Assembly: GCF_000526315.1 (NCBI RefSeq)
Contig: NZ_JAFV01000001.1
Coordinates: forward strand, 744,001-808,000
Direction: 5' to 3'
DNA length: 64,000 bases
Origin: Methylopila sp. 73B
Lineage (GTDB): Bacteria > Pseudomonadota > Alphaproteobacteria > Rhizobiales > Methylopilaceae
The notes below the pieces were generated by a model. That model searched no databases. It saw nothing but the letters and a program-made list of their open reading frames with translations, and was not told the origin of the DNA. The translations under genes were made by a program, and so were the position numbers. The first letter of the stretch is position 1; each line of letters opens with the position of its first letter. Below, piece by piece: positions 1 through 64,000 of the stretch.

Positions 1-1
1 C

Positions 2-67
2 GACGGCCTGCGTCGGCTGGCGCTCCGCGCGGGCCTCGTTCCCCAGCCGTCCGCGAAGGGGCCGTGA
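2..67 (+). CDS. C-terminal end of an upstream gene (partial)
   Basis: The first 22 codons of this frame are open and close with TGA at 65-67, seven bases before the next ATG. The short tail (DGLRRLALRAGLVPQPSAKGP) is not enough to name a family. The tight spacing suggests it is the end of an exopolysaccharide-locus gene co-transcribed with the next one. It could also be a chance open frame. Confidence 0.45.
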   Translation, partial: DGLRRLALRAGLVPQPSAKGP

Positions 68-73
68 CCCGCC

Positions 74-1084
74 ATGACGCCGGCGGTCAACTTCGTCGTC
101 GACAGATCCTCGGCGCAGATGGCGCGGTTGCGGGCCGTCAGCTCCATGGACGACTGCTTCGAGCGCGCGCCGGACCTCGCCGCCGGCATGTCGGCGCACG
201 GCGATCTCTGCTGGTGCCTGCAGACCTACTTGATCCTGGCGGAGCAAGGCCGGCTCAACGTGCGGTGCTCCAACACGTTGCACCGCGACGCGATCAACAT
301 CGTGCATTCGGCGCATCTCGCCCGCATCGGCGGCTCGGCCGACGCCTTCGTCGTCTGCGCGCGCGCGGATTTCCCGGGCCGGCGCTGGGCGCACCATCAT
401 CTCGTGCAGAACCGACTGCAGGCGGGCGCCGGCGCGACCTACCTTCCGCTTTGGCCCCAACCACGGCTGAGGAAACGCAATCCCGAGCGCCGCGGCGTCG
501 AACGCGTGGCCTACGTCGGCCAGACCTTCAACGGCAACCTCGCCCTGAGCGAAAGCCAATGGCGGCGGGCCTTCAAGGGCGTCGGGGTCGACTTCGTGGT
601 TCCCGACCCAAGCGCCTGGAACGACGTGAGCGAACTCGACGTGCTGATCGGCGTTCGTAGCTTCGATCGCCGGACCTACCCCGGCAAACCTCCCAGCAAG
701 CTCATCAACGCCTGGCTCGCGGAGGCGCCCTTCGTCGGGGGCTATGATTCCGCCTATGCGCAGGTCGGAACGCCGGGCGTGGACTACATTCGCGTCGAGA
801 CGCTGGAGGACGCCGTGGCCGCGGTCGATCGCCTGAAGCGAGGGCCGCAGGACTACCGCCGCTTCGTGGCCAACGGCGTCGCCCGGGGGCGCGATTTCAC
901 CCAAGAGCGCGTCTCCGCCCTGTGGGTCGAGGCTCTCAGCGGCGAAATCGCCGAGCGCTACGACCGGTGGCTGCGGCGGGAGGAGTTCGAGCGCGCCCGG
1001 TTCCACGTGCTGCGCGGCATCGGACGCGTCGAGGTCCGGTCCCGCGCGGCGGCGCGCCGGATTCGCTACGCGCTCGGAGCCTGA
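74..1084 (+). CDS. GT-B-like glycosyltransferase family protein, function unknown
   Basis: This 336-residue protein has no signal peptide and no membrane segment. Its second half looks like the donor-binding half of a GT-B glycosyltransferase: a stretch around GKPPSKLINAWLAEAPFVGG is followed by a short strand-helix ending and a basic C-terminus. The N-terminal half (VNFVVDRSSAQMARL onward, then HSAHLARIGGSADAF) matches no family I know well. It lies at the head of the visible exopolysaccharide locus, upstream of galE and three clear GT4 enzymes, so a sugar-transfer role is inferred from neighbours more than from catalytic motifs. A purine-rich stretch (AAGGGG) lies about 11 bases upstream of the ATG. 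It could instead be a glycosyltransferase-like accessory protein. Confidence 0.8.
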   Translation: MTPAVNFVVDRSSAQMARLRAVSSMDDCFERAPDLAAGMSAHGDLCWCLQTYLILAEQGRLNVRCSNTLHRDAINIVHSAHLARIGGSADAFVVCARADFPGRRWAHHHLVQNRLQAGAGATYLPLWPQPRLRKRNPERRGVERVAYVGQTFNGNLALSESQWRRAFKGVGVDFVVPDPSAWNDVSELDVLIGVRSFDRRTYPGKPPSKLINAWLAEAPFVGGYDSAYAQVGTPGVDYIRVETLEDAVAAVDRLKRGPQDYRRFVANGVARGRDFTQERVSALWVEALSGEIAERYDRWLRREEFERARFHVLRGIGRVEVRSRAAARRIRYALGA

Positions 1085-1208
1085 CCGGGGGCAATGGACT
1101 CCGGGGGCGGAACGCCGTCTCGCGGCGTCCTCCTCAGCTTCGGCCAGCTCTATTCCGCCGGACCACATCGCTGCGCCCCACGCATTCCGCTTCGACAGCG
1201 GTTTCACC

Positions 1209-1355
1209 ATGTCCAAAAGGCTGAGAACGCCGATGGACGACCCCCGGTGGTACGAGCCTCCGCGAAAAAGCAGGCGCCGCATCTACGCCGTTCGGCGATG
1301 GACGCCGGCCGCGCACGCCGAAGAGCCGAGGCGCGCGGGGAGGCCGCGTCGCTAG
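1209..1355 (+). CDS. Possible small basic ORF in the gap before galE
   Basis: The 341-base gap between the first glycosyltransferase-like gene and galE contains one short frame of 48 codons. It starts ATG TCC AAA and encodes a very Arg-rich peptide (RWYEPPRKSRRRIYAVRRW in the middle). No clear ribosome binding site precedes it. GC-rich DNA readily gives Arg-rich chance frames, so this is only a candidate. I see nothing else with a recognisable structure in the gap, which may hold the promoter for galE and the genes after it. Confidence 0.2.
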   Translation: MSKRLRTPMDDPRWYEPPRKSRRRIYAVRRWTPAAHAEEPRRAGRPRR

Positions 1356-1425
1356 CGTGATCCGCGACGTCGGTCGCCTCGCCAGGAGGTCCGCCGGCGC
1401 GGGCATAAGACCCGGCGGAGCACCC

Positions 1426-2451
1426 ATGACATCGTCAACCGTCCTCGTCACCGGCGGCGCCGGCTACATCGGCAGCCACATGATCCTCGCGTTGCGCGAC
1501 GCCGGACGCCCGGTCGTCGTGCTGGACGACCTCTCGACCGGCCTCGCCGCGGCCGTGCCCGCGGGCGTGCCTTTGGTGCGTGGTTGCGTCGGCGACGCCG
1601 ACCTGGTGACGTCGATCGCCCGGACCTACCGCGTGGGCGCCATCGTGCACTTCGCGGGTTCGATCGTGGTGCCAGACTCGGTCGCCGACCCGATGGCCTA
1701 TTACCTGAACAACACCGTCCGCTCCCGGGAGCTGATCGGCGCCGCGGTTGCGGTGGGCGTGCGGAGCTTCGTGTTCTCCTCGACCGCCGCGGTCTATGGC
1801 GAAGCCTCCTCGGAGCCGCTTGGAGAGGACTCGCCGCTGGACCCGGTCTCGCCCTACGGCGCCTCGAAGCTGATGACGGAGCGCATGCTCGCGGACGCGG
1901 GCCTGGCCTACGACCTGCGTTACGCCGCGCTGCGTTACTTCAACGTCGCCGGCGCCGATCCTCTCGGGCGCGCGGGCCAGTCCGGGGGCCGGGCGACCCA
2001 TCTGATCAAGCTCGCCGCGCAGGCCGCCGTCGGCCTTCGTTCGGGGCTCGACTGCTTCGGCGACGACTATCCCACCCGGGACGGGACCTGCGTGCGCGAC
2101 TACGTCCACGTCTCGGACCTCGTTCAGGCGCACATGCTCGCGCTCGATCATCTCGAAGGCGGCGGACCGAACCTCGTCGCGAACTGCGGCTACGGGCGTG
2201 GCGCGTCGGTGCGCGAGGTGATCGGCGCGATGAAGCGCGCGTCCGGCGTTGATTTCCCGGTGCGGCCCGCGGCGCGGCGCGCGGGCGATCCCGCGGCGCT
2301 GGTCGCCGACCCCACGCGGATCCGCGAGACCCTCGGCTGGGTCGCCCGGCACGACGATCTCGACGGCATCGTGGCGAGCGCGCTCGCGTGGGAGCGCCGT
2401 CTGGCGGAGGCGCGACGGCCGGCGTTCGCGGCCGCGATGGGGCATGCCTAG
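1426..2451 (+). CDS. galE: UDP-glucose 4-epimerase
   Basis: GalE interconverts UDP-glucose and UDP-galactose in the cytoplasm, using tightly bound NAD+. The 341-residue length is normal. The extended short-chain dehydrogenase features are all present: the GxxGxxG nucleotide loop (GGAGYIG, residues 10-16), the FSSTAAVYG strand, and the catalytic YGASK (Tyr144, Lys148). An upstream in-frame GTG would add 23 residues of low-complexity sequence; the ATG at 1426 is preferred because GGAG precedes it and the protein then begins at the Rossmann fold. The stop overlaps the start of the next gene by eight bases, so the two are probably translated together. Here it most likely supplies UDP-galactose for the exopolysaccharide. 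Confidence 0.95.
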   Translation: MTSSTVLVTGGAGYIGSHMILALRDAGRPVVVLDDLSTGLAAAVPAGVPLVRGCVGDADLVTSIARTYRVGAIVHFAGSIVVPDSVADPMAYYLNNTVRSRELIGAAVAVGVRSFVFSSTAAVYGEASSEPLGEDSPLDPVSPYGASKLMTERMLADAGLAYDLRYAALRYFNVAGADPLGRAGQSGGRATHLIKLAAQAAVGLRSGLDCFGDDYPTRDGTCVRDYVHVSDLVQAHMLALDHLEGGGPNLVANCGYGRGASVREVIGAMKRASGVDFPVRPAARRAGDPAALVADPTRIRETLGWVARHDDLDGIVASALAWERRLAEARRPAFAAAMGHA

Positions 2452-4846
2452 CCGCTCGCTCGCGAGGCTCTGCGGCGCGGGCCTCGTCGCCGGTCTGGCC
2501 TTCGCCGTGGTGGTCGCAGCCTTGCAGGTCGTCGGGGAGGGCGCGGGGCAGGCCGCCGCCGTCGCTCCTCGCGCCCCTCCGCTGGTTCCGCCGGGCGCGG
2601 ACCCCTACGATCCGCCGTTCGCGCTCGAGGGCGGGAACGGCCCCGCGATCGGCGACGGCCTGCGGACGGCGGGTCCAGGCGAGACCCTTACGCTCGCGGG
2701 ATCGGACTTCGCCGCCGGCACGGTTTTCGAGGTCTTCAGTCAGGCGAAGGGCCGGCCGGGCGCGGTCGTCCGCGTCGCGCCGGACTATGTGGGGCCGGCC
2801 GCGGCGACGCTCGCGTTGCCGTCTTCGCTGCCCGCGGGCGCGATGCATCTGCTGCGCGCGCGGTCCGCGAAGGGCTACGGGCCGGCCTTCGCGGTCAACC
2901 GCACCGAAACTTGGTGGCTCGGTCCCGACGCCGCGGCGCCCGGCGAGCGGTTCGCCGTGTTCGGCCGCAATCTCTCCGATCCCGACGGCTCGCGCGCGGC
3001 GATCTACCTGAAGACCTCGGCGAACGAGGGGCGGTTCTTGCCCGTCGTGACCGCCAATCCCTACCGGGTCGAGGTGCGGACGCCGGCGCTTCAGCCGGGC
3101 GCCTACGAGGTCTGGGCGCACAACGGCGGCGGCGGTCGGCTGGGCTGGAGCGGCCCGCTGACGCTCAAGATCCGCGCCGCGCCGGTTTGGGCGAAGCACG
3201 CGCGGACCGTCGTCGACGTCGCCGACTTCGGAGCGCGCGGCGACGGCGCCAGCGACGACGGCGCCGCGATCGAGGCGGCGCTCGCCGCTGCGGAGCGGGC
3301 GGCCCCGAGCACCTTGCGGTTCGGGCGCGGCGTCTACCTCTCGCGGCGCAGCTTCCGCGCGCCGTCCGGCGTACGCTGGCTCGGCGCGGGACGAAACGCG
3401 ACCGCGCTCAGCCTGGCGGCGCCCTTGGAGGCCCAAGGTTTCCTCTATGCGGGCGGCGACGTTCGCGACGTCGCGATCGAGCGCCTCACCATTGACGCCG
3501 ACCGCCGGGTCTCGGCGCAGGATCGCGCGCTGATTGCGCTTGGCGGCGCGCGGATCCGTATCGCCGACTCGCGTCTCAACGCCTGGGGCGGCGAGACGCT
3601 GAGGATCTCCGCCCGCGGGCTGGAGATCGAGCGCAATGAGATCACCGGCGCGGGTAGCTTCCTCGGCGTGAGCGAGCAGGTCTTCGTGACCGACAACGTC
3701 TTCCGCATGACCAGCGACGCCGAGGCCGCGGTCACGAGTTGGGGCGGGCGGGGGCTCGCGCTCGTCGGCAACCTGCTCATCAACGCCGATCCCTCGCGGG
3801 CCGACGGGTCGGGCATCGGCCGCCTGTTCGTGGCCCAGGGGCACTTCGGCAGCGTCCGCGACGCCTACTTCAGCGGCAACGAGACCCGAAACGCCGCGCC
3901 GCGGGACTGCGCGGCGGTCGACTGCAACAAGGGCGAACAGATCATCTTCGAGTTCGGCGGCGTCGCCCTTCTGGGCCGCGCCTCGGCGCTGTCGCCGACC
4001 ACCGTAACGATCCCCCGGCTCTCCCCCGCGCCCGGGGCGACGCGCGGCGACGTGGTGATCGCGGCCGGCCGCGGGGCGGGCCAGCGGCGGCGGGTCGTGT
4101 CGATCAAGGGCGACGTGGTGACCTTCGACCGTCCCTGGACGGTGCAGCCCGATCGGACGAGCAGCCAGTTCTATGTGACGCCCGTCGCCGAGCGCGCGGT
4201 GGTCTACCGCAACCGGTTCCAGGGCCGGAAGACCTACGCGGCGCACGACTCGAATTCGACCGCCGTGCTCGTCTGGGGCCTGTGCTTCGACATGGTCGTC
4301 GCCGACAACGACATCTCCCGCATGCGGCACGGCGTGATGGCCGCCGCGACCTCCGGGACGCCTCAGGACAGCGTGTCAGCGCCGTTCTTCACGCTCGTCG
4401 AAGGCAACCGCATCCGCGCGGTCAACAACGGGATCTACACCGGCTTGACCTTCGGCTACGACACCCACCCCGCCGTGCTCGGCGGCGTCGGAAACGTGTT
4501 CCGCCGGAACGATATCCGCGACGTCGCCCATATCGGTCTCGCCATGGACCTGTGGGATAGCCGCGGCGGCGACGTGATCGCCCCGGTGTTCGAGCGCAAC
4601 CGCGTCGTCGGCGCGCCCTACGGCATGGTGACTGGCCTCAAGCTGATCTGGGCCGGGCGGCTGTTTCGCAGCGCCCCTCCGGGGAGAGGGCGGCTGCTCG
4701 GCGCCGTCCTGCGTGGCAACGTCTTCGTGCGCGGGCTGTTGCTGAGCCCTGGATCGATCGGCTTCTGGGCCGGCCGCGGCGTGCTTTGGAGCACCCATGG
4801 CGACCGCTGGAGCGGCTTCCGAACCGGCAACGGCCCGGCGCCGTAG
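2444..4846 (+). CDS. Secreted parallel beta-helix protein with a pectate-lyase-3-type domain
   Basis: This 800-residue protein begins with a signal peptide or signal anchor (hydrophobic stretch GLVAGLAFAVVVAALQVV). Two Ig/TIG-like beta domains follow at about residues 60-250, with repeats of the kind GPGETLTLAGSDFAAG and APGERFAVFGRNLSD. From about residue 256 the sequence VVDVADFGARGDGASDDG is the typical entry to a right-handed beta-helix of the Pectate_lyase_3 superfamily. The rest is rung-like, with many N-x-I and GN-x-F turns. Such proteins bind, cleave or epimerise polysaccharides outside the cytoplasm. The eight-base overlap with galE and the glycosyltransferases after it suggest a role in trimming, modifying or holding the exported polymer. 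Catalytic residues cannot be assigned by eye. Confidence 0.85.
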   Translation: MPSRSLARLCGAGLVAGLAFAVVVAALQVVGEGAGQAAAVAPRAPPLVPPGADPYDPPFALEGGNGPAIGDGLRTAGPGETLTLAGSDFAAGTVFEVFSQAKGRPGAVVRVAPDYVGPAAATLALPSSLPAGAMHLLRARSAKGYGPAFAVNRTETWWLGPDAAAPGERFAVFGRNLSDPDGSRAAIYLKTSANEGRFLPVVTANPYRVEVRTPALQPGAYEVWAHNGGGGRLGWSGPLTLKIRAAPVWAKHARTVVDVADFGARGDGASDDGAAIEAALAAAERAAPSTLRFGRGVYLSRRSFRAPSGVRWLGAGRNATALSLAAPLEAQGFLYAGGDVRDVAIERLTIDADRRVSAQDRALIALGGARIRIADSRLNAWGGETLRISARGLEIERNEITGAGSFLGVSEQVFVTDNVFRMTSDAEAAVTSWGGRGLALVGNLLINADPSRADGSGIGRLFVAQGHFGSVRDAYFSGNETRNAAPRDCAAVDCNKGEQIIFEFGGVALLGRASALSPTTVTIPRLSPAPGATRGDVVIAAGRGAGQRRRVVSIKGDVVTFDRPWTVQPDRTSSQFYVTPVAERAVVYRNRFQGRKTYAAHDSNSTAVLVWGLCFDMVVADNDISRMRHGVMAAATSGTPQDSVSAPFFTLVEGNRIRAVNNGIYTGLTFGYDTHPAVLGGVGNVFRRNDIRDVAHIGLAMDLWDSRGGDVIAPVFERNRVVGAPYGMVTGLKLIWAGRLFRSAPPGRGRLLGAVLRGNVFVRGLLLSPGSIGFWAGRGVLWSTHGDRWSGFRTGNGPAP

Positions 4847-5031
4847 ACAGCCGCCGTCGCCGGAGGCGCAAGGGCCTCCCCGAACGGCGTAGGCGACCGG
4901 CCCAAACCCGAAGGACCCTCCTCCGAACGAGCGAGGCCCCGCCTCCGCTTCATCCGCACGGCCCGGTTGGCGCGTCGGGGCGTGCGCTGTCCCCTGATGA
5001 CCGCCGCGTGGGTCGCGGTTGGGGACCGCGC

Positions 5032-6303
5032 ATGAAAGTCATCATTCTCAATCGCTTCTTCGCCCCGGACCAGTCCGCGACCAGCCGGATGGCCGCCAGT
5101 CTCGCCTTCGGCCTCGCGGCCGAAGGGTTCGAGGTGGAGGCGATCGCGAGCGACGCCTGGCACGACGACGGGACGCGGCGGTTGCCCGCGAGAGAGACGA
5201 TCGAGGGCGTGCGCGTGTTCCGGGTCGGCGGGGCGCGGTTCGGGCGCGCGACGCTTGTCGGCCGGGCGCTGGACTACGCGAGCTTCCACATCGCCGCCGC
5301 CGCCCGGCTCGCCGCGCGGGCGCGGCGGGGCGACGTCTGCGTGGTCTGCACCGATCCGCCGCTGATGTCAGTCTCGGCCTGGCCGGCGATCGTCGCGAAG
5401 CGGGCCGTGCTGGTGAACTGGTCGAACGACCTGTTCCCCGAGGCGGCGTTCGACGCCGGCGTGCTGACGCCGACCGGCTTGACCGGGCGCCTCGCCCTCG
5501 CCCTCAGGAACCTTACGGTCCGCCGCGCGCAGGTGACGGTGGCGCCGATCGAGCGGATGGCGGCGCGGCTCCGCGCCCAGGGCGGCGGCGGGGCCAGGGT
5601 CGCCGTCGTCCCCCACTGGTCGGACGGCCAGGCGATCGCGCCGCTGCCGCGCGAGGCCTCGCGGCTCCGCGAGGAGTGGGGGCTCTCCGGAAAATTCGTG
5701 GTCGGCTACTCCGGCAATCTCGGCCGCGCCCACGATTTCACGACCGTGCTCGACGCCGCGTCCCGGCTCCGCCATCGCGACGACGTCGCCTTCCTCTTTG
5801 TCGGCGGCGGGCACCAAAGGGCGTGGGTCGAGGAGGAGGCCCGCCGTCGGAACCTCGACGCCGTGACGTTCCGGCCGCTCCAGCCGCTGGATCGGCTGTC
5901 GGAGTCGCTCGCGGCGGCCGACGCCCATCTCGTCACCCTGCTGCCCGAGTTCGAGCTTTCGGTCGTTCCGAGCAAATTCTATGGAATCGCCGCCGCGGGG
6001 CGGCCGACGCTGTTCGTGGGCGACGTCGACGGCGAAGTGGCGGGCCTGCTTCGACGCCACCGCTGCGGCGTCTCGGTCCCGGTCGGGGCTTCGGAGGCTC
6101 TCGCCGCCCACATCGAGCGCCTCGCCGACACCCCGCAGCTTGCGGCCCGTCTCGGCGTCGCGGCCCGCCGCATGTTCGACGAGCGCTTCTCGCGACGCCG
6201 GGGGCTCGCGGCCTGGCGGACGGTCATCGAATCCTGCGCCGTCCGGCCGGCGTCGGGCGCGCCCAGCGTCTTCGGCGTCGATCCGGCGAGGACCGCGCGA
6301 TGA
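5032..6303 (+). CDS. GT4 glycosyltransferase, WcaI-like
   Basis: This is a 423-residue GT-B enzyme of family 4, of the kind that adds a sugar to a lipid-linked oligosaccharide on the cytoplasmic face of the inner membrane. The start MKVIILNRFFAPDQSATS matches the WcaI-like group, where the FFxPD and SATS residues line the acceptor cleft. The middle VGYSGNLGRAHDF and the late LLPEFELSVVPSKFYGIAAAG form the nucleotide-sugar site. The ATG at 5032 follows GGGGA at good spacing; an in-frame extension further upstream is Arg-rich and rejected. The gene overlaps the next start by four bases (ATGA). The sugar donor cannot be told from sequence. Confidence 0.9.
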   Translation: MKVIILNRFFAPDQSATSRMAASLAFGLAAEGFEVEAIASDAWHDDGTRRLPARETIEGVRVFRVGGARFGRATLVGRALDYASFHIAAAARLAARARRGDVCVVCTDPPLMSVSAWPAIVAKRAVLVNWSNDLFPEAAFDAGVLTPTGLTGRLALALRNLTVRRAQVTVAPIERMAARLRAQGGGGARVAVVPHWSDGQAIAPLPREASRLREEWGLSGKFVVGYSGNLGRAHDFTTVLDAASRLRHRDDVAFLFVGGGHQRAWVEEEARRRNLDAVTFRPLQPLDRLSESLAAADAHLVTLLPEFELSVVPSKFYGIAAAGRPTLFVGDVDGEVAGLLRRHRCGVSVPVGASEALAAHIERLADTPQLAARLGVAARRMFDERFSRRRGLAAWRTVIESCAVRPASGAPSVFGVDPARTAR

Positions 6304-7577
6304 GCGAGCCCGCGATGAGGCTGATCGTCAGCCAGCTCGGCGCGCGGATGCATTACGCCGTGCCACGCATGCTGCACGCGCAGAGCCGGCTGCAGCGCTT
6401 CTACACCGACATCTGCGCTACCAAAGGCTGGCCGAAGCTGCTGCGCGCGGTCCCCGGCGGCGTGATGCCGACGGCGCTGCGGCGGCTCACGGGCCGGGTG
6501 CCCTTCGCGGTGCCGGAATCCGCGGTGGTCACCTTCCCGAGCGTCGGCGTCGGCTTCGGCATGCGCCGCGCGCGGGCGAAGACGCCGACCGAGCAGACCG
6601 AGGCGCATCTCTGGGCGGGCCGCGAGCTGTCGCGGCGCCTCGTGAGCCACGTCCAGAGCCACGGCGTGGGGACGGCGGGCGGCGTGTACGGCTTCAGCGG
6701 CGAATGCCTCGAGGCCCTCGTCGCGATGCGGGCGCGCGGTCTGAAGACCATCGTCGAGCAGATCGTCGCCCCGAAGCTGATCCTGGATCGTCTCGTGCTC
6801 GAGGAGGAAGAGCGGTTCCCGGGATGGAGCGCCGTCTCGGCTTTCGATGGCCTGTCCGCGGACTACGCCGCGCGCGAGCAGGCGGAGTGGGCCGCGGCGG
6901 ATCTGGTCGTCTGCGGCTCCGGCTTCGTGCGCGACGGCGTGATCGCGAGCGGGGTCGATCCGGGACGTTGCGTGGTGGTGCCCTACGGCGTTGACAGGCA
7001 CGAGGGGGGAGAGCCGCGCCGCAGGGCGCCCGGACCGCTGCGCGTGCTGACCGTGGGCGGGGTCGGCCTCCGGAAAGGGACTCCTTACGTGCTTGAGGCG
7101 GCCCGACGGCTCGGCGCCAGGGCGGAGTTCCGGATGGTGGGCGCCTGCGACGTCGTGGGTCCAGCGCGGGTCGCGCTGGCCGACGCTGTCACGCTGACGG
7201 GCGCCGTGCCGCGGACCGAGATCGCCGCGCACTACGCCTGGGCGGACGTCTTCCTGTTGCCCTCGATCTGCGAGGGCTCGGCGACCGTCGTCTACGAGGC
7301 GCTCGCGGCGGGCCTGCCGGTCGTCACCACGCCGAACGCGGGCAGCGTCGTGCGCGATGGCGTGGACGGCTACGTGGTCCCGATCCGCGACGTGGACGCC
7401 ATCGAAGCCGCGCTGGCGGCCTTCGCCGCCGACGCGGAGCTCTACGAGCGGTGCTCGCTGAACGCGCGCGGCCGGGCCCGGCAGTTCGATCTTCCGGCCT
7501 ATGGCCGACGCCTTGCGGAGGCGATCGACGGCGCGCCTGCCGCCGCGCTCTCCGTTCCGCTCGCCGCGGCGGTGTAG
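6300..7577 (+). CDS. GT4 glycosyltransferase
   Basis: This is a 425-residue family-4 glycosyltransferase starting MSEPAMRLIVSQLGARMHY. The GT-B C-terminal domain is clear: VLTVGGVGLRKGTPYVLEAA begins the donor-binding fold, and the ADVFLLPSICEGSATVVYEA block carries the E-x7-E motif that contacts the nucleotide sugar. The start codon overlaps the previous stop (ATGA), so the two are probably translationally coupled. Only five bases separate it from the next transferase. It should act on the growing lipid-linked repeat unit in the cytoplasm; linkage and sugar are unknown. Confidence 0.92.
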   Translation: MSEPAMRLIVSQLGARMHYAVPRMLHAQSRLQRFYTDICATKGWPKLLRAVPGGVMPTALRRLTGRVPFAVPESAVVTFPSVGVGFGMRRARAKTPTEQTEAHLWAGRELSRRLVSHVQSHGVGTAGGVYGFSGECLEALVAMRARGLKTIVEQIVAPKLILDRLVLEEEERFPGWSAVSAFDGLSADYAAREQAEWAAADLVVCGSGFVRDGVIASGVDPGRCVVVPYGVDRHEGGEPRRRAPGPLRVLTVGGVGLRKGTPYVLEAARRLGARAEFRMVGACDVVGPARVALADAVTLTGAVPRTEIAAHYAWADVFLLPSICEGSATVVYEALAAGLPVVTTPNAGSVVRDGVDGYVVPIRDVDAIEAALAAFAADAELYERCSLNARGRARQFDLPAYGRRLAEAIDGAPAAALSVPLAAAV

Positions 7578-7582
7578 GCGCC

Positions 7583-8818
7583 ATGAACCTCCACATCGAC
7601 CTCTCGACGCTAACCGACCCGATCGAAGCGGTCGCGCGGCCCATTCGGGTCGGCATGCTCGTGGGCGCGGTCGGAAACGGCGGCGGCGGCGTGCCGGCGA
7701 GCCTGCGCGCGCTCTGCGCCGCGCTGCACCGCTCGCCGGACGTGTCGGTCGAGGTGTTCGCCGCCGACCGATCGGCGGCGGTCGTGGATTTCGAGGCTTG
7801 GAAGCCTGCGCGGCTGCGCCTGTTCGAGGTGGTCGGACCGACTTCGTTCGGCTTCGGGCCCGGTCTCGGACCAGCGCTCATCGCGGCCGACCTCGACGTG
7901 CTGCACGTGCACGGTCTGTGGATGTACGGTTCCGTCGCCGCGAGCCGGTGGGCGTCCAAGACCGGGCGTCCCTATGTGGTCAGCCCTCACGGCATGCTCG
8001 ACCCCTGGGCCCTCGGCAACAGCCGGTGGAAAAAGGCGGCGGCGCTGTTCGCCTACGAGGCCCGGCACCTGCGCGGGGCGGCTTGGCTGCATGCGCTCTG
8101 CGCGTCCGAACGGGAGGCGATCCGCGCCTTCGGCCTGCGCAACCTGGTGTGCACCGTGGCCAACGGCGCGCATGCGCCGGCGGTCGAGAGCTACGCGTCG
8201 CGCCGGGCTGCGGCGCGCGCCTCCGGGCGGCGGACGTTGCTCTACCTTGGCCGGCTCACGCCGAAGAAGGGGCTCGCGATCCTGCTCGCCGCCTGGGCCG
8301 CCGCGAAACACGCGGCGGACGCGAGTTCATGGGATCTCGTCGTGGCGGGCTCCGGGACGCCGGCCTACGAAGCGGGGCTGGTCGACCTCGTGAGCGCTCT
8401 TGGGATCGGAGCGTCCGTGCGTTTCGTCGGGCATCTCGACGGCGAGGCGAAGGTCGCAGCCTTCGCGAGGGCGGACGCCTTCGTGCTGCCGTCCGTCAGC
8501 GAGGGGCAGCCGCTCGCGGTGCTTGAGGCCTGGGGCTACGGCCTTCCCGCCCTGATCACGAGCCAATGCAATCTGCCCGAAGGTTTCATGGCGGGCGCCG
8601 CTATGCCGATCGACTGCGCGGTCGACGACCTCGCCGCAGGATTGCGCGCGCTGTTCGCGCTCTCGGATGAGGCGCGCGACGCCATGGGCGTGCGGGGCCG
8701 CAAGCTGGTGGAGACGACGTTCTGCTGGGGCCGAAGCGCGCGCGACCTCGAGCGGATCTATCGGCAGGCGATCGCCCGGACCGCCCTGCGCCGACGTCTC
8801 AAGAGGCGATCCGACTGA
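7583..8818 (+). CDS. GT4 glycosyltransferase
   Basis: This is a third family-4 glycosyltransferase of 411 residues. The N-terminal domain has the Gly-rich loop VGAVGNGGGGVPASLR used in acceptor binding. The HVHGLWMYGSVAA stretch is common in this subgroup. The C-terminal domain shows LYLGRLTPKKGLAILL and then AFVLPSVSEGQPLAVLEAW with the E-x7-E signature. It follows the previous gene by five bases and is followed by the methyltransferase after 47 bases, consistent with one transcription unit. Donor and acceptor cannot be predicted. Confidence 0.93.
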   Translation: MNLHIDLSTLTDPIEAVARPIRVGMLVGAVGNGGGGVPASLRALCAALHRSPDVSVEVFAADRSAAVVDFEAWKPARLRLFEVVGPTSFGFGPGLGPALIAADLDVLHVHGLWMYGSVAASRWASKTGRPYVVSPHGMLDPWALGNSRWKKAAALFAYEARHLRGAAWLHALCASEREAIRAFGLRNLVCTVANGAHAPAVESYASRRAAARASGRRTLLYLGRLTPKKGLAILLAAWAAAKHAADASSWDLVVAGSGTPAYEAGLVDLVSALGIGASVRFVGHLDGEAKVAAFARADAFVLPSVSEGQPLAVLEAWGYGLPALITSQCNLPEGFMAGAAMPIDCAVDDLAAGLRALFALSDEARDAMGVRGRKLVETTFCWGRSARDLERIYRQAIARTALRRRLKRRSD

Positions 8819-8865
8819 AACGAGCCGCCCGCAGACGGCCGGCGCGGCGCAAGAAGGAAGAGGCC

Positions 8866-9513
8866 ATGAAGCTGCCGATTCTCACCCCCGTGGACCGGGT
8901 GGACTTCATCGAGCGCTATGCGCGCGGCAAACACGTGCTCCACGTGGGCTGCGCGGACATGCCGTTCACGCAGGACCGGCTGGCGCGCGGGGAGCTGCTG
9001 CACCCGCGCCTGCACGCCTGTGCCCGCGAACTGGCGGGCGTCGACCTTTCGGAAGAGGGGATCGCGATGCTGCGCGCCGCGGGCTACGACAACCTCTACG
9101 TCGCCGACTGCGAGAAGCCGCTGTCCGCCTCGACGCCCGACCAGTACGAGGTGGTGGTCGCCGGCGAGACGCTCGAGCACGTGGCCAACGCCGGCGACTT
9201 CCTGTCGTCGCTGCGCAGCGTCTGCCGGCCGGACGGGCGTATCCTCATCACCACCCCCAACCACGCCTCGATCAAGCTCACCGCCCGACTGTTCGGCCGG
9301 AACGAGATCGTGCACCCCGAGCACGTCGCCTATTATTCGGTCTCCACGCTCAGCCGGCTGCTGTCGATGGTCGGCCTCGAGCCGATGGACTGGAGGGTGT
9401 ACTGGGCGGAGAAGTCGCCGCAGTCGCGCGTGGCGAACGCCGCCCTTCGTCGGATCTCCCGTCTCCAGTACTTCGCGGACGGGTTGTGCGTCGCGTGCCG
9501 TCCCGCAGCCTGA
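8866..9513 (+). CDS. SAM-dependent methyltransferase (class I)
   Basis: This is a 215-residue class I methyltransferase of the Methyltransf_11/23 kind. Motif I is VLHVGCADMPF (the usual Gly-rich loop with Cys-Ala in place of the common G-x-G), motif II includes the acidic ELAGVDLSEEG, and the VVVAGETLEHVAN and DGRILITTPN stretches are typical of small-molecule or glycan methyltransferases. A strong ribosome site (GGAAGAGG) precedes the ATG. As the last gene of the first block in the exopolysaccharide locus, it may methylate a sugar hydroxyl of the repeat unit or cap a chain. This role is inferred from context. Confidence 0.88.
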   Translation: MKLPILTPVDRVDFIERYARGKHVLHVGCADMPFTQDRLARGELLHPRLHACARELAGVDLSEEGIAMLRAAGYDNLYVADCEKPLSASTPDQYEVVVAGETLEHVANAGDFLSSLRSVCRPDGRILITTPNHASIKLTARLFGRNEIVHPEHVAYYSVSTLSRLLSMVGLEPMDWRVYWAEKSPQSRVANAALRRISRLQYFADGLCVACRPAA

Positions 9514-9978
9514 CGCGCTGAGTCCGTCGATATACTTCAAATATCCAAGTGGTTGCTTCGAAGCGCTTGCCGTCCGTTGGAGACGAGCAGCAGAGGGATC
9601 GGCCCTCCGCGGCTTTTTATGTCTTTCGGCGGACGGAAACGGCGGGTCGTCCCGCGGCGTGACGGTCTATGCCATTCGGGTGATGGAGCAATACTGCGTT
9701 CGAAAAATTGCTTAGATAACCGGCGGTGGTGCGGCGTCTGTGCGCTGCAATTATGACGGGTTTTTATTAACCCAGATTAATAGTAAGCGATTCACATTCG
9801 CTAATATCTAAGCTCTGAGCAATTCGACGAATACTGGACGGTAGATTTTGAAGCGGACCTGTCGATCTCAGGTTAGGAGATATGATCTGCATCTGGAGAT
9901 TTGTAGTTTAGAATAATAATCAAGTTTTGCGACTCATAAGCCGCATAATCAAATAGTCAGAACATGGGGGAAGCTGTT
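9514..9978 (+). promoter_or_regulatory. AT-rich regulatory gap before the LuxR-type regulator
   Basis: These 465 bases hold no convincing gene. The composition falls sharply from the GC-rich background, with runs such as TTTTTATTAACCCAGATTAA and AATAATAATCAAG. A short hairpin GGGTT-N6-AACCC and an inverted repeat AGCGA-N7-TCGCT (9786-9802) are visible. A GGGGGAAG ribosome site at the right end sets the start of the regulator. The stretch probably carries the promoter and operator of the export half of the exopolysaccharide locus, and perhaps the end of the upstream transcript. Confidence 0.55.
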
Positions 9979-10707
9979 ATGACGTTTGACGGATACGTAA
10001 TGGGCGATGCGATTGTCAGTGACGCGAGCATCGCTAATCGGTGGGACAGCATCGTTGTCATAGAGCTTCGCAACATCGTGCTCGAGTGCGTTGCGAGCTG
10101 CCTGCAGGCGCGGTGGCCGAGCGGCCGCATCGCGGCCTTCGCCAGCGTGATCGACTGGATGGCGTCGATCTCAGACGACGACGACGGCGACGTCCTGATC
10201 ATGCTGGGCATCGGCGGACGCCGGGCCTCCGACGACATTGTGATGAACGCGATGGCGCAGCTGCGCGAGGCGGCTCCCAGTTGCCGGATCGTCCTGATGG
10301 GCGACGAAGAGGACGCGCCCCAGATTCTGGAGGCGCTGGACCTTGGAGCGTGCGGCTACGTGCCGACCAGCGTGAGCCTCAGCGTCGCGGTCGAAGCGAT
10401 GAAGCTCGTCGCGGTCGGCGGAACCTACATCCCCGCGAGCAGCCTCACCTCCTCGCGCAAGGTGATCTGCGAGGGGGCGCAGACGAACCCGCTCGCCATG
10501 GCGGGACGCTTCACGGCGCGGCAGGCCGCGGTGGTGGACGCGCTCCGGCAGGGCAAGGCGAACAAGATCATCGCCTACGAGCTGAACATGCGGGAGAGCA
10601 CGGTGAAGGTCCACGTCCGCAACATCATGCGGAAGCTGAAGGCCAAGAACCGGACCGAGGTCGCCTTCATGACCAGCGCTCAGCACCCATCGGCCACGCC
10701 CTGCTGA
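9979..10707 (+). CDS. LuxR-type regulator with a degenerate receiver domain
   Basis: This 242-residue protein has a receiver-like N-terminal half and a LuxR/GerE helix-turn-helix at the C-terminus (FTARQAAVVDALRQGKANKI, then the recognition-helix part MRESTVKVHVRNIMRKLKAK). The receiver has lost the usual chemistry: the acidic pair is replaced (IVVIELRN), the phosphoacceptor strand reads DVLIMLGIGG with no Asp at the tip, and the Lys of the GYxxK motif is replaced (GYVPTS). It is therefore unlikely to be switched by phosphorylation and may bind a ligand, as VpsT/CsgD-type biofilm regulators do. The ATG at 9979 is chosen over one at 9964 because GGGGGAAG sits five bases upstream of it. It lies directly ahead of the polymer export genes and probably controls them. 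Confidence 0.88.
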   Translation: MTFDGYVMGDAIVSDASIANRWDSIVVIELRNIVLECVASCLQARWPSGRIAAFASVIDWMASISDDDDGDVLIMLGIGGRRASDDIVMNAMAQLREAAPSCRIVLMGDEEDAPQILEALDLGACGYVPTSVSLSVAVEAMKLVAVGGTYIPASSLTSSRKVICEGAQTNPLAMAGRFTARQAAVVDALRQGKANKIIAYELNMRESTVKVHVRNIMRKLKAKNRTEVAFMTSAQHPSATPC

Positions 10708-10737
10708 CCGCAGAACGACCGGGAGGGGGAGTAGGTC

Positions 10738-12879
10738 ATGATCGTCGCGGAACAGGCTGCGAGCGAACCCCGCTCGTCGCTGCCCGACGTGGCGCGCCGA
10801 CGGCGCGTCGCGCTCCTTCTCCCGGTCGTCCTCGGCCTCGCCTGCGCGGTCGGGGCCTACGCCACGCTGCCAGCGCGATACGTCGCGGAAGCGGTGGTGG
10901 CGCTCGACGCCCGCAAGGTCCAGGTCCTGACCGTCGATGCGGTGGTGTCGCGCCTGCCTCAGGAAAATGCGGTGCTCCGCACCGAGCTCGACCTGATCGC
11001 CTCGCGGTCGATGGCGACCGAGGTGGCGAAGCGTCTTAATCTCAAGTCGGTCCCGGTCTCGCCGTCCGCGCCGAACTGGTGGGACCGGCTGTTCGGCGGC
11101 GCGCCGGAGCCCTTCGCGACGGAGCCGGCGTCCGACCCGGCCGTCGACCGGCTGATGCAGGGACTCCGCGTCAACAACGACAGCCGGTCCTTCACGATCT
11201 TCATTTCGATGCAGTCGCCCGACCCGGCTTTCGCGGCCCGGGCGGCGAACGCCTACGCCGACGCCTATCTCGAGCACCAGATCGCGGTGCAGACGGCGGC
11301 GACGCGGCGGGCGAGCGCCTGGCTCGGCGAAAAGCTCGACGATCTGCGCGAGCGCCTGAGGGAGTCCGAGACCGCGGCGCAGGCCTTCCGACGGACCAAA
11401 CGGCTCGAAGAGACCAACGGCCTCACCGTGGACGGGCAAAAGCTGGCGGCGCTGAGCGCGGAGCTCGCCGCGGCCCGTTCGCAGCGGGCCGGCGCCGAAG
11501 CGCGGCTCGAGGCGGTCCGCCTTGTCGTGCGCGACAGCCCGGACGCTATCGCGTTCAGCGAGGCGCTGGGCTCCGCCACGGTGCAGTCCCTCAGGACCCG
11601 GGAGACCGAGCTCGTCCGGCAGGTGGCGGACATCGAACAGAGCGGCGCGCTGAAGAGCGGGGAGCTTCCGGCGCGCCGCAGGCAGCTCGTGTCCGTGCGC
11701 GCCGAGATCGACGCCGAGATCGGGCGCGTGGTGGCGAGCCTCGCGAACGAGGTCGAGGTCGCGCGCGGCAAGGAGCGCGCGCTGGCGAGCGAGGTGGCCG
11801 CGCTCGAGCGCGTGGCGGGCGAGATCGGGCAGAACCGCGTCGTCTTGGGCCAGCTGGAACGCGAAGCCGCCGCCAACCGCTCGATCTACGAGAGCTTCCT
11901 CAACCGCTACAAGCAGACCATCGAGCAGGAGGGCCTGGCGACCTCCGACGCCAGCCTGCTGTCGCGCGCGCAGCCGCCGCAGGTCCCCACCACTCCGAAG
12001 CTGCTGCCGCTGCTGGCGCTCGGCCTCGTGACCGGCTGCGCGGCCGGCGTCGGCTGCGCGCTGCTGCGGGAGCGGCTCGACGGCGCGGTGCGCTCGACGG
12101 AGGAGCTCGAACGCTTGGTCGGCGCGCCGCTGCTCGGGGCGTTGCCCCGGCGCGGGGCCGGCGGCCGGCCCCGCGCCGCGGCGATCGCGCGGATCGGCGC
12201 GGCGCTGGGGCTCGATCAGCCGCAGGCCAACCGCAAGGTGGTGCTCGCGACGTCGTCCGACGACGACGCTGACGAGCGGACGGCATTCTGCGTCGCGCTC
12301 GCCCGCAGCCTCGCCGGCGAGGGCCTGTCGGTGGCTGTTGTCGACGCGGAGCCCGGCGGCCAGGCCGTCGAGCGCGCGTTCGCCATCCGCGAGGGGTCGA
12401 GCGAACCGCCGGTCCATGGGCCGGCGCAGGACGTCTCAGGCGTCCGGCTGTCCGCGGACGCGCGCAGCGCGGCGCGTTTCGGGGCGTTGGACGAGGTCCG
12501 CGTCCGCGGACAGGCTTCGGCGCTCGACCTTGCGGGCCGCATCCGCGTTCTGCGAGAGCGGTTCGACGTGGTTCTCATCGACGCGCCTTCGCTGGCTCAG
12601 GCGCGCGCGGCGCTGCAGGTCGGCGCCCTCGCCGACGCCGTCATCCTGGTCGAGACGGTGGGCGTGAGCTCCCGCGAGGCGCTGTCCGACGCCGTTCGCC
12701 TGTTCGCGCTCCGCGGCGTCCGCATTGCCGGCTGCGTCGCGCTTGGCGCAAAGGCGGGGGCCGCGGCGCGCCAAGCGCCGGTCGTCGCCCCGCCGCGGCC
12801 CGCCGCGGCGCCGGAGAGCGTGGACTTCGGCTCGGCGGCGTCTGCGGCGCCGCGCATGCTCAAGACCACAGGAGCTTGA
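10738..12879 (+). CDS. Polysaccharide co-polymerase, Wzz/ExoP-like, with inactive BY-kinase-type domain
   Basis: This 713-residue inner-membrane protein has a Wzz domain between two membrane helices (about residues 24-44 and 420-445). The periplasmic part is long and coiled-coil-rich. ExoP/GumC/Wzc proteins of this kind set chain length and pass polymer to the export channel. The cytoplasmic C-terminus resembles a bacterial tyrosine kinase, but the Walker A loop is destroyed: the expected GxGK[ST] is replaced by ATSSDDDADERTA (about residues 503-515). The Asp-containing strands AVVDAEP and DVVLIDAP remain, and no Tyr-rich tail is seen at the C-terminus. It is followed by the export protein with only two bases between stop and ATG. 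Confidence 0.9.
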   Translation: MIVAEQAASEPRSSLPDVARRRRVALLLPVVLGLACAVGAYATLPARYVAEAVVALDARKVQVLTVDAVVSRLPQENAVLRTELDLIASRSMATEVAKRLNLKSVPVSPSAPNWWDRLFGGAPEPFATEPASDPAVDRLMQGLRVNNDSRSFTIFISMQSPDPAFAARAANAYADAYLEHQIAVQTAATRRASAWLGEKLDDLRERLRESETAAQAFRRTKRLEETNGLTVDGQKLAALSAELAAARSQRAGAEARLEAVRLVVRDSPDAIAFSEALGSATVQSLRTRETELVRQVADIEQSGALKSGELPARRRQLVSVRAEIDAEIGRVVASLANEVEVARGKERALASEVAALERVAGEIGQNRVVLGQLEREAAANRSIYESFLNRYKQTIEQEGLATSDASLLSRAQPPQVPTTPKLLPLLALGLVTGCAAGVGCALLRERLDGAVRSTEELERLVGAPLLGALPRRGAGGRPRAAAIARIGAALGLDQPQANRKVVLATSSDDDADERTAFCVALARSLAGEGLSVAVVDAEPGGQAVERAFAIREGSSEPPVHGPAQDVSGVRLSADARSAARFGALDEVRVRGQASALDLAGRIRVLRERFDVVLIDAPSLAQARAALQVGALADAVILVETVGVSSREALSDAVRLFALRGVRIAGCVALGAKAGAAARQAPVVAPPRPAAAPESVDFGSAASAAPRMLKTTGA

Positions 12880-12881
12880 TC

Positions 12882-14159
12882 ATGGGCATCCGTCGTATGG
12901 CCTCAAGAGGCTCGCTGGCCCTGACCGCCGCGGTCGCGACGATCGCGCTTTTTCAGCCGGCCGAAGTCGGCGCCGCTGATCGACCCGCAGAGTACCGGCT
13001 CGGCGCCGGCGATCTGCTGCAGATCACCGTGGTGGGCGAGACTGAGCTGACGGGGAAGTTCAGGGTGGGGCCGGACGGCGCGATCAGCTACCCGCTGGTC
13101 GGCAGCCTCGCCGCCGCCGATCGCAGCGTCGCCGATCTCGCGCAGGACCTCGGCGCCCGTCTAGCCGAACGTGCGCCGACCCGCAGCCCGCCGCTGGTCG
13201 AGGTCGCCGAATACGCGCCGGTGTTCGCCTCAGGCGAGCTCGAGCGGCCGGGGCAATATGCGTTTCGCCCGGGGATGGTGGCGCTCGAACTGGTGGCGGT
13301 CGCCGGCGGTCTGCGGAGGCCGCGGCTCGCGACGGATTCGCTGATGCTGCAGGTGATCGCGGCGGAGCAGGAGGTCGCCGACCAGCGGCTCGCCCGCGTC
13401 GCCGCGCGGGTCCACCGCGCCCGGATCGCGGCGGAGATCGCCCGGGCGCCGTTCGCCCCGGACGGCGCGGCGCTCGGCGATTCCTTCGTGCCGGCGGCCG
13501 ACACGACGGCGATCATCGACAACGAGAAGGCGCTGTTCGAGGTGCGGAAGACCGTGCTGGCCGGCCAACAGGCGGCGCTTCGCAGCCAGGGCGTGAACTA
13601 CGATCAGGAGATCGCCGCGCTGAGGCGCAGCATCGCGCTCCACGAAGACGAGATCGACCTGCTCCAGCAGGAGGTGAACACCGCCCAGGGGCTCGTGGAG
13701 AAGGGGCTCGCGCCGCTGCCGCGGTTGCTCGCGTCCAAGCGGCAGCTGTCGGCCACCCGGCGGGACGCGCTCGACCTCGATTCCTATCTGGCCCGCGCCC
13801 GACAGAACAAGCTGCAGATCGAGCAGAAGATCCAGGAGTTGAGCGATCAGCAGGCGAAGGACAACGCCGGCGCGCTGCTCGACCTCGACCTTAATCTCGC
13901 GCGCATCGAGCGGAAGCTTCGCGCCGCGACGGCGGCGCTCACCGAGACCGGCGGACGTCTCGCCTCCGGCCCGGCGCAGATCCCGACGCCGTCCTTCCGC
14001 ATCGCCCGCGTCGTCGGCGACGCCTATGTCGACCTGCCGGCCAACGAGTTCACGCGTCTCGAGCCTCGCGACATCCTGCGCGTCGACCGTCTGGAGCCTA
14101 CGCCAGCGCCTGCGCGCGAGAGTCGTGCGACATCTGCCGGCGCCATAGCGGGTAGATAG
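12882..14159 (+). CDS. Polysaccharide export protein, ExoF/Wza-like
   Basis: This 425-residue protein has a signal peptide (SLALTAAVATIALFQPAEVGAA). A polysaccharide-export domain follows, opening with YRLGAGDLLQITVVGETEL and FRVGPDGAISYPLVG, then an SLBB-like segment (VFASGELERPGQYAFRPGM). About 200 residues of heptad-rich coiled coil with QQEVNTAQGLVEKGLAPLPR are close in layout to ExoF of Sinorhizobium. It should form the periplasmic or outer-membrane export route with the co-polymerase encoded upstream. The ATG at 12882 sits seven bases after AGGAG; a TTG at 12876 is too close to that site. Its last 62 bases overlap the 3' end of the convergent fcl gene. Confidence 0.9.
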   Translation: MGIRRMASRGSLALTAAVATIALFQPAEVGAADRPAEYRLGAGDLLQITVVGETELTGKFRVGPDGAISYPLVGSLAAADRSVADLAQDLGARLAERAPTRSPPLVEVAEYAPVFASGELERPGQYAFRPGMVALELVAVAGGLRRPRLATDSLMLQVIAAEQEVADQRLARVAARVHRARIAAEIARAPFAPDGAALGDSFVPAADTTAIIDNEKALFEVRKTVLAGQQAALRSQGVNYDQEIAALRRSIALHEDEIDLLQQEVNTAQGLVEKGLAPLPRLLASKRQLSATRRDALDLDSYLARARQNKLQIEQKIQELSDQQAKDNAGALLDLDLNLARIERKLRAATAALTETGGRLASGPAQIPTPSFRIARVVGDAYVDLPANEFTRLEPRDILRVDRLEPTPAPARESRATSAGAIAGR

Positions 14160-15087
14160 CGGCGATCCCATCCGCCAGGGTGACGCGCGGTCGCCAGCCG
14201 AGCGCGCGGATGCGGTCGGCCGCGAGCAGCTTTCGGGGCGCGCCGTCGGGCTTCGCGCGGTCGAAGACGAATTCGCCGCAGTAGCCCACGACGTCGGCGA
14301 TCGTCTCCGCCAGCTGGCGGATGCTGACCTCCTCGCCGGAGCCGATGTTGATGTGCACGGCCTCGTCATACCGCCGGAGCACGAGGACGCAGGCCTCGGC
14401 GAGATCGTCGACGTGCAGGAACTCCCGCAATGGCGCGCCCGATCCCCAGATCGTGACGGCCGCGTCGCCGGCCTCCTTCGCGGCGTGGATCCGCCGCATG
14501 AGCGCCGGCAGCACGTGCGAGCTCGCAGGATCGAAGTTGTCGCCGGGTCCGTAGAGGTTCGTCGGCATCGCGGTGACGAAGCGCCGGCCATGCTCGACGT
14601 TGAGGCTGCGGGCGAGCATGAGCGCGGCGATCTTGGCGATCGCGTAGGCCTCGTTGGTGGGCTCGAGCGGACCGGTGAGCAACTGGTCCTCGCGCACCGG
14701 CTGCTCGGCCAACCGCGGGTAAATGCAGCTCGACCCCAGGAACAGCAGCTTCTCGACGTCGGCCGCGGCCGACGCGGCGATCAGGTTCGCGCCGATCATG
14801 AGGTTGTCGTAGAGAAACTCGTAGGGCTCGCGGGCGTTCGCGGCGATCCCGCCGACGCGTGCCGCGGCGACGATGACGCCGTCGGGCCGGCAGCGGGCCA
14901 TCCAGCGTTCCACGTCCGTCTGACGTCGAAGGTCCAGCTCGGCGCGGTCGACCGTCAGCAGCTCGCAGTCTTCACGGGCGAGCCGGCGCATCAGCGCCGA
15001 GCCGACCATGCCGCGATGGCCGGCGACGAAGATCCGTTTGCCCGGGAGTTCGAACGAGCGGGGCGGGGAGGACAGCGCGTCAGCCAT
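14098..15087 (-). CDS. fcl: GDP-L-fucose synthase
   Basis: This enzyme performs the epimerase-reductase step that turns GDP-4-keto-6-deoxy-D-mannose into GDP-L-fucose with NADPH. The 329-residue protein has the Rossmann loop [11 protein letters not shown], the SSCIYP strand, the catalytic YAIAK motif and the family-specific [10 protein letters not shown] block. It starts eight bases inside the end of gmd, so the two are coupled. Together they supply GDP-L-fucose for the convergent exopolysaccharide genes. The 3' end runs 62 bases into the opposing export gene, an unusual tail-to-tail overlap. Confidence 0.95.
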
Positions 15088-16150
15088 AGCGGTCGTTTCG
15101 CCTCGCTTCGGTCAGGACCGCCTCGAGGTCGGAGCTGACCATCTCGCCGACGAGGGAGGAAAAGTTCGTCGTGGGCTTCCAGCCGAGCTTCAGTCGGGCC
15201 TTGGTCGGGTCGCCGAGCAGGATGTCCACTTCGGTCGGGCGGAAGTAGCGTGGGTCGATCGCGATCAGCCGCTCGCCCGTGCGGGCGTCGTGGCCCTGCT
15301 CCTCCAGCCCCGAGCCGCTCCACGCGATCTCGCGGTCGACGTAGCCGAACGCCGCCTCGACGAACTCCCGCACGGTGTGGGTCTCGCCGGTCGCGAGCAC
15401 GTAGTCCTCGGGCTCGTCCTGCTGCAGGATCCGCCACATGCCCTCGACGTAGTCCCGCGCGTGGCCCCAGTCGCGCTTGGCGTCGAGGTTGCCGAGATAG
15501 ACCATCGGCTGGAGGCCCTGCTCGATCGCCGCGACGGCCCGCGTGATCTTCCGGGTGACGAAGGTCTCGCCGCGGATCGGGCTCTCGTGATTGAACAGGA
15601 TGCCGTTGGAGGCGTGGACGCCGTAGGCCTCGCGGTAATTCACCGTAATCCAGTAGGCGTAGAGCTTCGCCGCGGCGTAGGGGCTGCGCGGCGCAAACGG
15701 CGTCCTCTCGTCCTGCGGCACGCTGGCGGCCTGGCCGAACAGCTCGGAGGTGGAGGCCTGGTAGAACCGGCAGGACTTGGTCAGCCCCAGGATTCGCAGC
15801 GCTTCGAGCACGCGGAGCGTGCCGAGCCCGTCCACGTTCGCGGTGTACTCCGGCGTTTCGAAGCTGACCTGGACGTGGCTCTGCGCGGCCAGGTTGTAAA
15901 TCTCGTCGGGCTGGACCTCCTGGACGATGCGGATGAGGTTCGTCGCGTCCGTCATGTCGCCGTGGTGCAGCGTGAAGCGGACGTCGTCCTCGTGCCGGTC
16001 CTGGTAGAGATGGTCGATCCGTCCGGTGTTGAAGGACGACGACCGGCGCTTCAGACCGTGGACGAGGTAGCCCTTGGCGAGCAGCAGCTCCGCGAGATAG
16101 GCGCCGTCCTGTCCGGTCGCGCCAAGGATCAAGGCCGTCTTTCGCGCCAT
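15080..16150 (-). CDS. gmd: GDP-mannose 4,6-dehydratase
   Basis: Gmd converts GDP-D-mannose to GDP-4-keto-6-deoxy-D-mannose, the first step to GDP-L-fucose. The protein is 356 residues long from the ATG at 16150. It shows [14 protein letters not shown] (NADP loop), the GDMTDA segment, STSELFG, and the catalytic YAAAK (Tyr158, Lys162). The nearest upstream in-frame ATG (16183) would add only 11 unconserved residues, and still longer extensions are low-complexity, so the MARKTAL start is preferred. It is the first gene of a two-gene operon with fcl. GDP-mannose synthesis genes are not in the window. Confidence 0.95.
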
Positions 16151-16476
16151 GGATGAGGTCCCGTCCGTCGCCGCCGCACGCATGAGATCGCCTATCTTTC
16201 GAGGCGGTCCGCGACAGTGCCGGCAAGCCGGGAAGGGGCGAAAGCCGCCCATCCGAGACCTCGGGCGCGCCCGACATCCGCCGATTGCGCCCCGCGCCGC
16301 GGGCGCGGTTCGGCGAAGGCGCCCGAAAGCCTTTGGCAGGGTGCGAAAGAGGTAAGGTGGGGGCGAAAGGCCGGTCGGACGGAGAGAGCGGCCGGGCCAA
16401 AACGTGAGCGGCTTGGCCGGCGTGGACACGGGCGACGCGCCGGCCGGAGATTATCCCTGGCCACGCGAGAACGGAA
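16151..16476. other. Gap between gmd and tRNA-Arg with no convincing gene
   Basis: This 326-base stretch lies upstream of gmd and downstream of the tRNA on the same strand. The open frames in it are Arg/Pro-rich and have no ribosome site, so I read none as a gene. It should contain the gmd promoter. I see no clear terminator hairpin with a T-run after the tRNA. Confidence 0.4.
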
Positions 16477-16553
16477 TGGCGACCCCGGGTGGATTCGAAC
16501 CACCGACCATCAGCTTAGAAGGCTGGTGCTCTATCCGGCTGAGCTACGGGGCC
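16477..16553 (-). tRNA. tRNA-Arg (anticodon TCT)
   Basis: Read on the minus strand, the 77 bases fold as a cloverleaf: acceptor GGCCCCG pairs with CGGGGTC (one G-T wobble), D arm GCTC/GAGC, anticodon stem CCAGC/GCTGA (one C-A mismatch at its outer pair), loop CTTCTAA with anticodon TCT, and T arm GGTGG-TTCGAAT-CCACC. The discriminator is G and the CCA end is encoded. It reads the rare AGA/AGG codons in this GC-rich genome. Confidence 0.97.
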
Positions 16554-16668
16554 GTGCGACGTTCTCGCGCTCGACGGCCTGTCCAGACCAAGCCATCGGC
16601 CGTCCGGCATTCATAGCGGCGTGGATGCCGTCGTCAACGACGGCGACGCGGGCGGGTTCCCGCGGCCC

Positions 16669-16962
16669 TCAGCCGACGCCGTCGTCGTTGGCGCTCGAGA
16701 GCTGGTCGACCGGGATCGACCGATCGTCGCCGCCGAAGCCGCCGTGCGTCTGGACGTAGTCCCGCAGCGCCGCGTTGATGCGGTCCTGCCAGCCGGCGCC
16801 GTCGTCCTGGAAATAGAGCAGCACGTCCTGGTCCAGCCGGAGCGTGACCTGTTCGCGGGCGCCGGGGATGGCGGCGGGTTTCGGCGCCGGCGGGGCCGTG
16901 GGCGTCTTCGGCTTGAACGCCGCCTCGGCGGCGTCGCGGGGGTCGGTCGGTCGGCGGGCCAT
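16669..16962 (-). CDS. BrnA-like antitoxin family protein without an adjacent BrnT
   Basis: This 97-residue protein has a Pro/Ala-rich N-terminus and a C-terminal half matching the BrnA antitoxin DNA-binding fold: QVTLRLDQDVLLYFQDDG followed by GWQDRINAALRDYV, a ribbon-helix-helix-like arrangement. BrnA normally pairs with the RNase toxin BrnT and represses the pair. No BrnT-sized frame lies on either side, so this is an orphan regulator or a remnant. It sits just downstream of tRNA-Arg on the same strand. Confidence 0.82.
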   Translation of the reverse strand: MARRPTDPRDAAEAAFKPKTPTAPPAPKPAAIPGAREQVTLRLDQDVLLYFQDDGAGWQDRINAALRDYVQTHGGFGGDDRSIPVDQLSSANDDGVG

Positions 16963-17046
16963 GGCGGTCTCCTCGGAGGGCGGAATCGCGCCTTGAACGG
17001 CGCCTCTCCCTCCTATGTGGCCGTCTTCGGCGGCGATTGCGAGCGC

Positions 17047-18867
17047 TCAGCCTGCGCTGCAGGCCGCGCCGCCAAGGACGCAGAAGGTGGCGCAGTGCGG
17101 ATGGTTGAGCGCGACGGGCCGGCTGGCCTCCGCGAGCGTCGCACCGAGCTCGAAGCGCTCGTCATAGGCGAGCAGGGTGCAGGCGAGCACGGCGGGGCGG
17201 TCCGCGCCCTTGCGCTTCACCACCATGCGGGAGGAGGCGCACATCAGGCTCCGCGGATCGACGCCCAGCAGGCCCCAGCAGGCGGTGGTGATCTCGGGGA
17301 CGTCGGCGCCGGCGTCCATCTCCGGGAACAGCGTCAGGGCGACAGGGTCGGCGGCGTCGACGGGGACGTCGTGCGCGGCGAACAGCCGGGCGAAGCCCGC
17401 CCGCACCACGCCTTCCGCCTCGCCGGAGAACAGGCGTCCCGCGATGGAGAGCGCAAAGCCCTGATCGGCCAGCCATTTCAAGCCGTCGAGCGTCGGCTGG
17501 AAGCTGCGCGGCCCGCGCTCCAGCTCGTGCAGCGCCGGGTCGTAGTGGTCGAGCGAGACCCGCAGCGTCAGCCGCCCGCCGTAGCGCTCCTTAAGCGCCA
17601 GCAGGGGCGCTTTCAGCCGCTGCATCGGCCGCATGGCGTTTGTCAGCACCAGCGCCCGATGACCGCGGGCGAGGGCGTCCTCGACCATCGCCAGAAGGTC
17701 GGGATTCATGAACGGCTCGCCGCCGGTGAAGCCGATCTCTGCAAGTTCGGGATGGTCGTGCGCGGCCTCGTCGAGGAAGGCGCCGGCCTCAGCGGCCGTG
17801 ATGTAGACAAGCCGGTCGTTGCGGGGCGTCGACTCGATGTAGCAGTTCGCGCAGGCGAGATTGCAGAGCGTGCCCGTGTTGATCCAGAGCGTGCGCAAGC
17901 TGGAAAGCCCGACCGTGGCGCGAGGCTCGCCGCGCGCGGTCAAAGCGCCGTTCTGAAACTTTTCGGGCGCGAGCCGAGCAACCGCGGCCGAGACCGGCCA
18001 GGCCGGCGCGTCGTCCCGGTCCCGGCGCCAGACGACGCCGCCGGGTTCGACCGGGCGGCCCGTGCGCTTGACCTCGGCCGGAGGCAGGGCGTCGCAGCTT
18101 GGCCAAAGGCCGGTTCCGAGCGCCGCGGCGTAGCCCTCGGGCAACCCGGCCGCGCGCATCTTCGTCGCCGCCGCCGCCCAGCCGTACTCCAGCCGCCGGT
18201 GCTCGACGACGACGCTCCGCGGTTCGGGGCCCGGGGTGAGCAGGCTGCACCAAACCTCCCGTCGGCCGTCGTTCGCCGGCATCCCGACAGCGCCGGGATT
18301 GTGCCAGAGGCGGCCGTCGATCACCTGGCTGAAGGGGAGGCCGGAGTGGCCCGCAACGATCCCGTCGACGCCGGACGCCGCGAGATCGAGGGCTTTCACC
18401 CGCGCCGGCGTCGAGGGGAAGACGAAGCGGGCGATGTGATCGAGCGACCCGTGGATCACCGCGAGGGTCAGGCCGCCGACCGCGACGTCCAGCCGGCGGG
18501 GCAGGGCGGCCATCCACGCACGGTCGTCCGGCCCGAGTTCGCGCGACGCATGCGCGAACCAGGCCGCGGAAAGCCGGTCGCAGGCGCTTCCCGGCGCAAA
18601 GCCGCAACCGCAGTCCTCCTCGCCGGCCGCGAGCTGCTCCTCGCAATTGCCCATCACGACATGGACGCCCGCACGACGCACGAGCTCCACGCAGGCCTTC
18701 GCGTCCGCGCCATAGGCCACGACGTCGCCGGTGCAGACCACGCGATGCGGCGGAACTCCCAGGCGCGTCGCTTCGGACAGCGCGGCGGCGGTCGCCTCGA
18801 GGTTCGAATAAGGGCCGCCGAACAGAAACAGCGGGCCGTCCGGCGTCGTATCGGGGGGGATCGTCAT
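17047..18867 (-). CDS. Metallophosphoesterase-like / radical SAM fusion protein
   Basis: This protein has two domains in about 606 residues. The N-terminal 240 or so resemble a YfcE-type metallophosphoesterase: GDVVAYG, GNCEEQ, IHGS and GHSGLPF match motifs II-V, but motif I (normally SDxHGN) reads FGGPYSN, losing the Asp and His metal ligands. The C-terminal part is radical SAM, with the cluster motif CNLACANC (Cys335, 339, 342), then FTGGEPFMNPD. A Cys-rich end (TACW, LMCA, LACT, HCATFC, AAC) may hold an auxiliary Fe-S cluster. It is divergent from a phosphonate-type transporter and two TIGR04282/04283 transferases. I infer carbon-centred chemistry on the imported substrate. The start is uncertain: ATG at 18888 is also possible and neither has a good ribosome site. 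Confidence 0.9.
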   Translation of the reverse strand: MTIPPDTTPDGPLFLFGGPYSNLEATAAALSEATRLGVPPHRVVCTGDVVAYGADAKACVELVRRAGVHVVMGNCEEQLAAGEEDCGCGFAPGSACDRLSAAWFAHASRELGPDDRAWMAALPRRLDVAVGGLTLAVIHGSLDHIARFVFPSTPARVKALDLAASGVDGIVAGHSGLPFSQVIDGRLWHNPGAVGMPANDGRREVWCSLLTPGPEPRSVVVEHRRLEYGWAAAATKMRAAGLPEGYAAALGTGLWPSCDALPPAEVKRTGRPVEPGGVVWRRDRDDAPAWPVSAAVARLAPEKFQNGALTARGEPRATVGLSSLRTLWINTGTLCNLACANCYIESTPRNDRLVYITAAEAGAFLDEAAHDHPELAEIGFTGGEPFMNPDLLAMVEDALARGHRALVLTNAMRPMQRLKAPLLALKERYGGRLTLRVSLDHYDPALHELERGPRSFQPTLDGLKWLADQGFALSIAGRLFSGEAEGVVRAGFARLFAAHDVPVDAADPVALTLFPEMDAGADVPEITTACWGLLGVDPRSLMCASSRMVVKRKGADRPAVLACTLLAYDERFELGATLAEASRPVALNHPHCATFCVLGGAACSAG

Positions 18868-18943
18868 GTCCTGAGATACGAAAGCCATGGGAGGGATGCT
18901 ACACGTGTCCGATCGATTTGGCCGCAACCCATGGGAGCCGCTT

Positions 18944-19810
18944 GTGCGCACCGCAGTTCGACGCCTCGCCGCCGCGGCGCTCCTCCTCGCCGCCAGCGCA
19001 GCTCCGGCCGGGGCGGAGACCCTGCGCTTCGCGGTCGGCCCGTTCCAACCGACGCCGGGAGACACGCGAAAGGCTTACGAGCCGTTCTTCGCCTATCTCG
19101 CGAAGACGCTTGGGGTGGATTACGAACTGGTCGTCACCACGGATTGGGCCGGCATCGCGACGGCGCTCGCGACCGGACAGGCCGACGTCGCCTGGATGGG
19201 TCCCTGGGGCTACGTGCTCGCGAACCGCGAAGGGGACGCGCAGGCGATCGCGACGGTGAAGTACGACGGCAAGCCGACCTATCACGCCATCGTCGTCGGC
19301 CGTCCGGACCTCCAGATCGCGAACTGGCCGGATGACGCGAAAGGCCTGAGCATCTCCTTCGCCGACGTCGGCTCCACCTCCGGCTGGCTGATCCCGACCT
19401 GGTGGTTCAAGACCAAGGGGATCGACCCCAAGACCTTCTTCAGATACCGCGACGGCGCCTCGCATCCGGCGAACGAGATCGCGGTCGCGAACGGACAGGT
19501 CGACCTCGCCACCGACTACGACCGCAACCTGCGCGCCATGCAGGAGCGCGGGCTGCTGAAGCCGGACCAGGTGAAGGTGGTCTGGACCTCGGAGCCGCTG
19601 CCGAATGACCCTCTCGTGGTTCGCAAGGGGTTTGACCCTGCGCGCGTCGAGACGCTGCGCCAGGCGGTGGTCGCGATCGACGAGGAAGAGGCGAAGGCGG
19701 TGATGCCGCCCCATTACACCGGCTGGGTTCCCGCCGCACACGCCGACTACAAGCTGATCGAAGACGCCGGCGTCGCCATCGGCAAGCTGAAGCCGCGGGC
19801 GCCTGAGTGA
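18944..19810 (+). CDS. Phosphonate/phosphite-type ABC transporter substrate-binding protein (PhnD-like)
   Basis: This is a 288-residue periplasmic binding protein. It has a signal peptide (VRTAVRRLAAAALLLAASA, cut near PAGAE), then LRFAVGPFQPTPGDTRKAY and LATGQADVAWMGPWGYVLA, which match the PhnD/PtxB group of oxyanion- and phosphonate-binding proteins. The GTG at 18944 is preferred over an ATG 57 bases earlier because GGGAG lies six bases before it and the protein then begins with a clean signal peptide; the longer form would also overlap the 5' end of the divergent gene. It is the first gene of a five-gene run. The ligand could be phosphonate, phosphite, phosphate, arsenate or selenate. Confidence 0.9.
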   Translation: MRTAVRRLAAAALLLAASAAPAGAETLRFAVGPFQPTPGDTRKAYEPFFAYLAKTLGVDYELVVTTDWAGIATALATGQADVAWMGPWGYVLANREGDAQAIATVKYDGKPTYHAIVVGRPDLQIANWPDDAKGLSISFADVGSTSGWLIPTWWFKTKGIDPKTFFRYRDGASHPANEIAVANGQVDLATDYDRNLRAMQERGLLKPDQVKVVWTSEPLPNDPLVVRKGFDPARVETLRQAVVAIDEEEAKAVMPPHYTGWVPAAHADYKLIEDAGVAIGKLKPRAPE

Positions 19811-19813
19811 GCC

Positions 19814-20584
19814 GTGCCGTCTGACCTGAGGCGGTGGCTCGGCCGGCTGCTGGCGGCGACGCTCGCGATCGCGGCGCTCGCGCTGATGTGGCGGGTCGCC
19901 GAGGTCGATCTCGCCCGTCTGTGGCAGGGGCTGCCTCGGGTCGCCGCCTGGGGCGCCCGGGCCTGGCCGCCCAACTTCGAGGATGGCGCCACGCTTCTGC
20001 GCCGCGCCGGCGAGACGCTCGCCATGGCGACGCTGGGGACGGTTCTCGGCGCGCTCGTGGCGGCGCCGCTCTGCCTGCTCGCCGCCCGCACTACGGCGCC
20101 GGGCGCGCTGGTCTACGCGCCGGCCCGGGCGCTGCTGAACGTGCTGCGCGGGGTCGACAGTTTCGTCTTCGCCCTGCTGTTCGTGGCGGCTGTCGGTCTC
20201 GGGCCGTTTGCGGGTCTGCTGGGGATCGCGCTGCATTCCGCCGGCTCGATCGCGAAGCTCTGGTCGGAGACGATCGAGCAGGCGGCCCCCGGCCCGATCG
20301 AGGCCGCGACGCTCACCGGCGCCTCGCGTCTCAAGATCGCGCTGCACGCGCTCCTGCCGGACGTCGCGCCGGGGCTCGCCTCCACCGCGCTCTACATTCT
20401 CGAGTTCAACGTTCGCGCCTCGACCGTGCTCGGCGTCGTCGGCGCCGGCGGCTTGGGGCAGGAGTTGAAGAACGCCGTGGACCTGCTCGACTCGCCGCGC
20501 GTATTTGCGATCATCTTGGTCATCCTTGTCATGGTGACCGCGATCGACGCCTTCAGCGCCGTCGCGCGCCGGAGGCTGGCGTGA
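19814..20584 (+). CDS. Phosphonate-type ABC transporter permease (PhnE-like)
   Basis: This 256-residue inner-membrane permease has a leading membrane helix (LAATLAIAALALMW) and several more. It carries the permease loop EAATLTGASRLKIALHALLP, where the EAA-G motif contacts the ATPase. It starts at a GTG three bases after the binding-protein stop and overlaps the ATPase start by four bases. PhnE partners PhnD and PhnC in oxyanion or organophosphonate import. The C-terminal ILVILVMVTAIDAFSAVAR is the usual last helix. Confidence 0.9.
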   Translation: MPSDLRRWLGRLLAATLAIAALALMWRVAEVDLARLWQGLPRVAAWGARAWPPNFEDGATLLRRAGETLAMATLGTVLGALVAAPLCLLAARTTAPGALVYAPARALLNVLRGVDSFVFALLFVAAVGLGPFAGLLGIALHSAGSIAKLWSETIEQAAPGPIEAATLTGASRLKIALHALLPDVAPGLASTALYILEFNVRASTVLGVVGAGGLGQELKNAVDLLDSPRVFAIILVILVMVTAIDAFSAVARRRLA

Positions 20585-21267
20585 ACGGCGGCGTCGTCGT
20601 GCGGGGGCTCTCGAAGGCCTACGACGGCCGCGCGGCGCTTCGGAACGCCTCGCTCACCGCGCCGCGCGGGAGCTTCGTCGCGCTTCTCGGGCCGAGCGGC
20701 GCCGGCAAGACCACGCTGCTGCGTTGCCTCGCGCGGTTGGCGGCGCCCGACGCCGGCGAAGCCTTCGTCGACGGCCGGCCGATGCACGCGCTGTCGGGCC
20801 GGGCTTTGAAGGAGGCGCGGGCGCGCATCGGCTTCGTGTTCCAGGACTTCAACCTCGTTCGGCGCCGCTCGGCCTTGGACAACGCGCTCGGGGGAGTCCT
20901 TGCAAGCACGCCGCTGTGGCGCGTGGCGCTCGGCCGTCCACGGCCGGATGACGCCCGCGCGGCGATGGCGGCGCTGGATCGGGTCGGGCTCGGAGACCGG
21001 GCCGAGGCCCGCGCGGACGAACTGTCTGGCGGACAGCGCCAGCGGGTAGCGATCGCGCGCGCGCTGGTGCAGGACACCGCCGTGCTGCTCGCGGACGAGC
21101 CGGTGGCGAGCCTCGATCCCGACTCCGCCGCGGGAGTGCTCTCGCTGCTCAAGGACCTCACGCGGGAACGCGGGCTCACGGTGCTCTGCAGCCTGCATCA
21201 GCATCACCTCGCGCGCGCTTACGCCGACGAGATCGTCGTCCTCGCGCCGCCCGAGGACGAGCCGTGA
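20581..21267 (+). CDS. Phosphonate-type ABC transporter ATP-binding protein (PhnC-like)
   Basis: This 228-residue ATPase has Walker A GPSGAGKTT (near residue 40), the Q-loop FVFQDFNLVRR typical of PhnC, the signature ELSGGQRQRVAIARAL (near residue 147) and Walker B VLLADEPVASLDP. The GTG start overlaps the permease stop. It is a little shorter than most PhnC proteins because its C-terminal tail is brief. It powers import by the PhnD/PhnE-like pair. The next gene also begins inside its last codons. Confidence 0.92.
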   Translation: MNGGVVVRGLSKAYDGRAALRNASLTAPRGSFVALLGPSGAGKTTLLRCLARLAAPDAGEAFVDGRPMHALSGRALKEARARIGFVFQDFNLVRRRSALDNALGGVLASTPLWRVALGRPRPDDARAAMAALDRVGLGDRAEARADELSGGQRQRVAIARALVQDTAVLLADEPVASLDPDSAAGVLSLLKDLTRERGLTVLCSLHQHHLARAYADEIVVLAPPEDEP

Positions 21268-21938
21268 GGCTTTCGGTGATCATCCCGACCTTGAACGCCG
21301 AAGGCGCACTATCGGCCACGCTTGCGAGCCTGGAGGAGGGTCGACATGCGATCGCCGAAGTCGTCGTCAGCGACGGCGAATCTTCGGACGGCACGCGCGA
21401 CGCGGCGGAGGCTTTCGGCTGCCGGGTGATCGTCGGGTCGCGGGGCCGCGGGGCGCAGCTTCGGCGGGGCGCCGGGCTCGCGACCGGCGACTGGCTGCTG
21501 TTCCTCCACGCCGACACGCGGCTGGACGCCGGCTGGAGCGCGGTCGCCGAGCGCTTCGCGATCCAAGCCGGCGACAATGGGGCCGCGGCGTTCGCCTTCG
21601 CGCTGGACGATGACGTTCCGGCCGCCCGGAGGTTGGAGCGCATGGTGCGTTGGCGCGGTCGGCTGCTCGCCTTGCCCTACGGCGATCAGGGGCTGCTGAT
21701 CTCCCGCGCGCTCTACGATCGCCTCGGCGGCTATGCCGATGCGCCCCTGATGGAGGACGTCGACCTCGTTCGCCGCATCGGCCGGCGGCGGCTGACGATC
21801 CTGCCCGTCCGCGCGGTGACGAGCGCCGCCCGCTACCGCCGCGCCGGCTATCTCCGCCGCATGGCGCGGAACGCCCTCTGTCTTGCCCTGTATCTCGGCG
21901 GGGTGTCGCCCGCGCGGATCGCGAGGCTCTATGGCTGA
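21264..21938 (+). CDS. TIGR04283-type GT2 glycosyltransferase (arsenosugar-associated family)
   Basis: This 224-residue protein is a compact GT-A enzyme. It opens with LSVIIPTLNAEGALSATLAS, has the acidic VVSDGESSDGT and the metal-binding FLHADTRLD, and ends with a product-side stretch PLMEDVDLVRRIGRR. This pattern matches TIGR04283, first described as a transferase associated with radical SAM/selenodomain proteins and later annotated with arsenosugar biosynthesis. The GTG start overlaps the phnC-like stop by four bases, and the next gene overlaps its end by eight. I infer that it acts with the neighbouring TIGR04282 enzyme on the substrate moved by the transporter. Confidence 0.87.
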   Translation: MRLSVIIPTLNAEGALSATLASLEEGRHAIAEVVVSDGESSDGTRDAAEAFGCRVIVGSRGRGAQLRRGAGLATGDWLLFLHADTRLDAGWSAVAERFAIQAGDNGAAAFAFALDDDVPAARRLERMVRWRGRLLALPYGDQGLLISRALYDRLGGYADAPLMEDVDLVRRIGRRRLTILPVRAVTSAARYRRAGYLRRMARNALCLALYLGGVSPARIARLYG

Positions 21939-22551
21939 GCCTCGCGCGCGTCCCACGCTGTTCGTGATGGTGAAGGCGCCGGTCGCGGGCCGCGTGAAGA
22001 CGCGGCTCGCGCGCACCATCGGCGCGCCGGAGGCCTTGCGCTTCTACCGCACGGCGACGGCGGCGCTGCTCCGGCGGGTCGGCCGGGACCCGCGCTGGCG
22101 CACGATTCTGGCGGTCGCGCCCGACGTAGCGGCGGCGAAGGGGTTCTGGCCGGCGGACATCGCGCGCATCGGGCAGGGGTCGGGCGACCTCGGCGCCCGG
22201 ATGCAGCGGCTGATCGACCTCAACCGCAGCGCCCCGACCATCATCGTCGGGTCGGACATCCCCGGCGTGCGGCGCCGCCATGTCGCGCAGGCGTTCCGCG
22301 CACTGGGGACGCACGAGATCGTGTTCGGTCCCGCGGATGACGGCGGCTACTGGTTGATCGGCGCGCGCGGGCGTCCGCGCGTCCCGAACCTGTTTCGAAA
22401 CGTCCGGTGGTCGACGGAGCACGCGCTTGCCGACACGCGCGCGAACGCAGGCGATTCGGTGGGATTTCTGGAACGGCTCTCGGATGTCGACGACGAGGCC
22501 GGCTGGCGGGCTTGGCGTCGGGGGGGCGTAACCCAAGCGTCGTTCGGATAG
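21931..22551 (+). CDS. TIGR04282/DUF2064-type nucleotidyl- or glycosyltransferase
   Basis: This 206-residue protein is of the CofC/MobA-like GT-A fold. It has FVMVKAPVAGRVKTRLA at the N-terminus (nucleotide loop), IIVGSDIPGV in the centre, and FGPADDGGYWLIGARG as the acidic active-site block. These are the family marks of TIGR04282 (DUF2064), which travels with TIGR04283 and was named for its link to a radical SAM/selenodomain protein and then to arsenosugars. It is the last gene of the overlapping five-gene run. The two transferases may make and use an unusual nucleotide sugar; the substrate is not shown by the sequence. Confidence 0.87.
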   Translation: MAEPRARPTLFVMVKAPVAGRVKTRLARTIGAPEALRFYRTATAALLRRVGRDPRWRTILAVAPDVAAAKGFWPADIARIGQGSGDLGARMQRLIDLNRSAPTIIVGSDIPGVRRRHVAQAFRALGTHEIVFGPADDGGYWLIGARGRPRVPNLFRNVRWSTEHALADTRANAGDSVGFLERLSDVDDEAGWRAWRRGGVTQASFG

Positions 22552-22651
22552 CGTCTTATTGCACGTTCGGACGAGGGGTTTTGCGCGTCCGCTGGTTCGT
22601 CGGGCGGCGCGATGGCTCTATCATCGAGCGCATCGATCACAGGAGCTCCCG

Positions 22652-23044
22652 ATGAACGCTCTCACCGCCTGGCGCCCGCAAGTCCTCAGCGTCCTGCGCA
22701 TCATATCCGCGCTGCTGTTCCTTCAGCATGGGACGGTCAAGCTGCTGGGCTTTCCGACCCCCTATCCCAACCCGCTGTCGACGCTGAGCCTCACGGCCGG
22801 CATCCTCGAACTCGTGGGCGGCGTGCTGCTGGCGATCGGCCTGTTCACGCGGCCGGTGGCGTTCATTCTCTCGGGCCAGATGGCGGTCGCCTACTTCATG
22901 GCGCACGCGCCGCAGAGCTTCTACCCGATCGTCAACAAGGGCGAACTGGCGATCCTGTTCTGCTTCGTCTTCCTCTACATCGTCTTCGCCGGCCCCGGCC
23001 CCTGGAGCGTCGACGCCAAGCGCTCCCGGTCGTCGCTGGTTTAA
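22652..23044 (+). CDS. DoxX family membrane protein
   Basis: This 130-residue protein has four predicted membrane helices and the family marks RIISALLFLQHGTVKLLG and LTAGILELVGGVLLAIGLF. DoxX-like proteins are small integral membrane proteins linked to redox and thiol homeostasis in some bacteria, but most have no proven role. AGGAG lies seven bases upstream of the ATG. It stands 100 bases after the transporter/transferase run and meets panC tail to tail with a ten-base gap. Whether it belongs to the upstream operon is unclear. Confidence 0.92.
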   Translation: MNALTAWRPQVLSVLRIISALLFLQHGTVKLLGFPTPYPNPLSTLSLTAGILELVGGVLLAIGLFTRPVAFILSGQMAVAYFMAHAPQSFYPIVNKGELAILFCFVFLYIVFAGPGPWSVDAKRSRSSLV

Positions 23045-23054
23045 GGCGTCCGCC

Positions 23055-23909
23055 TCACTCGACGGCGACGACCGCGATGTTGTCGATCAGCCGGACGCCG
23101 CCGATCCGCGCCGCCGCCAGCAGCCGCCGCGGCTTGCCGGGCCGCGTCGAGGCCGCGAGCGTCTCGGCGTCGCGGAGCTCGACGTAGTCGATCGTGAAGC
23201 CGGCGGCCTCGATCGCCCGGCGGGCTGAGACGAGGGCGGCGTCCACCGGCGCGCCGTCCTCGATCGCCTCGCCCGCGGCGGCGAGCGCCGCGGACAGCGC
23301 GGTCGCACGCCTGCGATCCTCTTTGCCGAGGTAGAGATTGCGCGAGGACATCGCGAGGCCGTCGGGCTCCCGCATGGTCGCGCCCGCCACGATTTCGGTC
23401 GGCAAAGCGAGATCGCGGGTTAACGTCCGGATAACGGCGAGCTGCTGAAAGTCCTTCTCGCCGAAGATCGCGACGTCCGGCGCGCACTGGATCAGCAGCT
23501 TGGTCACGACGGTCGCGACGCCGGCGAAGAAATGCGGCCGCGCGTCGCTCTCGAGGCCCGCCGACGGCCCGCCGACCGTGACTACGGTCGCCTCGCCGTC
23601 CGGATACATCTCGCCCGCCTCGGGCGCGAACACGAGGTCGACGCCGGCCTCCGCCAGCTTGGCGAGGTCGCCGTCGAAGTCGCGCGGGTAGGTGGCGAGG
23701 TCCTCGGTCGGGGCGAACTGCTTGGGGTTCACGAAGATCGACGTCACCACGCGCTCGGCGCGGGCGTGGCCGATCCGCACGAGCGAGATGTGGCCGGCGT
23801 GCAGCGCGCCCATGGTCGGGACCAGCGCGATCCGTTCGCCGGCCTGCCGCCAGGGCTTCAGATGCGCGCGCAGCTCGGCGACGGTGGTGACGACGGCGGG
23901 TCGGGACAT
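23055..23909 (-). CDS. panC: Pantothenate synthetase
   Basis: PanC joins pantoate and beta-alanine with ATP to make pantothenate, the coenzyme A precursor. The 284-residue protein has the first adenylate-forming signature PTMGALHAGH, FVNPKQFAPTEDLATYPR in the pantoate site, FGEKDFQQL and the KMSKS-like DGLAMSSRNLYL. The MSRPAVV start is preferred over an upstream GTG/ATG extension that is Pro-rich. It stands alone; panB is not adjacent in view. Confidence 0.96.
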   Translation of the reverse strand: MSRPAVVTTVAELRAHLKPWRQAGERIALVPTMGALHAGHISLVRIGHARAERVVTSIFVNPKQFAPTEDLATYPRDFDGDLAKLAEAGVDLVFAPEAGEMYPDGEATVVTVGGPSAGLESDARPHFFAGVATVVTKLLIQCAPDVAIFGEKDFQQLAVIRTLTRDLALPTEIVAGATMREPDGLAMSSRNLYLGKEDRRRATALSAALAAAGEAIEDGAPVDAALVSARRAIEAAGFTIDYVELRDAETLAASTRPGKPRRLLAAARIGGVRLIDNIAVVAVE

Positions 23910-24076
23910 CGGGCTCCTCGCGGGCTTCTCCGGGTCTCTGGCCCGGTTCGCGGGGAGCGGGTTAGCAGGATGCGGCGCGCCGCGCCACGGCGCCTGGGCG
24001 ATGGCGGGGCGCCGCCCGGTCATGCTTTGGTGGCGCCGGGCGACGCAAGCGCCGCAGCTATGGAAGTCGTGAGTCG

Positions 24077-24601
24077 ATGATCTGGGTTCTTGTGGGAGCG
24101 ATGGCGCTCGCCGCGCTCGTGGCGCTCGGCCGCCTGTTCGTGGCGGCCGACGTGCAGCGCCTTCGGAAGACGCTGCGGTTTCTGGCCGGGGCCGCCTGGG
24201 CGATCGGCTTCGCCATGACCGTGTCCGGCAAGCCGGTGCTCGGCCTGACGCTGCTCGGGCTGGGCGCCGTCGGACTCGGCGCCGTCGCGCTGCCCGGCGC
24301 CCGGCGCCGCTCAGCCGCGTCCGAAGGTGATCGTCACCGCGGGGCGGCCGGCGGGAGTGAGGGCGCTCAGCGCGACGCGGACGGGCGGCGCGGCGGGGGA
24401 GGGTTCCGTCGGTCGGGCGTAATGACGGAACAGGAGGCGTATCAGATCCTTGGCCTGCAGCCGGGGGCGCGGGCGGAAGAAATCGTCCGTGCGCATCGGG
24501 CGCTGATGAAGAAAATCCATCCCGACCAGGGGGGGACGACGGAGCTCGCCGCCCGCGTCAACGCCGCGAAGGATATGCTGATGGGGCCGCGACATCGCTG
24601 A
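24077..24601 (+). CDS. Membrane-anchored J-domain protein
   Basis: This 174-residue protein has two membrane segments near the N-terminus (MIWVLVGAMALAALVALG and a second around FAMTVSGKPVLGLTLLGLG). A Gly/Arg-rich linker follows, then a C-terminal J domain: QEAYQILGLQPGARAEEIVR with the HPD tripeptide in KKIHPDQGG. This layout resembles TIM14/DnaJ-like proteins common next to panC-type loci in Hyphomicrobiales. It probably recruits DnaK to the inner membrane. It converges with the D,D-carboxypeptidase gene, leaving nine bases. Confidence 0.9.
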   Translation: MIWVLVGAMALAALVALGRLFVAADVQRLRKTLRFLAGAAWAIGFAMTVSGKPVLGLTLLGLGAVGLGAVALPGARRRSAASEGDRHRGAAGGSEGAQRDADGRRGGGGFRRSGVMTEQEAYQILGLQPGARAEEIVRAHRALMKKIHPDQGGTTELAARVNAAKDMLMGPRHR

Positions 24602-24610
24602 CCTCCCCGC

Positions 24611-26272
24611 TCAGTTCTTGACGGCGAAGCAGCTGACGGAGCTGCGCTTGAGAGCCTTGCAGGCGGCGTCTGCGGAACGTTCGTTAAAGCCGGCGAAGCG
24701 CGCCCGGTAATAGGTCGTGTCGCCCTTAGCGTAGACCTCGGTGAACGGCTCGGCCGAGGACAGCGCGCGGCCGCCCTTGGACTTGGCGTCCGACAGCAGG
24801 GCCTGCGCGGAGTCCGGGGCCGTGGTGGCGCCGATCTGGATGAACCAGCCCTTGCGCACCGGCTGCCGTTCGGCGGTCGGTGCGACCTGCGGAGCGCCTT
24901 CGATGTCGTTGGACGCAGAGGCGACGCGGACTGGACGCGGGGAGGGCGTGGGGAGCGCGGAAGCCTGGGTCTCGGCGTAGGCGCTCGCCTCCTGCGGGAG
25001 TTCGCGGGCGCGGGCGACGCTGCCGGTCGTGGCGGGGGCGCCCACGACCCAGCGCAGGGTCTGCGGCGTGGTGGTGGCGCCGCCCGAGCTGGCGACGACC
25101 GGCTCCGCTTCCGCGGCGACGATGCGTTCCGTCTGCACGATGCGGGCGGCCGAAGGCGTCGTGGTGGCCGCGACGGCCGCGGCGCGCGGCGCGGGCGGGA
25201 CGACCGGGACGGCGGGCGCGGCGACTGGCATGGGCACCGGAGCGGGGGCCGGCGCGGCCTCGACGACCGGGGCCGGGATCGGCATCGGGATGGCGGCGAT
25301 GACCGCAGGCCGCGTGCGCGCCGGGGGGCGCTCGCCGGATTCGGCCACCAGCGGCGCGGTGCGCGAGCCAGGAGCCGCCTTCGGCATGTTGAGCGCGATC
25401 AGTTCGCGCATGTGGGCGTCGCGGGAGGCGCCGGAGCGCCCGCCCATCACGACCGCAACGATCGAGCGGCCGTTGCTCTTCACCGAGGACAGCAGGTTGA
25501 AGCCGGAGGCGTTGGTGTAGCCGGTCTTGATGCCGTCGACCCCCTCGACGCGGCCGAGAAGCTGGTTGTGGTTCGGCATCGAGCGGCCGGCGAAGTTGAA
25601 CACCCGCGTTCCGAAGTAGCCGTAATAGCGCGGGAACCGATCCTGGATCGCGCGGCCGAGGGTGACGAGGTCCCGGGCGGTGGTCACGTGGGTGGGGTTC
25701 GGCAGGCCAGACGCGTTGCGGAAGGTGCTCTGGCTCATGCCGAGCGCGCGCGCCTTGCGCGTCATCCGCTCCGCGAACGCCGCTTCCGAGCCTTCGAGGT
25801 TCTCGGCGAAGGCGCAGGCGACGTCGTTCGCCGACTTGGTGACGAGGGCCTTGATGCCGTCCTCGACGCGCACCGCGCCGCCGGTGCGGACGCCGAGCTT
25901 GGTCGGGGGCATCATGGAGCAGCGGGACGACATGGTGATGCGTCCATCGAGCTCGATCCGGCCGCGCTCGAGATCCTCGAACACGAGGTAGAGCGTCATG
26001 ACCTTGGTGATCGAGGCGGGGAAGCGCAGCGAGTCCGAATTCTTCTCGAACAGCGTGCGGCCGGTCTTGGCGTCCACGACCAGCGCGGCGTAGTTGGCCC
26101 GCGCGGAGATCGACTGGGCGATGGCGGGACGGGAGGACGTCGCCTTCACCTTACGCTTCGACCGCGCGTCGGCCTCCGCGACGCCGGCGAAGGTGGCTCC
26201 CGCGAAAACCGTCGCGGCCAGAAGTCCGGTGACGATGCGGCCGCCACGGCCAGTTACGCAACTCGCAATCAT
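24611..26272 (-). CDS. D-alanyl-D-alanine carboxypeptidase with C-terminal SPOR domain
   Basis: This 553-residue periplasmic enzyme trims the terminal D-Ala from peptidoglycan stem peptides. A signal peptide ends near residue 35. The penicillin-binding motifs are intact: SITK (Ser87, Lys90), SAN (147-149) and KTG (249-251). The catalytic domain is followed by a long Pro/Ala/Val-rich linker and a C-terminal SPOR domain (GWFIQIGATTAPDSAQALL), which would target it to denuded glycan at division sites. The ATG at 26272 is preferred over a GTG 48 bases earlier because it starts directly at the signal peptide. Such peptidase-SPOR fusions are common in alphaproteobacteria. Confidence 0.94.
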   Translation of the reverse strand: MIASCVTGRGGRIVTGLLAATVFAGATFAGVAEADARSKRKVKATSSRPAIAQSISARANYAALVVDAKTGRTLFEKNSDSLRFPASITKVMTLYLVFEDLERGRIELDGRITMSSRCSMMPPTKLGVRTGGAVRVEDGIKALVTKSANDVACAFAENLEGSEAAFAERMTRKARALGMSQSTFRNASGLPNPTHVTTARDLVTLGRAIQDRFPRYYGYFGTRVFNFAGRSMPNHNQLLGRVEGVDGIKTGYTNASGFNLLSSVKSNGRSIVAVVMGGRSGASRDAHMRELIALNMPKAAPGSRTAPLVAESGERPPARTRPAVIAAIPMPIPAPVVEAAPAPAPVPMPVAAPAVPVVPPAPRAAAVAATTTPSAARIVQTERIVAAEAEPVVASSGGATTTPQTLRWVVGAPATTGSVARARELPQEASAYAETQASALPTPSPRPVRVASASNDIEGAPQVAPTAERQPVRKGWFIQIGATTAPDSAQALLSDAKSKGGRALSSAEPFTEVYAKGDTTYYRARFAGFNERSADAACKALKRSSVSCFAVKN

Positions 26273-26498
26273 GACGCCCTGTCCTCGTCGTCTCCGGCCG
26301 ATAACCGGAAGTCGCCGCACCTACCGCACGGAGCTCGGAGCGCCGCGAAGTCCAGCCGCTGGGGGGCCCGTCTTCGCGATCGCTTCCAGAGAGGCGCCGG
26401 ACGAATCCGGGACCTGCGCGGCGCACCGTCCTCTGAACGGCACAGTCAACGACGCTAAGCAGACGCGGTTACGGGAGGGTTAAATCGATTGATAATTG

Positions 26499-26507
26499 TG
26501 CACCGCA
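26499..26507 (+). promoter_or_regulatory. Candidate PhaR operator, distal site
   Basis: The sequence TGCACCGCA fits TGC-N3-GCA, the core reported for PhaR-type repressors of phasin genes. It lies just upstream of a -35 box, 32 bases (about three helical turns) from a second matching site. The site is a motif match only. Confidence 0.5.
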
Positions 26508-26517
26508 AACATCTTCG

Positions 26518-26545
26518 TTGACAAAAATGTTGCAGTGCATATATC
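26518..26545 (+). promoter_or_regulatory. Sigma-70-type promoter of the phasin gene
   Basis: A perfect -35 TTGACA (26518-26523) is followed after 16 bases by TATATC (26540-26545), a four-of-six match to the -10 consensus. The surrounding 70 bases are AT-rich against a GC-rich background. The rest of the 374-base gap between the carboxypeptidase and phasin genes shows no gene. The spacer of this promoter contains a TGC-N3-GCA palindrome. Confidence 0.65.
26531..26539 (+). promoter_or_regulatory. Candidate PhaR operator inside the phasin promoter
   Basis: TGCAGTGCA is a TGC-N3-GCA match placed between the -35 and -10 boxes, where a bound repressor would block RNA polymerase. PhaR is known to repress phasin genes until polyhydroxyalkanoate granules titrate it away. 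The phaR gene itself is not in the window. Confidence 0.55.
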
Positions 26546-26646
26546 TCCGTCACGGTTTGCGGGTCTGATCCGCGCCGAGGGAGGCCCAGAGGGCCGGTCG
26601 ATTGCTGAACGGAGACGGGCGCGCTCGCCCGGAGGGAGCAACCACA

Positions 26647-26976
26647 ATGAACGCCAATTTTGACGACGTGCAGAAGATCAGCAAAGAAAACGTTGATGTC
26701 GCGCTCAAGAGCTTCGGCGCTGTGAGCAAGGGCTTCCAGGCCATCGCGGTCGAGGTCGCCGACTACTCCAAAAAGTCGTTCGAGGACAGCACCGGTTTCG
26801 TCGAGAAGTTTTTCGGCGTGAAGACGCTGGACAAGGCGATCGAGCTGCAGACCGACTACGTCAAGTCCAGCTATGAGACCTACGTCTCGCGGATGACGAA
26901 GATCGGCGAACTCTACGCCGACCTCGCGAAGGAAAGCTACAAGCCGATCGAGACCGCGATCTCCAAGGCCAAGTGA
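26647..26976 (+). CDS. Phasin family protein
   Basis: This is a 109-residue amphipathic helical protein of the Phasin_2 family, with FDDVQKISKENVDVALKSFG, KGFQAIAVEVADYSKKSFED and KTLDKAIELQTDYVKSSYET. Phasins coat polyhydroxyalkanoate granules, control their number and size, and also act as stress proteins. GGAGGG lies nine bases upstream of the chosen ATG; an earlier ATG 45 bases upstream would add unconserved residues. It has its own strong promoter and terminator, so it is probably monocistronic and highly expressed. Granule synthesis genes are not in view. Confidence 0.94.
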   Translation: MNANFDDVQKISKENVDVALKSFGAVSKGFQAIAVEVADYSKKSFEDSTGFVEKFFGVKTLDKAIELQTDYVKSSYETYVSRMTKIGELYADLAKESYKPIETAISKAK

Positions 26977-27080
26977 CGGCCCGCGTGACGCGTCGTCGGC
27001 GGGCGTAACGTCGCAGCCTGCGCGTCACGAGGGTCGACAGTCCGTGGGTCTCACGCCCCGGCATGATCCATCTGCATGAA

Positions 27081-27107
27081 AGCCCGGCTCGCGCCGGGCT
27101 TTTTTTT
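27081..27107 (+). terminator. Rho-independent terminator after the phasin gene
   Basis: An eight-base perfect stem AGCCCGGC/GCCGGGCT with a TCGC loop is followed by an unbroken run of eight T. The hairpin is about 105 bases past the phasin stop, so the transcript carries a substantial 3' untranslated region. Confidence 0.93.
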
Positions 27108-27255
27108 GGCCGCGGCGATCATACCTGACGAAGCGTCGGGTCGGCGTCCGATCTGGCGCACCCGGAAAATTGGGTTAGGATCGACGAAGCGACCCGGCGC
27201 CGCGCCGCGCGGCGCGCCGGGCGCAAGCGACGAGCCGAAGGCGAACGGCGGTGAA

Positions 27256-27654
27256 ATGAACGACGGCGCGACGACGCTTCTTATCTCTGCCCGCGCAGAT
27301 CTGAACGGATATGACGGCCCTCGGGCCGCGAACGGGCCGCGGCGGCCTGACGACGGCGGCCCCGGCGCCGCGGTCGTCACCAAGACGCGGCCGAAGACCA
27401 AGCGGCCGAGCCTTTATCGCGTGCTGATTTTGAACGACGACTACACCCCGATGGAGTTCGTCGTTCATGTGCTGGAGCAGTTCTTTTCGAAAGACCGTGA
27501 AGCGGCGACGCGCATTATGTTGCACGTCCATAATCACGGCGCGGGGGAGTGCGGCGTCTACACCTATGAGGTGGCCGAAACCAAAGTGACGCAGGTGATG
27601 GATTTTGCGCGAAAGCATCAGCATCCTCTGCAGTGCGTCATGGAAAAGAAGTGA
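27256..27654 (+). CDS. clpS: ClpA adaptor protein ClpS
   Basis: ClpS binds the N-terminal domain of ClpA and hands over N-degron substrates for degradation by ClpAP. The 132-residue protein has an unstructured N-terminal 45 residues, then the conserved fold: [19 protein letters not shown] (Asn-Asp-Asp of the N-degron pocket), [20 protein letters not shown] and [12 protein letters not shown]. The MNDGATT start is used because upstream in-frame sequence covers the terminator region. It lies nine bases before clpA, the usual arrangement. Confidence 0.97.
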
Positions 27655-27663
27655 GGTGATCCT

Positions 27664-30081
<2,418 letters not shown>

Positions 30082-30122
30082 TACCCGCCAACGGGCGCGC
30101 CAAAGCGTCGCGGAGCGTGCTA

Positions 30123-30163
30123 GAAGCGGCCGCGGATCGAAAGGTCCGCGGCCGCTTCGTTTT
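30123..30163 (+). terminator. Rho-independent terminator after clpA
   Basis: A perfect 14-base stem (GAAGCGGCCGCGGA paired with TCCGCGGCCGCTTC) encloses an eight-base loop and is followed by GTTTTG. It begins about 40 bases after the clpA stop and should end the clpS-clpA transcript. Confidence 0.88.
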
Positions 30164-30261
30164 GCGACGGCGCAGCCCTCCCAGTTCAGAGTCCTGCCGA
30201 TGCCCCTCGCGCCTGACGACCTCCTCCGCCCCGGACGCTCCGGCGACCGGGCGCGCCCGGC

Positions 30262-31014
30262 ATGAGCGCGGAAGGCGACCTCGACGTCGTCGACTCCTCG
30301 GGCCGCAGCGATCTCGATTGGGCGCTGAGGGGCGCGGTCGCGGCGGTGAACACGCCCGGCGTCGTGCTGTTTCTCAGCTTTCTCGGCTTCGGCGCCATGA
30401 CGCACGACTTCGGCTGGCCGCTGTGGATCGCGGTGCTGTCGACCGCGCTGATCTGGGCCGCGCCGGCGCAGGTCGTGCTCGCCGGCGCGCTCGCGAACGG
30501 GGCGGGGCTCCTGGGCGCCGCGCTCGCGGTCACCGTTTCCGGCGTGCGCCTGCTGCCGATGGTGGTCGCGCTGCTGCCGGTGCTCAGGAGCGAGCGCACC
30601 TCGCTCGGCGCCCGGCTGCTCGCGGCCCACTACGTCGCCGTCACGGCCTGGTTCGAGGGCCTCAGGTTGACGCCGACCCTGCCGCGCACCGCGCGGATGC
30701 CGTTCTTCTTCGGGCTGGCGAACGCGCTCGTGCTCGGCTCGTCGATCACGACCGCGATCGGCCACGCCGCCGCGGGCGTGCTGCCGAGCGCGCTCTCGAT
30801 CGGCCTGCTCGGCCTGACCCCGCTCTACTTCCTGCTGTCGCTGGAGCGCGGCGCGAAGTCGCTGGGCGAGCGCGTGGCGCTCGGCCTCGGGCTTGCGCTC
30901 GCGCCGGTGATCGGCCTCGTCGCGCCCGCGTCCGACATCCTGTGGACCGGCGTGATCGGGGGCACCGCGGGCTTCCTCGTCCAGCGCGTCGTCGACAAGA
31001 GGCGGCGGCCGTGA
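30262..31014 (+). CDS. AzlC family branched-chain amino acid exporter, large subunit
   Basis: This 250-residue integral membrane protein of the AzlC/YgaZ family exports branched-chain amino acids together with a small AzlD partner. The family stretch GVRLLPMVVALLPVLRSERTS follows the first helices, and VLFLSFLGFGAMTHDFGWPL leads the membrane part. It overlaps the azlD-like start by four bases, fitting a two-component exporter. The acidic first 20 residues are unconserved. Confidence 0.92.
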   Translation: MSAEGDLDVVDSSGRSDLDWALRGAVAAVNTPGVVLFLSFLGFGAMTHDFGWPLWIAVLSTALIWAAPAQVVLAGALANGAGLLGAALAVTVSGVRLLPMVVALLPVLRSERTSLGARLLAAHYVAVTAWFEGLRLTPTLPRTARMPFFFGLANALVLGSSITTAIGHAAAGVLPSALSIGLLGLTPLYFLLSLERGAKSLGERVALGLGLALAPVIGLVAPASDILWTGVIGGTAGFLVQRVVDKRRRP

Positions 31015-31355
31015 GCCCGGCGCTCGATCCCGGCTATCTGCTGCTCGCCGTCGTGCTCTCGTTCGTCGGCAACGACCTGTGGCGCGTCCTGGGCGTGGTG
31101 CTTTCGGCCCGGCTCGACGAGGACAGCGGCCTGTTCGCCTGGGTGCGGATGGTCGCGACCGCCCTCGTCGCGGGGCTGGTCGCCAAGCTCATTCTGGCGC
31201 CCGCCGGCGGGCTGGCGCTCGCGCCGCTGTGGCTGCGCCTCGCCGCGGTCGGGTGCGGGCTCGCGGCCTACGGCGCCTCCCGCCGCTCGCTCACCCTGGG
31301 CGTCGCGGTGGGCGAAGCCGCTCTGATCGCGGGCGTCGCCGCGCTCGACATCTGA
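31011..31355 (+). CDS. AzlD family branched-chain amino acid exporter, small subunit
   Basis: This 114-residue protein of four membrane helices starts at a GTG that overlaps the azlC-like stop (GTGA). The LVAKLILAPAGGLALAPLWLR segment and overall size fit AzlD/YgaH proteins, which complete the AzlCD exporter. The next gene is convergent with only 15 bases between. Confidence 0.88.
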   Translation: MSPALDPGYLLLAVVLSFVGNDLWRVLGVVLSARLDEDSGLFAWVRMVATALVAGLVAKLILAPAGGLALAPLWLRLAAVGCGLAAYGASRRSLTLGVAVGEAALIAGVAALDI

Positions 31356-31370
31356 GCGCGGCGGAAGGTT

Positions 31371-31796
31371 TCAGCCCTCCAGCGCGGCGCGGATGCGCTC
31401 GGCGTGGGCGGCGAGCACCTCGGGCTTCTCCATCTGGCCGGTGTGCGGCTTCAGCGGAATGTCGGTCCAGCGCGGCAGGATGTGGACGTGGGTGTGGAAC
31501 ACCACCTGTCCGCCGGCGGTCTCGTTGAACTGCTGGATGGTGACGCCCTCGGCGCCGAGCCCGGCCTTCACGCCGAGCGCGACCTTCTGGACGGCGGCGA
31601 ACAGCGGGCCGAGGTCGGCCGCGTCCATCTCCAGCACGTTGCGCGACGGCGCCTTGGGGATGACCAGCACATGGCCGTCCGCGCGCGGCATGACGTCCAT
31701 GATCGCGATCGTGGCGTCGTCCTCGTAGACCTTCTGGGACGGCATCTCGTCCCTGAGGATCTTGGCGAAGACGTTATCCGGATCGTAGTCGGCCAT
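31371..31796 (-). CDS. HIT family protein
   Basis: This 141-residue histidine triad protein is a nucleotide-binding hydrolase or transferase, usually acting on AMP conjugates. The triad is clear in FHTHVHILPRW, with the fold marked earlier by KILRDEMPSQKVYEDD and ADGHVLVIPKAPSRN. It is the last gene in a minus-strand group with a FemAB-like acetyltransferase, a phosphodiesterase and a RidA protein. The exact substrate is not known for most bacterial members. Confidence 0.95.
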   Translation of the reverse strand: MADYDPDNVFAKILRDEMPSQKVYEDDATIAIMDVMPRADGHVLVIPKAPSRNVLEMDAADLGPLFAAVQKVALGVKAGLGAEGVTIQQFNETAGGQVVFHTHVHILPRWTDIPLKPHTGQMEKPEVLAAHAERIRAALEG

Positions 31797-31849
31797 GCCG
31801 GTTCTCCGTGTGATCAGCGCCGGCACAGGATCGCAGCCGGGGGGCAAGG

Positions 31850-33025
31850 TCAAGCCGAGGGCGCGTCCCCGCGACGGAAGGGCGCTTGTTCGGCGAGCTC
31901 CTCCTGCATCGCCAGGACGGCCGCCCGCTCTCGCACGAGGTAGTCGTCGACCGCGCGTTGGAGTCCCGGATCTGCGAAGGCGTGGGCGGAGTAGGTCGTC
32001 ACCGGGCGATAGCCGCGGGCGATCTTGTGCTCGCCTTGCGCGCCGGCCTCGACGCGCGAGAGCCCCATGGCGATCGCGGCGTCGATCGCCTGGTGGTAGC
32101 AGAGTTCGAAGTGCAGGAACGGCCGCTCTTCGAGCGCGCCCCAGTAGCGGCCGTAGAGCGCGTCGCCGCCGATGAAGTTGAGCGCGCCGGCGATCGGCCG
32201 CCCCTCGACCTCGGCCAGCACCAGCAGGATCTTCTCCGGCATGGCCTGGCCGACAAGGCTGAAGAAGCGGCGGTTGAGGTAGGGCCGGCCCCATTTGCGC
32301 GACCCGGTGTCCATGTAGAACGCGAAGAAGGCGTCCCAATGCGCCTCCGTCAGGTCCGCGCCGGTCACATGCCGCACCACGACGCCGTCGGCCAGCGCGT
32401 CCCGGCGCTCGCGCTTCAGTTGCTTGCGCTTGCGGGAGGCGAGGTCGCCGAGGAAGTCGTCGTAGGAGCCGTAGCCCTCGTTCCGCCAGTGGAACTGCTT
32501 GTCGACCCTGGGGAGGAAGCCCTCCCTGACGAGACCGGCCTGCTCTTCCGGCGTCGTGAAGGTGACGTGGATCGACGAGGCCTCCGTCTGGCGCATCAGT
32601 CCGCGCAACGCCGCCGCGAGGCCCGCGCGCGCCCTCGCGGGATCGCGCCCCGGCGCGGGCATAAGCCGCGGGCCTGTGGCTGGGGTGAAGGGCACAGAGA
32701 TCTGCAGCTTGGGATAATAGCTGCCGCCCGCCCGCTCGTAGGCGTCCGCGAAAGCGTGGTCAAAGACGTACTCGCCCTGGCTGTCGTTTTTGAGGTAGCA
32801 GGGCGCGAGGCCCGCCACCTCGTCGCCGTCCTCCAGCACCACATGGGCCGGCGCCCAGCCGGAGCGGCCGCCGACCGAGCCGGAGTCCTCGAGCGCCTTC
32901 AGGAAGCGGTGGTCGACGAACGGATTGTAGGGACCGCTCGCCAACGCCGCGGCGTTCCAGAGCGCGGGGTCGATCTCGTCGATGCGCGCGGCGACGCGTG
33001 CGCTGAGGGTCGTGTCCATCGGCAT
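31850..33025 (-). CDS. FemAB-like GNAT superfamily protein
   Basis: This 391-residue protein of the FemAB_like (PF04339) family has a tandem GNAT fold. Typical parts are ALWNAAALASGPYNPFVDHR near the start, YYPKLQISVPFTPATGPRL, HWRNEGYGSYDDFL, and HKIARGYRPVTTYSAHAF near the end. These proteins are often called peptidogalycan biosynthesis proteins, but no reaction is proven for the group. It lies 53 bases upstream of the HIT gene, an association seen widely in alphaproteobacteria. Confidence 0.92.
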   Translation of the reverse strand: MPMDTTLSARVAARIDEIDPALWNAAALASGPYNPFVDHRFLKALEDSGSVGGRSGWAPAHVVLEDGDEVAGLAPCYLKNDSQGEYVFDHAFADAYERAGGSYYPKLQISVPFTPATGPRLMPAPGRDPARARAGLAAALRGLMRQTEASSIHVTFTTPEEQAGLVREGFLPRVDKQFHWRNEGYGSYDDFLGDLASRKRKQLKRERRDALADGVVVRHVTGADLTEAHWDAFFAFYMDTGSRKWGRPYLNRRFFSLVGQAMPEKILLVLAEVEGRPIAGALNFIGGDALYGRYWGALEERPFLHFELCYHQAIDAAIAMGLSRVEAGAQGEHKIARGYRPVTTYSAHAFADPGLQRAVDDYLVRERAAVLAMQEELAEQAPFRRGDAPSA

Positions 33026-33051
33026 CGGGGAAGGCTCCGTCCTGGACGAAG

Positions 33052-33834
33052 CTAGGCCGGCGAGCCGCCCGTTCCAAGGGTGAGGGCCGGCACAAAGCCT
33101 TCAAACACCATCTGGTCCGCCCCGAGCGCCGCGCGGGCCTGGTCCTCGGGCGTGCGCACCGTCCAGGCCATCACCGGCACGCCGGAGCTGCGGGAGAGCC
33201 GCACCGATCGTCGCGTGAGGTCGCGCACGTTCCACGAGACGAAGTCCGGCTTCGTGGCGCGCCAGTGCAGCATGTTGCGGGCGACGAAGCGCTGCGCGCC
33301 CGACAGATGCGCCCAGCCGGCGTCGGCTGGATCGAAGGCGTCGCCCACGACGCCACGCGGGGTGCGGGGCGCAAGGCTCCGCAGCAGCACGAGCACGCGC
33401 GGATCGAAGGACTTGGCCGCGACAGGGCCGCCGCGCTCCGACAGCAGCTCGGCCACCCGGCGCGCCAGCCGCGTGTCGCCGCCGCGGGAGGTCTTGACCT
33501 CGACCACCAGGGGAACCTTGCCGCCGACCAGATCGAGGCATTCCGCGAGGGTCCAGATGCGGTCCGCGCCGCCGCCCACGTTCAAGGTCACGAGCTCGCG
33601 GAGCGGCCGGTCGGCGACGAGGCCGGAGGCCTCCGTCAGACGGTCGAGCTTGGAGTCGTGGAACACGACCGCCTCGCCGTCCGCCGTCACCTGAACGTCG
33701 ATCTCGACGCCAAAACCGTGGTCGACCGCGGCCTGAACCGCGCTCGACGTGTTCTCGATCACCCCGGCCGCCCTGTCATGCAGGCCGCGATGGGCGATCG
33801 GCCGGGCGACCAGCCAGGACAGCCGCGACGCCAC
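33052..33834 (-). CDS. Glycerophosphodiester phosphodiesterase
   Basis: This 260-residue GDPD-type TIM-barrel enzyme splits glycerophosphodiesters into glycerol 3-phosphate and an alcohol. The metal and catalytic residues are in PIAHRGLHDRAAGVIENT (His-Arg, Glu-Asn), GVEIDVQVTADG (Glu-x-Asp) and VVFHDSKLDRLT (His-Asp). There is no signal peptide, so it is probably cytoplasmic. The start is taken as the GTG at 33834, with GAGGG eight bases upstream, eleven bases after the ridA stop; no ATG lies near the domain start. Confidence 0.9.
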   Translation of the reverse strand: MASRLSWLVARPIAHRGLHDRAAGVIENTSSAVQAAVDHGFGVEIDVQVTADGEAVVFHDSKLDRLTEASGLVADRPLRELVTLNVGGGADRIWTLAECLDLVGGKVPLVVEVKTSRGGDTRLARRVAELLSERGGPVAAKSFDPRVLVLLRSLAPRTPRGVVGDAFDPADAGWAHLSGAQRFVARNMLHWRATKPDFVSWNVRDLTRRSVRLSRSSGVPVMAWTVRTPEDQARAALGADQMVFEGFVPALTLGTGGSPA

Positions 33835-33845
33835 AGGGAGGGCCC

Positions 33846-34310
33846 TCAGGCGATTTCGATGACTGCTTCGACCTCGACGGCCGCGCCGAACGGCAGCGCC
33901 GCGACGCCGACGGCGGAGCGGGCGTGGCGGCCCTTGTCGCCGAGGGCGGCGACCATGAAGTCGGAGGCGCCGTTGACGACCTTCGGCTGGTCGCCGAAGT
34001 CCGCCGTGGAGGCGACGAAGCCGACGAGCTTCACCACGCGGACCACGCGGTCGAGATCGCCCAGCACCGCGCGCGCCTGGGCCAGGATGTTGATGGCGCA
34101 GAGCTTCGCGGCCTCCTGCGCGTCTTCGATCGAGACGCCGGCGCCGAGCGTGCCCTTCAGGGTGAGGCCGTTCGCGTCGATTGGAAGCTGGCCGGAAACG
34201 TAGAGGTAGGACCCGGACACGACCGCGGGCACATAGTTCGCCGCCGGCGGATTGGGCGAGGGGAGCGTGACGCCGAGTTCGGCGAGCTTGGCTTCGATCT
34301 GTCCGGCCAT
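33846..34310 (-). CDS. RidA family protein
   Basis: This 154-residue YjgF/YER057c/UK114 protein deaminates reactive enamine or imine intermediates, or binds related small molecules. Family marks are AKLAELGVTLPSPNPPAANY, VSGSYLYVSGQLPID and AVGVAALPFGAAVEVEAV. It is the longer type found in proteobacteria, without the classical Arg-rich catalytic end, so the exact reaction is open. It heads the minus-strand group with the GDPD and FemAB-like genes. Confidence 0.94.
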   Translation of the reverse strand: MAGQIEAKLAELGVTLPSPNPPAANYVPAVVSGSYLYVSGQLPIDANGLTLKGTLGAGVSIEDAQEAAKLCAINILAQARAVLGDLDRVVRVVKLVGFVASTADFGDQPKVVNGASDFMVAALGDKGRHARSAVGVAALPFGAAVEVEAVIEIA

Positions 34311-34507
34311 GGGGCGCAATCTCCGTATCAGGCGAGGTTCGCGCCGGTGTGGCCCAAGGCGCGTCGCGCCGCAAGCGGACATAAGACCCATTTCCGCCAC
34401 GCTGGCCCGCGATGACGATGACGGCGGCGCATCTCGCGAACCTTCCGTTGCGTTCGCGCCGCGGCGCCGCATGATGACGATGACGTATCGAGCGAGGCTG
34501 TCCTCAC

Positions 34508-35368
34508 GTGATCCACCCCATCCGCCCCGTGTTTCTCGCCGCCGCCGCTGCTGCGACCTTCGCGACCGCCGCGCCGGCGCTCGCCGAACCGACGCTCGCG
34601 CCCCACCGGGCGGTCTACGAGCTGAAGCTTCGCGAGACCCGAGGCTCCTCCAGCGTGGACCAGATCCGCGGCCGGATCGTCTACGAGTTCACCGGAGCTC
34701 CGTGCGAGGGCTACGCGCTGTCGTTCCGGCAGGTGACCGAGATCGGCAACAGCGAGGGGGAGACCAACGTCTCCGACCTGCGCTCCGCCACCTGGGAGGA
34801 CGGGGCGGCCAAGAGCTTCCGCTTTACGGCTCAGAACTACCTCAACCAGCAGCTCGAGAAGGACACCGACGGACGCGCCGAGCGCGGCGCCGACGCGCTC
34901 AAGGTGACGATCTCGAAGCCCGAGAAGTCCGACAAGGGCTTCGGCGAGGAGACGCTGTTCCCGACCGAGCACCTGCGCAAGATCCTCGAGGCGGCCGAGC
35001 GCGGCGACAAGCTGCTGTCCGCCGCGGTCTACGACGGCTCCGAAGACGGCGACAAGGTCTACGACACGCTCACCGTGATCGGAAAGCCGGAGACCGCGGA
35101 GCCCGCGAACCTCGAGGCCGCCGCCAAGACGCCGGAGCTGGCGAAGGCGACCCGCTGGCCGGTGTCGGTGAGCTACTTCGAGCGGGGCAAGGCGCCCGAC
35201 GGCGACGATAAGAAGGACAGCGGTGGGGAGCAGACGCCGATCTACGCCATGAGCTTCGACCTCTACGACAACGGCGTCAGCCGGGCGATGAAGATCGATT
35301 ACGGCGACTTCGTCCTCGACGGCGAGCTCAAGGAGCTGAAGTTCCTGAAAGCGACGGTCTGCAAGTAA
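34508..35368 (+). CDS. Cell envelope integrity protein EipB-like (DUF1849)
   Basis: This 286-residue periplasmic protein has a clear signal peptide (VFLAAAAAATFATAAPALA). Its body matches the DUF1849 fold: LAPHRAVYELKLRETRGSSS, GRIVYEFTGAPCEGY, and an end in FLKATVCK. In Brucella, EipB is a spiral beta-barrel that supports envelope integrity and has one disulfide; here the two Cys of the mature protein (in APCEGY and TVCK) sit in matching places. It is monocistronic and is followed by a long inverted repeat. Confidence 0.92.
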   Translation: MIHPIRPVFLAAAAAATFATAAPALAEPTLAPHRAVYELKLRETRGSSSVDQIRGRIVYEFTGAPCEGYALSFRQVTEIGNSEGETNVSDLRSATWEDGAAKSFRFTAQNYLNQQLEKDTDGRAERGADALKVTISKPEKSDKGFGEETLFPTEHLRKILEAAERGDKLLSAAVYDGSEDGDKVYDTLTVIGKPETAEPANLEAAAKTPELAKATRWPVSVSYFERGKAPDGDDKKDSGGEQTPIYAMSFDLYDNGVSRAMKIDYGDFVLDGELKELKFLKATVCK

Positions 35369-35379
35369 AAAGCCTCGGC

Positions 35380-35504
35380 CTCGTGTCCCGGCCTTGAGCC
35401 GGGACCCCGACCCCCGGCGTCGACGAACCTGACCCTCGGCTCTCGCGGCGCCTCGTTTGGCGATCGGTATGTTTCTAGGTCCCGGCTCAAGGCCGGGACA
35501 CGAG
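35380..35504. repeat. Long inverted repeat between convergent genes, copy 1
   Basis: Two perfect 27-base arms (35380-35406 and 35478-35504) face each other across 71 bases. Each arm contains the core CCCGGCCTTGAGCCGGGACC or its complement. The element fills the gap between eipB and dinB, which point at each other. Related copies occur at 42273-42407 and 56108-56229, in the same kind of gap. It may serve as a two-way terminator or a REP-like element. Confidence 0.85.
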
Positions 35505-35512
35505 CGCGGGTT

Positions 35513-36793
35513 TCATCCTCGCGGGGGTCGCTTGGCGAAGGCGCGTTCGACCGACTCGCGGCCGAAGCGGGCGCGCAGGGTCGCGACCGCGGCCTCGACC
35601 GCCGCGAGCTTTTCCGTGCGGTCGTCGACGAGGTCGCGTGGGTCGGCCAGCGCTTCCGGCGCGAGCTCCGACACCGCGACGCCGATCAGGCGGAACGGCG
35701 TGCCATCCGCCTCGCGCGTCAGGAGCGCCTGCGCCGTCTCGAAGATGCGGCCGGCGAGCCGCGTCGGGGCGGGCAGGGCTTGGGCGCGGGTGCGCAGCCG
35801 GAAGTCGGCGGTCTTGAGCTTCAACGTCACGGTCTGCCCCGCGATGCCGTCCGCCCGCAGGCGATCCGCCACTTTCTCGCTCAGGCGGAACAGGTGAGGC
35901 GCGAGGTCTTCGAGACGCGCGACGTCGCTGTCGAAGGTCGTCTCGGCGCCGACGCTCTTGCGCTCGCGGTCCGGGGTGACCTTGCGGTCGTCCCGGCCGA
36001 ACGCGAGGCGCGAGAGGCGCAGGCCGCCGTCGCCGTAACGCCGCGCGAGGTCGCGCGGCTCCGCGCGCTGCAGGTCGCCGATCGTGCGCAGGCCGTCGCG
36101 CGTCAGCGTCTCGGCGAAGGCCGGGCCGACGCCCCAGAGGAAGCCCACGGGCCGCGGCGCGAGGAAGGCCGGCGCCTCTTCGATCGAAAGCGCCGCGAAT
36201 CCGCGCGGCTTGTCGAGGTCGGACGCGATCTTGGCGAGGAACTTGTTGGAGGCGAGGCCCACCGACACCGAGATGCCGACGTCGCGCTCCACCTCCTGCG
36301 CGAAGCGCGCCAGGACGAGCGCCGCGGGGGCGCCGTGCAGCGCCTCGGTGCCGGAGAGGTCGAGGAAGGCCTCGTCGATCGACAGCGGCTCGACAAGTGG
36401 GGTGAGCGCCTGCATCTTGGCCCGCACCGCGCGGCTGGCCTCGACGTACTTCGCGAAGTTCGGCTTGATGACGACCGCGTCCGGGCAGAGCTTGAGCGCC
36501 TTGAACATCGGCATCGCGGACTTCACGCCATGGATGCGCGCGACGTAGCAAGCTGTTGAGACGACGCCGCGTTTTCCGCCGCCTATGATGACCGGACGGT
36601 CAGCGAGGCTGGGGTCGTCCCGCTTCTCCACGGTTGCGAAGAAGGCGTCGCAGTCGACATGCGCGATGCTCATCCGCCCGAGGTCGGGGTGCCGCGCGAT
36701 CCGCGGGCTGCCGCAGGCGCGGCACCGCGGCGCTGATCCAGCGAGCGTGAGGCAGTCCCGGCAGAAGGCGAAGGGGGCGGGAGGCGCGCCCAT
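35513..36793 (-). CDS. dinB: DNA polymerase IV
   Basis: DinB is a Y-family translesion polymerase. The 426-residue protein has an N-terminal zinc-ribbon-like extension (CRDCLT and CRACGS pairs), seen in many Hyphomicrobiales members, before the polymerase start SIAHVDCDAFFATVEKRDD. The catalytic SIDEAFLDLSG and the VSVGLASNKFLAKIASD palm are intact. The tail has no obvious beta-clamp motif of the QLxLF type that I can point to. It is 10 bases from the DUF3572 gene on the same strand. Confidence 0.95.
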   Translation of the reverse strand: MGAPPAPFAFCRDCLTLAGSAPRCRACGSPRIARHPDLGRMSIAHVDCDAFFATVEKRDDPSLADRPVIIGGGKRGVVSTACYVARIHGVKSAMPMFKALKLCPDAVVIKPNFAKYVEASRAVRAKMQALTPLVEPLSIDEAFLDLSGTEALHGAPAALVLARFAQEVERDVGISVSVGLASNKFLAKIASDLDKPRGFAALSIEEAPAFLAPRPVGFLWGVGPAFAETLTRDGLRTIGDLQRAEPRDLARRYGDGGLRLSRLAFGRDDRKVTPDRERKSVGAETTFDSDVARLEDLAPHLFRLSEKVADRLRADGIAGQTVTLKLKTADFRLRTRAQALPAPTRLAGRIFETAQALLTREADGTPFRLIGVAVSELAPEALADPRDLVDDRTEKLAAVEAAVATLRARFGRESVERAFAKRPPRG

Positions 36794-36803
36794 CGGTCCG
36801 TCC

Positions 36804-37100
36804 TCAGGTCGATCGGTCGTAGGCGACGCCGCCGAGGGCCGCGCGGGCGCGGGACACGCGCTCAGGCTCCGTCCCCTGCGACCCGGCGAAGGCGACGAGC
36901 AGCGTCTCGTCGGCCAGCACGTAGTCGAGCACGGCCGGCAGGAAGCCGGGATCGGCGGCGGCGGCGCGCACGCCGCTCGGATCGAGCCCCGACAGCGCCA
37001 GGAACCGACCGAGGCGCTCGGGGTCGGACGCGAGAAAGCCGAGCGCCGCGGCGGCGAGGTCGAGAGCGGCGTCCGCCGTTGGGTGCTGAAGCTGTTTCAT
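36804..37100 (-). CDS. DUF3572 family protein
   Basis: This small helical protein of 98 residues has AALDLAAAALGFLASDPERLGRFLALSGLDP, the mark of DUF3572. The family is found mainly in alphaproteobacteria, next to divK and dinB, and has no known function. It starts close to the divergent divK promoter and precedes dinB by ten bases, so it probably shares a transcript with it. Confidence 0.9.
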   Translation of the reverse strand: MKQLQHPTADAALDLAAAALGFLASDPERLGRFLALSGLDPSGVRAAAADPGFLPAVLDYVLADETLLVAFAGSQGTEPERVSRARAALGGVAYDRST

Positions 37101-37261
37101 GCTGAGCGTTCGCGTTTTCTCAAGGAATCTTCTGTAACATTTTGCGAAATATGAAGAGGCCGTCGCCGTTTCGCGAGGACATCGTTCCGTCCGAGACGAC
37201 AGCCGGCCCGGACGGCGTCGAACCCGCGCAATGTCGCGCGGGCGGGGAGTACAGGGTCATC

Positions 37262-37633
37262 ATGCCGAAGACCGTCCTGATCGTGGAGGACAACGAGCTC
37301 AATATGAAGCTCTTCCACGATCTTCTCGAAGCGCATGGGTATGCGACGCTCGAGACCCGCAACGGAATCGAGGCGCTCGAACTGGCGCGCGAGCACCATC
37401 CCGACCTGATCCTCATGGACATCCAGCTGCCGGAGGTCTCCGGCCTCGACGTGACGCGCTGGCTGAAGGAGGACGAGCGCACGCGGGCGATCCCCGTGAT
37501 CGCGGTCACCGCCTTCGCCATGAAGGGCGACGAGGAGCGCATCCGGGGCGGCGGCTGCGAGGCCTATCTGTCGAAGCCGATCTCCGTCGCGAAGTTCCTC
37601 GAGACCGTCCGTCATTACCTCGGCGATTCCTAG
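37262..37633 (+). CDS. divK: Single-domain response regulator DivK
   Basis: This 123-residue stand-alone receiver has intact acidic residues ([17 protein letters not shown]), the phosphoacceptor Asp53 in [13 protein letters not shown], the switch Thr in [13 protein letters not shown] and the Lys in YLSKPISV. In Caulobacter-type cell-cycle control, DivK is phosphorylated by DivJ and PleC and acts on the CckA pathway. It is followed 14 bases later by pleD, the usual order. The divergent 161-base upstream gap is locally AT-rich and probably holds its promoter. Confidence 0.95.
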
Positions 37634-37647
37634 GGAGCGCTGAAGCC

Positions 37648-39021
37648 GTGACCGCCCGGATCCTCGTCGTCGACGACGTGCCCGCCAACCTGAAGCTGCT
37701 CGAAGCGCGTCTGACCGCCGAGTACTTCGAGGTGATGACCGCCACGAACGGGACCGAGGCGCTTGAGATCTGCGCCCGGGCGCAATGCGACGTCGTCCTG
37801 CTCGACGTAGTCATGCCGGGTCTCGACGGCTTCGAGGTCTGCCGCCGGCTCAAGGCGGACCCGAAGACGCACCACATCCCGGTGATCATGGTGACGGCGC
37901 TCGACCAGCCGGCGGACCGCGTCCGCGGGCTCGAGGCCGGCGCCGACGATTTCCTGACGAAGCCGGTGGCCGACGTCGCGCTGCTCGCGCGGATCCGTTC
38001 GCTCGCTCGGCTGAAGATGCTCGGAGACGAGCTCCGCCTGCGCGCCCAGACGACCCGCGAGATCGGGATGACCGACGCGCTGGTCGAGGCGATGGCGGAC
38101 GACGGCCTCCACGGGCGAGTGCTGCTCGTCGACGACCGCGACAGCTCGCAGTCCCGCATCGCGATGGCGCTCGCCTCTGGGCAGTCGGTCTCGTCGGAGC
38201 CCTCGCCGCACGAGGCGCTGTTCCGGGCGGCGGAGGGCGAGTTCGACCTGATGATCGTCGCGCTGGAGCTGCGCGATTTCGACGCCCTGAGGCTCTGCGC
38301 GCAGGTCCGCTCGCTTGAGCGCACCCGGATGCTGCCGATCCTGTTGGTCGCGGACCACGACCAGACGGCCCGCGTGATCCGCGGGCTCGAGGTCGGCGTG
38401 AACGACTATCTGCTGCGCCCGCTCGACGCCAACGAGCTCGTGGCGCGCGTCCGCACCCAGATCCGCCGCAAGCGCTACACCGAGCGCCTGCGCTCGAACC
38501 TGCGGGAGAGCATGGCGCTCGCCATCACCGACGGGCTGACCGGCCTGCACAACCGGCGCTACATGGAGATGCATCTCCAGAGCCTGCTCGACCAGGCGAC
38601 CGCGCGCGACCGGCCGCTGTCGGCGCTGGTCGTGGACATCGACTTCTTCAAGCGGGTGAACGACACCCACGGCCACGACGCCGGCGACGAGGTCCTGCGC
38701 GAGTTCGCGGCGCGCCTCAAGGCCAGCGTCCGCGGCATCGATCTCGCCTGCCGGCTGGGCGGCGAGGAGTTCGTCGTGGTCATGCCGGAGACCGACGCCA
38801 AGGTCGCGCAGCTGGTCGCGGAGCGCATCCGGCGCCGCATGGCGGGGGACCCGTTCCGGATCGCGCGGGGCGCGCGCGCCATCGACGTCACCGCCTCGAT
38901 CGGCGTCGCGAGCTTCGACGTCGCGATCGACGACGCGGCCTCGCTGCTGAAGCGGGCCGACGTCGCGCTCTACCGGGCGAAGAGCGAAGGCCGCAACCGC
39001 GTGGTCGCCGACGCGGCGTGA
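37648..39021 (+). CDS. pleD: Diguanylate cyclase response regulator PleD
   Basis: PleD makes c-di-GMP when phosphorylated and steers polar development. The 457-residue protein has a first receiver with Asp53 (VLLDVVMPGLDG) and a second, degenerate receiver that lacks the phosphoacceptor (MIVALELRDFD), serving as a dimer adaptor. The GGDEF domain has the active site GGEEF (371-375) and the product-inhibition motif RGID just upstream. It starts at a GTG, 14 bases after divK, and belongs to the same operon. Confidence 0.96.
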   Translation: MTARILVVDDVPANLKLLEARLTAEYFEVMTATNGTEALEICARAQCDVVLLDVVMPGLDGFEVCRRLKADPKTHHIPVIMVTALDQPADRVRGLEAGADDFLTKPVADVALLARIRSLARLKMLGDELRLRAQTTREIGMTDALVEAMADDGLHGRVLLVDDRDSSQSRIAMALASGQSVSSEPSPHEALFRAAEGEFDLMIVALELRDFDALRLCAQVRSLERTRMLPILLVADHDQTARVIRGLEVGVNDYLLRPLDANELVARVRTQIRRKRYTERLRSNLRESMALAITDGLTGLHNRRYMEMHLQSLLDQATARDRPLSALVVDIDFFKRVNDTHGHDAGDEVLREFAARLKASVRGIDLACRLGGEEFVVVMPETDAKVAQLVAERIRRRMAGDPFRIARGARAIDVTASIGVASFDVAIDDAASLLKRADVALYRAKSEGRNRVVADAA

Positions 39022-39058
39022 GGCTGTCCGCGCGGCTCGGGTCTGCTAACGATCGCGC

Positions 39059-39244
39059 ATGGACCTCATCCGGCTCTTCACCCGACTCGCGCTCATGGCG
39101 CGCCGCCGCCAATCGACCGAGCGCCTGATCATGATCGGCGTCGTGCTGGCGCTGTGCCTTGCGGTCGCGGGCCTGCAGTGGCTCGGCCTCGCGCCGGACT
39201 GGATGACCGCCACGCGGCCCGGCCGGCTGCTGCACGGGCTCTGA
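39059..39244 (+). CDS. Small single-pass membrane protein of unknown function
   Basis: This 61-residue frame has a basic N-terminus (MARRRQSTER) and one membrane helix (LIMIGVVLALCLAVAGLQWL), ending LAPDWMTATRPGRLLHGL. Similar short membrane proteins sit between pleD and rpmG in other Hyphomicrobiales, in my recollection of the gene order, so I treat it as a real gene. It is 37 bases after pleD and its stop runs into the terminator of the opposing rpmG. No function is suggested. Confidence 0.6.
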   Translation: MDLIRLFTRLALMARRRQSTERLIMIGVVLALCLAVAGLQWLGLAPDWMTATRPGRLLHGL

Positions 39245-39273
39245 AACGCAAAAGGCGCCCCGGAGGGCGCCTT
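39244..39273 (-). terminator. Terminator of rpmG, also able to end the pleD transcript
   Basis: A perfect nine-base stem (AAGGCGCCC paired with GGGCGCCTT) with a CGGA loop is followed, read on the minus strand, by TTTTGCGTTT. The opposite side has only a short T-run, so termination should be stronger for the minus-strand rpmG. Confidence 0.8.
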
Positions 39274-39306
39274 GTCGCGAAGCCTCGAAGCGACTTCAGG
39301 CCAAGA

Positions 39307-39474
39307 TCACTTGATCTTGGTCTCCTTGAAATCGACGTGCTTCTTCGCGACCGGATCGTACTTCTTGAGCACCATCTTCTCGGTCTTGGTGCGGGAGTTC
39401 TTGCTGGTCACATAAAACACGCCGGTGTCGGCGGTGCTCAGCAGCTTGATCTTGATGTTGGCGGCTTTCGCCAT
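39307..39474 (-). CDS. rpmG: 50S ribosomal protein L33
   Basis: This 55-residue protein reads [20 protein letters not shown] at the start, then a [14 protein letters not shown] segment and a basic [19 protein letters not shown] tail, the standard alphaproteobacterial L33 of the large ribosomal subunit. It lacks the CxxC zinc pairs, so it is the zinc-free form. The stop codon lies inside a perfect inverted repeat (39301-39320, arms CCAAGATCA/TGATCTTGG). The strong hairpin terminator follows. Confidence 0.97.
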
Positions 39475-39555
39475 GGCGTTGACCTCGTGCGGGCGGGCGC
39501 GCGAAACGCCAGCGTCTGAATGTGAGGGCGCAACCTACTCAGGCGCGGCCTTGTG

Positions 39556-40731
39556 TCAAGACGGCGCGCGCACGCGCCAGGCCGCGACGACGGCGAAAAC
39601 GCCCATCAGCACGGCGATCGCGGCCGGCGCGCCGTAAGGCGGCCACAGGTCGAAGCCCACGCCCAGCACCGGCGGGCCGGCGATCAGGCCGCACGAGTAC
39701 ATCACCACGAAGGCCGCATTGGCGGTCGCGAGGTCGGTCCCCGAGAACCGCGCGCCCAGGTGGGCGAGGGCGACGGTGTAGAGCCCGCACACGACGCCGC
39801 CCCAGAGCGCGACCACCGCGTAGAGCAGCGGGGCCGAGGCGCCGGCCAGGGGAATCGCCAGCGCGCCGAGGAAGCCGATGACGCCGATCGCGAGCAGCAG
39901 CTTGCGGCGGTCCATCCGGTCGCTCAGCAAGCCGAGGGGGATCTGCAGCAGCACGTTGCCGACCTCCATCGCGGTCACCAGCAGGGCGGCGGTGGTGGCC
40001 CCGAAGCCCAGTTGGACGCCGTAGAGCGGCAGGAAGGCGAAGGCTCCGGTCTCGACCGCGCCGAAGATGAAGGCGGAGAGCGTGGCGACCGGCGCGAGCG
40101 CCAGGAAGAACAGGACGCCCCGGCCCTTCTCGGCGCGCTCCAGCGGCGGGGCGGAGCAGCCTGCGAACAGCAGCGGGCCGGCCGCGACCACGAACAGCGC
40201 GGCGCAGGTCAGGTAAGGCGCGAGCGAATCCATGCCGACGCCGGCCAAGATCAGTGGCCCCGCGCCGAGGCCGACCGACAGCGCGGTGACGTAGACGCCC
40301 ATCACCAGCCCGCGCGACTGCGCGGGGGCGAGCGCGTTGATCCAGAACTCCGACAGCACGAACATGATGGCGAGCGACACGCCGAAGGCGAACCGCAGCG
40401 GGAACCAAGCCCAGAACGGCTGGATGAAGGCGAAGCCCAGGATCGCGGCGGCGCCGATGGCGAGGGCCAGGAACAACGTCGGCCGTACGCCGAGCCCCGC
40501 CGCGAGGCGCGGAATGAAGGGCGCCACCGCGACCGTCGCGACGCCGCCCATGGCGGTGTTCAGCCCGATCATGGCCCCGCTCGCGCCGCGGCGCTCCATG
40601 GCGAAGGACAGCAGCGGAATCGACAGGCTGAGCCCGACGCCCACGAGCGACACGCAGGCGATCGCCACCGTGATGCCGATCCTGCGGTCGCGTGGCGTGA
40701 AGTCGGCGAGGGGGTCTGCGACGGCGGTCAT
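39556..40731 (-). CDS. Major facilitator superfamily transporter
   Basis: This 391-residue protein has about 12 membrane helices. The MFS loop is recognisable in the second half as LLSDRMDRRKLLLAIG and in the first half around LAAGLGVRPTLFLALA. The substrate cannot be told; similar carriers beside rpmG are annotated only as MFS or sugar/drug efflux proteins. The ATG at 40731 is preferred over one 39 bases upstream, because it starts the acidic N-terminal tail directly before helix 1. The 239-base upstream gap carries the divergent promoter region. Confidence 0.9.
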   Translation of the reverse strand: MTAVADPLADFTPRDRRIGITVAIACVSLVGVGLSLSIPLLSFAMERRGASGAMIGLNTAMGGVATVAVAPFIPRLAAGLGVRPTLFLALAIGAAAILGFAFIQPFWAWFPLRFAFGVSLAIMFVLSEFWINALAPAQSRGLVMGVYVTALSVGLGAGPLILAGVGMDSLAPYLTCAALFVVAAGPLLFAGCSAPPLERAEKGRGVLFFLALAPVATLSAFIFGAVETGAFAFLPLYGVQLGFGATTAALLVTAMEVGNVLLQIPLGLLSDRMDRRKLLLAIGVIGFLGALAIPLAGASAPLLYAVVALWGGVVCGLYTVALAHLGARFSGTDLATANAAFVVMYSCGLIAGPPVLGVGFDLWPPYGAPAAIAVLMGVFAVVAAWRVRAPS

Positions 40732-40970
40732 GGCCGGGCGGACAAAGCACAGGCTGGCCGGAAGCGCCACTGCCCACGCTCCGACCGCGCCCGGCGAGCG
40801 ACCGCAGGCAGAAAATAGCGATTGACTGGAAGGATTATTTTGGACCTAGATTGGACTTGTCGCGCAGGTCGAACGGCGTCGGGGGGCGCTGTTCCGGGGC
40901 TCCGCCGCAAGCGCCGCCGAGGCGGGACGCGGGCGGCCGGGACCGGCGCACCACAAGGGGGACTAAGATC

Positions 40971-42251
40971 ATGACACTCATCCGCATCGCCGGGGCGGGC
41001 GCTCTGGCGTTCGCCTGCGGTCTGGCGACGGCGCCTGCCAGCGCCAACATTCTGATCCAGCAGACGACGGTCAACGGCTTCAAGGTCGACCGCTACAGCT
41101 GGCTCGATTCCAAAGGCCGCAAGCGCTCCGTGTCGCTGAAGCGCGAGGGCGAGGGCAACGCCGGGCATGGCGGCTACGCCGTTCAGTTCACCTACCAGTA
41201 CCTCGCAAACGGCGTCTGGAAGACGATGAGGGCCAATCCGCCGTCGTCGGCCGAGGGCTTCGGCTACTTCGTGTCGCACGAGCGCTACCGCGACTTCTCG
41301 GACAACACGCAGGACACGATCGCCGGCAAGATCTTCGGCAAGGACGACTCGCCGCTCGGGCGGGGCTTTGCGGCGACCCGGGTCCCGCTCTCGACCTCGA
41401 CGCCGAAGAAGGCCGCGATCCAGTATCAGGTGAGCTATCCCCGCTACGGCACGGTCAACGCGACGACGCTCAACCCGAACACGGGCGGCGATTCGCCCAA
41501 GCTGCCGCTGACGGCGGCTTCCTACGCGCTCTATCAGCTGCCGGTGCGGATCACCTGGTACTTCGAAGAGGGCAAGGACCACCCGCGCATCCGGACGCAG
41601 GTGATGCTCGACAACCTCCCGGGCGCGAACCGCGCGAGCTTCGATCTCCGCGGACCGTACGGCGCGCTCAACTTCGACGGCGCGACGCCCGGTCCGATCA
41701 AGCAGGTGCTCTGGGGCGACCGGTTCCAGTTCCGGACGCTCACCACGCCGTTGACCCGAAACTCCACCTGGACCTGGGAAACCGCGAACAAGGGTTCGCG
41801 CTACTCCGTGCTGACCGCGGAAGGGTTCGAGATGGGGCTCGTCGAGCCGCGGCCCTACAGCAGCACGCGCACCCGCCAAGGCTACGCCGACGGCCGCGGG
41901 ATCACGTCGACGACGTACAACGGCGGCAACGGCTGCCCCTTCCAGGCGCAGAAGATTCCCTGCGACTACGAGTGGCCCTACCAGTCGGCTCAGTACGAGC
42001 TGCCCTACAACAACGCCAACGCCACCACGACGAGCAAGAAGACGGCCTGGGGTTCGACGGCCTACTACGGCATGTCGATCAATCAAGTCTACGACACGTC
42101 GACGACCTCGCAGCCCTTCGACGGCTTTCCGGCGGGCGGCACGCTGAGCTACGACGTCTGCGTGGTCCTGGACAGGACGGTGTCCGGCACGGTGACCAAA
42201 GCGCTCGCCAACGCCAAGGATGACTACAACTGCGCGGATGGGGTTCGCTGA
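40971..42251 (+). CDS. Secreted protein of unknown family
   Basis: This 426-residue protein has a signal peptide (IRIAGAGALAFACGLATAPASA). I do not recognise the mature family. It is rich in Tyr, Trp, Thr and Asn, suggesting beta structure. It contains WYFEEGKDHPRIRTQVMLD and a late Cys-containing part: GCPFQAQKIPCDYEW, YDVCVVL and YNCADG supply four Cys, enough for two disulfides. The longer in-frame start upstream is Arg-rich and rejected. A possible promoter (TTGACT near 40822 with TAGATT 19 bases later) lies upstream. It is flanked by an MFS gene and a convergent NUDIX operon and looks monocistronic. A surface or enzymatic role is possible. Confidence 0.85.
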   Translation: MTLIRIAGAGALAFACGLATAPASANILIQQTTVNGFKVDRYSWLDSKGRKRSVSLKREGEGNAGHGGYAVQFTYQYLANGVWKTMRANPPSSAEGFGYFVSHERYRDFSDNTQDTIAGKIFGKDDSPLGRGFAATRVPLSTSTPKKAAIQYQVSYPRYGTVNATTLNPNTGGDSPKLPLTAASYALYQLPVRITWYFEEGKDHPRIRTQVMLDNLPGANRASFDLRGPYGALNFDGATPGPIKQVLWGDRFQFRTLTTPLTRNSTWTWETANKGSRYSVLTAEGFEMGLVEPRPYSSTRTRQGYADGRGITSTTYNGGNGCPFQAQKIPCDYEWPYQSAQYELPYNNANATTTSKKTAWGSTAYYGMSINQVYDTSTTSQPFDGFPAGGTLSYDVCVVLDRTVSGTVTKALANAKDDYNCADGVR

Positions 42252-42272
42252 CGCCAGAAGGCCAGCTCCGTC

Positions 42273-42407
42273 CTCGTGTCCCGGCCTCGAGCCGGGACCC
42301 AGAACCCAGAACCACCGGGCGTTCCGAAGAAGACGGTTGATGGCGGTCGGAACGTCATGCCGGTCGCCCACGAGTCTCTGGGTCCCGGATCAAGTCCGGG
42401 ACACGAG
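42273..42407. repeat. Long inverted repeat between convergent genes, copy 2
   Basis: Two 31-base arms (42273-42303 and 42377-42407) are inverted with three mismatches, separated by 73 bases. The cores CCCGGCCTCGAGCCGGGACC and GGTCCCGGATCAAGTCCGGG match copy 1. The element lies between the secreted protein gene and the NUDIX gene, which converge. The arms extend further (CCCAGA/TCTGGG) than in copy 1. Confidence 0.85.
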
Positions 42408-42418
42408 CCTGCGCTGAC

Positions 42419-43153
42419 CTAGAGGTACGCGCGTTCGGACTTGGAGCCCTGGCGGTAGAACGGCACCGGCAGGTCGCGCTCCAGGCCCTCATCCATCCGG
42501 CGGGCGAGATCGTCGATCACGATGCGGGTGATCGCCGGCAGGTCCAGCGCGCGGGCTTCGGAGAGCGACACCCACACCAGCTCGACCAATTCGGCGTCGG
42601 CCGTGACGATCCCGTCCACCTTCGCCGTCACTAGGCTGGCGTCGCCTGCGAAGAAGCGGGTGTCGAAGCGCTTTGGCCGGCCGGGGGGCGTGATGGCGCG
42701 GGCGACGAAGTGCAGGCCCTCGAGCGAGGGGAACACGTCGGCGTCCGCAAACGGCTTCCAGGCCTCGCCGCGGGGCGCGAAGGCGCCGGTCTCGGTCTCG
42801 CCGATCAGCAGGCCGGTCTCCTCCGCGAGCTCGCGGATCGCCGCGAGGCCGTAGGCGCGGGCGCGGGTGATCGACGGGCGCTGGACGCCCGCCTGCAGGC
42901 GGCGCTCCACGTGCGGCGCGTAGGCGCCGGCGATGTTGACGCGGCCGTCCTCCGGCTCCACGCGCCCGCCGGGAAACACGTATTTGCCGGGCATGAAGCG
43001 CACGCCCTCGTGGCGCTTGCCCATCAGCAGCTTCGGCTCTGACGCCTGCCGGTCCACCAGGATGATGGTCGCGGCGTCCTTCGGCACGAGTCGGGGGGCG
43101 GAGGCCTTCGCCGGCGCGGCTTCGGCGACCTGCTCGGCGCCGCCGTCGCTCAC
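42419..43153 (-). CDS. NUDIX hydrolase
   Basis: This 244-residue protein of the longer NUDIX type removes a nucleoside from a diphosphate-linked group. The box is interrupted by about 45 residues: VFPGGRVEPEDG comes first and AAIRELAEETGLLIGE completes it, a layout found in alphaproteobacterial members of this group. It starts at a GTG that overlaps the stop of the DUF983 gene. It ends a long minus-strand run and faces a repeat element. Confidence 0.92.
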   Translation of the reverse strand: MSDGGAEQVAEAAPAKASAPRLVPKDAATIILVDRQASEPKLLMGKRHEGVRFMPGKYVFPGGRVEPEDGRVNIAGAYAPHVERRLQAGVQRPSITRARAYGLAAIRELAEETGLLIGETETGAFAPRGEAWKPFADADVFPSLEGLHFVARAITPPGRPKRFDTRFFAGDASLVTAKVDGIVTADAELVELVWVSLSEARALDLPAITRIVIDDLARRMDEGLERDLPVPFYRQGSKSERAYL

Positions 43154-43598
43154 GGGCGGCTCTCCGGCTTGAGCCCGCCGTCCGCGAGATGGGCGCTGTC
43201 GTCCTCGCCTCCGAAACCGTGCATGCGCAGGGCCCACTGCAGCCCCACCAGCGCGCCCTTCACGGGCGGCAGCAGGGCGAGCGACAAGATGATCGTGAGC
43301 GGCATCCAGAGCACGAGATGCACCCAGATCGCGGGCTTGTAGGCCACCTCCACCGCGAGCAGCCCCGCGACGACGACGTGGGCGACGATGGTGATGACGA
43401 CATAGGGCGGCGCGTCGTCGGCGCGCTGGTGATGCAACTCCTCGCCGCAGCTTTCGCAGGCGTCGACCACCTTGAGATAGGCCCGGAACATCCGGCCCTC
43501 GCCGCAGGCCGGGCAGCGCAGCATCAGCCCTCGTCCCATGGAGCGGGCGACGGGGCGGCTTTCCTCGGTCCCGCCGCCCGCGATCGTGACCTGTGCGC

Positions 43599-43602
<4 letters not shown>
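43150..43602 (-). CDS. DUF983 family membrane protein
   Basis: This 150-residue protein has two zinc-ribbon-like Cys pairs (RCPACGEG and CESCGEE) ahead of two membrane helices (VVITIVAHVVVAGLLAVEVA and WMPLTIILSLALLP). DUF983 proteins are alphaproteobacterial and have no proven role. Overlaps of four bases with rnr upstream and the NUDIX gene downstream show tight coupling. This rnr-DUF983-NUDIX order is common in the group. Confidence 0.92.
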
Positions 43603-45959
<2,357 letters not shown>

Positions 45960-46022
45960 GGCGGTCCCTTGCGGCGTGGAGGGTCGACGGACCCTATACG
46001 ATTTCAAACGCGGCGCGCAGGT

Positions 46023-46868
46023 TCAGCCCCGCGTCGCCTCGAACGCCCGCGCCAGCGCGACGAAGCCCTCCACGGGGATCTCCTCGGCCCGGCGGGTGGG
46101 CTCGACGCCGGCGGCTGCCAGCAGAGCCGCGGCGTCGCCCAGGCTCTTGAGGCTCTGGCGCAGCATCTTGCGGCGCTGCCCGAAGGCGGCCTGCGTCACG
46201 GCCTCCAGCGCGCGAATGGGGCAGGGCAGCGGCGTCTCGCGCGGCGTGAGCCGCACCACCGAGGACGTGACCTTGGGCGGCGGCGTGAAGGCCTGCGGGC
46301 CGACGTCGAACGCGATCCGCGCCTCGCAGCGCCAGCCGCAGAGCACGCCGAGACGGCCGTAGGCGTCGTCGCCGGCCTGCGCCACGATGCGCTCCGCCAC
46401 CTCGCGCTGGAACATCAGCGTCAGCCCGTCCCACCACGGCGGCCAGCGGTCGGCGGCGACCCAGCCGATCAGCAGCGGGGTCGCGACGTTGTAGGGCAGG
46501 TTCGCGACCACCCGCGCCGGTCCGTCCCCGACCAGCGCCGCCATGTCGACCTCCAGCGCGTCGCCGGAGATGACGTCGAGCCGGCCGGGATAGCGCGCCG
46601 CGATCTCGGCCAGCGCGCCCAGCGCCCGCGTGTCCTTCTCGATCGCGATGACGCGCTTCGCGCCCTCGGCCAGCAGGCCTCGCGTGAGGCCGCCGGGGCC
46701 GGGGCCGACCTCGACCACGGTCACGCCCTCCAGCCGTCCGCCGGTGCGGGCGATGCGGGCCGTGAGGTTGAGGTCGAGCAGGAAGTTCTGGCCGAGCGAC
46801 TTCTTGGCGGCGAGGTCGTGGCGGGCGATGACGTCGCGGAGCGGCGGCAGGTCGTCGATCGCGCTCAC
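46023..46868 (-). CDS. rsmA: 16S rRNA (adenine1518-N6/adenine1519-N6)-dimethyltransferase
   Basis: RsmA (KsgA) dimethylates two adjacent adenines near the 3' end of 16S rRNA during late small-subunit assembly. The 281-residue protein has [11 protein letters not shown] at the start, the SAM loop [15 protein letters not shown], and the catalytic NLPYN. It starts at a GTG overlapping the end of pdxA by four bases. The classical surA-pdxA-rsmA order is kept. Confidence 0.97.
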
Positions 46869-47887
46869 GCGAGCGCGGGCTCGCGGGCGAGGCGGCGGGC
46901 CAGCGTCAGCGCGCTCGCCAGGCTATCGGGGTTCGCCGTGCCCGTGCCGGCGATGTCGAAGGCCGTGCCGTGGTCCGGCGAGGTGCGCACGAACGGCAGG
47001 CCGAGGGTGACATTCACCGCGCGGTCGAAGGCCAGCGTCTTCACCGGGATCAGCGCCTGGTCGTGGTACATGCAGATCGCGACGTCGTAGCGGGCGCGGG
47101 CGGCGGCGTGGAACAGAGTGTCCGCCGGGTGCGGCCCGGTGGCCATGACGCCCTCGGCCTTCAGCCGGCGCACGGCGGGCGCGACGATCGCGTCGTCCTC
47201 GAAGCCCAGCACGCCGTTCTCGCCGGCGTGCGGGTTCAGCCCGGCGACGGCGAGCCGCGGCTCCTCCACGCGGAAACGGCGGCGCATGTCGCGCGCGACG
47301 ATCCGGGCCGTCTCCACGATCTCCTCCTCAGTGAGGCGCTTGGGCGCTTCGCTCAAGGGGATGTGCACCGTGACGGGGACGACCGCGATCTCCTCGGCCC
47401 AGAGCAGCATGACGGCGCGGCAGGGCGCGCCCCACAGGCTCTCGGCCAGCGCGCCGAGGTACTCGGTGTGACCGGGGTGAGGAAAACCGGCTTCGACCAG
47501 CGGAGCCTTCGCGATCGGGGCGGTGACCAGCGCGCCGCAGCGGCCGGCGTGCACCAGTTCGACCCCGTGGCGGATGGCGCCGATGACCGTGGGCGCGTCG
47601 CGGACATCGGGGTGGCCGGGCTCCGCGACGCAGCGTTCGCCGATCGGCGTGACGGGAAAACGGTCCGCGAACAGCGCGGGCGCGGCCTCGGGCTCCGCCT
47701 CGACCACCGCCACGTCGAGCCCGATCAGCTTCGCGCGCGCCGCGAACAGCGCGGGATCGCCGATCGCGACGAAGGCGGGCACGTCGCGCATCTTGCGCGC
47801 GGCCCACAGCATGAGCGCAATCTCGGGGCCGACGCCCGCGGGCTCGCCCTGGCTGAGGGCGAGCGGGACGTCGACGAGACCAGTCAT
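46865..47887 (-). CDS. pdxA: 4-hydroxythreonine-4-phosphate dehydrogenase
   Basis: PdxA oxidises 4-phosphohydroxy-L-threonine in the DXP-dependent vitamin B6 pathway. The 340-residue protein has [14 protein letters not shown], the metal-site His in [24 protein letters not shown] and [12 protein letters not shown]. It follows the SurA-like gene by one base and overlaps rsmA. It sits in a membrane-biogenesis operon, as in enterobacteria, so its expression is probably tied to that of its neighbours. Confidence 0.97.
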
Positions 47888-47888
47888 T

Positions 47889-48833
47889 CTACCCGCGGAC
47901 TTCGATGATCGCGCGGCTCTTGAGCTGCTCGAGGTACTTCTTGGACTGCTCTTCGGCCTGCTTGCTGCCGAGCTCCTCGGCCGCCTGGCGCCGGATCATG
48001 CTGTCGTCGGCGATGTCTTTGCGCTCGCAGATCGCGATCATCTCGACGCCCTGCTCGCTGCGCTCCGGCGAGGTCAATCCGCCGACCTTCACCTTGGCGA
48101 GGTTGTCGGAAATCGGTTTGCCGAGCTGCGCGGTGGAGCGCGTGATCGGCTCCTTCACCGCCACGTCGCGCAGGCTGGAGGCGAACTGAACCGCCTGCTC
48201 GCAGCCGGGGAAGCGTCCGCGGGCGGCGTTGGCCTCGGCCCGGCGCTGATTGACCTGCGCGTCGGAGGCGTTCTTCGGCAGCACGAACACCACCTGGCGC
48301 AGGGTGTATTGCGTCGCGCGGTTGTCCGGCTTGCCGGTCGCCCCGACGCTCGAGGCGATGTCTTTCTCCCGGGCGGCGATCTGCGCCGCGAACTTGCGGC
48401 GCACAAGCTGGGCCCAGGAGATCTCGGCCTTGAGCCGGTCCTTCAGCGTGCGCGCGGGCACGCCGCGCTGGCCGATCGCCTGGGTGAACTGGGCGGGCGA
48501 CAGCTTGGTGCGCTGGGCGATCGAGGCGAAGGCGGCCTCGACCTGCTCGTCGCTCACGACCATGTTGTAGCGCTTGGCCTCGGTGAGCTTCAGCTTCTCG
48601 TCGATCAGCTCCTGGCGGGCCGCCGCCACGGAACCGCCCTTGCCGCCGCCAGCGAGGTTCATCAGGGCGACGCGGCCCGTCACTTCGCTCGACAGGATCG
48701 GCTGGCCGTTCACCACGACCGCGATCGACTGGGCCGCAGCGGGCAGGGCGGCGCCGGCAAGCGCCGCGCCGACGACGGCGGGAAGGACGAGCCGGCGAAG
48801 GCGGGAGCGCAGGGGACGAGGATGCGAAAGCAT
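47889..48833 (-). CDS. SurA-like periplasmic chaperone
   Basis: This 314-residue protein has a signal peptide ending near LPAAAQ. It has a SurA N-terminal domain (IAVVVNGQPILSSEVTGRVA) and one parvulin-like region (YTLRQVVFVLPKNASDAQVN through GVEMIAICERKDI). SurA carries unfolded outer-membrane proteins such as LptD to the Bam complex. Position between lptD and pdxA is the classical one. It is shorter than enterobacterial SurA, which has two parvulin domains. A longer in-frame start exists upstream but has poorer fit to a signal peptide. Confidence 0.92.
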   Translation of the reverse strand: MLSHPRPLRSRLRRLVLPAVVGAALAGAALPAAAQSIAVVVNGQPILSSEVTGRVALMNLAGGGKGGSVAAARQELIDEKLKLTEAKRYNMVVSDEQVEAAFASIAQRTKLSPAQFTQAIGQRGVPARTLKDRLKAEISWAQLVRRKFAAQIAAREKDIASSVGATGKPDNRATQYTLRQVVFVLPKNASDAQVNQRRAEANAARGRFPGCEQAVQFASSLRDVAVKEPITRSTAQLGKPISDNLAKVKVGGLTSPERSEQGVEMIAICERKDIADDSMIRRQAAEELGSKQAEEQSKKYLEQLKSRAIIEVRG

Positions 48834-48946
48834 GGACGTCGGGTTCCGTTTCGTCGGGCGGACGCCTGGAGTCGCGGCCGCGGCTGTCATGCGGCGGTCT
48901 TTTTCTCCGCCGCCGGGCGGCCCGTCAACCGTCGTGAACGGCCGGA

Positions 48947-51481
48947 TCAGTTCTCGCCGTCGAAAACATCGCTCGACCGGCTGGTCGAGACGCTGGCCGA
49001 ACCCAGCGTCCGGAAGTCGACGCGCAACAGGAACTTGTGATCGATGCTGTCGAGCCGCTTCGTGCTGGTGTCGATGTCGTACTCGCGGATGTAGTCGAAC
49101 GCGAGATTGATGCAGTCCTCGATGTTGTTGACGCCGAAGCCGATCTGGCTCTTGTCGAACTCGTTGCGGTCGAAGTTGTAGCGGGCGCCGCCGCCGACAT
49201 AGAGGTCCTTGGTGACAAACACGCGCGCGCCGGCCAGCACGCCTTCGCGGATGTCGTCGTAGCCGAGCTCCGGCTGCTTGTCGTAGCGGCCGTAGGACAG
49301 GTTGCCCTGGAAACGGCCGAGCGTCGCGCGACCTTCGACTTCGGCGGCGCGCACGGCGAAGCTCTTCTCGTCGAACCGGAAGTGCGTCGCCATCGCGAAA
49401 TTCTTGACCGGCACGAAGGTCGCGCCGGCGACGTAGTCGGAGCGCGTCGTGTCCAGCCCGGACTGCAATCCAGCGCGGGTTACGTCCTGGTCGCCGTTCG
49501 CAAAGGAGTTCTGGCCGAACAGATGGTAGGACTGGCCGCCCATCACATTGAACGATGCCCCGCCAGCCGTGGTCAGCGTGTAGGACAAGCCGACGTTGGC
49601 GCGGCTGCCGCCTTCGATGCGGTCGAAGCCGGAGAACTTGTTCCACGAGAACAGCGTGGTGTCGTCAAACATCAGGCTCTGGGCGTCTTCGTTGGCGAAG
49701 TCGCCGATGTGGGTCTCGTTCGGCCGCAGGATGATCTGCGCGATCGGCTCGATCTGATGCGTGCCGAGGCTGTTCATCGCGATGAACGGATAGCGATACT
49801 CCAGGCCGACGCCGCCCATGCCGCGGAGGAAGGCCTCCTGGCCGTCGTCGAGGAACGGCCCGACCCGGGCCGAGGAGTCCGGGTTCGAATAGATCAGGTC
49901 GCCGCGCAGGAAGGCGAAGGGCGTCCACACCTGACCGATCGGGTCGACATAGCGCTTGCGCCATTCGGTGTCGACGGAGAGGCGGCTGTAGGTTCCTGCG
50001 GCGCCGATCAGCGCCACGTCGCTGAACGAGCCGACGCCCAGCCGGCCGCGGCGGAACTCGTTGTCGTCGCGGTAGAGGCTGGTGGCGTTGACGTTGAACG
50101 CCAGCTCGCCGCCGTAGACGGGGTTCTCGAACACGTAGTTGTAGTCGAGCACCGGCGCGACGTTCGGCAGGCGATCCTGCTGATCGTACCGGGTCATGCC
50201 GTAGAAGTGGTAGCCGCGCAAATCGAAGTAGCTGCGGTCGCCCTGGCCCGTGAGATAGAGCGTCGAGACGGCTTCGCGGCTCCTGCCCCAGAGGTCGTAG
50301 TCGCCGCGCACCCACTTGTCGGAATAGAGCGCGACGTCCCAGCCCCATTTCCACTTGTCGTTGATGGCGAACTCGCCATCGGACTGGAAGGTCCAGCGGT
50401 TGTCCTTGTCGCCCGGCCCGACCGTCAGGCTGTTGGGGTTCGACTCGTCGAGCTTGTCGTCGAACTGATCGCTGTCGAGCTGGTGGATGCCGGCCGCCCG
50501 AATCTTGTAGGCGCCGTCGATGAGGCGGTGACGGAACTCGCCCTTCAGCATCACGCCCTGCTTGGACGTGATGATCGGGGCGATGGTGGCGTCCATGTTC
50601 GGCGCGATCGCCCAGAAGTAGGGCGTCTCGATCGAATAGCCGATGTCGCCCGACTGACCGTAGGACGGCGCGAGGAAGCCGGACTTCCGCTTCACCGACG
50701 GATCGGGATGCGAGAAGAACGGCAGCCAGGCGATCGGGTAGCCGTAGAGCTCGAAGGTGGCGTCTTCGTAATAGACCATCTTCTCGTCTTCACGGAAGAT
50801 GATGCGCTTCGCCTTGATCTGCCACAGCGGCGGCTTCTCGGGATTGTCCCGGCACGGCTCGCAGGCGGTGTAGACGGCGCGGTCGAACACCGAGAGCTTG
50901 CCGCCTTCGCGACGGCCGCGGGCGGCGGCGAGCCGCGCGTTGTCGGTGGTCTGCACACGGATCGACTCGATGAAGCCGTCGCGGAGATCGTCGCTGAGAT
51001 CGGCGGCGTTCGTGTAGACGATGGTGCCGTCGCGCTCGGTCAGCTTGACGTTGCCCGTGGCGCGGACGCGGTTCGCCTTCTGGTCGTAGGCGACTCGGTC
51101 GGCCTGCACGGCTCGGCCATCGTAATAGATGTCCACGGAGCCGACCGCCGTCACGACCTCGTTGTTGAAGTCGTAGACGAGCTCCTTCGCCTCCATCAGC
51201 ATCCGCGCGTTCGGGTCGCGGCGGGCGGCCGTATAGCGGTCGACGACGGCGCCGTTCGAGGACGGGCGGTCCGACATGAAATTCGGCACGCCGCCCTTGC
51301 TGGACCTGCCCGAACTGGGCGCAGCCGGAATGAACTCGTTCGCGTTCTGCGCAAGCGACGGCGTCGCGACGGCGAGCGCGGTCGAGCTAAGAAGCGCGGC
51401 GACAAGGAAACGGCCGAGAAGCTGCATCGGTCGGAATGAACTGCCAGATGTGGGAGGGGCGGGGCGCGTCGCCGGCGTCAT
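48947..51481 (-). CDS. lptD: LPS-assembly protein LptD
   Basis: LptD is the outer-membrane beta-barrel that inserts lipopolysaccharide into the outer leaflet together with LptE. The protein is about 844 residues. It has an N-terminal OstA/LptA-like domain (MLMEAKELVYDFNNEVVTAV, DGRAVQADRVAYDQKANRV) and a C-terminal barrel with many Tyr/Asp strands. The start MTPATRP at 51481 overlaps the lptG stop (ATGA) and has a strong AGGAGG site, so it is preferred over an ATG at 51427 that begins closer to the signal peptide but has no ribosome site. The 113-base gap to surA holds no gene. Confidence 0.95.
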   Translation of the reverse strand: MTPATRPAPPTSGSSFRPMQLLGRFLVAALLSSTALAVATPSLAQNANEFIPAAPSSGRSSKGGVPNFMSDRPSSNGAVVDRYTAARRDPNARMLMEAKELVYDFNNEVVTAVGSVDIYYDGRAVQADRVAYDQKANRVRATGNVKLTERDGTIVYTNAADLSDDLRDGFIESIRVQTTDNARLAAARGRREGGKLSVFDRAVYTACEPCRDNPEKPPLWQIKAKRIIFREDEKMVYYEDATFELYGYPIAWLPFFSHPDPSVKRKSGFLAPSYGQSGDIGYSIETPYFWAIAPNMDATIAPIITSKQGVMLKGEFRHRLIDGAYKIRAAGIHQLDSDQFDDKLDESNPNSLTVGPGDKDNRWTFQSDGEFAINDKWKWGWDVALYSDKWVRGDYDLWGRSREAVSTLYLTGQGDRSYFDLRGYHFYGMTRYDQQDRLPNVAPVLDYNYVFENPVYGGELAFNVNATSLYRDDNEFRRGRLGVGSFSDVALIGAAGTYSRLSVDTEWRKRYVDPIGQVWTPFAFLRGDLIYSNPDSSARVGPFLDDGQEAFLRGMGGVGLEYRYPFIAMNSLGTHQIEPIAQIILRPNETHIGDFANEDAQSLMFDDTTLFSWNKFSGFDRIEGGSRANVGLSYTLTTAGGASFNVMGGQSYHLFGQNSFANGDQDVTRAGLQSGLDTTRSDYVAGATFVPVKNFAMATHFRFDEKSFAVRAAEVEGRATLGRFQGNLSYGRYDKQPELGYDDIREGVLAGARVFVTKDLYVGGGARYNFDRNEFDKSQIGFGVNNIEDCINLAFDYIREYDIDTSTKRLDSIDHKFLLRVDFRTLGSASVSTSRSSDVFDGEN

Positions 51482-52596
51482 CCGTCCTCCTGATGCAACA
51501 ACACGGTGGCGCCCACGAGACATCCAACGACGGCTGGAAGCCATGCCGCCGCGACTGGATTCACAAGGCCCGCCGCCCCCAAATCGTCGGCGAATTCGGT
51601 GACGACATAAAGCACGAAGCCCGCACCCACGCCACCGAGAATCGTCCGGGCCACGCCGCCGAACCGGAAGAACCGGAGCGCCACGGTGGCCGCGATCAGC
51701 ACCATGGCGGTGAGCAACGCTGGACGGGCAAGAAGCTCTTGGAGTTCAAGCCTGTGGCGCAGAGGCGACAGTCCTGCGCGTTCCGCAAGAGCGATGGCGG
51801 CGGGAAGGTTCCAGAAGCCCACCATGGTCTTCGCGCCGAGCGTCTCGCGCACCTGCGCCGCCGAGAGATTCGTCGGCAGCCGATAGCGCGCCAGGGACTG
51901 CGGCTCCCGCCCCACGGCGATCACCCGCACGTCTTCGAGATCCCAGGCGCCGTCGACCAGCTTGGCGTTGCGCGCCTCGAGGCGCTCGCGGAACTGGCCC
52001 TCGGGCGTGAAGCTGAAGACCGTGACGCCGTTCAGCGACACGCCGGAGCTGGCCGCGCTGTTAGCGCGGATCACCGCCTGGCCGTCGATGCTGCGCTGCC
52101 GAAGCCAGCGGGCCTGCCCGGAGGATCGACCGACGGATGAGAACAGGCGGGCCTCCATCCGCTCGGCGCGGTCCTGCATGCGCGCGGCGAGGGGGTTGAA
52201 GGCCAGCGTGGAGACCACGCCGACGCCGATCGCGACCGCGACGGCGGGTGCTAGGAACTGCCAGGCCGAGACGCCGCTCGCCCGCGCCACCACGAGCTCG
52301 AGCCGACGGCTGAGCATGACAAAGGCGCCCATCGCGCCGAACAGGGTCGCGAACGGCAGCACGCGCTCGATGATCGCAGGGGTCCGGTGCAGCGACAGAT
52401 TGGCGATCGCCGTGATCGAGGCGCCGCCGCCACGGGCGTCGCCCGCGCGGCGCAGGAGCTCGACGAAATCGACGACGAACACGAGCAGGATCGTGGCGAG
52501 GATGACGCCGAGAATCGAGAGCGCGACCTTGCGCGCGAAGTAGCGCGACAGCGTCCCGGTGAGCGCGCCGACGGGCATGGCGAGCGAGCCGGTCAC
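51478..52596 (-). CDS. lptG: LPS export ABC transporter permease LptG
   Basis: This 372-residue inner-membrane permease, with LptF and the LptB ATPase, pulls lipopolysaccharide from the membrane and onto the periplasmic bridge. Helices at both ends flank a jellyroll-like domain (VRVIAVGREPQSLARYRLPT). The IIERVLPFATLFGAMGAFVMLSRR loop is the ATPase contact seen in YjgP/YjgQ proteins. It starts at a GTG inside the lptF stop and ends in the lptD start, so all three are coupled. The lptB gene is not in the window. Confidence 0.96.
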   Translation of the reverse strand: MTGSLAMPVGALTGTLSRYFARKVALSILGVILATILLVFVVDFVELLRRAGDARGGGASITAIANLSLHRTPAIIERVLPFATLFGAMGAFVMLSRRLELVVARASGVSAWQFLAPAVAVAIGVGVVSTLAFNPLAARMQDRAERMEARLFSSVGRSSGQARWLRQRSIDGQAVIRANSAASSGVSLNGVTVFSFTPEGQFRERLEARNAKLVDGAWDLEDVRVIAVGREPQSLARYRLPTNLSAAQVRETLGAKTMVGFWNLPAAIALAERAGLSPLRHRLELQELLARPALLTAMVLIAATVALRFFRFGGVARTILGGVGAGFVLYVVTEFADDLGAAGLVNPVAAAWLPAVVGCLVGATVLLHQEDG

Positions 52597-53726
52597 GCGC
52601 CGGCCGCGGCGGCGAGGGGGGAGGAGACGGGCGGGGCCGGCGACCGCGGTCTGCGCCCGAAGGCGAGCCAGAGCGCCGCAGCGCCGGCGCCGATCGGGAG
52701 ACCGTAGACCGCAAGCGCGGCGTAGGGCGTGGCGACCAGCAGGTTGGTGGCTCCGAGGCCCGCGATCCGCAGCGCCGCCATGGCCGCGATCGCGCCCAGC
52801 ATGCCGTAGGCCCGCGTCTGACGCGTGGTCCTCGGGCGGCCGATGGCGGCGAAGGCGATCAACATGAACGCGACCGGGTACAAGGGATTGACAAGCCGTT
52901 CGTGCAGTTCGGCGCGGAACCGGCCGGGCTGGGCCTGATAGGCCGCGTCGTTCACGTCCGGCGCCGCGAGCTCCGAAGTGTAGCGCTCGCGTGGTTTATA
53001 GGATGTGACCTCGCTCAGGCCGGTGAAGGGCGAGAGGTCGAAGGCGTAGCGCTGGAACACGACGATCGCAGGGTCCTTGTCCGGCGCCTCCCGGCGCTGG
53101 ACCGAGCCGTTCTCCAACACGAGGAAGGTCGAGCCCTGCTCCTCGACGATCTGGCCGCGCTCGGCGAGGTAGGTCACCTCCTGGGGCGCGTCGCGGGTGT
53201 CCTGCACGAAGATCCCGAGCAGGGCGCCGCCGCGGCGCTCCCGGACATGGACGACGAGCCCCTGTTCGATCGGCGTGAACTGCCCCTCGCGGAGGATGTT
53301 GGCGACGACGTCGGCGCGCACCTGCGTCAGCTGAAACCGCAGCGCCCTGAGCGACTCCGGAATGGCCCAGACGCTCATCAGCCCGACGACGACCGAGACC
53401 ATCAGCGTCAGCGCCATCAGCGGCCGTAGCAGCCGGGCGGGGCCGACGCCGGCGCCGGACATCACCACCAGTTCGGAATCGGCGTTCAGACGGTTGAGCG
53501 ACCAGACGGCCGCGCCGAACAGAGCGATCGGCGCGAGGATCACCGAGAGCGAGGGAATGGTGAGCCCCGTGATCAGCAGGAAGATCCAGATCGTCTGGCC
53601 CTGCGCGGTCACCACGTCCAGCTCGCGGAGCGCCTGCGTCGTCCAGATCACCGCCGTCAGGATGACGAGGCTCGCGACGAAGGCCTTCGCCGTCAGGCCG
53701 AAAATGTAGCGTTCCAGAACCGGCAT
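52593..53726 (-). CDS. lptF: LPS export ABC transporter permease LptF
   Basis: This 377-residue partner of LptG has the same fold. Its start is MPVLERYIFGLTAKAFVASL, a standard opening for alphaproteobacterial LptF; upstream in-frame codons are Arg-rich and overlap the divergent pepA region. The ATPase contact loop is ILAPIALFGAAVWSLNRLNA. It heads the nine-gene minus-strand run. The 215-base gap to divergent pepA should hold promoters for both directions. Confidence 0.96.
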   Translation of the reverse strand: MPVLERYIFGLTAKAFVASLVILTAVIWTTQALRELDVVTAQGQTIWIFLLITGLTIPSLSVILAPIALFGAAVWSLNRLNADSELVVMSGAGVGPARLLRPLMALTLMVSVVVGLMSVWAIPESLRALRFQLTQVRADVVANILREGQFTPIEQGLVVHVRERRGGALLGIFVQDTRDAPQEVTYLAERGQIVEEQGSTFLVLENGSVQRREAPDKDPAIVVFQRYAFDLSPFTGLSEVTSYKPRERYTSELAAPDVNDAAYQAQPGRFRAELHERLVNPLYPVAFMLIAFAAIGRPRTTRQTRAYGMLGAIAAMAALRIAGLGATNLLVATPYAALAVYGLPIGAGAAALWLAFGRRPRSPAPPVSSPLAAAAGA

Positions 53727-53941
53727 GCGCTCACGATCGACCGCGCGGCCGCACCTGCTGCGGTCACGAACGCGTCCCGCCGCCACTTCAAAGCCGGTTC
53801 GAAGCGAAACGCAAGCGCGCGCCCTGCGCGACGCGGTCGCGGGCGCTTTCATGCGGAGGTCGCGTCGTATAGATGAGGACAACCCAGCGCAGCGCGCGGT
53901 CTTCGAGCGCGCGCGAACGCAGTCAAGGAGTGCCGCTTCCG

Positions 53942-55450
53942 ATGTCCAAGAGCTCCGACCAGGCCCGTGGGCCGATCAAGATCGGCTTCCAGAAGCTGAG
54001 CGCGGGAGCGAGCGGCGTCGTCGTGGCGCTCGCCGGGCCGGACCTCGCCCTCGGCGCCGCAACCGCTGAGTTCCTCGCGCCGATCCTCGGAACGCTGGGC
54101 GCGGCCGCCACCTCGGAGCGCTTCAAGGCCCGCCAGGGCGCCGCCTTCGAGCTGCTGTCGCCGGCGCTGCCCGGCGTCGAGCGCCTGATCGTGGTGGGCC
54201 TCGGCGACGGCAAGGAGCCGACCGACTGGGTCAAGCTCGGCGGCCAGATCCGCGGCAAGCTGCCGACCTTCGCGGAAAGCGCCACCGTCCTGCTCGACGC
54301 CGTCCCCGGGATCGACGCCGAAGCCGTCTCCGATGTCGCTCTCGGCTTCCGCCTGCGCGGCTACGCCTTCGACCAGTACAAGACTAAGAAGAAGGACGAC
54401 GACGCGGTCGGCCTCGCCAAGGCCACGTTCGCCGTCGCCGACGAGTCGGCGGCCAAGAAGGCCTGGAAGCTGAAGGAAGGCCTCGCCGAGGGCGTGGAGA
54501 CCGCCCGCACGCTCGTGAACGAGCCGCCGAACGTGCTGACGCCGAGCGAGTTCGCCCGGCGCGCGCAGGCCTTGGAGAAGCTTGGCGTCGAGGTCGAGAT
54601 CCTTGGCGAGAAGGAGCTGAAGAAGGCGGGCTTCGGCGCGCTGCTCGCGGTGGGGCAGGGCTCCAGCCAGGAGAGCCGCGTCGCCATCATGCGCTGGAAC
54701 GGCGCCAAGGACAAAGACGCCCAGCCGGTCGCCTTCGTGGGCAAGGGCGTGATCTTCGACACCGGCGGCATCTCCATCAAGCCGTCGGCCGGCATGGAGG
54801 ACATGAAGGGCGACATGGCGGGCGCCGCCTGCGTGGTCGGCCTCATGCACGCGCTGGCCTCGCGCAAGGCCAAGGTCAACGTCGTCGGCGCGATCGGCTG
54901 CGTCGAGAACATGCCGGATGGAAACGCCTACCGGCCCGGCGACATCGTCACTGGCCTCTCCGGCCAGACCATCGAGATCATCAACACCGACGCCGAAGGG
55001 CGGCTCGTGCTGGCCGACGTGCTGTGGCACGTGCAGGACCGCTTCAAGCCGCAGTTCATGGTCGACCTTGCGACGCTGACCGGCGCGATCCTGGTGGCGC
55101 TTGGCGTCGACAACGCCGGCCTGTTCTCGAACGACGACCAGCTGTCCGAGCGGCTCTACAAGACCGGCGTGGCCACCGGCGAGAAGGTGTGGCGCATGCC
55201 GATGGGCCCCGAGTTCGACAAGCTGATCGATTCGAAGTTCGCCGACATGAAGCAGACCGGCGGCCGCCATGGCGGCTCAATCACCGCGGCCCAGTTCCTG
55301 AAGCGGCACGTCAACGACACGCCCTGGGCGCATCTGGACATCGCCGGCACCGGCATGGGCTCGCCGGCCTCCGACATCAACAAGAGCTGGGGTTCGGGCT
55401 GGGGCGTGCGCCTGCTCGACCGGCTGGTGAAGGACTACTACGAGGAGTAA
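53942..55450 (+). CDS. pepA: Leucyl aminopeptidase
   Basis: PepA is a hexameric zinc/manganese peptidase that removes N-terminal residues from peptides and also binds DNA in some bacteria. The 502-residue protein has an N-terminal regulatory domain and the M17 catalytic domain with the signature [14 protein letters not shown]. The metal-site Lys/Asp are in [19 protein letters not shown]. The ATG at 53942 is chosen over one 69 bases earlier because the added residues are unconserved and close to the divergent promoter. Confidence 0.97.
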
Positions 55451-55483
55451 GCGCGAGGCGCCGTCACGGCGGGGCTTCATGGG

Positions 55484-55552
55484 CCGGCTTGACCGGACCA
55501 TCATCGTCGACGTCGCGTTCGACGTCCGACATGGGTCCTCCGGTCAAGCCGG
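55484..55552. repeat. Inverted repeat between pepA and holC
   Basis: Perfect 14-base arms CCGGCTTGACCGGA (55484-55497) and TCCGGTCAAGCCGG (55539-55552) are separated by 41 bases. The core resembles the repeats found between convergent genes, but this copy lies between two genes in the same direction. It may weaken pepA read-through into holC or act on the mRNA. Confidence 0.7.
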
Positions 55553-55599
55553 AGGACGACGCGTCTTGTTCTGGACCGGTTCGCCGAGGGGCCGCGCCT

Positions 55600-56043
55600 G
55601 TGACCGAGATTTTCTTCTACCATCTCACCCGCCAGCCGCTGGACAAGGCGTTGCCGGCGCTGCTCGAGAAATGCCTCGAGCGGAAGTGGAAGGTCGTTGT
55701 GCAGGCCTCTGCGCTGGAACGCGTTTCGGCGCTTGACGACGCGCTCTGGACCTACTCCGACGAGAGCTTCCTCCCCCACGGCGCCGACGCCGACGGAGCG
55801 GATGAGCCGATCTGGCTGACGACCTCGGACGGCAATCCCAACGGGGCCGCCGTGCGGGTGCTGGTCGACGGCGCCGCGCCTCCGGACCTCGCGCCTTACG
55901 AGCGCGCGCTCTTGCTGTTCGACGGGCATGATCCGGAGGCGCTCGACGCCGCGCGCGCGCAGTGGAAGACGCTCAAGGCCGGCGGCCATGCGCTGACCTA
56001 CTGGCAGCAGGACGACGACGGGCGCTGGCGGAAGAAGGCCTGA
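55600..56043 (+). CDS. holC: DNA polymerase III chi subunit
   Basis: This 147-residue chi subunit links the clamp loader to single-strand binding protein. The start TEIFFYHLTRQPLDKALPAL and the pair ALDDALWTYSDESFLPHG match alphaproteobacterial HolC. It starts at a GTG 149 bases after pepA, with an inverted repeat between. The pepA-holC pairing is widespread and supports the call. Confidence 0.95.
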   Translation: MTEIFFYHLTRQPLDKALPALLEKCLERKWKVVVQASALERVSALDDALWTYSDESFLPHGADADGADEPIWLTTSDGNPNGAAVRVLVDGAAPPDLAPYERALLLFDGHDPEALDAARAQWKTLKAGGHALTYWQQDDDGRWRKKA

Positions 56044-56107
56044 GGCGGGACGATCTGAGCCTCAAGGCCCACCCAGAGCTGAGGGAGCGGTGAAGCAAGA
56101 GTCGCGA

Positions 56108-56229
56108 TCGTGCCCCGGCCTTGAGCCCGGACCCAGAAACACGACGCTTTCGGGGTGCGTCTGAAGTCTCAAACGCGAACCTGCCGTATCGGCGGGCGTC
56201 TGGGTCCCGGTTCAAGGCCGGGACACGAG
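56108..56229. repeat. Long inverted repeat between convergent genes, copy 3
   Basis: Arms at 56108-56137 and 56199-56229 are inverted copies of the element seen at 35380 and 42273. The right arm holds the full TCTGGGTCCCGG...CGGGACACGAG pattern; the left arm has drifted (CCCCGG and GCCCGG changes). It lies in the 230-base gap between holC and the flavoprotein gene, which converge. Confidence 0.82.
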
Positions 56230-56273
56230 CGAGGGGGTGCCGGATTGGGGCCTGCGTCCGACCCCTCGCGCTC

Positions 56274-57491
56274 TCATCCCACGCCTAACTCCGAGCGCGT
56301 CCAGGCGACGGCGCCTTCGGCTGCGGCGCGACCGGTCGCGAAACACGCCTGCAGCAGATAGCCGCCGGTCGGCGCCTCCCAGTCCAGCATCTCGCCGGCG
56401 ACGAACACGCCGGGCCGTCGCGACAGCATGAACCGCTCGTCGAGCCCGTCGAACCGGACGCCTCCGGCGGTCGAGATGGCGCGGGCGAGGCCCTGCGGGG
56501 CGATCAGCCGGAGCGGCGTCGCTTTGATCCGCCGCGCGAGCGCCTCCGGCTCACGGGGGAGATCGCCGCCCTCCCGCAGAAGCGCGACGCAGACCGGGGG
56601 CAGGCCCGCGGCCTTGCGGAGATGGGTGGACAGCGACCGGTCGCCGCGGCCGGCGCCGAGGCGGCCGGCAAGGTCGGTTTCGACGAGGTCCGGCCGCAGG
56701 TCGAGGGTCGCGATCGCGGAGCCGTCTCGCGCGATCGCGTCCCGAAGCGGGGCGGAGAACGCATAGACCAACCCGCCTTCGATCCCGTCGCCGGTGACCA
56801 GCGCTTCGCCGCGGCGGGTTTCGCCATCGAACGTCAGGGCGATGCGCTTCAGCGGCTGACCCGCGAAGCGTTCGGCGAAGAAGCTCGACCAGCCGACGCG
56901 GAAGCCGCAGTTCGCGGGCGCGAGCGGAGCAACGCCGATCCCGGCCGCCTCAAACGCGCCGGTCCAGCCGCCGTCCGCTCCAAGCCGCGGCCAGCTCGCG
57001 CCGCCGAGCGCGAGGACGACGACGTCGGGCCGCGCAGTCTCGGCACCCTCAGGCCCTTCGAAGGTCAACGCGCCGTCGTCGGACCAGCCCGTCCAGCGTC
57101 GCCGTAGCGCGAAGGCCACGCCCTGCGCTTCGAGCCGGCGCAACCAGGCCCGGAGCAGCGGCGAGGCCTTCAGCGTCTTCGGAAAGACGTGGCCGCTCGA
57201 CCCGACGAAGGTCTCGAGCCCGAGGTCCTCGCACCAGCGGACGAGCCGGTCCGGCGGAAAGTCGCGGAGGGCGCGCTCCAGTCGCGGGCGCGCAAGCCCA
57301 TACCGGTCAAGCAGGCGCTCCAGCGGCTCGGAGTGCGTGAGATTCAGTCCGCCGCGCCCGGCGAGCAGGAACTTTCGCGCAAGCGACGGCATTCGATCGA
57401 CGATCCGGACGTGCAGCCCGGACGCCGCGAGCGTTTCGGCGGCCATCAGGCCGGAGGGGCCGCCGCCGATGACGAGTGCTTGCGCTGTCAT
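56274..57491 (-). CDS. TIGR03862/HI0933-type flavoprotein
   Basis: This 405-residue FAD-dependent oxidoreductase of the BaiN/HI0933 group opens with VIGGGPSGLMAAETLAASG (FAD loop), then FLLAGRGGLNLTHSEP, a strongly conserved part of the family. It ends with VFVAGEMLDWEAPTGGYLLQ, also FAD-binding. Its reaction is not established. It is a single gene that diverges from a c-di-GMP operon. Confidence 0.93.
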   Translation of the reverse strand: MTAQALVIGGGPSGLMAAETLAASGLHVRIVDRMPSLARKFLLAGRGGLNLTHSEPLERLLDRYGLARPRLERALRDFPPDRLVRWCEDLGLETFVGSSGHVFPKTLKASPLLRAWLRRLEAQGVAFALRRRWTGWSDDGALTFEGPEGAETARPDVVVLALGGASWPRLGADGGWTGAFEAAGIGVAPLAPANCGFRVGWSSFFAERFAGQPLKRIALTFDGETRRGEALVTGDGIEGGLVYAFSAPLRDAIARDGSAIATLDLRPDLVETDLAGRLGAGRGDRSLSTHLRKAAGLPPVCVALLREGGDLPREPEALARRIKATPLRLIAPQGLARAISTAGGVRFDGLDERFMLSRRPGVFVAGEMLDWEAPTGGYLLQACFATGRAAAEGAVAWTRSELGVG

Positions 57492-57522
57492 GGAACTTCA
57501 GCGTGCGCCAAAGAGGAATCGA

Positions 57523-57541
57523 CTTCCGATCGGTTCGGAAG
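57523..57541. promoter_or_regulatory. Small inverted repeat in the divergent gap
   Basis: CTTCCGA and TCGGAAG are seven-base inverted arms around a five-base centre, with a nested CCGATCGG. It lies between the flavoprotein gene and the c-di-GMP operon in a locally AT-richer stretch. It could be an operator site; no regulator family is suggested. Confidence 0.35.
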
Positions 57542-57688
57542 ATAGAAATTCGACTTCGATCCACGTCTGCGCTCGCATCGTGATTCTCGTTTCCTTAAGC
57601 TGAGACCGCCTACTTATCTCGATCACTCGGCCCGCGCGACCGTCCCGGCGGGCGGCCCGGTGCGAAGGGAAGGCATGGGACGTCATCC

Positions 57689-59832
57689 ATGGCGCTCGTT
57701 GTCATCGTCGACGATCGGATTACGAACCGGAACATCTTCGCGAAGCTGGCAGCTTCGATCGAAGGCGGGGTGGTCGTTCGGTCGTTCGGCGCCCCCGTCG
57801 AAGCGCTGGCCTGGCTCGCGGGCAACACGCCCGATCTCGTCATCACCGACTACAAGATGCCGGAACTGGACGGCGCCGAGTTCACCCGGCGCTTCCGCAC
57901 CCTGGACGGCTGCGCCGACGTGCCCGTCGTGGTCCTCACGGTCTATGAAGAGCGGAGTTTCCGGCTGAACGCGCTGGAGGCCGGCGCGACCGACTTTCTG
58001 CAGAGCCCGGTCGATCACCACGAGTTTCTTACGCGCGCGCGTAATCTTCTCAAGATGCGCCGGCAGCAGGTGCTGATCGCCAGCCGCGCCCTGTCGCTCG
58101 AGCGCGAGCTTCGGTCGAGCGAGCGCGATCACGAGAAAGCCTTGCGCGACAGCTCCGAGCGGCTGGCGCAGGTCATCGACACCGTGCCGGCGCTGATCAG
58201 CGCGACCGACCGTTCCGGGCGCTGCATCTTCGTCAATGCCTACCAGGCCGCGATGAAGGGCGTCGAACCGCCGGAGCTGCTCGGGCGCACGGCGGTCGAG
58301 ATGTTCGGGCCGGAGCAGGGCGGCCGCAGCGCGTCGCTCGACCGCCTGATCTGCGAGAGCGGCGCGGCTCTGCCGAGCTACGAGGAGGAGTTCGTTACTC
58401 GCTCCGGCGAGCGGCGGCATTTCCTCACCACGAAGTCGCCGCTGCGGGATGGCGGCGGCGAGATCGTCGCCGTGCTGACGACCGCGCTCGACATCACCGA
58501 CCGGAAGCGCGCCGAAGGACACCTCCGCCACCTCGCGCACCACGACGCGCTGACCGACCTGCCCAACCGCGCGCTGCTGCAGGACCGCGTGCGGCACGAG
58601 ATCGCCCACGCGCGGCGCAACGACGCCAAGTTCGCGCTGCATCTTTTCGATCTCGACCGGTTCAAGGCGATCAACGACGTGCTGGGCCACCACGTCGGCG
58701 ACCGGCTGCTGAAGGCGGTGTCCGACCGCCTGCGCGGAACCGTGCGCGAGACCGACGCCGTCGCGCGGCTCGGCGGGGACGAGTTCGCCATCCTGCAGAC
58801 CAACGTCCTCCATGCCGACGACGCCAAGGAACTCGCGCGTCGCGTCCGCGCCGCGCTGTCGGCGCCCTTCGTCTTCGACGGCGAGGAGGTGACGACCTCC
58901 GCGAGCATCGGCATCGCGCTATTTCCCGACAGCGCCTTCGATTTCGAGGAGCTGCTGAAGCGCGCCGACATTGCGATGTACCGCGCCAAGGCCGACGGCC
59001 GCGACGGCTTCCGCGTGTTCGAGGCCGACATGGACACGACGGCGCGGGCGATCACCGTGCTCGAGAGCGACCTGCGCCGAGCCTTGGCGCGCGGCGAGTT
59101 CGTGCTGCATTTCCAGCCGCAGGTCGATCTCGAATCCGGCCGCATCCTCGGGGCCGAGGCGCTGATCCGCTGGCGGCGCGAGAACGGAGACCTGGTGCCG
59201 CCGGGCGATTTCCTGCCCAGCGCGGAGGAGACCGGCCTCATCATCCCGATCAACGAATGGGTGCTGAACCACGCCTGCCAGCAGGCGGCGGCCTGGCGGA
59301 AGGCGGGGCTGCCGCCGCTCCGCGTCGCAGTGAACCTCTCGGCGGTGCAGTTCCGCAAGCAGGACGTCCAGAAGGTCGTGATGGACGCCATCGCGACCTC
59401 CGGGCTCGAACCCTCCCTCCTCGAGCTCGAGCTGACCGAGACCATCCTGCTGCAGGACACCGACCTCGTGGTCGCGCAGATCAAGGCGCTGCAGCAGCAC
59501 GGCGTGACGTTCTCGATCGACGACTTCGGAACCGGCTACTCGTCGCTGGCCTACGTCAAGAACTTCCCCGTGAACCGGCTGAAGATCGACAAGTCGTTCG
59601 TTCACAACCTCAAGGCCGACGTCAACGACGCCGCGATCGTCCGGGCCATCATCAACCTCGGCCACAGCCTCGGGCTGGACGTGGTCGCGGAGGGCGTGGA
59701 GACGGCGGCGCAGGTCGCGCATCTCCGCGCCGAGGGCTGCGACGAGGTTCAGGGCTACTATTTCGGCCGGCCCATGCCCGCCGACGACTTCGTCGCCCTT
59801 GTGCGGCGCGAGACGCTTCTCGCGCGGACGGC

Positions 59833-59836
<4 letters not shown>
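57689..59836 (+). CDS. REC-PAS-GGDEF-EAL response regulator for c-di-GMP
   Basis: This 715-residue protein makes and/or breaks c-di-GMP. The receiver has Asp54 (VITDYKMPELDG), but the conserved Lys is lost (DFLQSPVD). A PAS domain follows (VIDTVPALISATDRSGRCIF). The GGDEF motif is intact (362-366) with the inhibitory-site RETD upstream, and the EAL domain has the EAL triplet (490-492), SIDDFGTGYSSL and EGVET, so both activities are possible. The kinase gene downstream overlaps its stop by four bases, making it the likely phosphodonor partner. The pairing is like RpfC with RpfG, except that the HD-GYP output is replaced by GGDEF-EAL. Confidence 0.95.
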
Positions 59837-62409
<2,573 letters not shown>

Positions 62410-62411
62410 TC

Positions 62412-62900
62412 TCAGGGCGTCCAGCCGCATGCGGATGCGACCCGGGCGCGAACCTCGCCGAAGCCATCGAGAGAGAATGCGTTGGCGTGAACGCCGCCAA
62501 TGCGATCCCTCACCTCGATCGTCAGCCGTCCTTCGGCCGGCAGTCGACGCAGGAAATCCTCGACCCCCTCGGACCGGAACACCGCCTTGCCGTTCGTGGA
62601 GACGTCCCACCGTGAGGTCTCCTGCGCCCCGGAGTCCGACTGCGTCACGACCTCCAGCGACGAGCGCGGCAGGCCCCAGTCGCCCGCGGTTCCGACGAGC
62701 GCTTCGGTGCGCCCGCCGAGGCAGCGCACGATGATGAAGGACGGATCGTCCTGCGAGGCGCCGCGCGCTGCGGCGAGCGCCGTCACCAGCGTGGCCCGTT
62801 CGTCGGGCTCCGACGTGGTGGTCCAGCCGCCAAGCGTCTCCGTGCCGGCGGCGGCGGCGGTCGCAAGAAGATACGACGCCACGACGATAGCCTTGCGCAT
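62412..62900 (-). CDS. TagO/VasI-like secreted protein
   Basis: This 162-residue exported protein has a signal peptide (IVVASYLLATAAAAG). It shows the pattern of VasI/TagO (PF11319): a Trp and Ser after the leader, DDPSFIIVRCLGGRTEALV, RWDVSTNGKAVF, and an end in FGEVRARVASACGW, with two Cys likely to form a disulfide. TagO is known in type VI secretion loci, but no type VI gene is seen here. It converges with the kinase gene, two bases apart, and diverges from a protease gene. A separate envelope role is possible. Confidence 0.8.
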   Translation of the reverse strand: MRKAIVVASYLLATAAAAGTETLGGWTTTSEPDERATLVTALAAARGASQDDPSFIIVRCLGGRTEALVGTAGDWGLPRSSLEVVTQSDSGAQETSRWDVSTNGKAVFRSEGVEDFLRRLPAEGRLTIEVRDRIGGVHANAFSLDGFGEVRARVASACGWTP

Positions 62901-63129
62901 GGGAACGCGTCCTCGGTCAGCAACTGACGCTCACGGATACGCCGGGCGTCCGGGCTTGGACCGTCGACCCCAGATCTTCTCTGGGCCGCGCGAGACTGCG
63001 TCCTGCGAATGCTGCTTTGCAGCATAAGAAAACTATGAGACGTTTCGCATCGTACGTTGCGTCACGGCGTCGTCGTACGACATCCTTGGAGCGTCGCCGC
63101 CCAGGGATTGACGGAGAGGGATCGCGCGT

Positions 63130-64000
63130 ATGGCCTTCAGGCCGCGTCTCCGATCGGCAGGCCTTTTAAGCGTCGCAATCGCGGCGATGCTCGGGCTCGC
63201 GGGCGGCGTGGTCGGCGGCGAGCGGTTTGGGCCCTATCGCGACGCGCGGACCGCGGAAAGCGTCCAGCCGCCGGCTTGGCGCGGGCCGAGCTTTGACCCC
63301 CGGCGCTACGCCGACGCGGCGGTTGAGGCGGTGGTCCGCAGCGCCTGCGCATCGCCGGCGCCCTTCGTCGTGCTGGACAGCTTCAGCTTCGGGCGCCCCG
63401 CCAACCTGGACGACGACCTCGGCGATCCGTCGGACGGCGCGGACGCGCACATCAGCCACGGCGACGTCGTGGCGGCGATCGCCGCGCTCGGCCACGGCGC
63501 GGTGACGACCTACCAGATCGACCCGGTCTTCAACGCCTTCACCCTCGCAAGGGATATCGCCGCGCTCGCGCGCGACGTGGCGAGCGGCAAGGTCGCCCGT
63601 CCCGCCGCGGTCGTCACCTCGATCGTGCTGCCGGTCGATCTCGACGACGTCAATCGCGCCCTGCCGGCCGACAAGGCCGTCTCCGAGGCGGACCTCCGCG
63701 CCCGGCGGGGAGACGTGATGGCGGCGCTCGTGGGCGACGGCGATCCGCGCAATCCCTATCGCATCGTGCGCGACGCGCTGGCGACGCTCGCGCGGCTCGA
63801 CGTGCCGGTGTTCGCGGCGTCCGGCAACACAGGGCCGGACGGCCTGATCAACGTGCTTGCGCTCAACGACGGCGTCTACGCCGTGGGCGCGCTCGACGCC
63901 GCAGGCCGCCCGACCGCCTACACGAGCGCGCCTGAGATGACCGCGATCTGGGCGCCGGGGCAGTTCGTCCTCAGCGAAACGACGGGCGGGCTGAGCCTCA
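63130..64000 (+). CDS. Subtilisin-like serine protease (5' part, cut by the window end)
   Basis: The frame is open from the ATG at 63130 to the end of the window, at least 290 residues. A signal peptide or anchor is visible (LLSVAIAAMLGLAGGVVGG). The S8-like marks are VVLDSFSFGR (candidate Asp), DAHISHGDVVAAIAAL (candidate catalytic His in an HG-x2-VA setting) and FAASGNTGPDGLINVLAL (oxyanion Asn). The catalytic Ser block should lie beyond the edge. The HG-DVV form differs from the usual HGTHVAG, so it may be an unusual or inactive member. The upstream 229 bases, shared with the divergent TagO-like gene, contain no other gene. Confidence 0.75.
   Translation, partial: MAFRPRLRSAGLLSVAIAAMLGLAGGVVGGERFGPYRDARTAESVQPPAWRGPSFDPRRYADAAVEAVVRSACASPAPFVVLDSFSFGRPANLDDDLGDPSDGADAHISHGDVVAAIAALGHGAVTTYQIDPVFNAFTLARDIAALARDVASGKVARPAAVVTSIVLPVDLDDVNRALPADKAVSEADLRARRGDVMAALVGDGDPRNPYRIVRDALATLARLDVPVFAASGNTGPDGLINVLALNDGVYAVGALDAAGRPTAYTSAPEMTAIWAPGQFVLSETTGGLSL

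Follow-up and report, generated by a model that had tools for sequence, protein, structure and literature searches.

A patchily distributed alphaproteobacterial cassette combining an HtxB-like transporter, a metallophosphoesterase-radical SAM fusion and arsenosugar-type genes

A six-gene cassette and its family assignments

The window, i.e. the whole stretch of 64,000 nucleotides analysed here, stems from a Methylopila-like genome and harbors a six-gene cassette at positions 17047-22551. The positions that a first-pass annotation had given for the six genes were all borne out by the gene coordinates, which are listed below together with the evidence for each feature.

17047..18888, minus strand: fusion protein P0001 (613 aa, ATG at 18888), a degenerate metallophosphoesterase (MPE) joined to a radical SAM (rSAM) protein; homology, alignments and fold
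17989..18888, minus strand: MPE half of P0001 (aa 1-300); alignment to 3rqz, family alignment A4 and fold match
17050..17988, minus strand: rSAM half of P0001 (aa 301-613); alignment A2, hhalign to ArsS and fold
18905..19810, plus strand: phnD, HtxB-like periplasmic binding protein P0002; profile match and pocket residues
19814..20584, plus strand: phnE, PhnE-type permease P0003; profile match
20581..21267, plus strand: phnC, PhnC-type ATPase P0004; profile match
21264..21938, plus strand: TIGR04283 family glycosyltransferase P0005; profile match
21931..22551, plus strand: TIGR04282 / DUF2064 family protein P0006, weakly CofC-like; profile match

The start of phnD may lie at either of two GTG codons, 18905 or 18944, with the gene ending at 19810. 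The divergence of 76 bases previously proposed between the fusion gene and phnD holds with the inner starts (18867/18944), but shrinks to 16 bases with the outer ones. Overlaps of 4 bases connect phnE with phnC and phnC with the TIGR04283 gene, and 8 bases are shared by the TIGR04283 and TIGR04282 genes. When the tRNA-Arg flank was compared with congeners, the flanks were rearranged and a clean empty site was not found.

P0005 and P0006 are members of TIGR04283 (219.6 bits; cut-off 182) and TIGR04282 (143.1 bits; cut-off 134), respectively. Both family descriptions refer to arsenosugar biosynthesis, and the predicted association of the cassette with TIGR0428x genes was supported. The permease scored above the cut-off of TIGR01097 (250.4 vs 216.7 bits) and the ATPase under that of TIGR02315 (249.3 vs 266.1 bits). 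P0002 exceeded the cut-off of TIGR01098 (172.3 vs 112 bits) and stayed under that of PhnD, TIGR03431 (182.3 vs 261.1 bits). In P0001, Pfam placed a metallophosphoesterase domain (PF12850) at residues 34-210 and a radical SAM domain (PF04055, Radical_SAM) at residues 336-479.

The two halves of the fusion protein

The rSAM half belongs to the radical SAM superfamily, as judged by its CX3CX2C motif (LCNLACANCY) together with PF04055. None of the NCBIfam matches listed for it lay above a cut-off; the best match of the fusion, Rv1681 family radical SAM NF049973, reached 83.7 bits (cut-off 380), with the core domain alone being aligned. P0002 in turn weakly matched the Rv1680 family SBP-like NF049985 (24.3 bits). 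Against ArsS (TIGR04167), P0001 scored 52.5 bits alone and 54.3 bits in the genome search, compared to a cut-off of 300, and the Pfam search gave no match to PF12345 (DUF3641), which is present at the C-terminus of the ArsS proteins of loci L137, L150 and L205. The earlier statement that the rSAM partner is not ArsS was supported. Nevertheless, the alignment of the new rSAM with ArsS covers most of the protein (263 columns; hhalign E 1.2e-12), including the C-terminal cysteines, six of which are conserved within the new family (five in 24/24 rows of alignment A2, and the final one in at least 90% of the rows). Judged by sequence, the family is probably an undescribed relative of this arsenic-sugar enzyme.

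The MPE half matches SapH / 3rqz-type metallophosphoesterases in fold (TM by target length 0.75-0.81), but differs from them in its metal ligands and in a DCGCG cysteine motif, which is near-invariant in the MPE family (alignment A4). FGGPYSN stands in place of the usual DxHxN, while GD, GN, HG and GH are retained; GxY is found where DxH is usual and GHxG where GHxH is usual, with loss of the final His. In a binuclear metallophosphoesterase, DxH and the second His of GHxH serve as ligands of metal site 1. On this assignment, three of the four usual site-1 ligands are lost, and with these ligands missing the MPE half does not qualify as an active binuclear metallophosphoesterase. At site 2, D55, N81 and H181 occur in 90% or more of A4 and H146 in 21/21 rows.

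The fusion itself, which had been regarded as a distinct rSAM type, was confirmed, but in most cases the rSAM half exists as a widespread protein of its own, and the fused versions fall into more than one clade. A single origin of the fusion was rejected when tested on the rSAM half (AU p 4.3e-5, with 4 or more changes needed) and is consistent with the data for the MPE half (AU p 0.28; at least 3 changes). The AU test was run after the first tree had been seen, with the tested group defined by the fusion and not by the tree. Fusions included, the new rSAM family occurs in 91/297 sampled genomes of the order and in 114/385 of the class. Genomes with an unfused MPE contained it in 28 of 31 cases in the order sample (overall rSAM background 87/293) and in 19 of 22 in the class sample, where two of the three exceptions had ArsS. 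The new family likely represents a second ArsS-type enzyme, with the degenerate phosphoesterase as a frequent companion.

Distribution, binding pocket and neighboring genes

The cassette is a patchily distributed unit in a few alphaproteobacteria. Among 297 sampled genomes of the order, an HtxB-like binding protein was present in 4/4 fusion genomes, and within a sample of ten genomes of the genus, three had both proteins and seven had neither. Rare co-occurrence had been named as evidence against a unit; instead, PhnDEC adjoined the fusion in 4/5 fusion genomes found without the transporter as bait. Of the 60 rSAM loci fetched first, only 15 had TIGR0428x genes nearby, and the role of the rSAM may hence be wider or a separate one.

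The best solved relative of P0002 is HtxB (E 3.2e-86) of the HtxBCDE hypophosphite transporter. The P0002 pocket (W81 Y126 S157 T158 S159 H187 Y205 R207 D235) retains the equivalents of six HtxB residues (W52, Y97, T129, S130, R178, D206) and carries the exchanges N128S, F158H and M176Y, by which it is not a true HtxB. With Ser, His and Tyr at these three positions and the Trp cap, P0002 falls into the published 'HtxB-like/hybrid' group; among 81 related binding proteins, Ser, His and Trp were found in 81/81 and Tyr/Phe in all but one (Ile). The identical exchanges have been published for the group to which Bradyrhizobium sp. BTAi1, Methylopila sp. 73B and Lutibaculum baratangense belong, and phosphite binding is predicted for this 'HtxB-like' pocket (PMC6629693). 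The cassette differs from the group as portrayed there in its genomic association with MPE, rSAM and genes of the arsenosugar type, on which the available passages of PMC6629693 are silent. C-P lyase-linked phosphonate uptake was rejected, as the PhnD score is under the cut-off and HtxB is far closer.

For a selenium or sulfur oxyanion pathway, one may cite the older 'selenodomain' naming, the match of P0002 to selenate-type TIGR04553 (87.7 bits) and the DsrE and TusA proteins adjoining Burkholderiales relatives of the transporter. However, this score is far under the cut-off of 250, on which selenate transport was rejected, and HtxB is matched much more strongly, so that we consider such a pathway extremely unlikely. 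The PDB matches of P0002 also include arsenic-system proteins of the PhnD superfamily labelled Aio and ArrX. These matches are weak, and arsenite sensors bind through thiols, unlike P0002, whose sequence is free of cysteine; arsenite sensing of the Aio/ArrX kind was thus rejected.

Genes within 7 kb were compared for 80 HtxB-like transporters. MPE was found at 47/80 and rSAM at 23/80, never without MPE, whereas 31/80 had none of the tested arsenic-type genes. Pocket residues did not separate transporters with from those without arsenic-type neighbors, the 31 bare loci having the same pocket residues. A Pfam census beside these bare transporters took in 98 of 118 listed ORFs: PEP mutase was matched by 2/98, and a 2-hydroxyacid dehydrogenase (PtxD type) was absent from the 25 most frequent families, with 49 rarer ones outside this view. 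PtxD-linked phosphite oxidation was rejected, as no dehydrogenase recurred within this scope. The bare transporters with their identical pocket would suit an ordinary uptake of phosphite or hypophosphite for phosphorus nutrition, with MPE, rSAM and TIGR0428x genes unrelated or loosely linked. The frequent presence of MPE and rSAM, the strict company of rSAM with MPE, the joint presence or absence of the fusion and the HtxB-like protein in the genus and the lack of a PtxD-type dehydrogenase among the 25 most frequent families make this reading unlikely.

Outside the Alphaproteobacteria, 7 genomes with relatives of the new rSAM were found and five loci were fetched. ArsM adjoined the rSAM in three of them (G758, G958, G687), in genomes where no ArsS above the cut-off was found; the G758 ArsM matches solved arsenite methyltransferases (5evj, E 1.5e-101; 4fr0). 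TIGR04282-like genes occurred in 3/5 and TIGR04283-like genes in 2/5 of these loci; at the ArsM loci, the TIGR04282 relatives and one of two TIGR04283 relatives scored under the cut-off. In the alphaproteobacterium G538, ArsM, TIGR0428x-like genes and an FAD oxidoreductase lie beside the new rSAM, and MTA phosphorylase (MTAP) adjoins it in five fetched loci (L110, L134, L141, L233, L234). HtxB-like transporters also occur in true ArsS operons, namely with MTAP, TIGR0428x-like genes and MPE in G310 and G442 (G310 ArsS 445.7 bits vs 300), and in Roseateles puraquae and a near-identical MAG with ArsS (456.6 bits), ArsM (400.6 vs 400) and an MPE-like gene. These ArsS-transporter contexts represent two lineages only. 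MTAP, VTT (TVP38) and FAD-oxidoreductase neighbors are common to an ArsS operon and relatives of the cassette.

The whole window genome gave no match above the cut-off to ArsM or ArsS, in line with the first-pass annotation, and the ArsM probe had no match there at E 1e-12. ArsM was not recognised in 16/20 searched genomes, which include the window genome and the ArsS carriers G310 and G442. Observations pointing against arsenic are this lack of a recognised ArsM, the rSAM score of 54 vs 300, the lack of PF12345, the identical pocket in the 31 bare loci, the published prediction of phosphite as ligand of this pocket type and the cysteine-free sequence of P0002.

A possible route from import to sugar conjugate

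The evidence for arsenic is contextual but convergent, and the ArsM, ArsS and MTAP neighbors make it the favored element among the phosphonate, arsenic or similar oxyanion compounds initially considered. Nothing in the results pointed to the breakdown route that had also been suggested. Plain phosphonate became less likely because of the HtxB-type pocket; the available part of PMC5700983 reports no methylphosphonate binding by HtxB up to 10 mM. We see an even chance that a small oxyanion is taken up through the cassette, with a methylated or inorganic arsenical as the most likely candidate, and ends up in an arsenosugar-type sugar conjugate.

Gene order, homology, co-occurrence, residues of pocket and motifs and the genomic neighbors were observed directly. 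The identity of the element, all of the reactions, the direction in which the route runs and the replacement of ArsM by import are what we infer, as follows. The HtxB-like PhnDEC would bring the substrate into the cell, where the ArsS-like rSAM half may transfer the 5'-deoxyadenosyl moiety of SAM onto arsenic in its reduced state; an rSAM enzyme adenosylates arsenic in oxo-arsenosugar biosynthesis (review PMC12159101). MTA phosphorylase, presumably a housekeeping enzyme in the window genome, would then remove adenine, CofC-like TIGR04282 could activate the ribose-1-phosphate to give a nucleotide sugar, from which TIGR04283 would serve an acceptor by sugar transfer. With one metal site lost and its cysteines conserved, the MPE half may hold the arsenical, or else a nucleotide intermediate, or present it to the active site of the rSAM half, a function that would account for the fusion. 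As no ArsM was recognised in the window genome, DMAs(III) lacks its usual source there, and an imported methylarsenical may replace the home-made substrate.

Quite improbably, the same enzymology acts on phosphorus, with import of phosphite or hypophosphite, formation of a C-P bond by the rSAM and then a phosphonosugar; 5'-deoxy-5'-phosphono- or phosphinoadenosine would be its equally improbable product. HtxB as the closest solved relative, the retained P-H cap W81 and two-oxygen site, S157/H187/Y205 as in 'HtxB-like' proteins with predicted phosphite binding, and the PEP mutase matches, which lean to phosphorus, speak for it. The ArsM and ArsS neighbors point to arsenic instead, and radical SAM enzymes are not known to adenosylate phosphorus, which also argues against it. 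That the rSAM product is the phosphonate or phosphinate of a nucleoside, to be converted to phosphonosugars by MTAP, TIGR04282 and TIGR04283, appears very unlikely; if true, ArsS-like chemistry would serve phosphorus too.

The arsenic neighbors, and Aio and ArrX among the PDB matches, would also agree with an uptake of arsenic in inorganic, methylated or thiolated form that serves to detoxify it, or to make an organoarsenical with a signalling or antibiotic function instead of an arsenosugar. An importer is an odd device for detoxification, and the set of TIGR04282, TIGR04283 and MTAP fits ribosyl transfer, which renders these variants rather unlikely. Compared to the ArsM-ArsS system (TIGR04167, NF038099, TIGR04282, TIGR04283), the arsenosugar route favored here would share both TIGR0428x proteins and an ArsS-alignable rSAM. 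It differs in the fusion of this rSAM to MPE and its link with an importer, in a score far under the ArsS cut-off, in the lack of PF12345, and in the window genome having no recognised ArsM.

Our literature search returned no paper joining metallophosphoesterase, radical SAM and arsenosugar, and none joining Rv1680 and Rv1681, arsenosugar and TVP38, or arsenosugar and methylthioadenosine. For arsenosugar, phosphonate and ABC transporter, the available passages of review PMC12608789 contain no such transporter and describe the uptake of small organoarsenicals as largely unknown. The cassette transporter is a candidate importer for small arsenicals, and the published 'HtxB-like' transporters gain a new reading. 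As MTAP, TIGR04282 and TIGR04283 stand beside both rSAM types, the steps following ArsS, namely adenine removal, activation and ribosyl transfer, become testable.

Recurrence of the cassette and of its two halves

All six genes that the first-pass annotation had described for the cassette are present. The TIGR04283 and TIGR04282 proteins both exceed their curated cut-offs, and in the fusion protein P0001 PF12850 is joined to PF04055. The closest named relatives found were Methylopila sp. Yamaguchi (94% identical binding protein) and M. capsulata (92%). Searches with the fusion recovered it whole in 4/297 genomes of the order, three of them from one genus (the window's included) and one from Lutibaculum (G129), and in 2/385 genomes of the class, the window genome and G390. 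All four fusion genomes of the order encode the HtxB-like binding protein, which occurs in 7/297 order genomes at 370 bits or more and in 13/297 at E 1e-60; within the window's genus (n = 10), three genomes have both and seven have neither. Two further fusions, in Ancylobacter dichloromethanicus and Bradyrhizobium sp. BTAi1, were reached via the transporter, giving seven distinct fusion genomes. PhnDEC adjoins the fusion in six of these seven (four of five without the two found with the transporter as bait), and the same six have a TIGR04282-like gene, five also a TIGR04283-like gene. In G390, a TIGR0428x-like pair lies beside a second, unfused radical SAM (rSAM) gene (L112). The cassette is real, recurring and patchily distributed. 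Two side observations concern it:

Window 16477-16553: tRNA-Arg(TCT), about 490 bases from the cassette (present in 3/10 genus genomes), which may mark an island site
L148 10863-11625: Lutibaculum permease gene in two overlapping pieces in different frames, either a disrupted gene or an error in the contig

The rSAM half is mostly a separate protein, found as such in 87 additional genomes from the order sample and 112 from the class sample (tallied by hand from the search tables). The unfused metallophosphoesterase (MPE) half is less common (31 order and 22 class genomes) and co-occurs with the rSAM in 28/31 and 19/22 genomes, respectively (Fisher 1e-13 and 1.5e-8, uncorrected for relatedness; 29/35 in the order if four weaker matches in G004, G055, G092 and G014 are included). 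As halves were scored among the best four (order) or three (class) candidates per genome, a missing half is not proof of absence. Of the three exceptions in the order, G224 does carry a partial rSAM, whose 136 bits lie below the threshold used; in the class, the exceptions G310 and G442 possess a true ArsS, the known arsenosugar rSAM, and the third, G349, does not. Adjacent halves in separate frames occur in eight fetched loci. A single clade of fused rSAMs was rejected (AU p 4.3e-5); one clade of MPE halves was not (p 0.28), and by this phylogeny they could form one.

A second, unfused rSAM of A. dichloromethanicus (L141 5192-6103) lies between the MTA phosphorylase (MTAP) and fusion genes and looks like a decayed copy, because its frame lacks the conserved C-terminal cysteines. 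The family persists even in the 1.2 Mb genome G393, where the rSAM (L135 8266-9165) adjoins a TVP38-type (VTT) protein; an apparent methionine synthase lies farther upstream, and the genome encodes an MPE (34% identity) elsewhere.

The rSAM family and its arsenic-type neighbours

P0001 scored 52.5 bits against the ArsS model (cut-off 300) and 83.7 against the Rv1681 family model (cut-off 380), and reached no NCBIfam cut-off among the best 25 of 43 families matched; the new rSAM lies outside ArsS by its membership tests. In a profile comparison both families aligned at 22% identity along 263 columns that take in the C-terminal cysteines (E 1.2e-12), an E-value for which the shared core domain alone would account in part. 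The predicted rSAM structure (mean pLDDT 84) matched BlsE, SuiB and SkfB best, at a modest TM of 0.5-0.6 by query. Most likely, the new family works like ArsS. Among the NCBIfam results, P0001 residues 333-506 and the binding protein P0002 also matched mycobacterial Rv1681 (rSAM) and Rv1680 (binding protein-like), respectively, which suggests a remote parallel pairing, their adjacency being read from the gene names only.

Outside the class, the new rSAM was found in 7/398 genomes of the phylum sample, and five of the seven loci were fetched:

Gene content of extra-class rSAM loci
G758: TIGR04282-like, TIGR04283, arsenite methyltransferase (ArsM), rSAM, VTT protein, FAD oxidoreductase
G958: TIGR04282-like, ArsM, rSAM, MTAP, TIGR04283-like
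G687: TIGR04282-like, ArsM, rSAM, MTAP
G814: VTT and FAD genes; weak MPE match (47 bits, no Pfam match)
G991: none of the queries except the rSAM

These relatives belong to the new family, since an HMM built from alphaproteobacterial members gave them 189-210 bits versus 43-48 for ArsS; none of the five genomes has an ArsS over the cut-off. Two TIGR04282 relatives of the ArsM-rSAM loci fall below the cut-off of 134 (101.5, 116.3), and of the TIGR04283 relatives one lies over the cut-off of 182 (196.8) and one under (164.5). Their ArsM proteins remain below NCBIfam cut-offs; that of G758 has solved arsenite methyltransferases among its homologues (E 1.5e-101). ArsM of the same kind stands beside the rSAM in G538, within the class, which shows that a real ArsM can fall below the cut-off. 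In Ancylobacter one lies 18-19 kb from the transporter, the contigs of the two genes being equated by identical length and matching coordinates. G388 and G580, which carry rSAM and MPE, show short ArsM-like matches at other sites (212 and 209 bits against a cut-off of 263). Among the genomes searched, only Roseateles exceeds an NCBIfam ArsM cut-off. An ArsM probe at E 1e-12 found no match in 16 of 20 genomes searched, the 16 including the window genome, its two cassette-bearing congeners, G310 and G442.

The transporter, its pocket and its partners

HtxB (5me4) aligned to P0002 with E 3.2e-86. HtxB W52, Y97, T129, S130, R178 and D206 correspond to W81, Y126, T158, S159, R207 and D235; N128, F158 and M176 are replaced by S157, H187 and Y205. 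This is the 'HtxB-like' pocket for which the authors of PMC6629693 predicted phosphite binding, naming Bradyrhizobium sp. BTAi1, Methylopila sp. 73B and Lutibaculum baratangense as examples. BTAi1 and Lutibaculum both have the fusion cassette. The pocket Ser and His are present in 81/81 sequences whatever the neighbours, so pocket and gene context do not sort together; this is the strongest point for the rival phosphite readings.

Named genomes were scanned with the binding-protein alignment, and the best 80 of 145 relatives were kept. Neighbours scoring above 40 bits at up to 7 kb (PhnC matches at 130 bits or more) were MPE (47/80), FAD oxidoreductase (26/80), VTT (24/80), rSAM (23/80), TIGR0428x (14/80), ArsS (4/80) and MTAP (3/80); 31/80 had no tested neighbour. 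All 23 transporter-linked rSAMs came with an MPE and none without (p 4e-7 in these best 80 of 145, uncorrected for relatedness). Two lineages account for the four ArsS loci: G442 and G310 (L149/L150), and Roseateles puraquae with a near-identical MAG (L205/L206). In Roseateles the operon runs in the order ArsS, binding protein, ArsM, MPE-like protein, permease, ATPase; its MPE-like protein (L205 11804-12808) had no Pfam or NCBIfam match at E 1e-5 and is a remote relative (25% identity, E 4e-5) that keeps a GCGC motif.

Other genes also recur near these transporters. HtxB-like phnDEC of Burkholderiales/Betaproteobacteria and Rokubacteria has a different, sulfur-flavoured partner set: DsrE is encoded at 7 loci and a 508-aa protein carrying a methionine-synthase-like domain at 6, and some loci also have a TusA-type protein. 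Genes for ECF sigma factors and NrsF anti-sigma factors are found repeatedly in transporter/rSAM loci (14 for the NrsF group), and a partly coincident group of loci shares DUF547, rhodanese and GT2 genes; this may be a stress-controlled regulon. PEP phosphomutase was matched by 2/98 ORFs beside bare HtxB-like transporters.

Loci with these further partners
DsrE/508-aa type: L184 9170-14042; L176, L183, L195, L198, L210, L213, L216
Sigma/NrsF, DUF547/rhodanese/GT2: L141, L144, L175, L180-L182, L186, L188, L190, L199, L200, L203, L215, L219; L160, L168

The MPE half and a candidate pathway

The nearest folds of the MPE half are 3rqz and SapH. Relative to 3rqz, DVH is changed to GPY and GHTH to GHSG, and D55, N81, H146 and H181 are retained; we take the former to be site 1 (lost) and the latter site 2 (kept). 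With site 1 lost, hydrolysis by the usual mechanism is doubtful. C52, C93, C95 and C103 occur in at least 90% of 21 aligned rows, and we infer that this half may be a thiol-rich holder of trivalent arsenic.

In oxo-arsenosugar biosynthesis an rSAM adenosylates arsenic, according to the review PMC12159101. At five loci MTAP adjoins the new rSAM; it also occurs in the G310/G442 ArsS operons. These neighbours fit a route in which MTAP would remove adenine from the 5'-deoxyadenosyl product, CofC-like TIGR04282 would activate the ribosyl unit and GT2-like TIGR04283 would transfer it. Import may replace methylation as the source of substrate, since ArsM was not recognised in the window genome, its cassette-bearing congeners, G310 or G442; a divergent methyltransferase or an external supply would be a possible alternative. 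For the cassette as a whole, arsenic is a candidate element and an arsenical a candidate ligand, both unproven.
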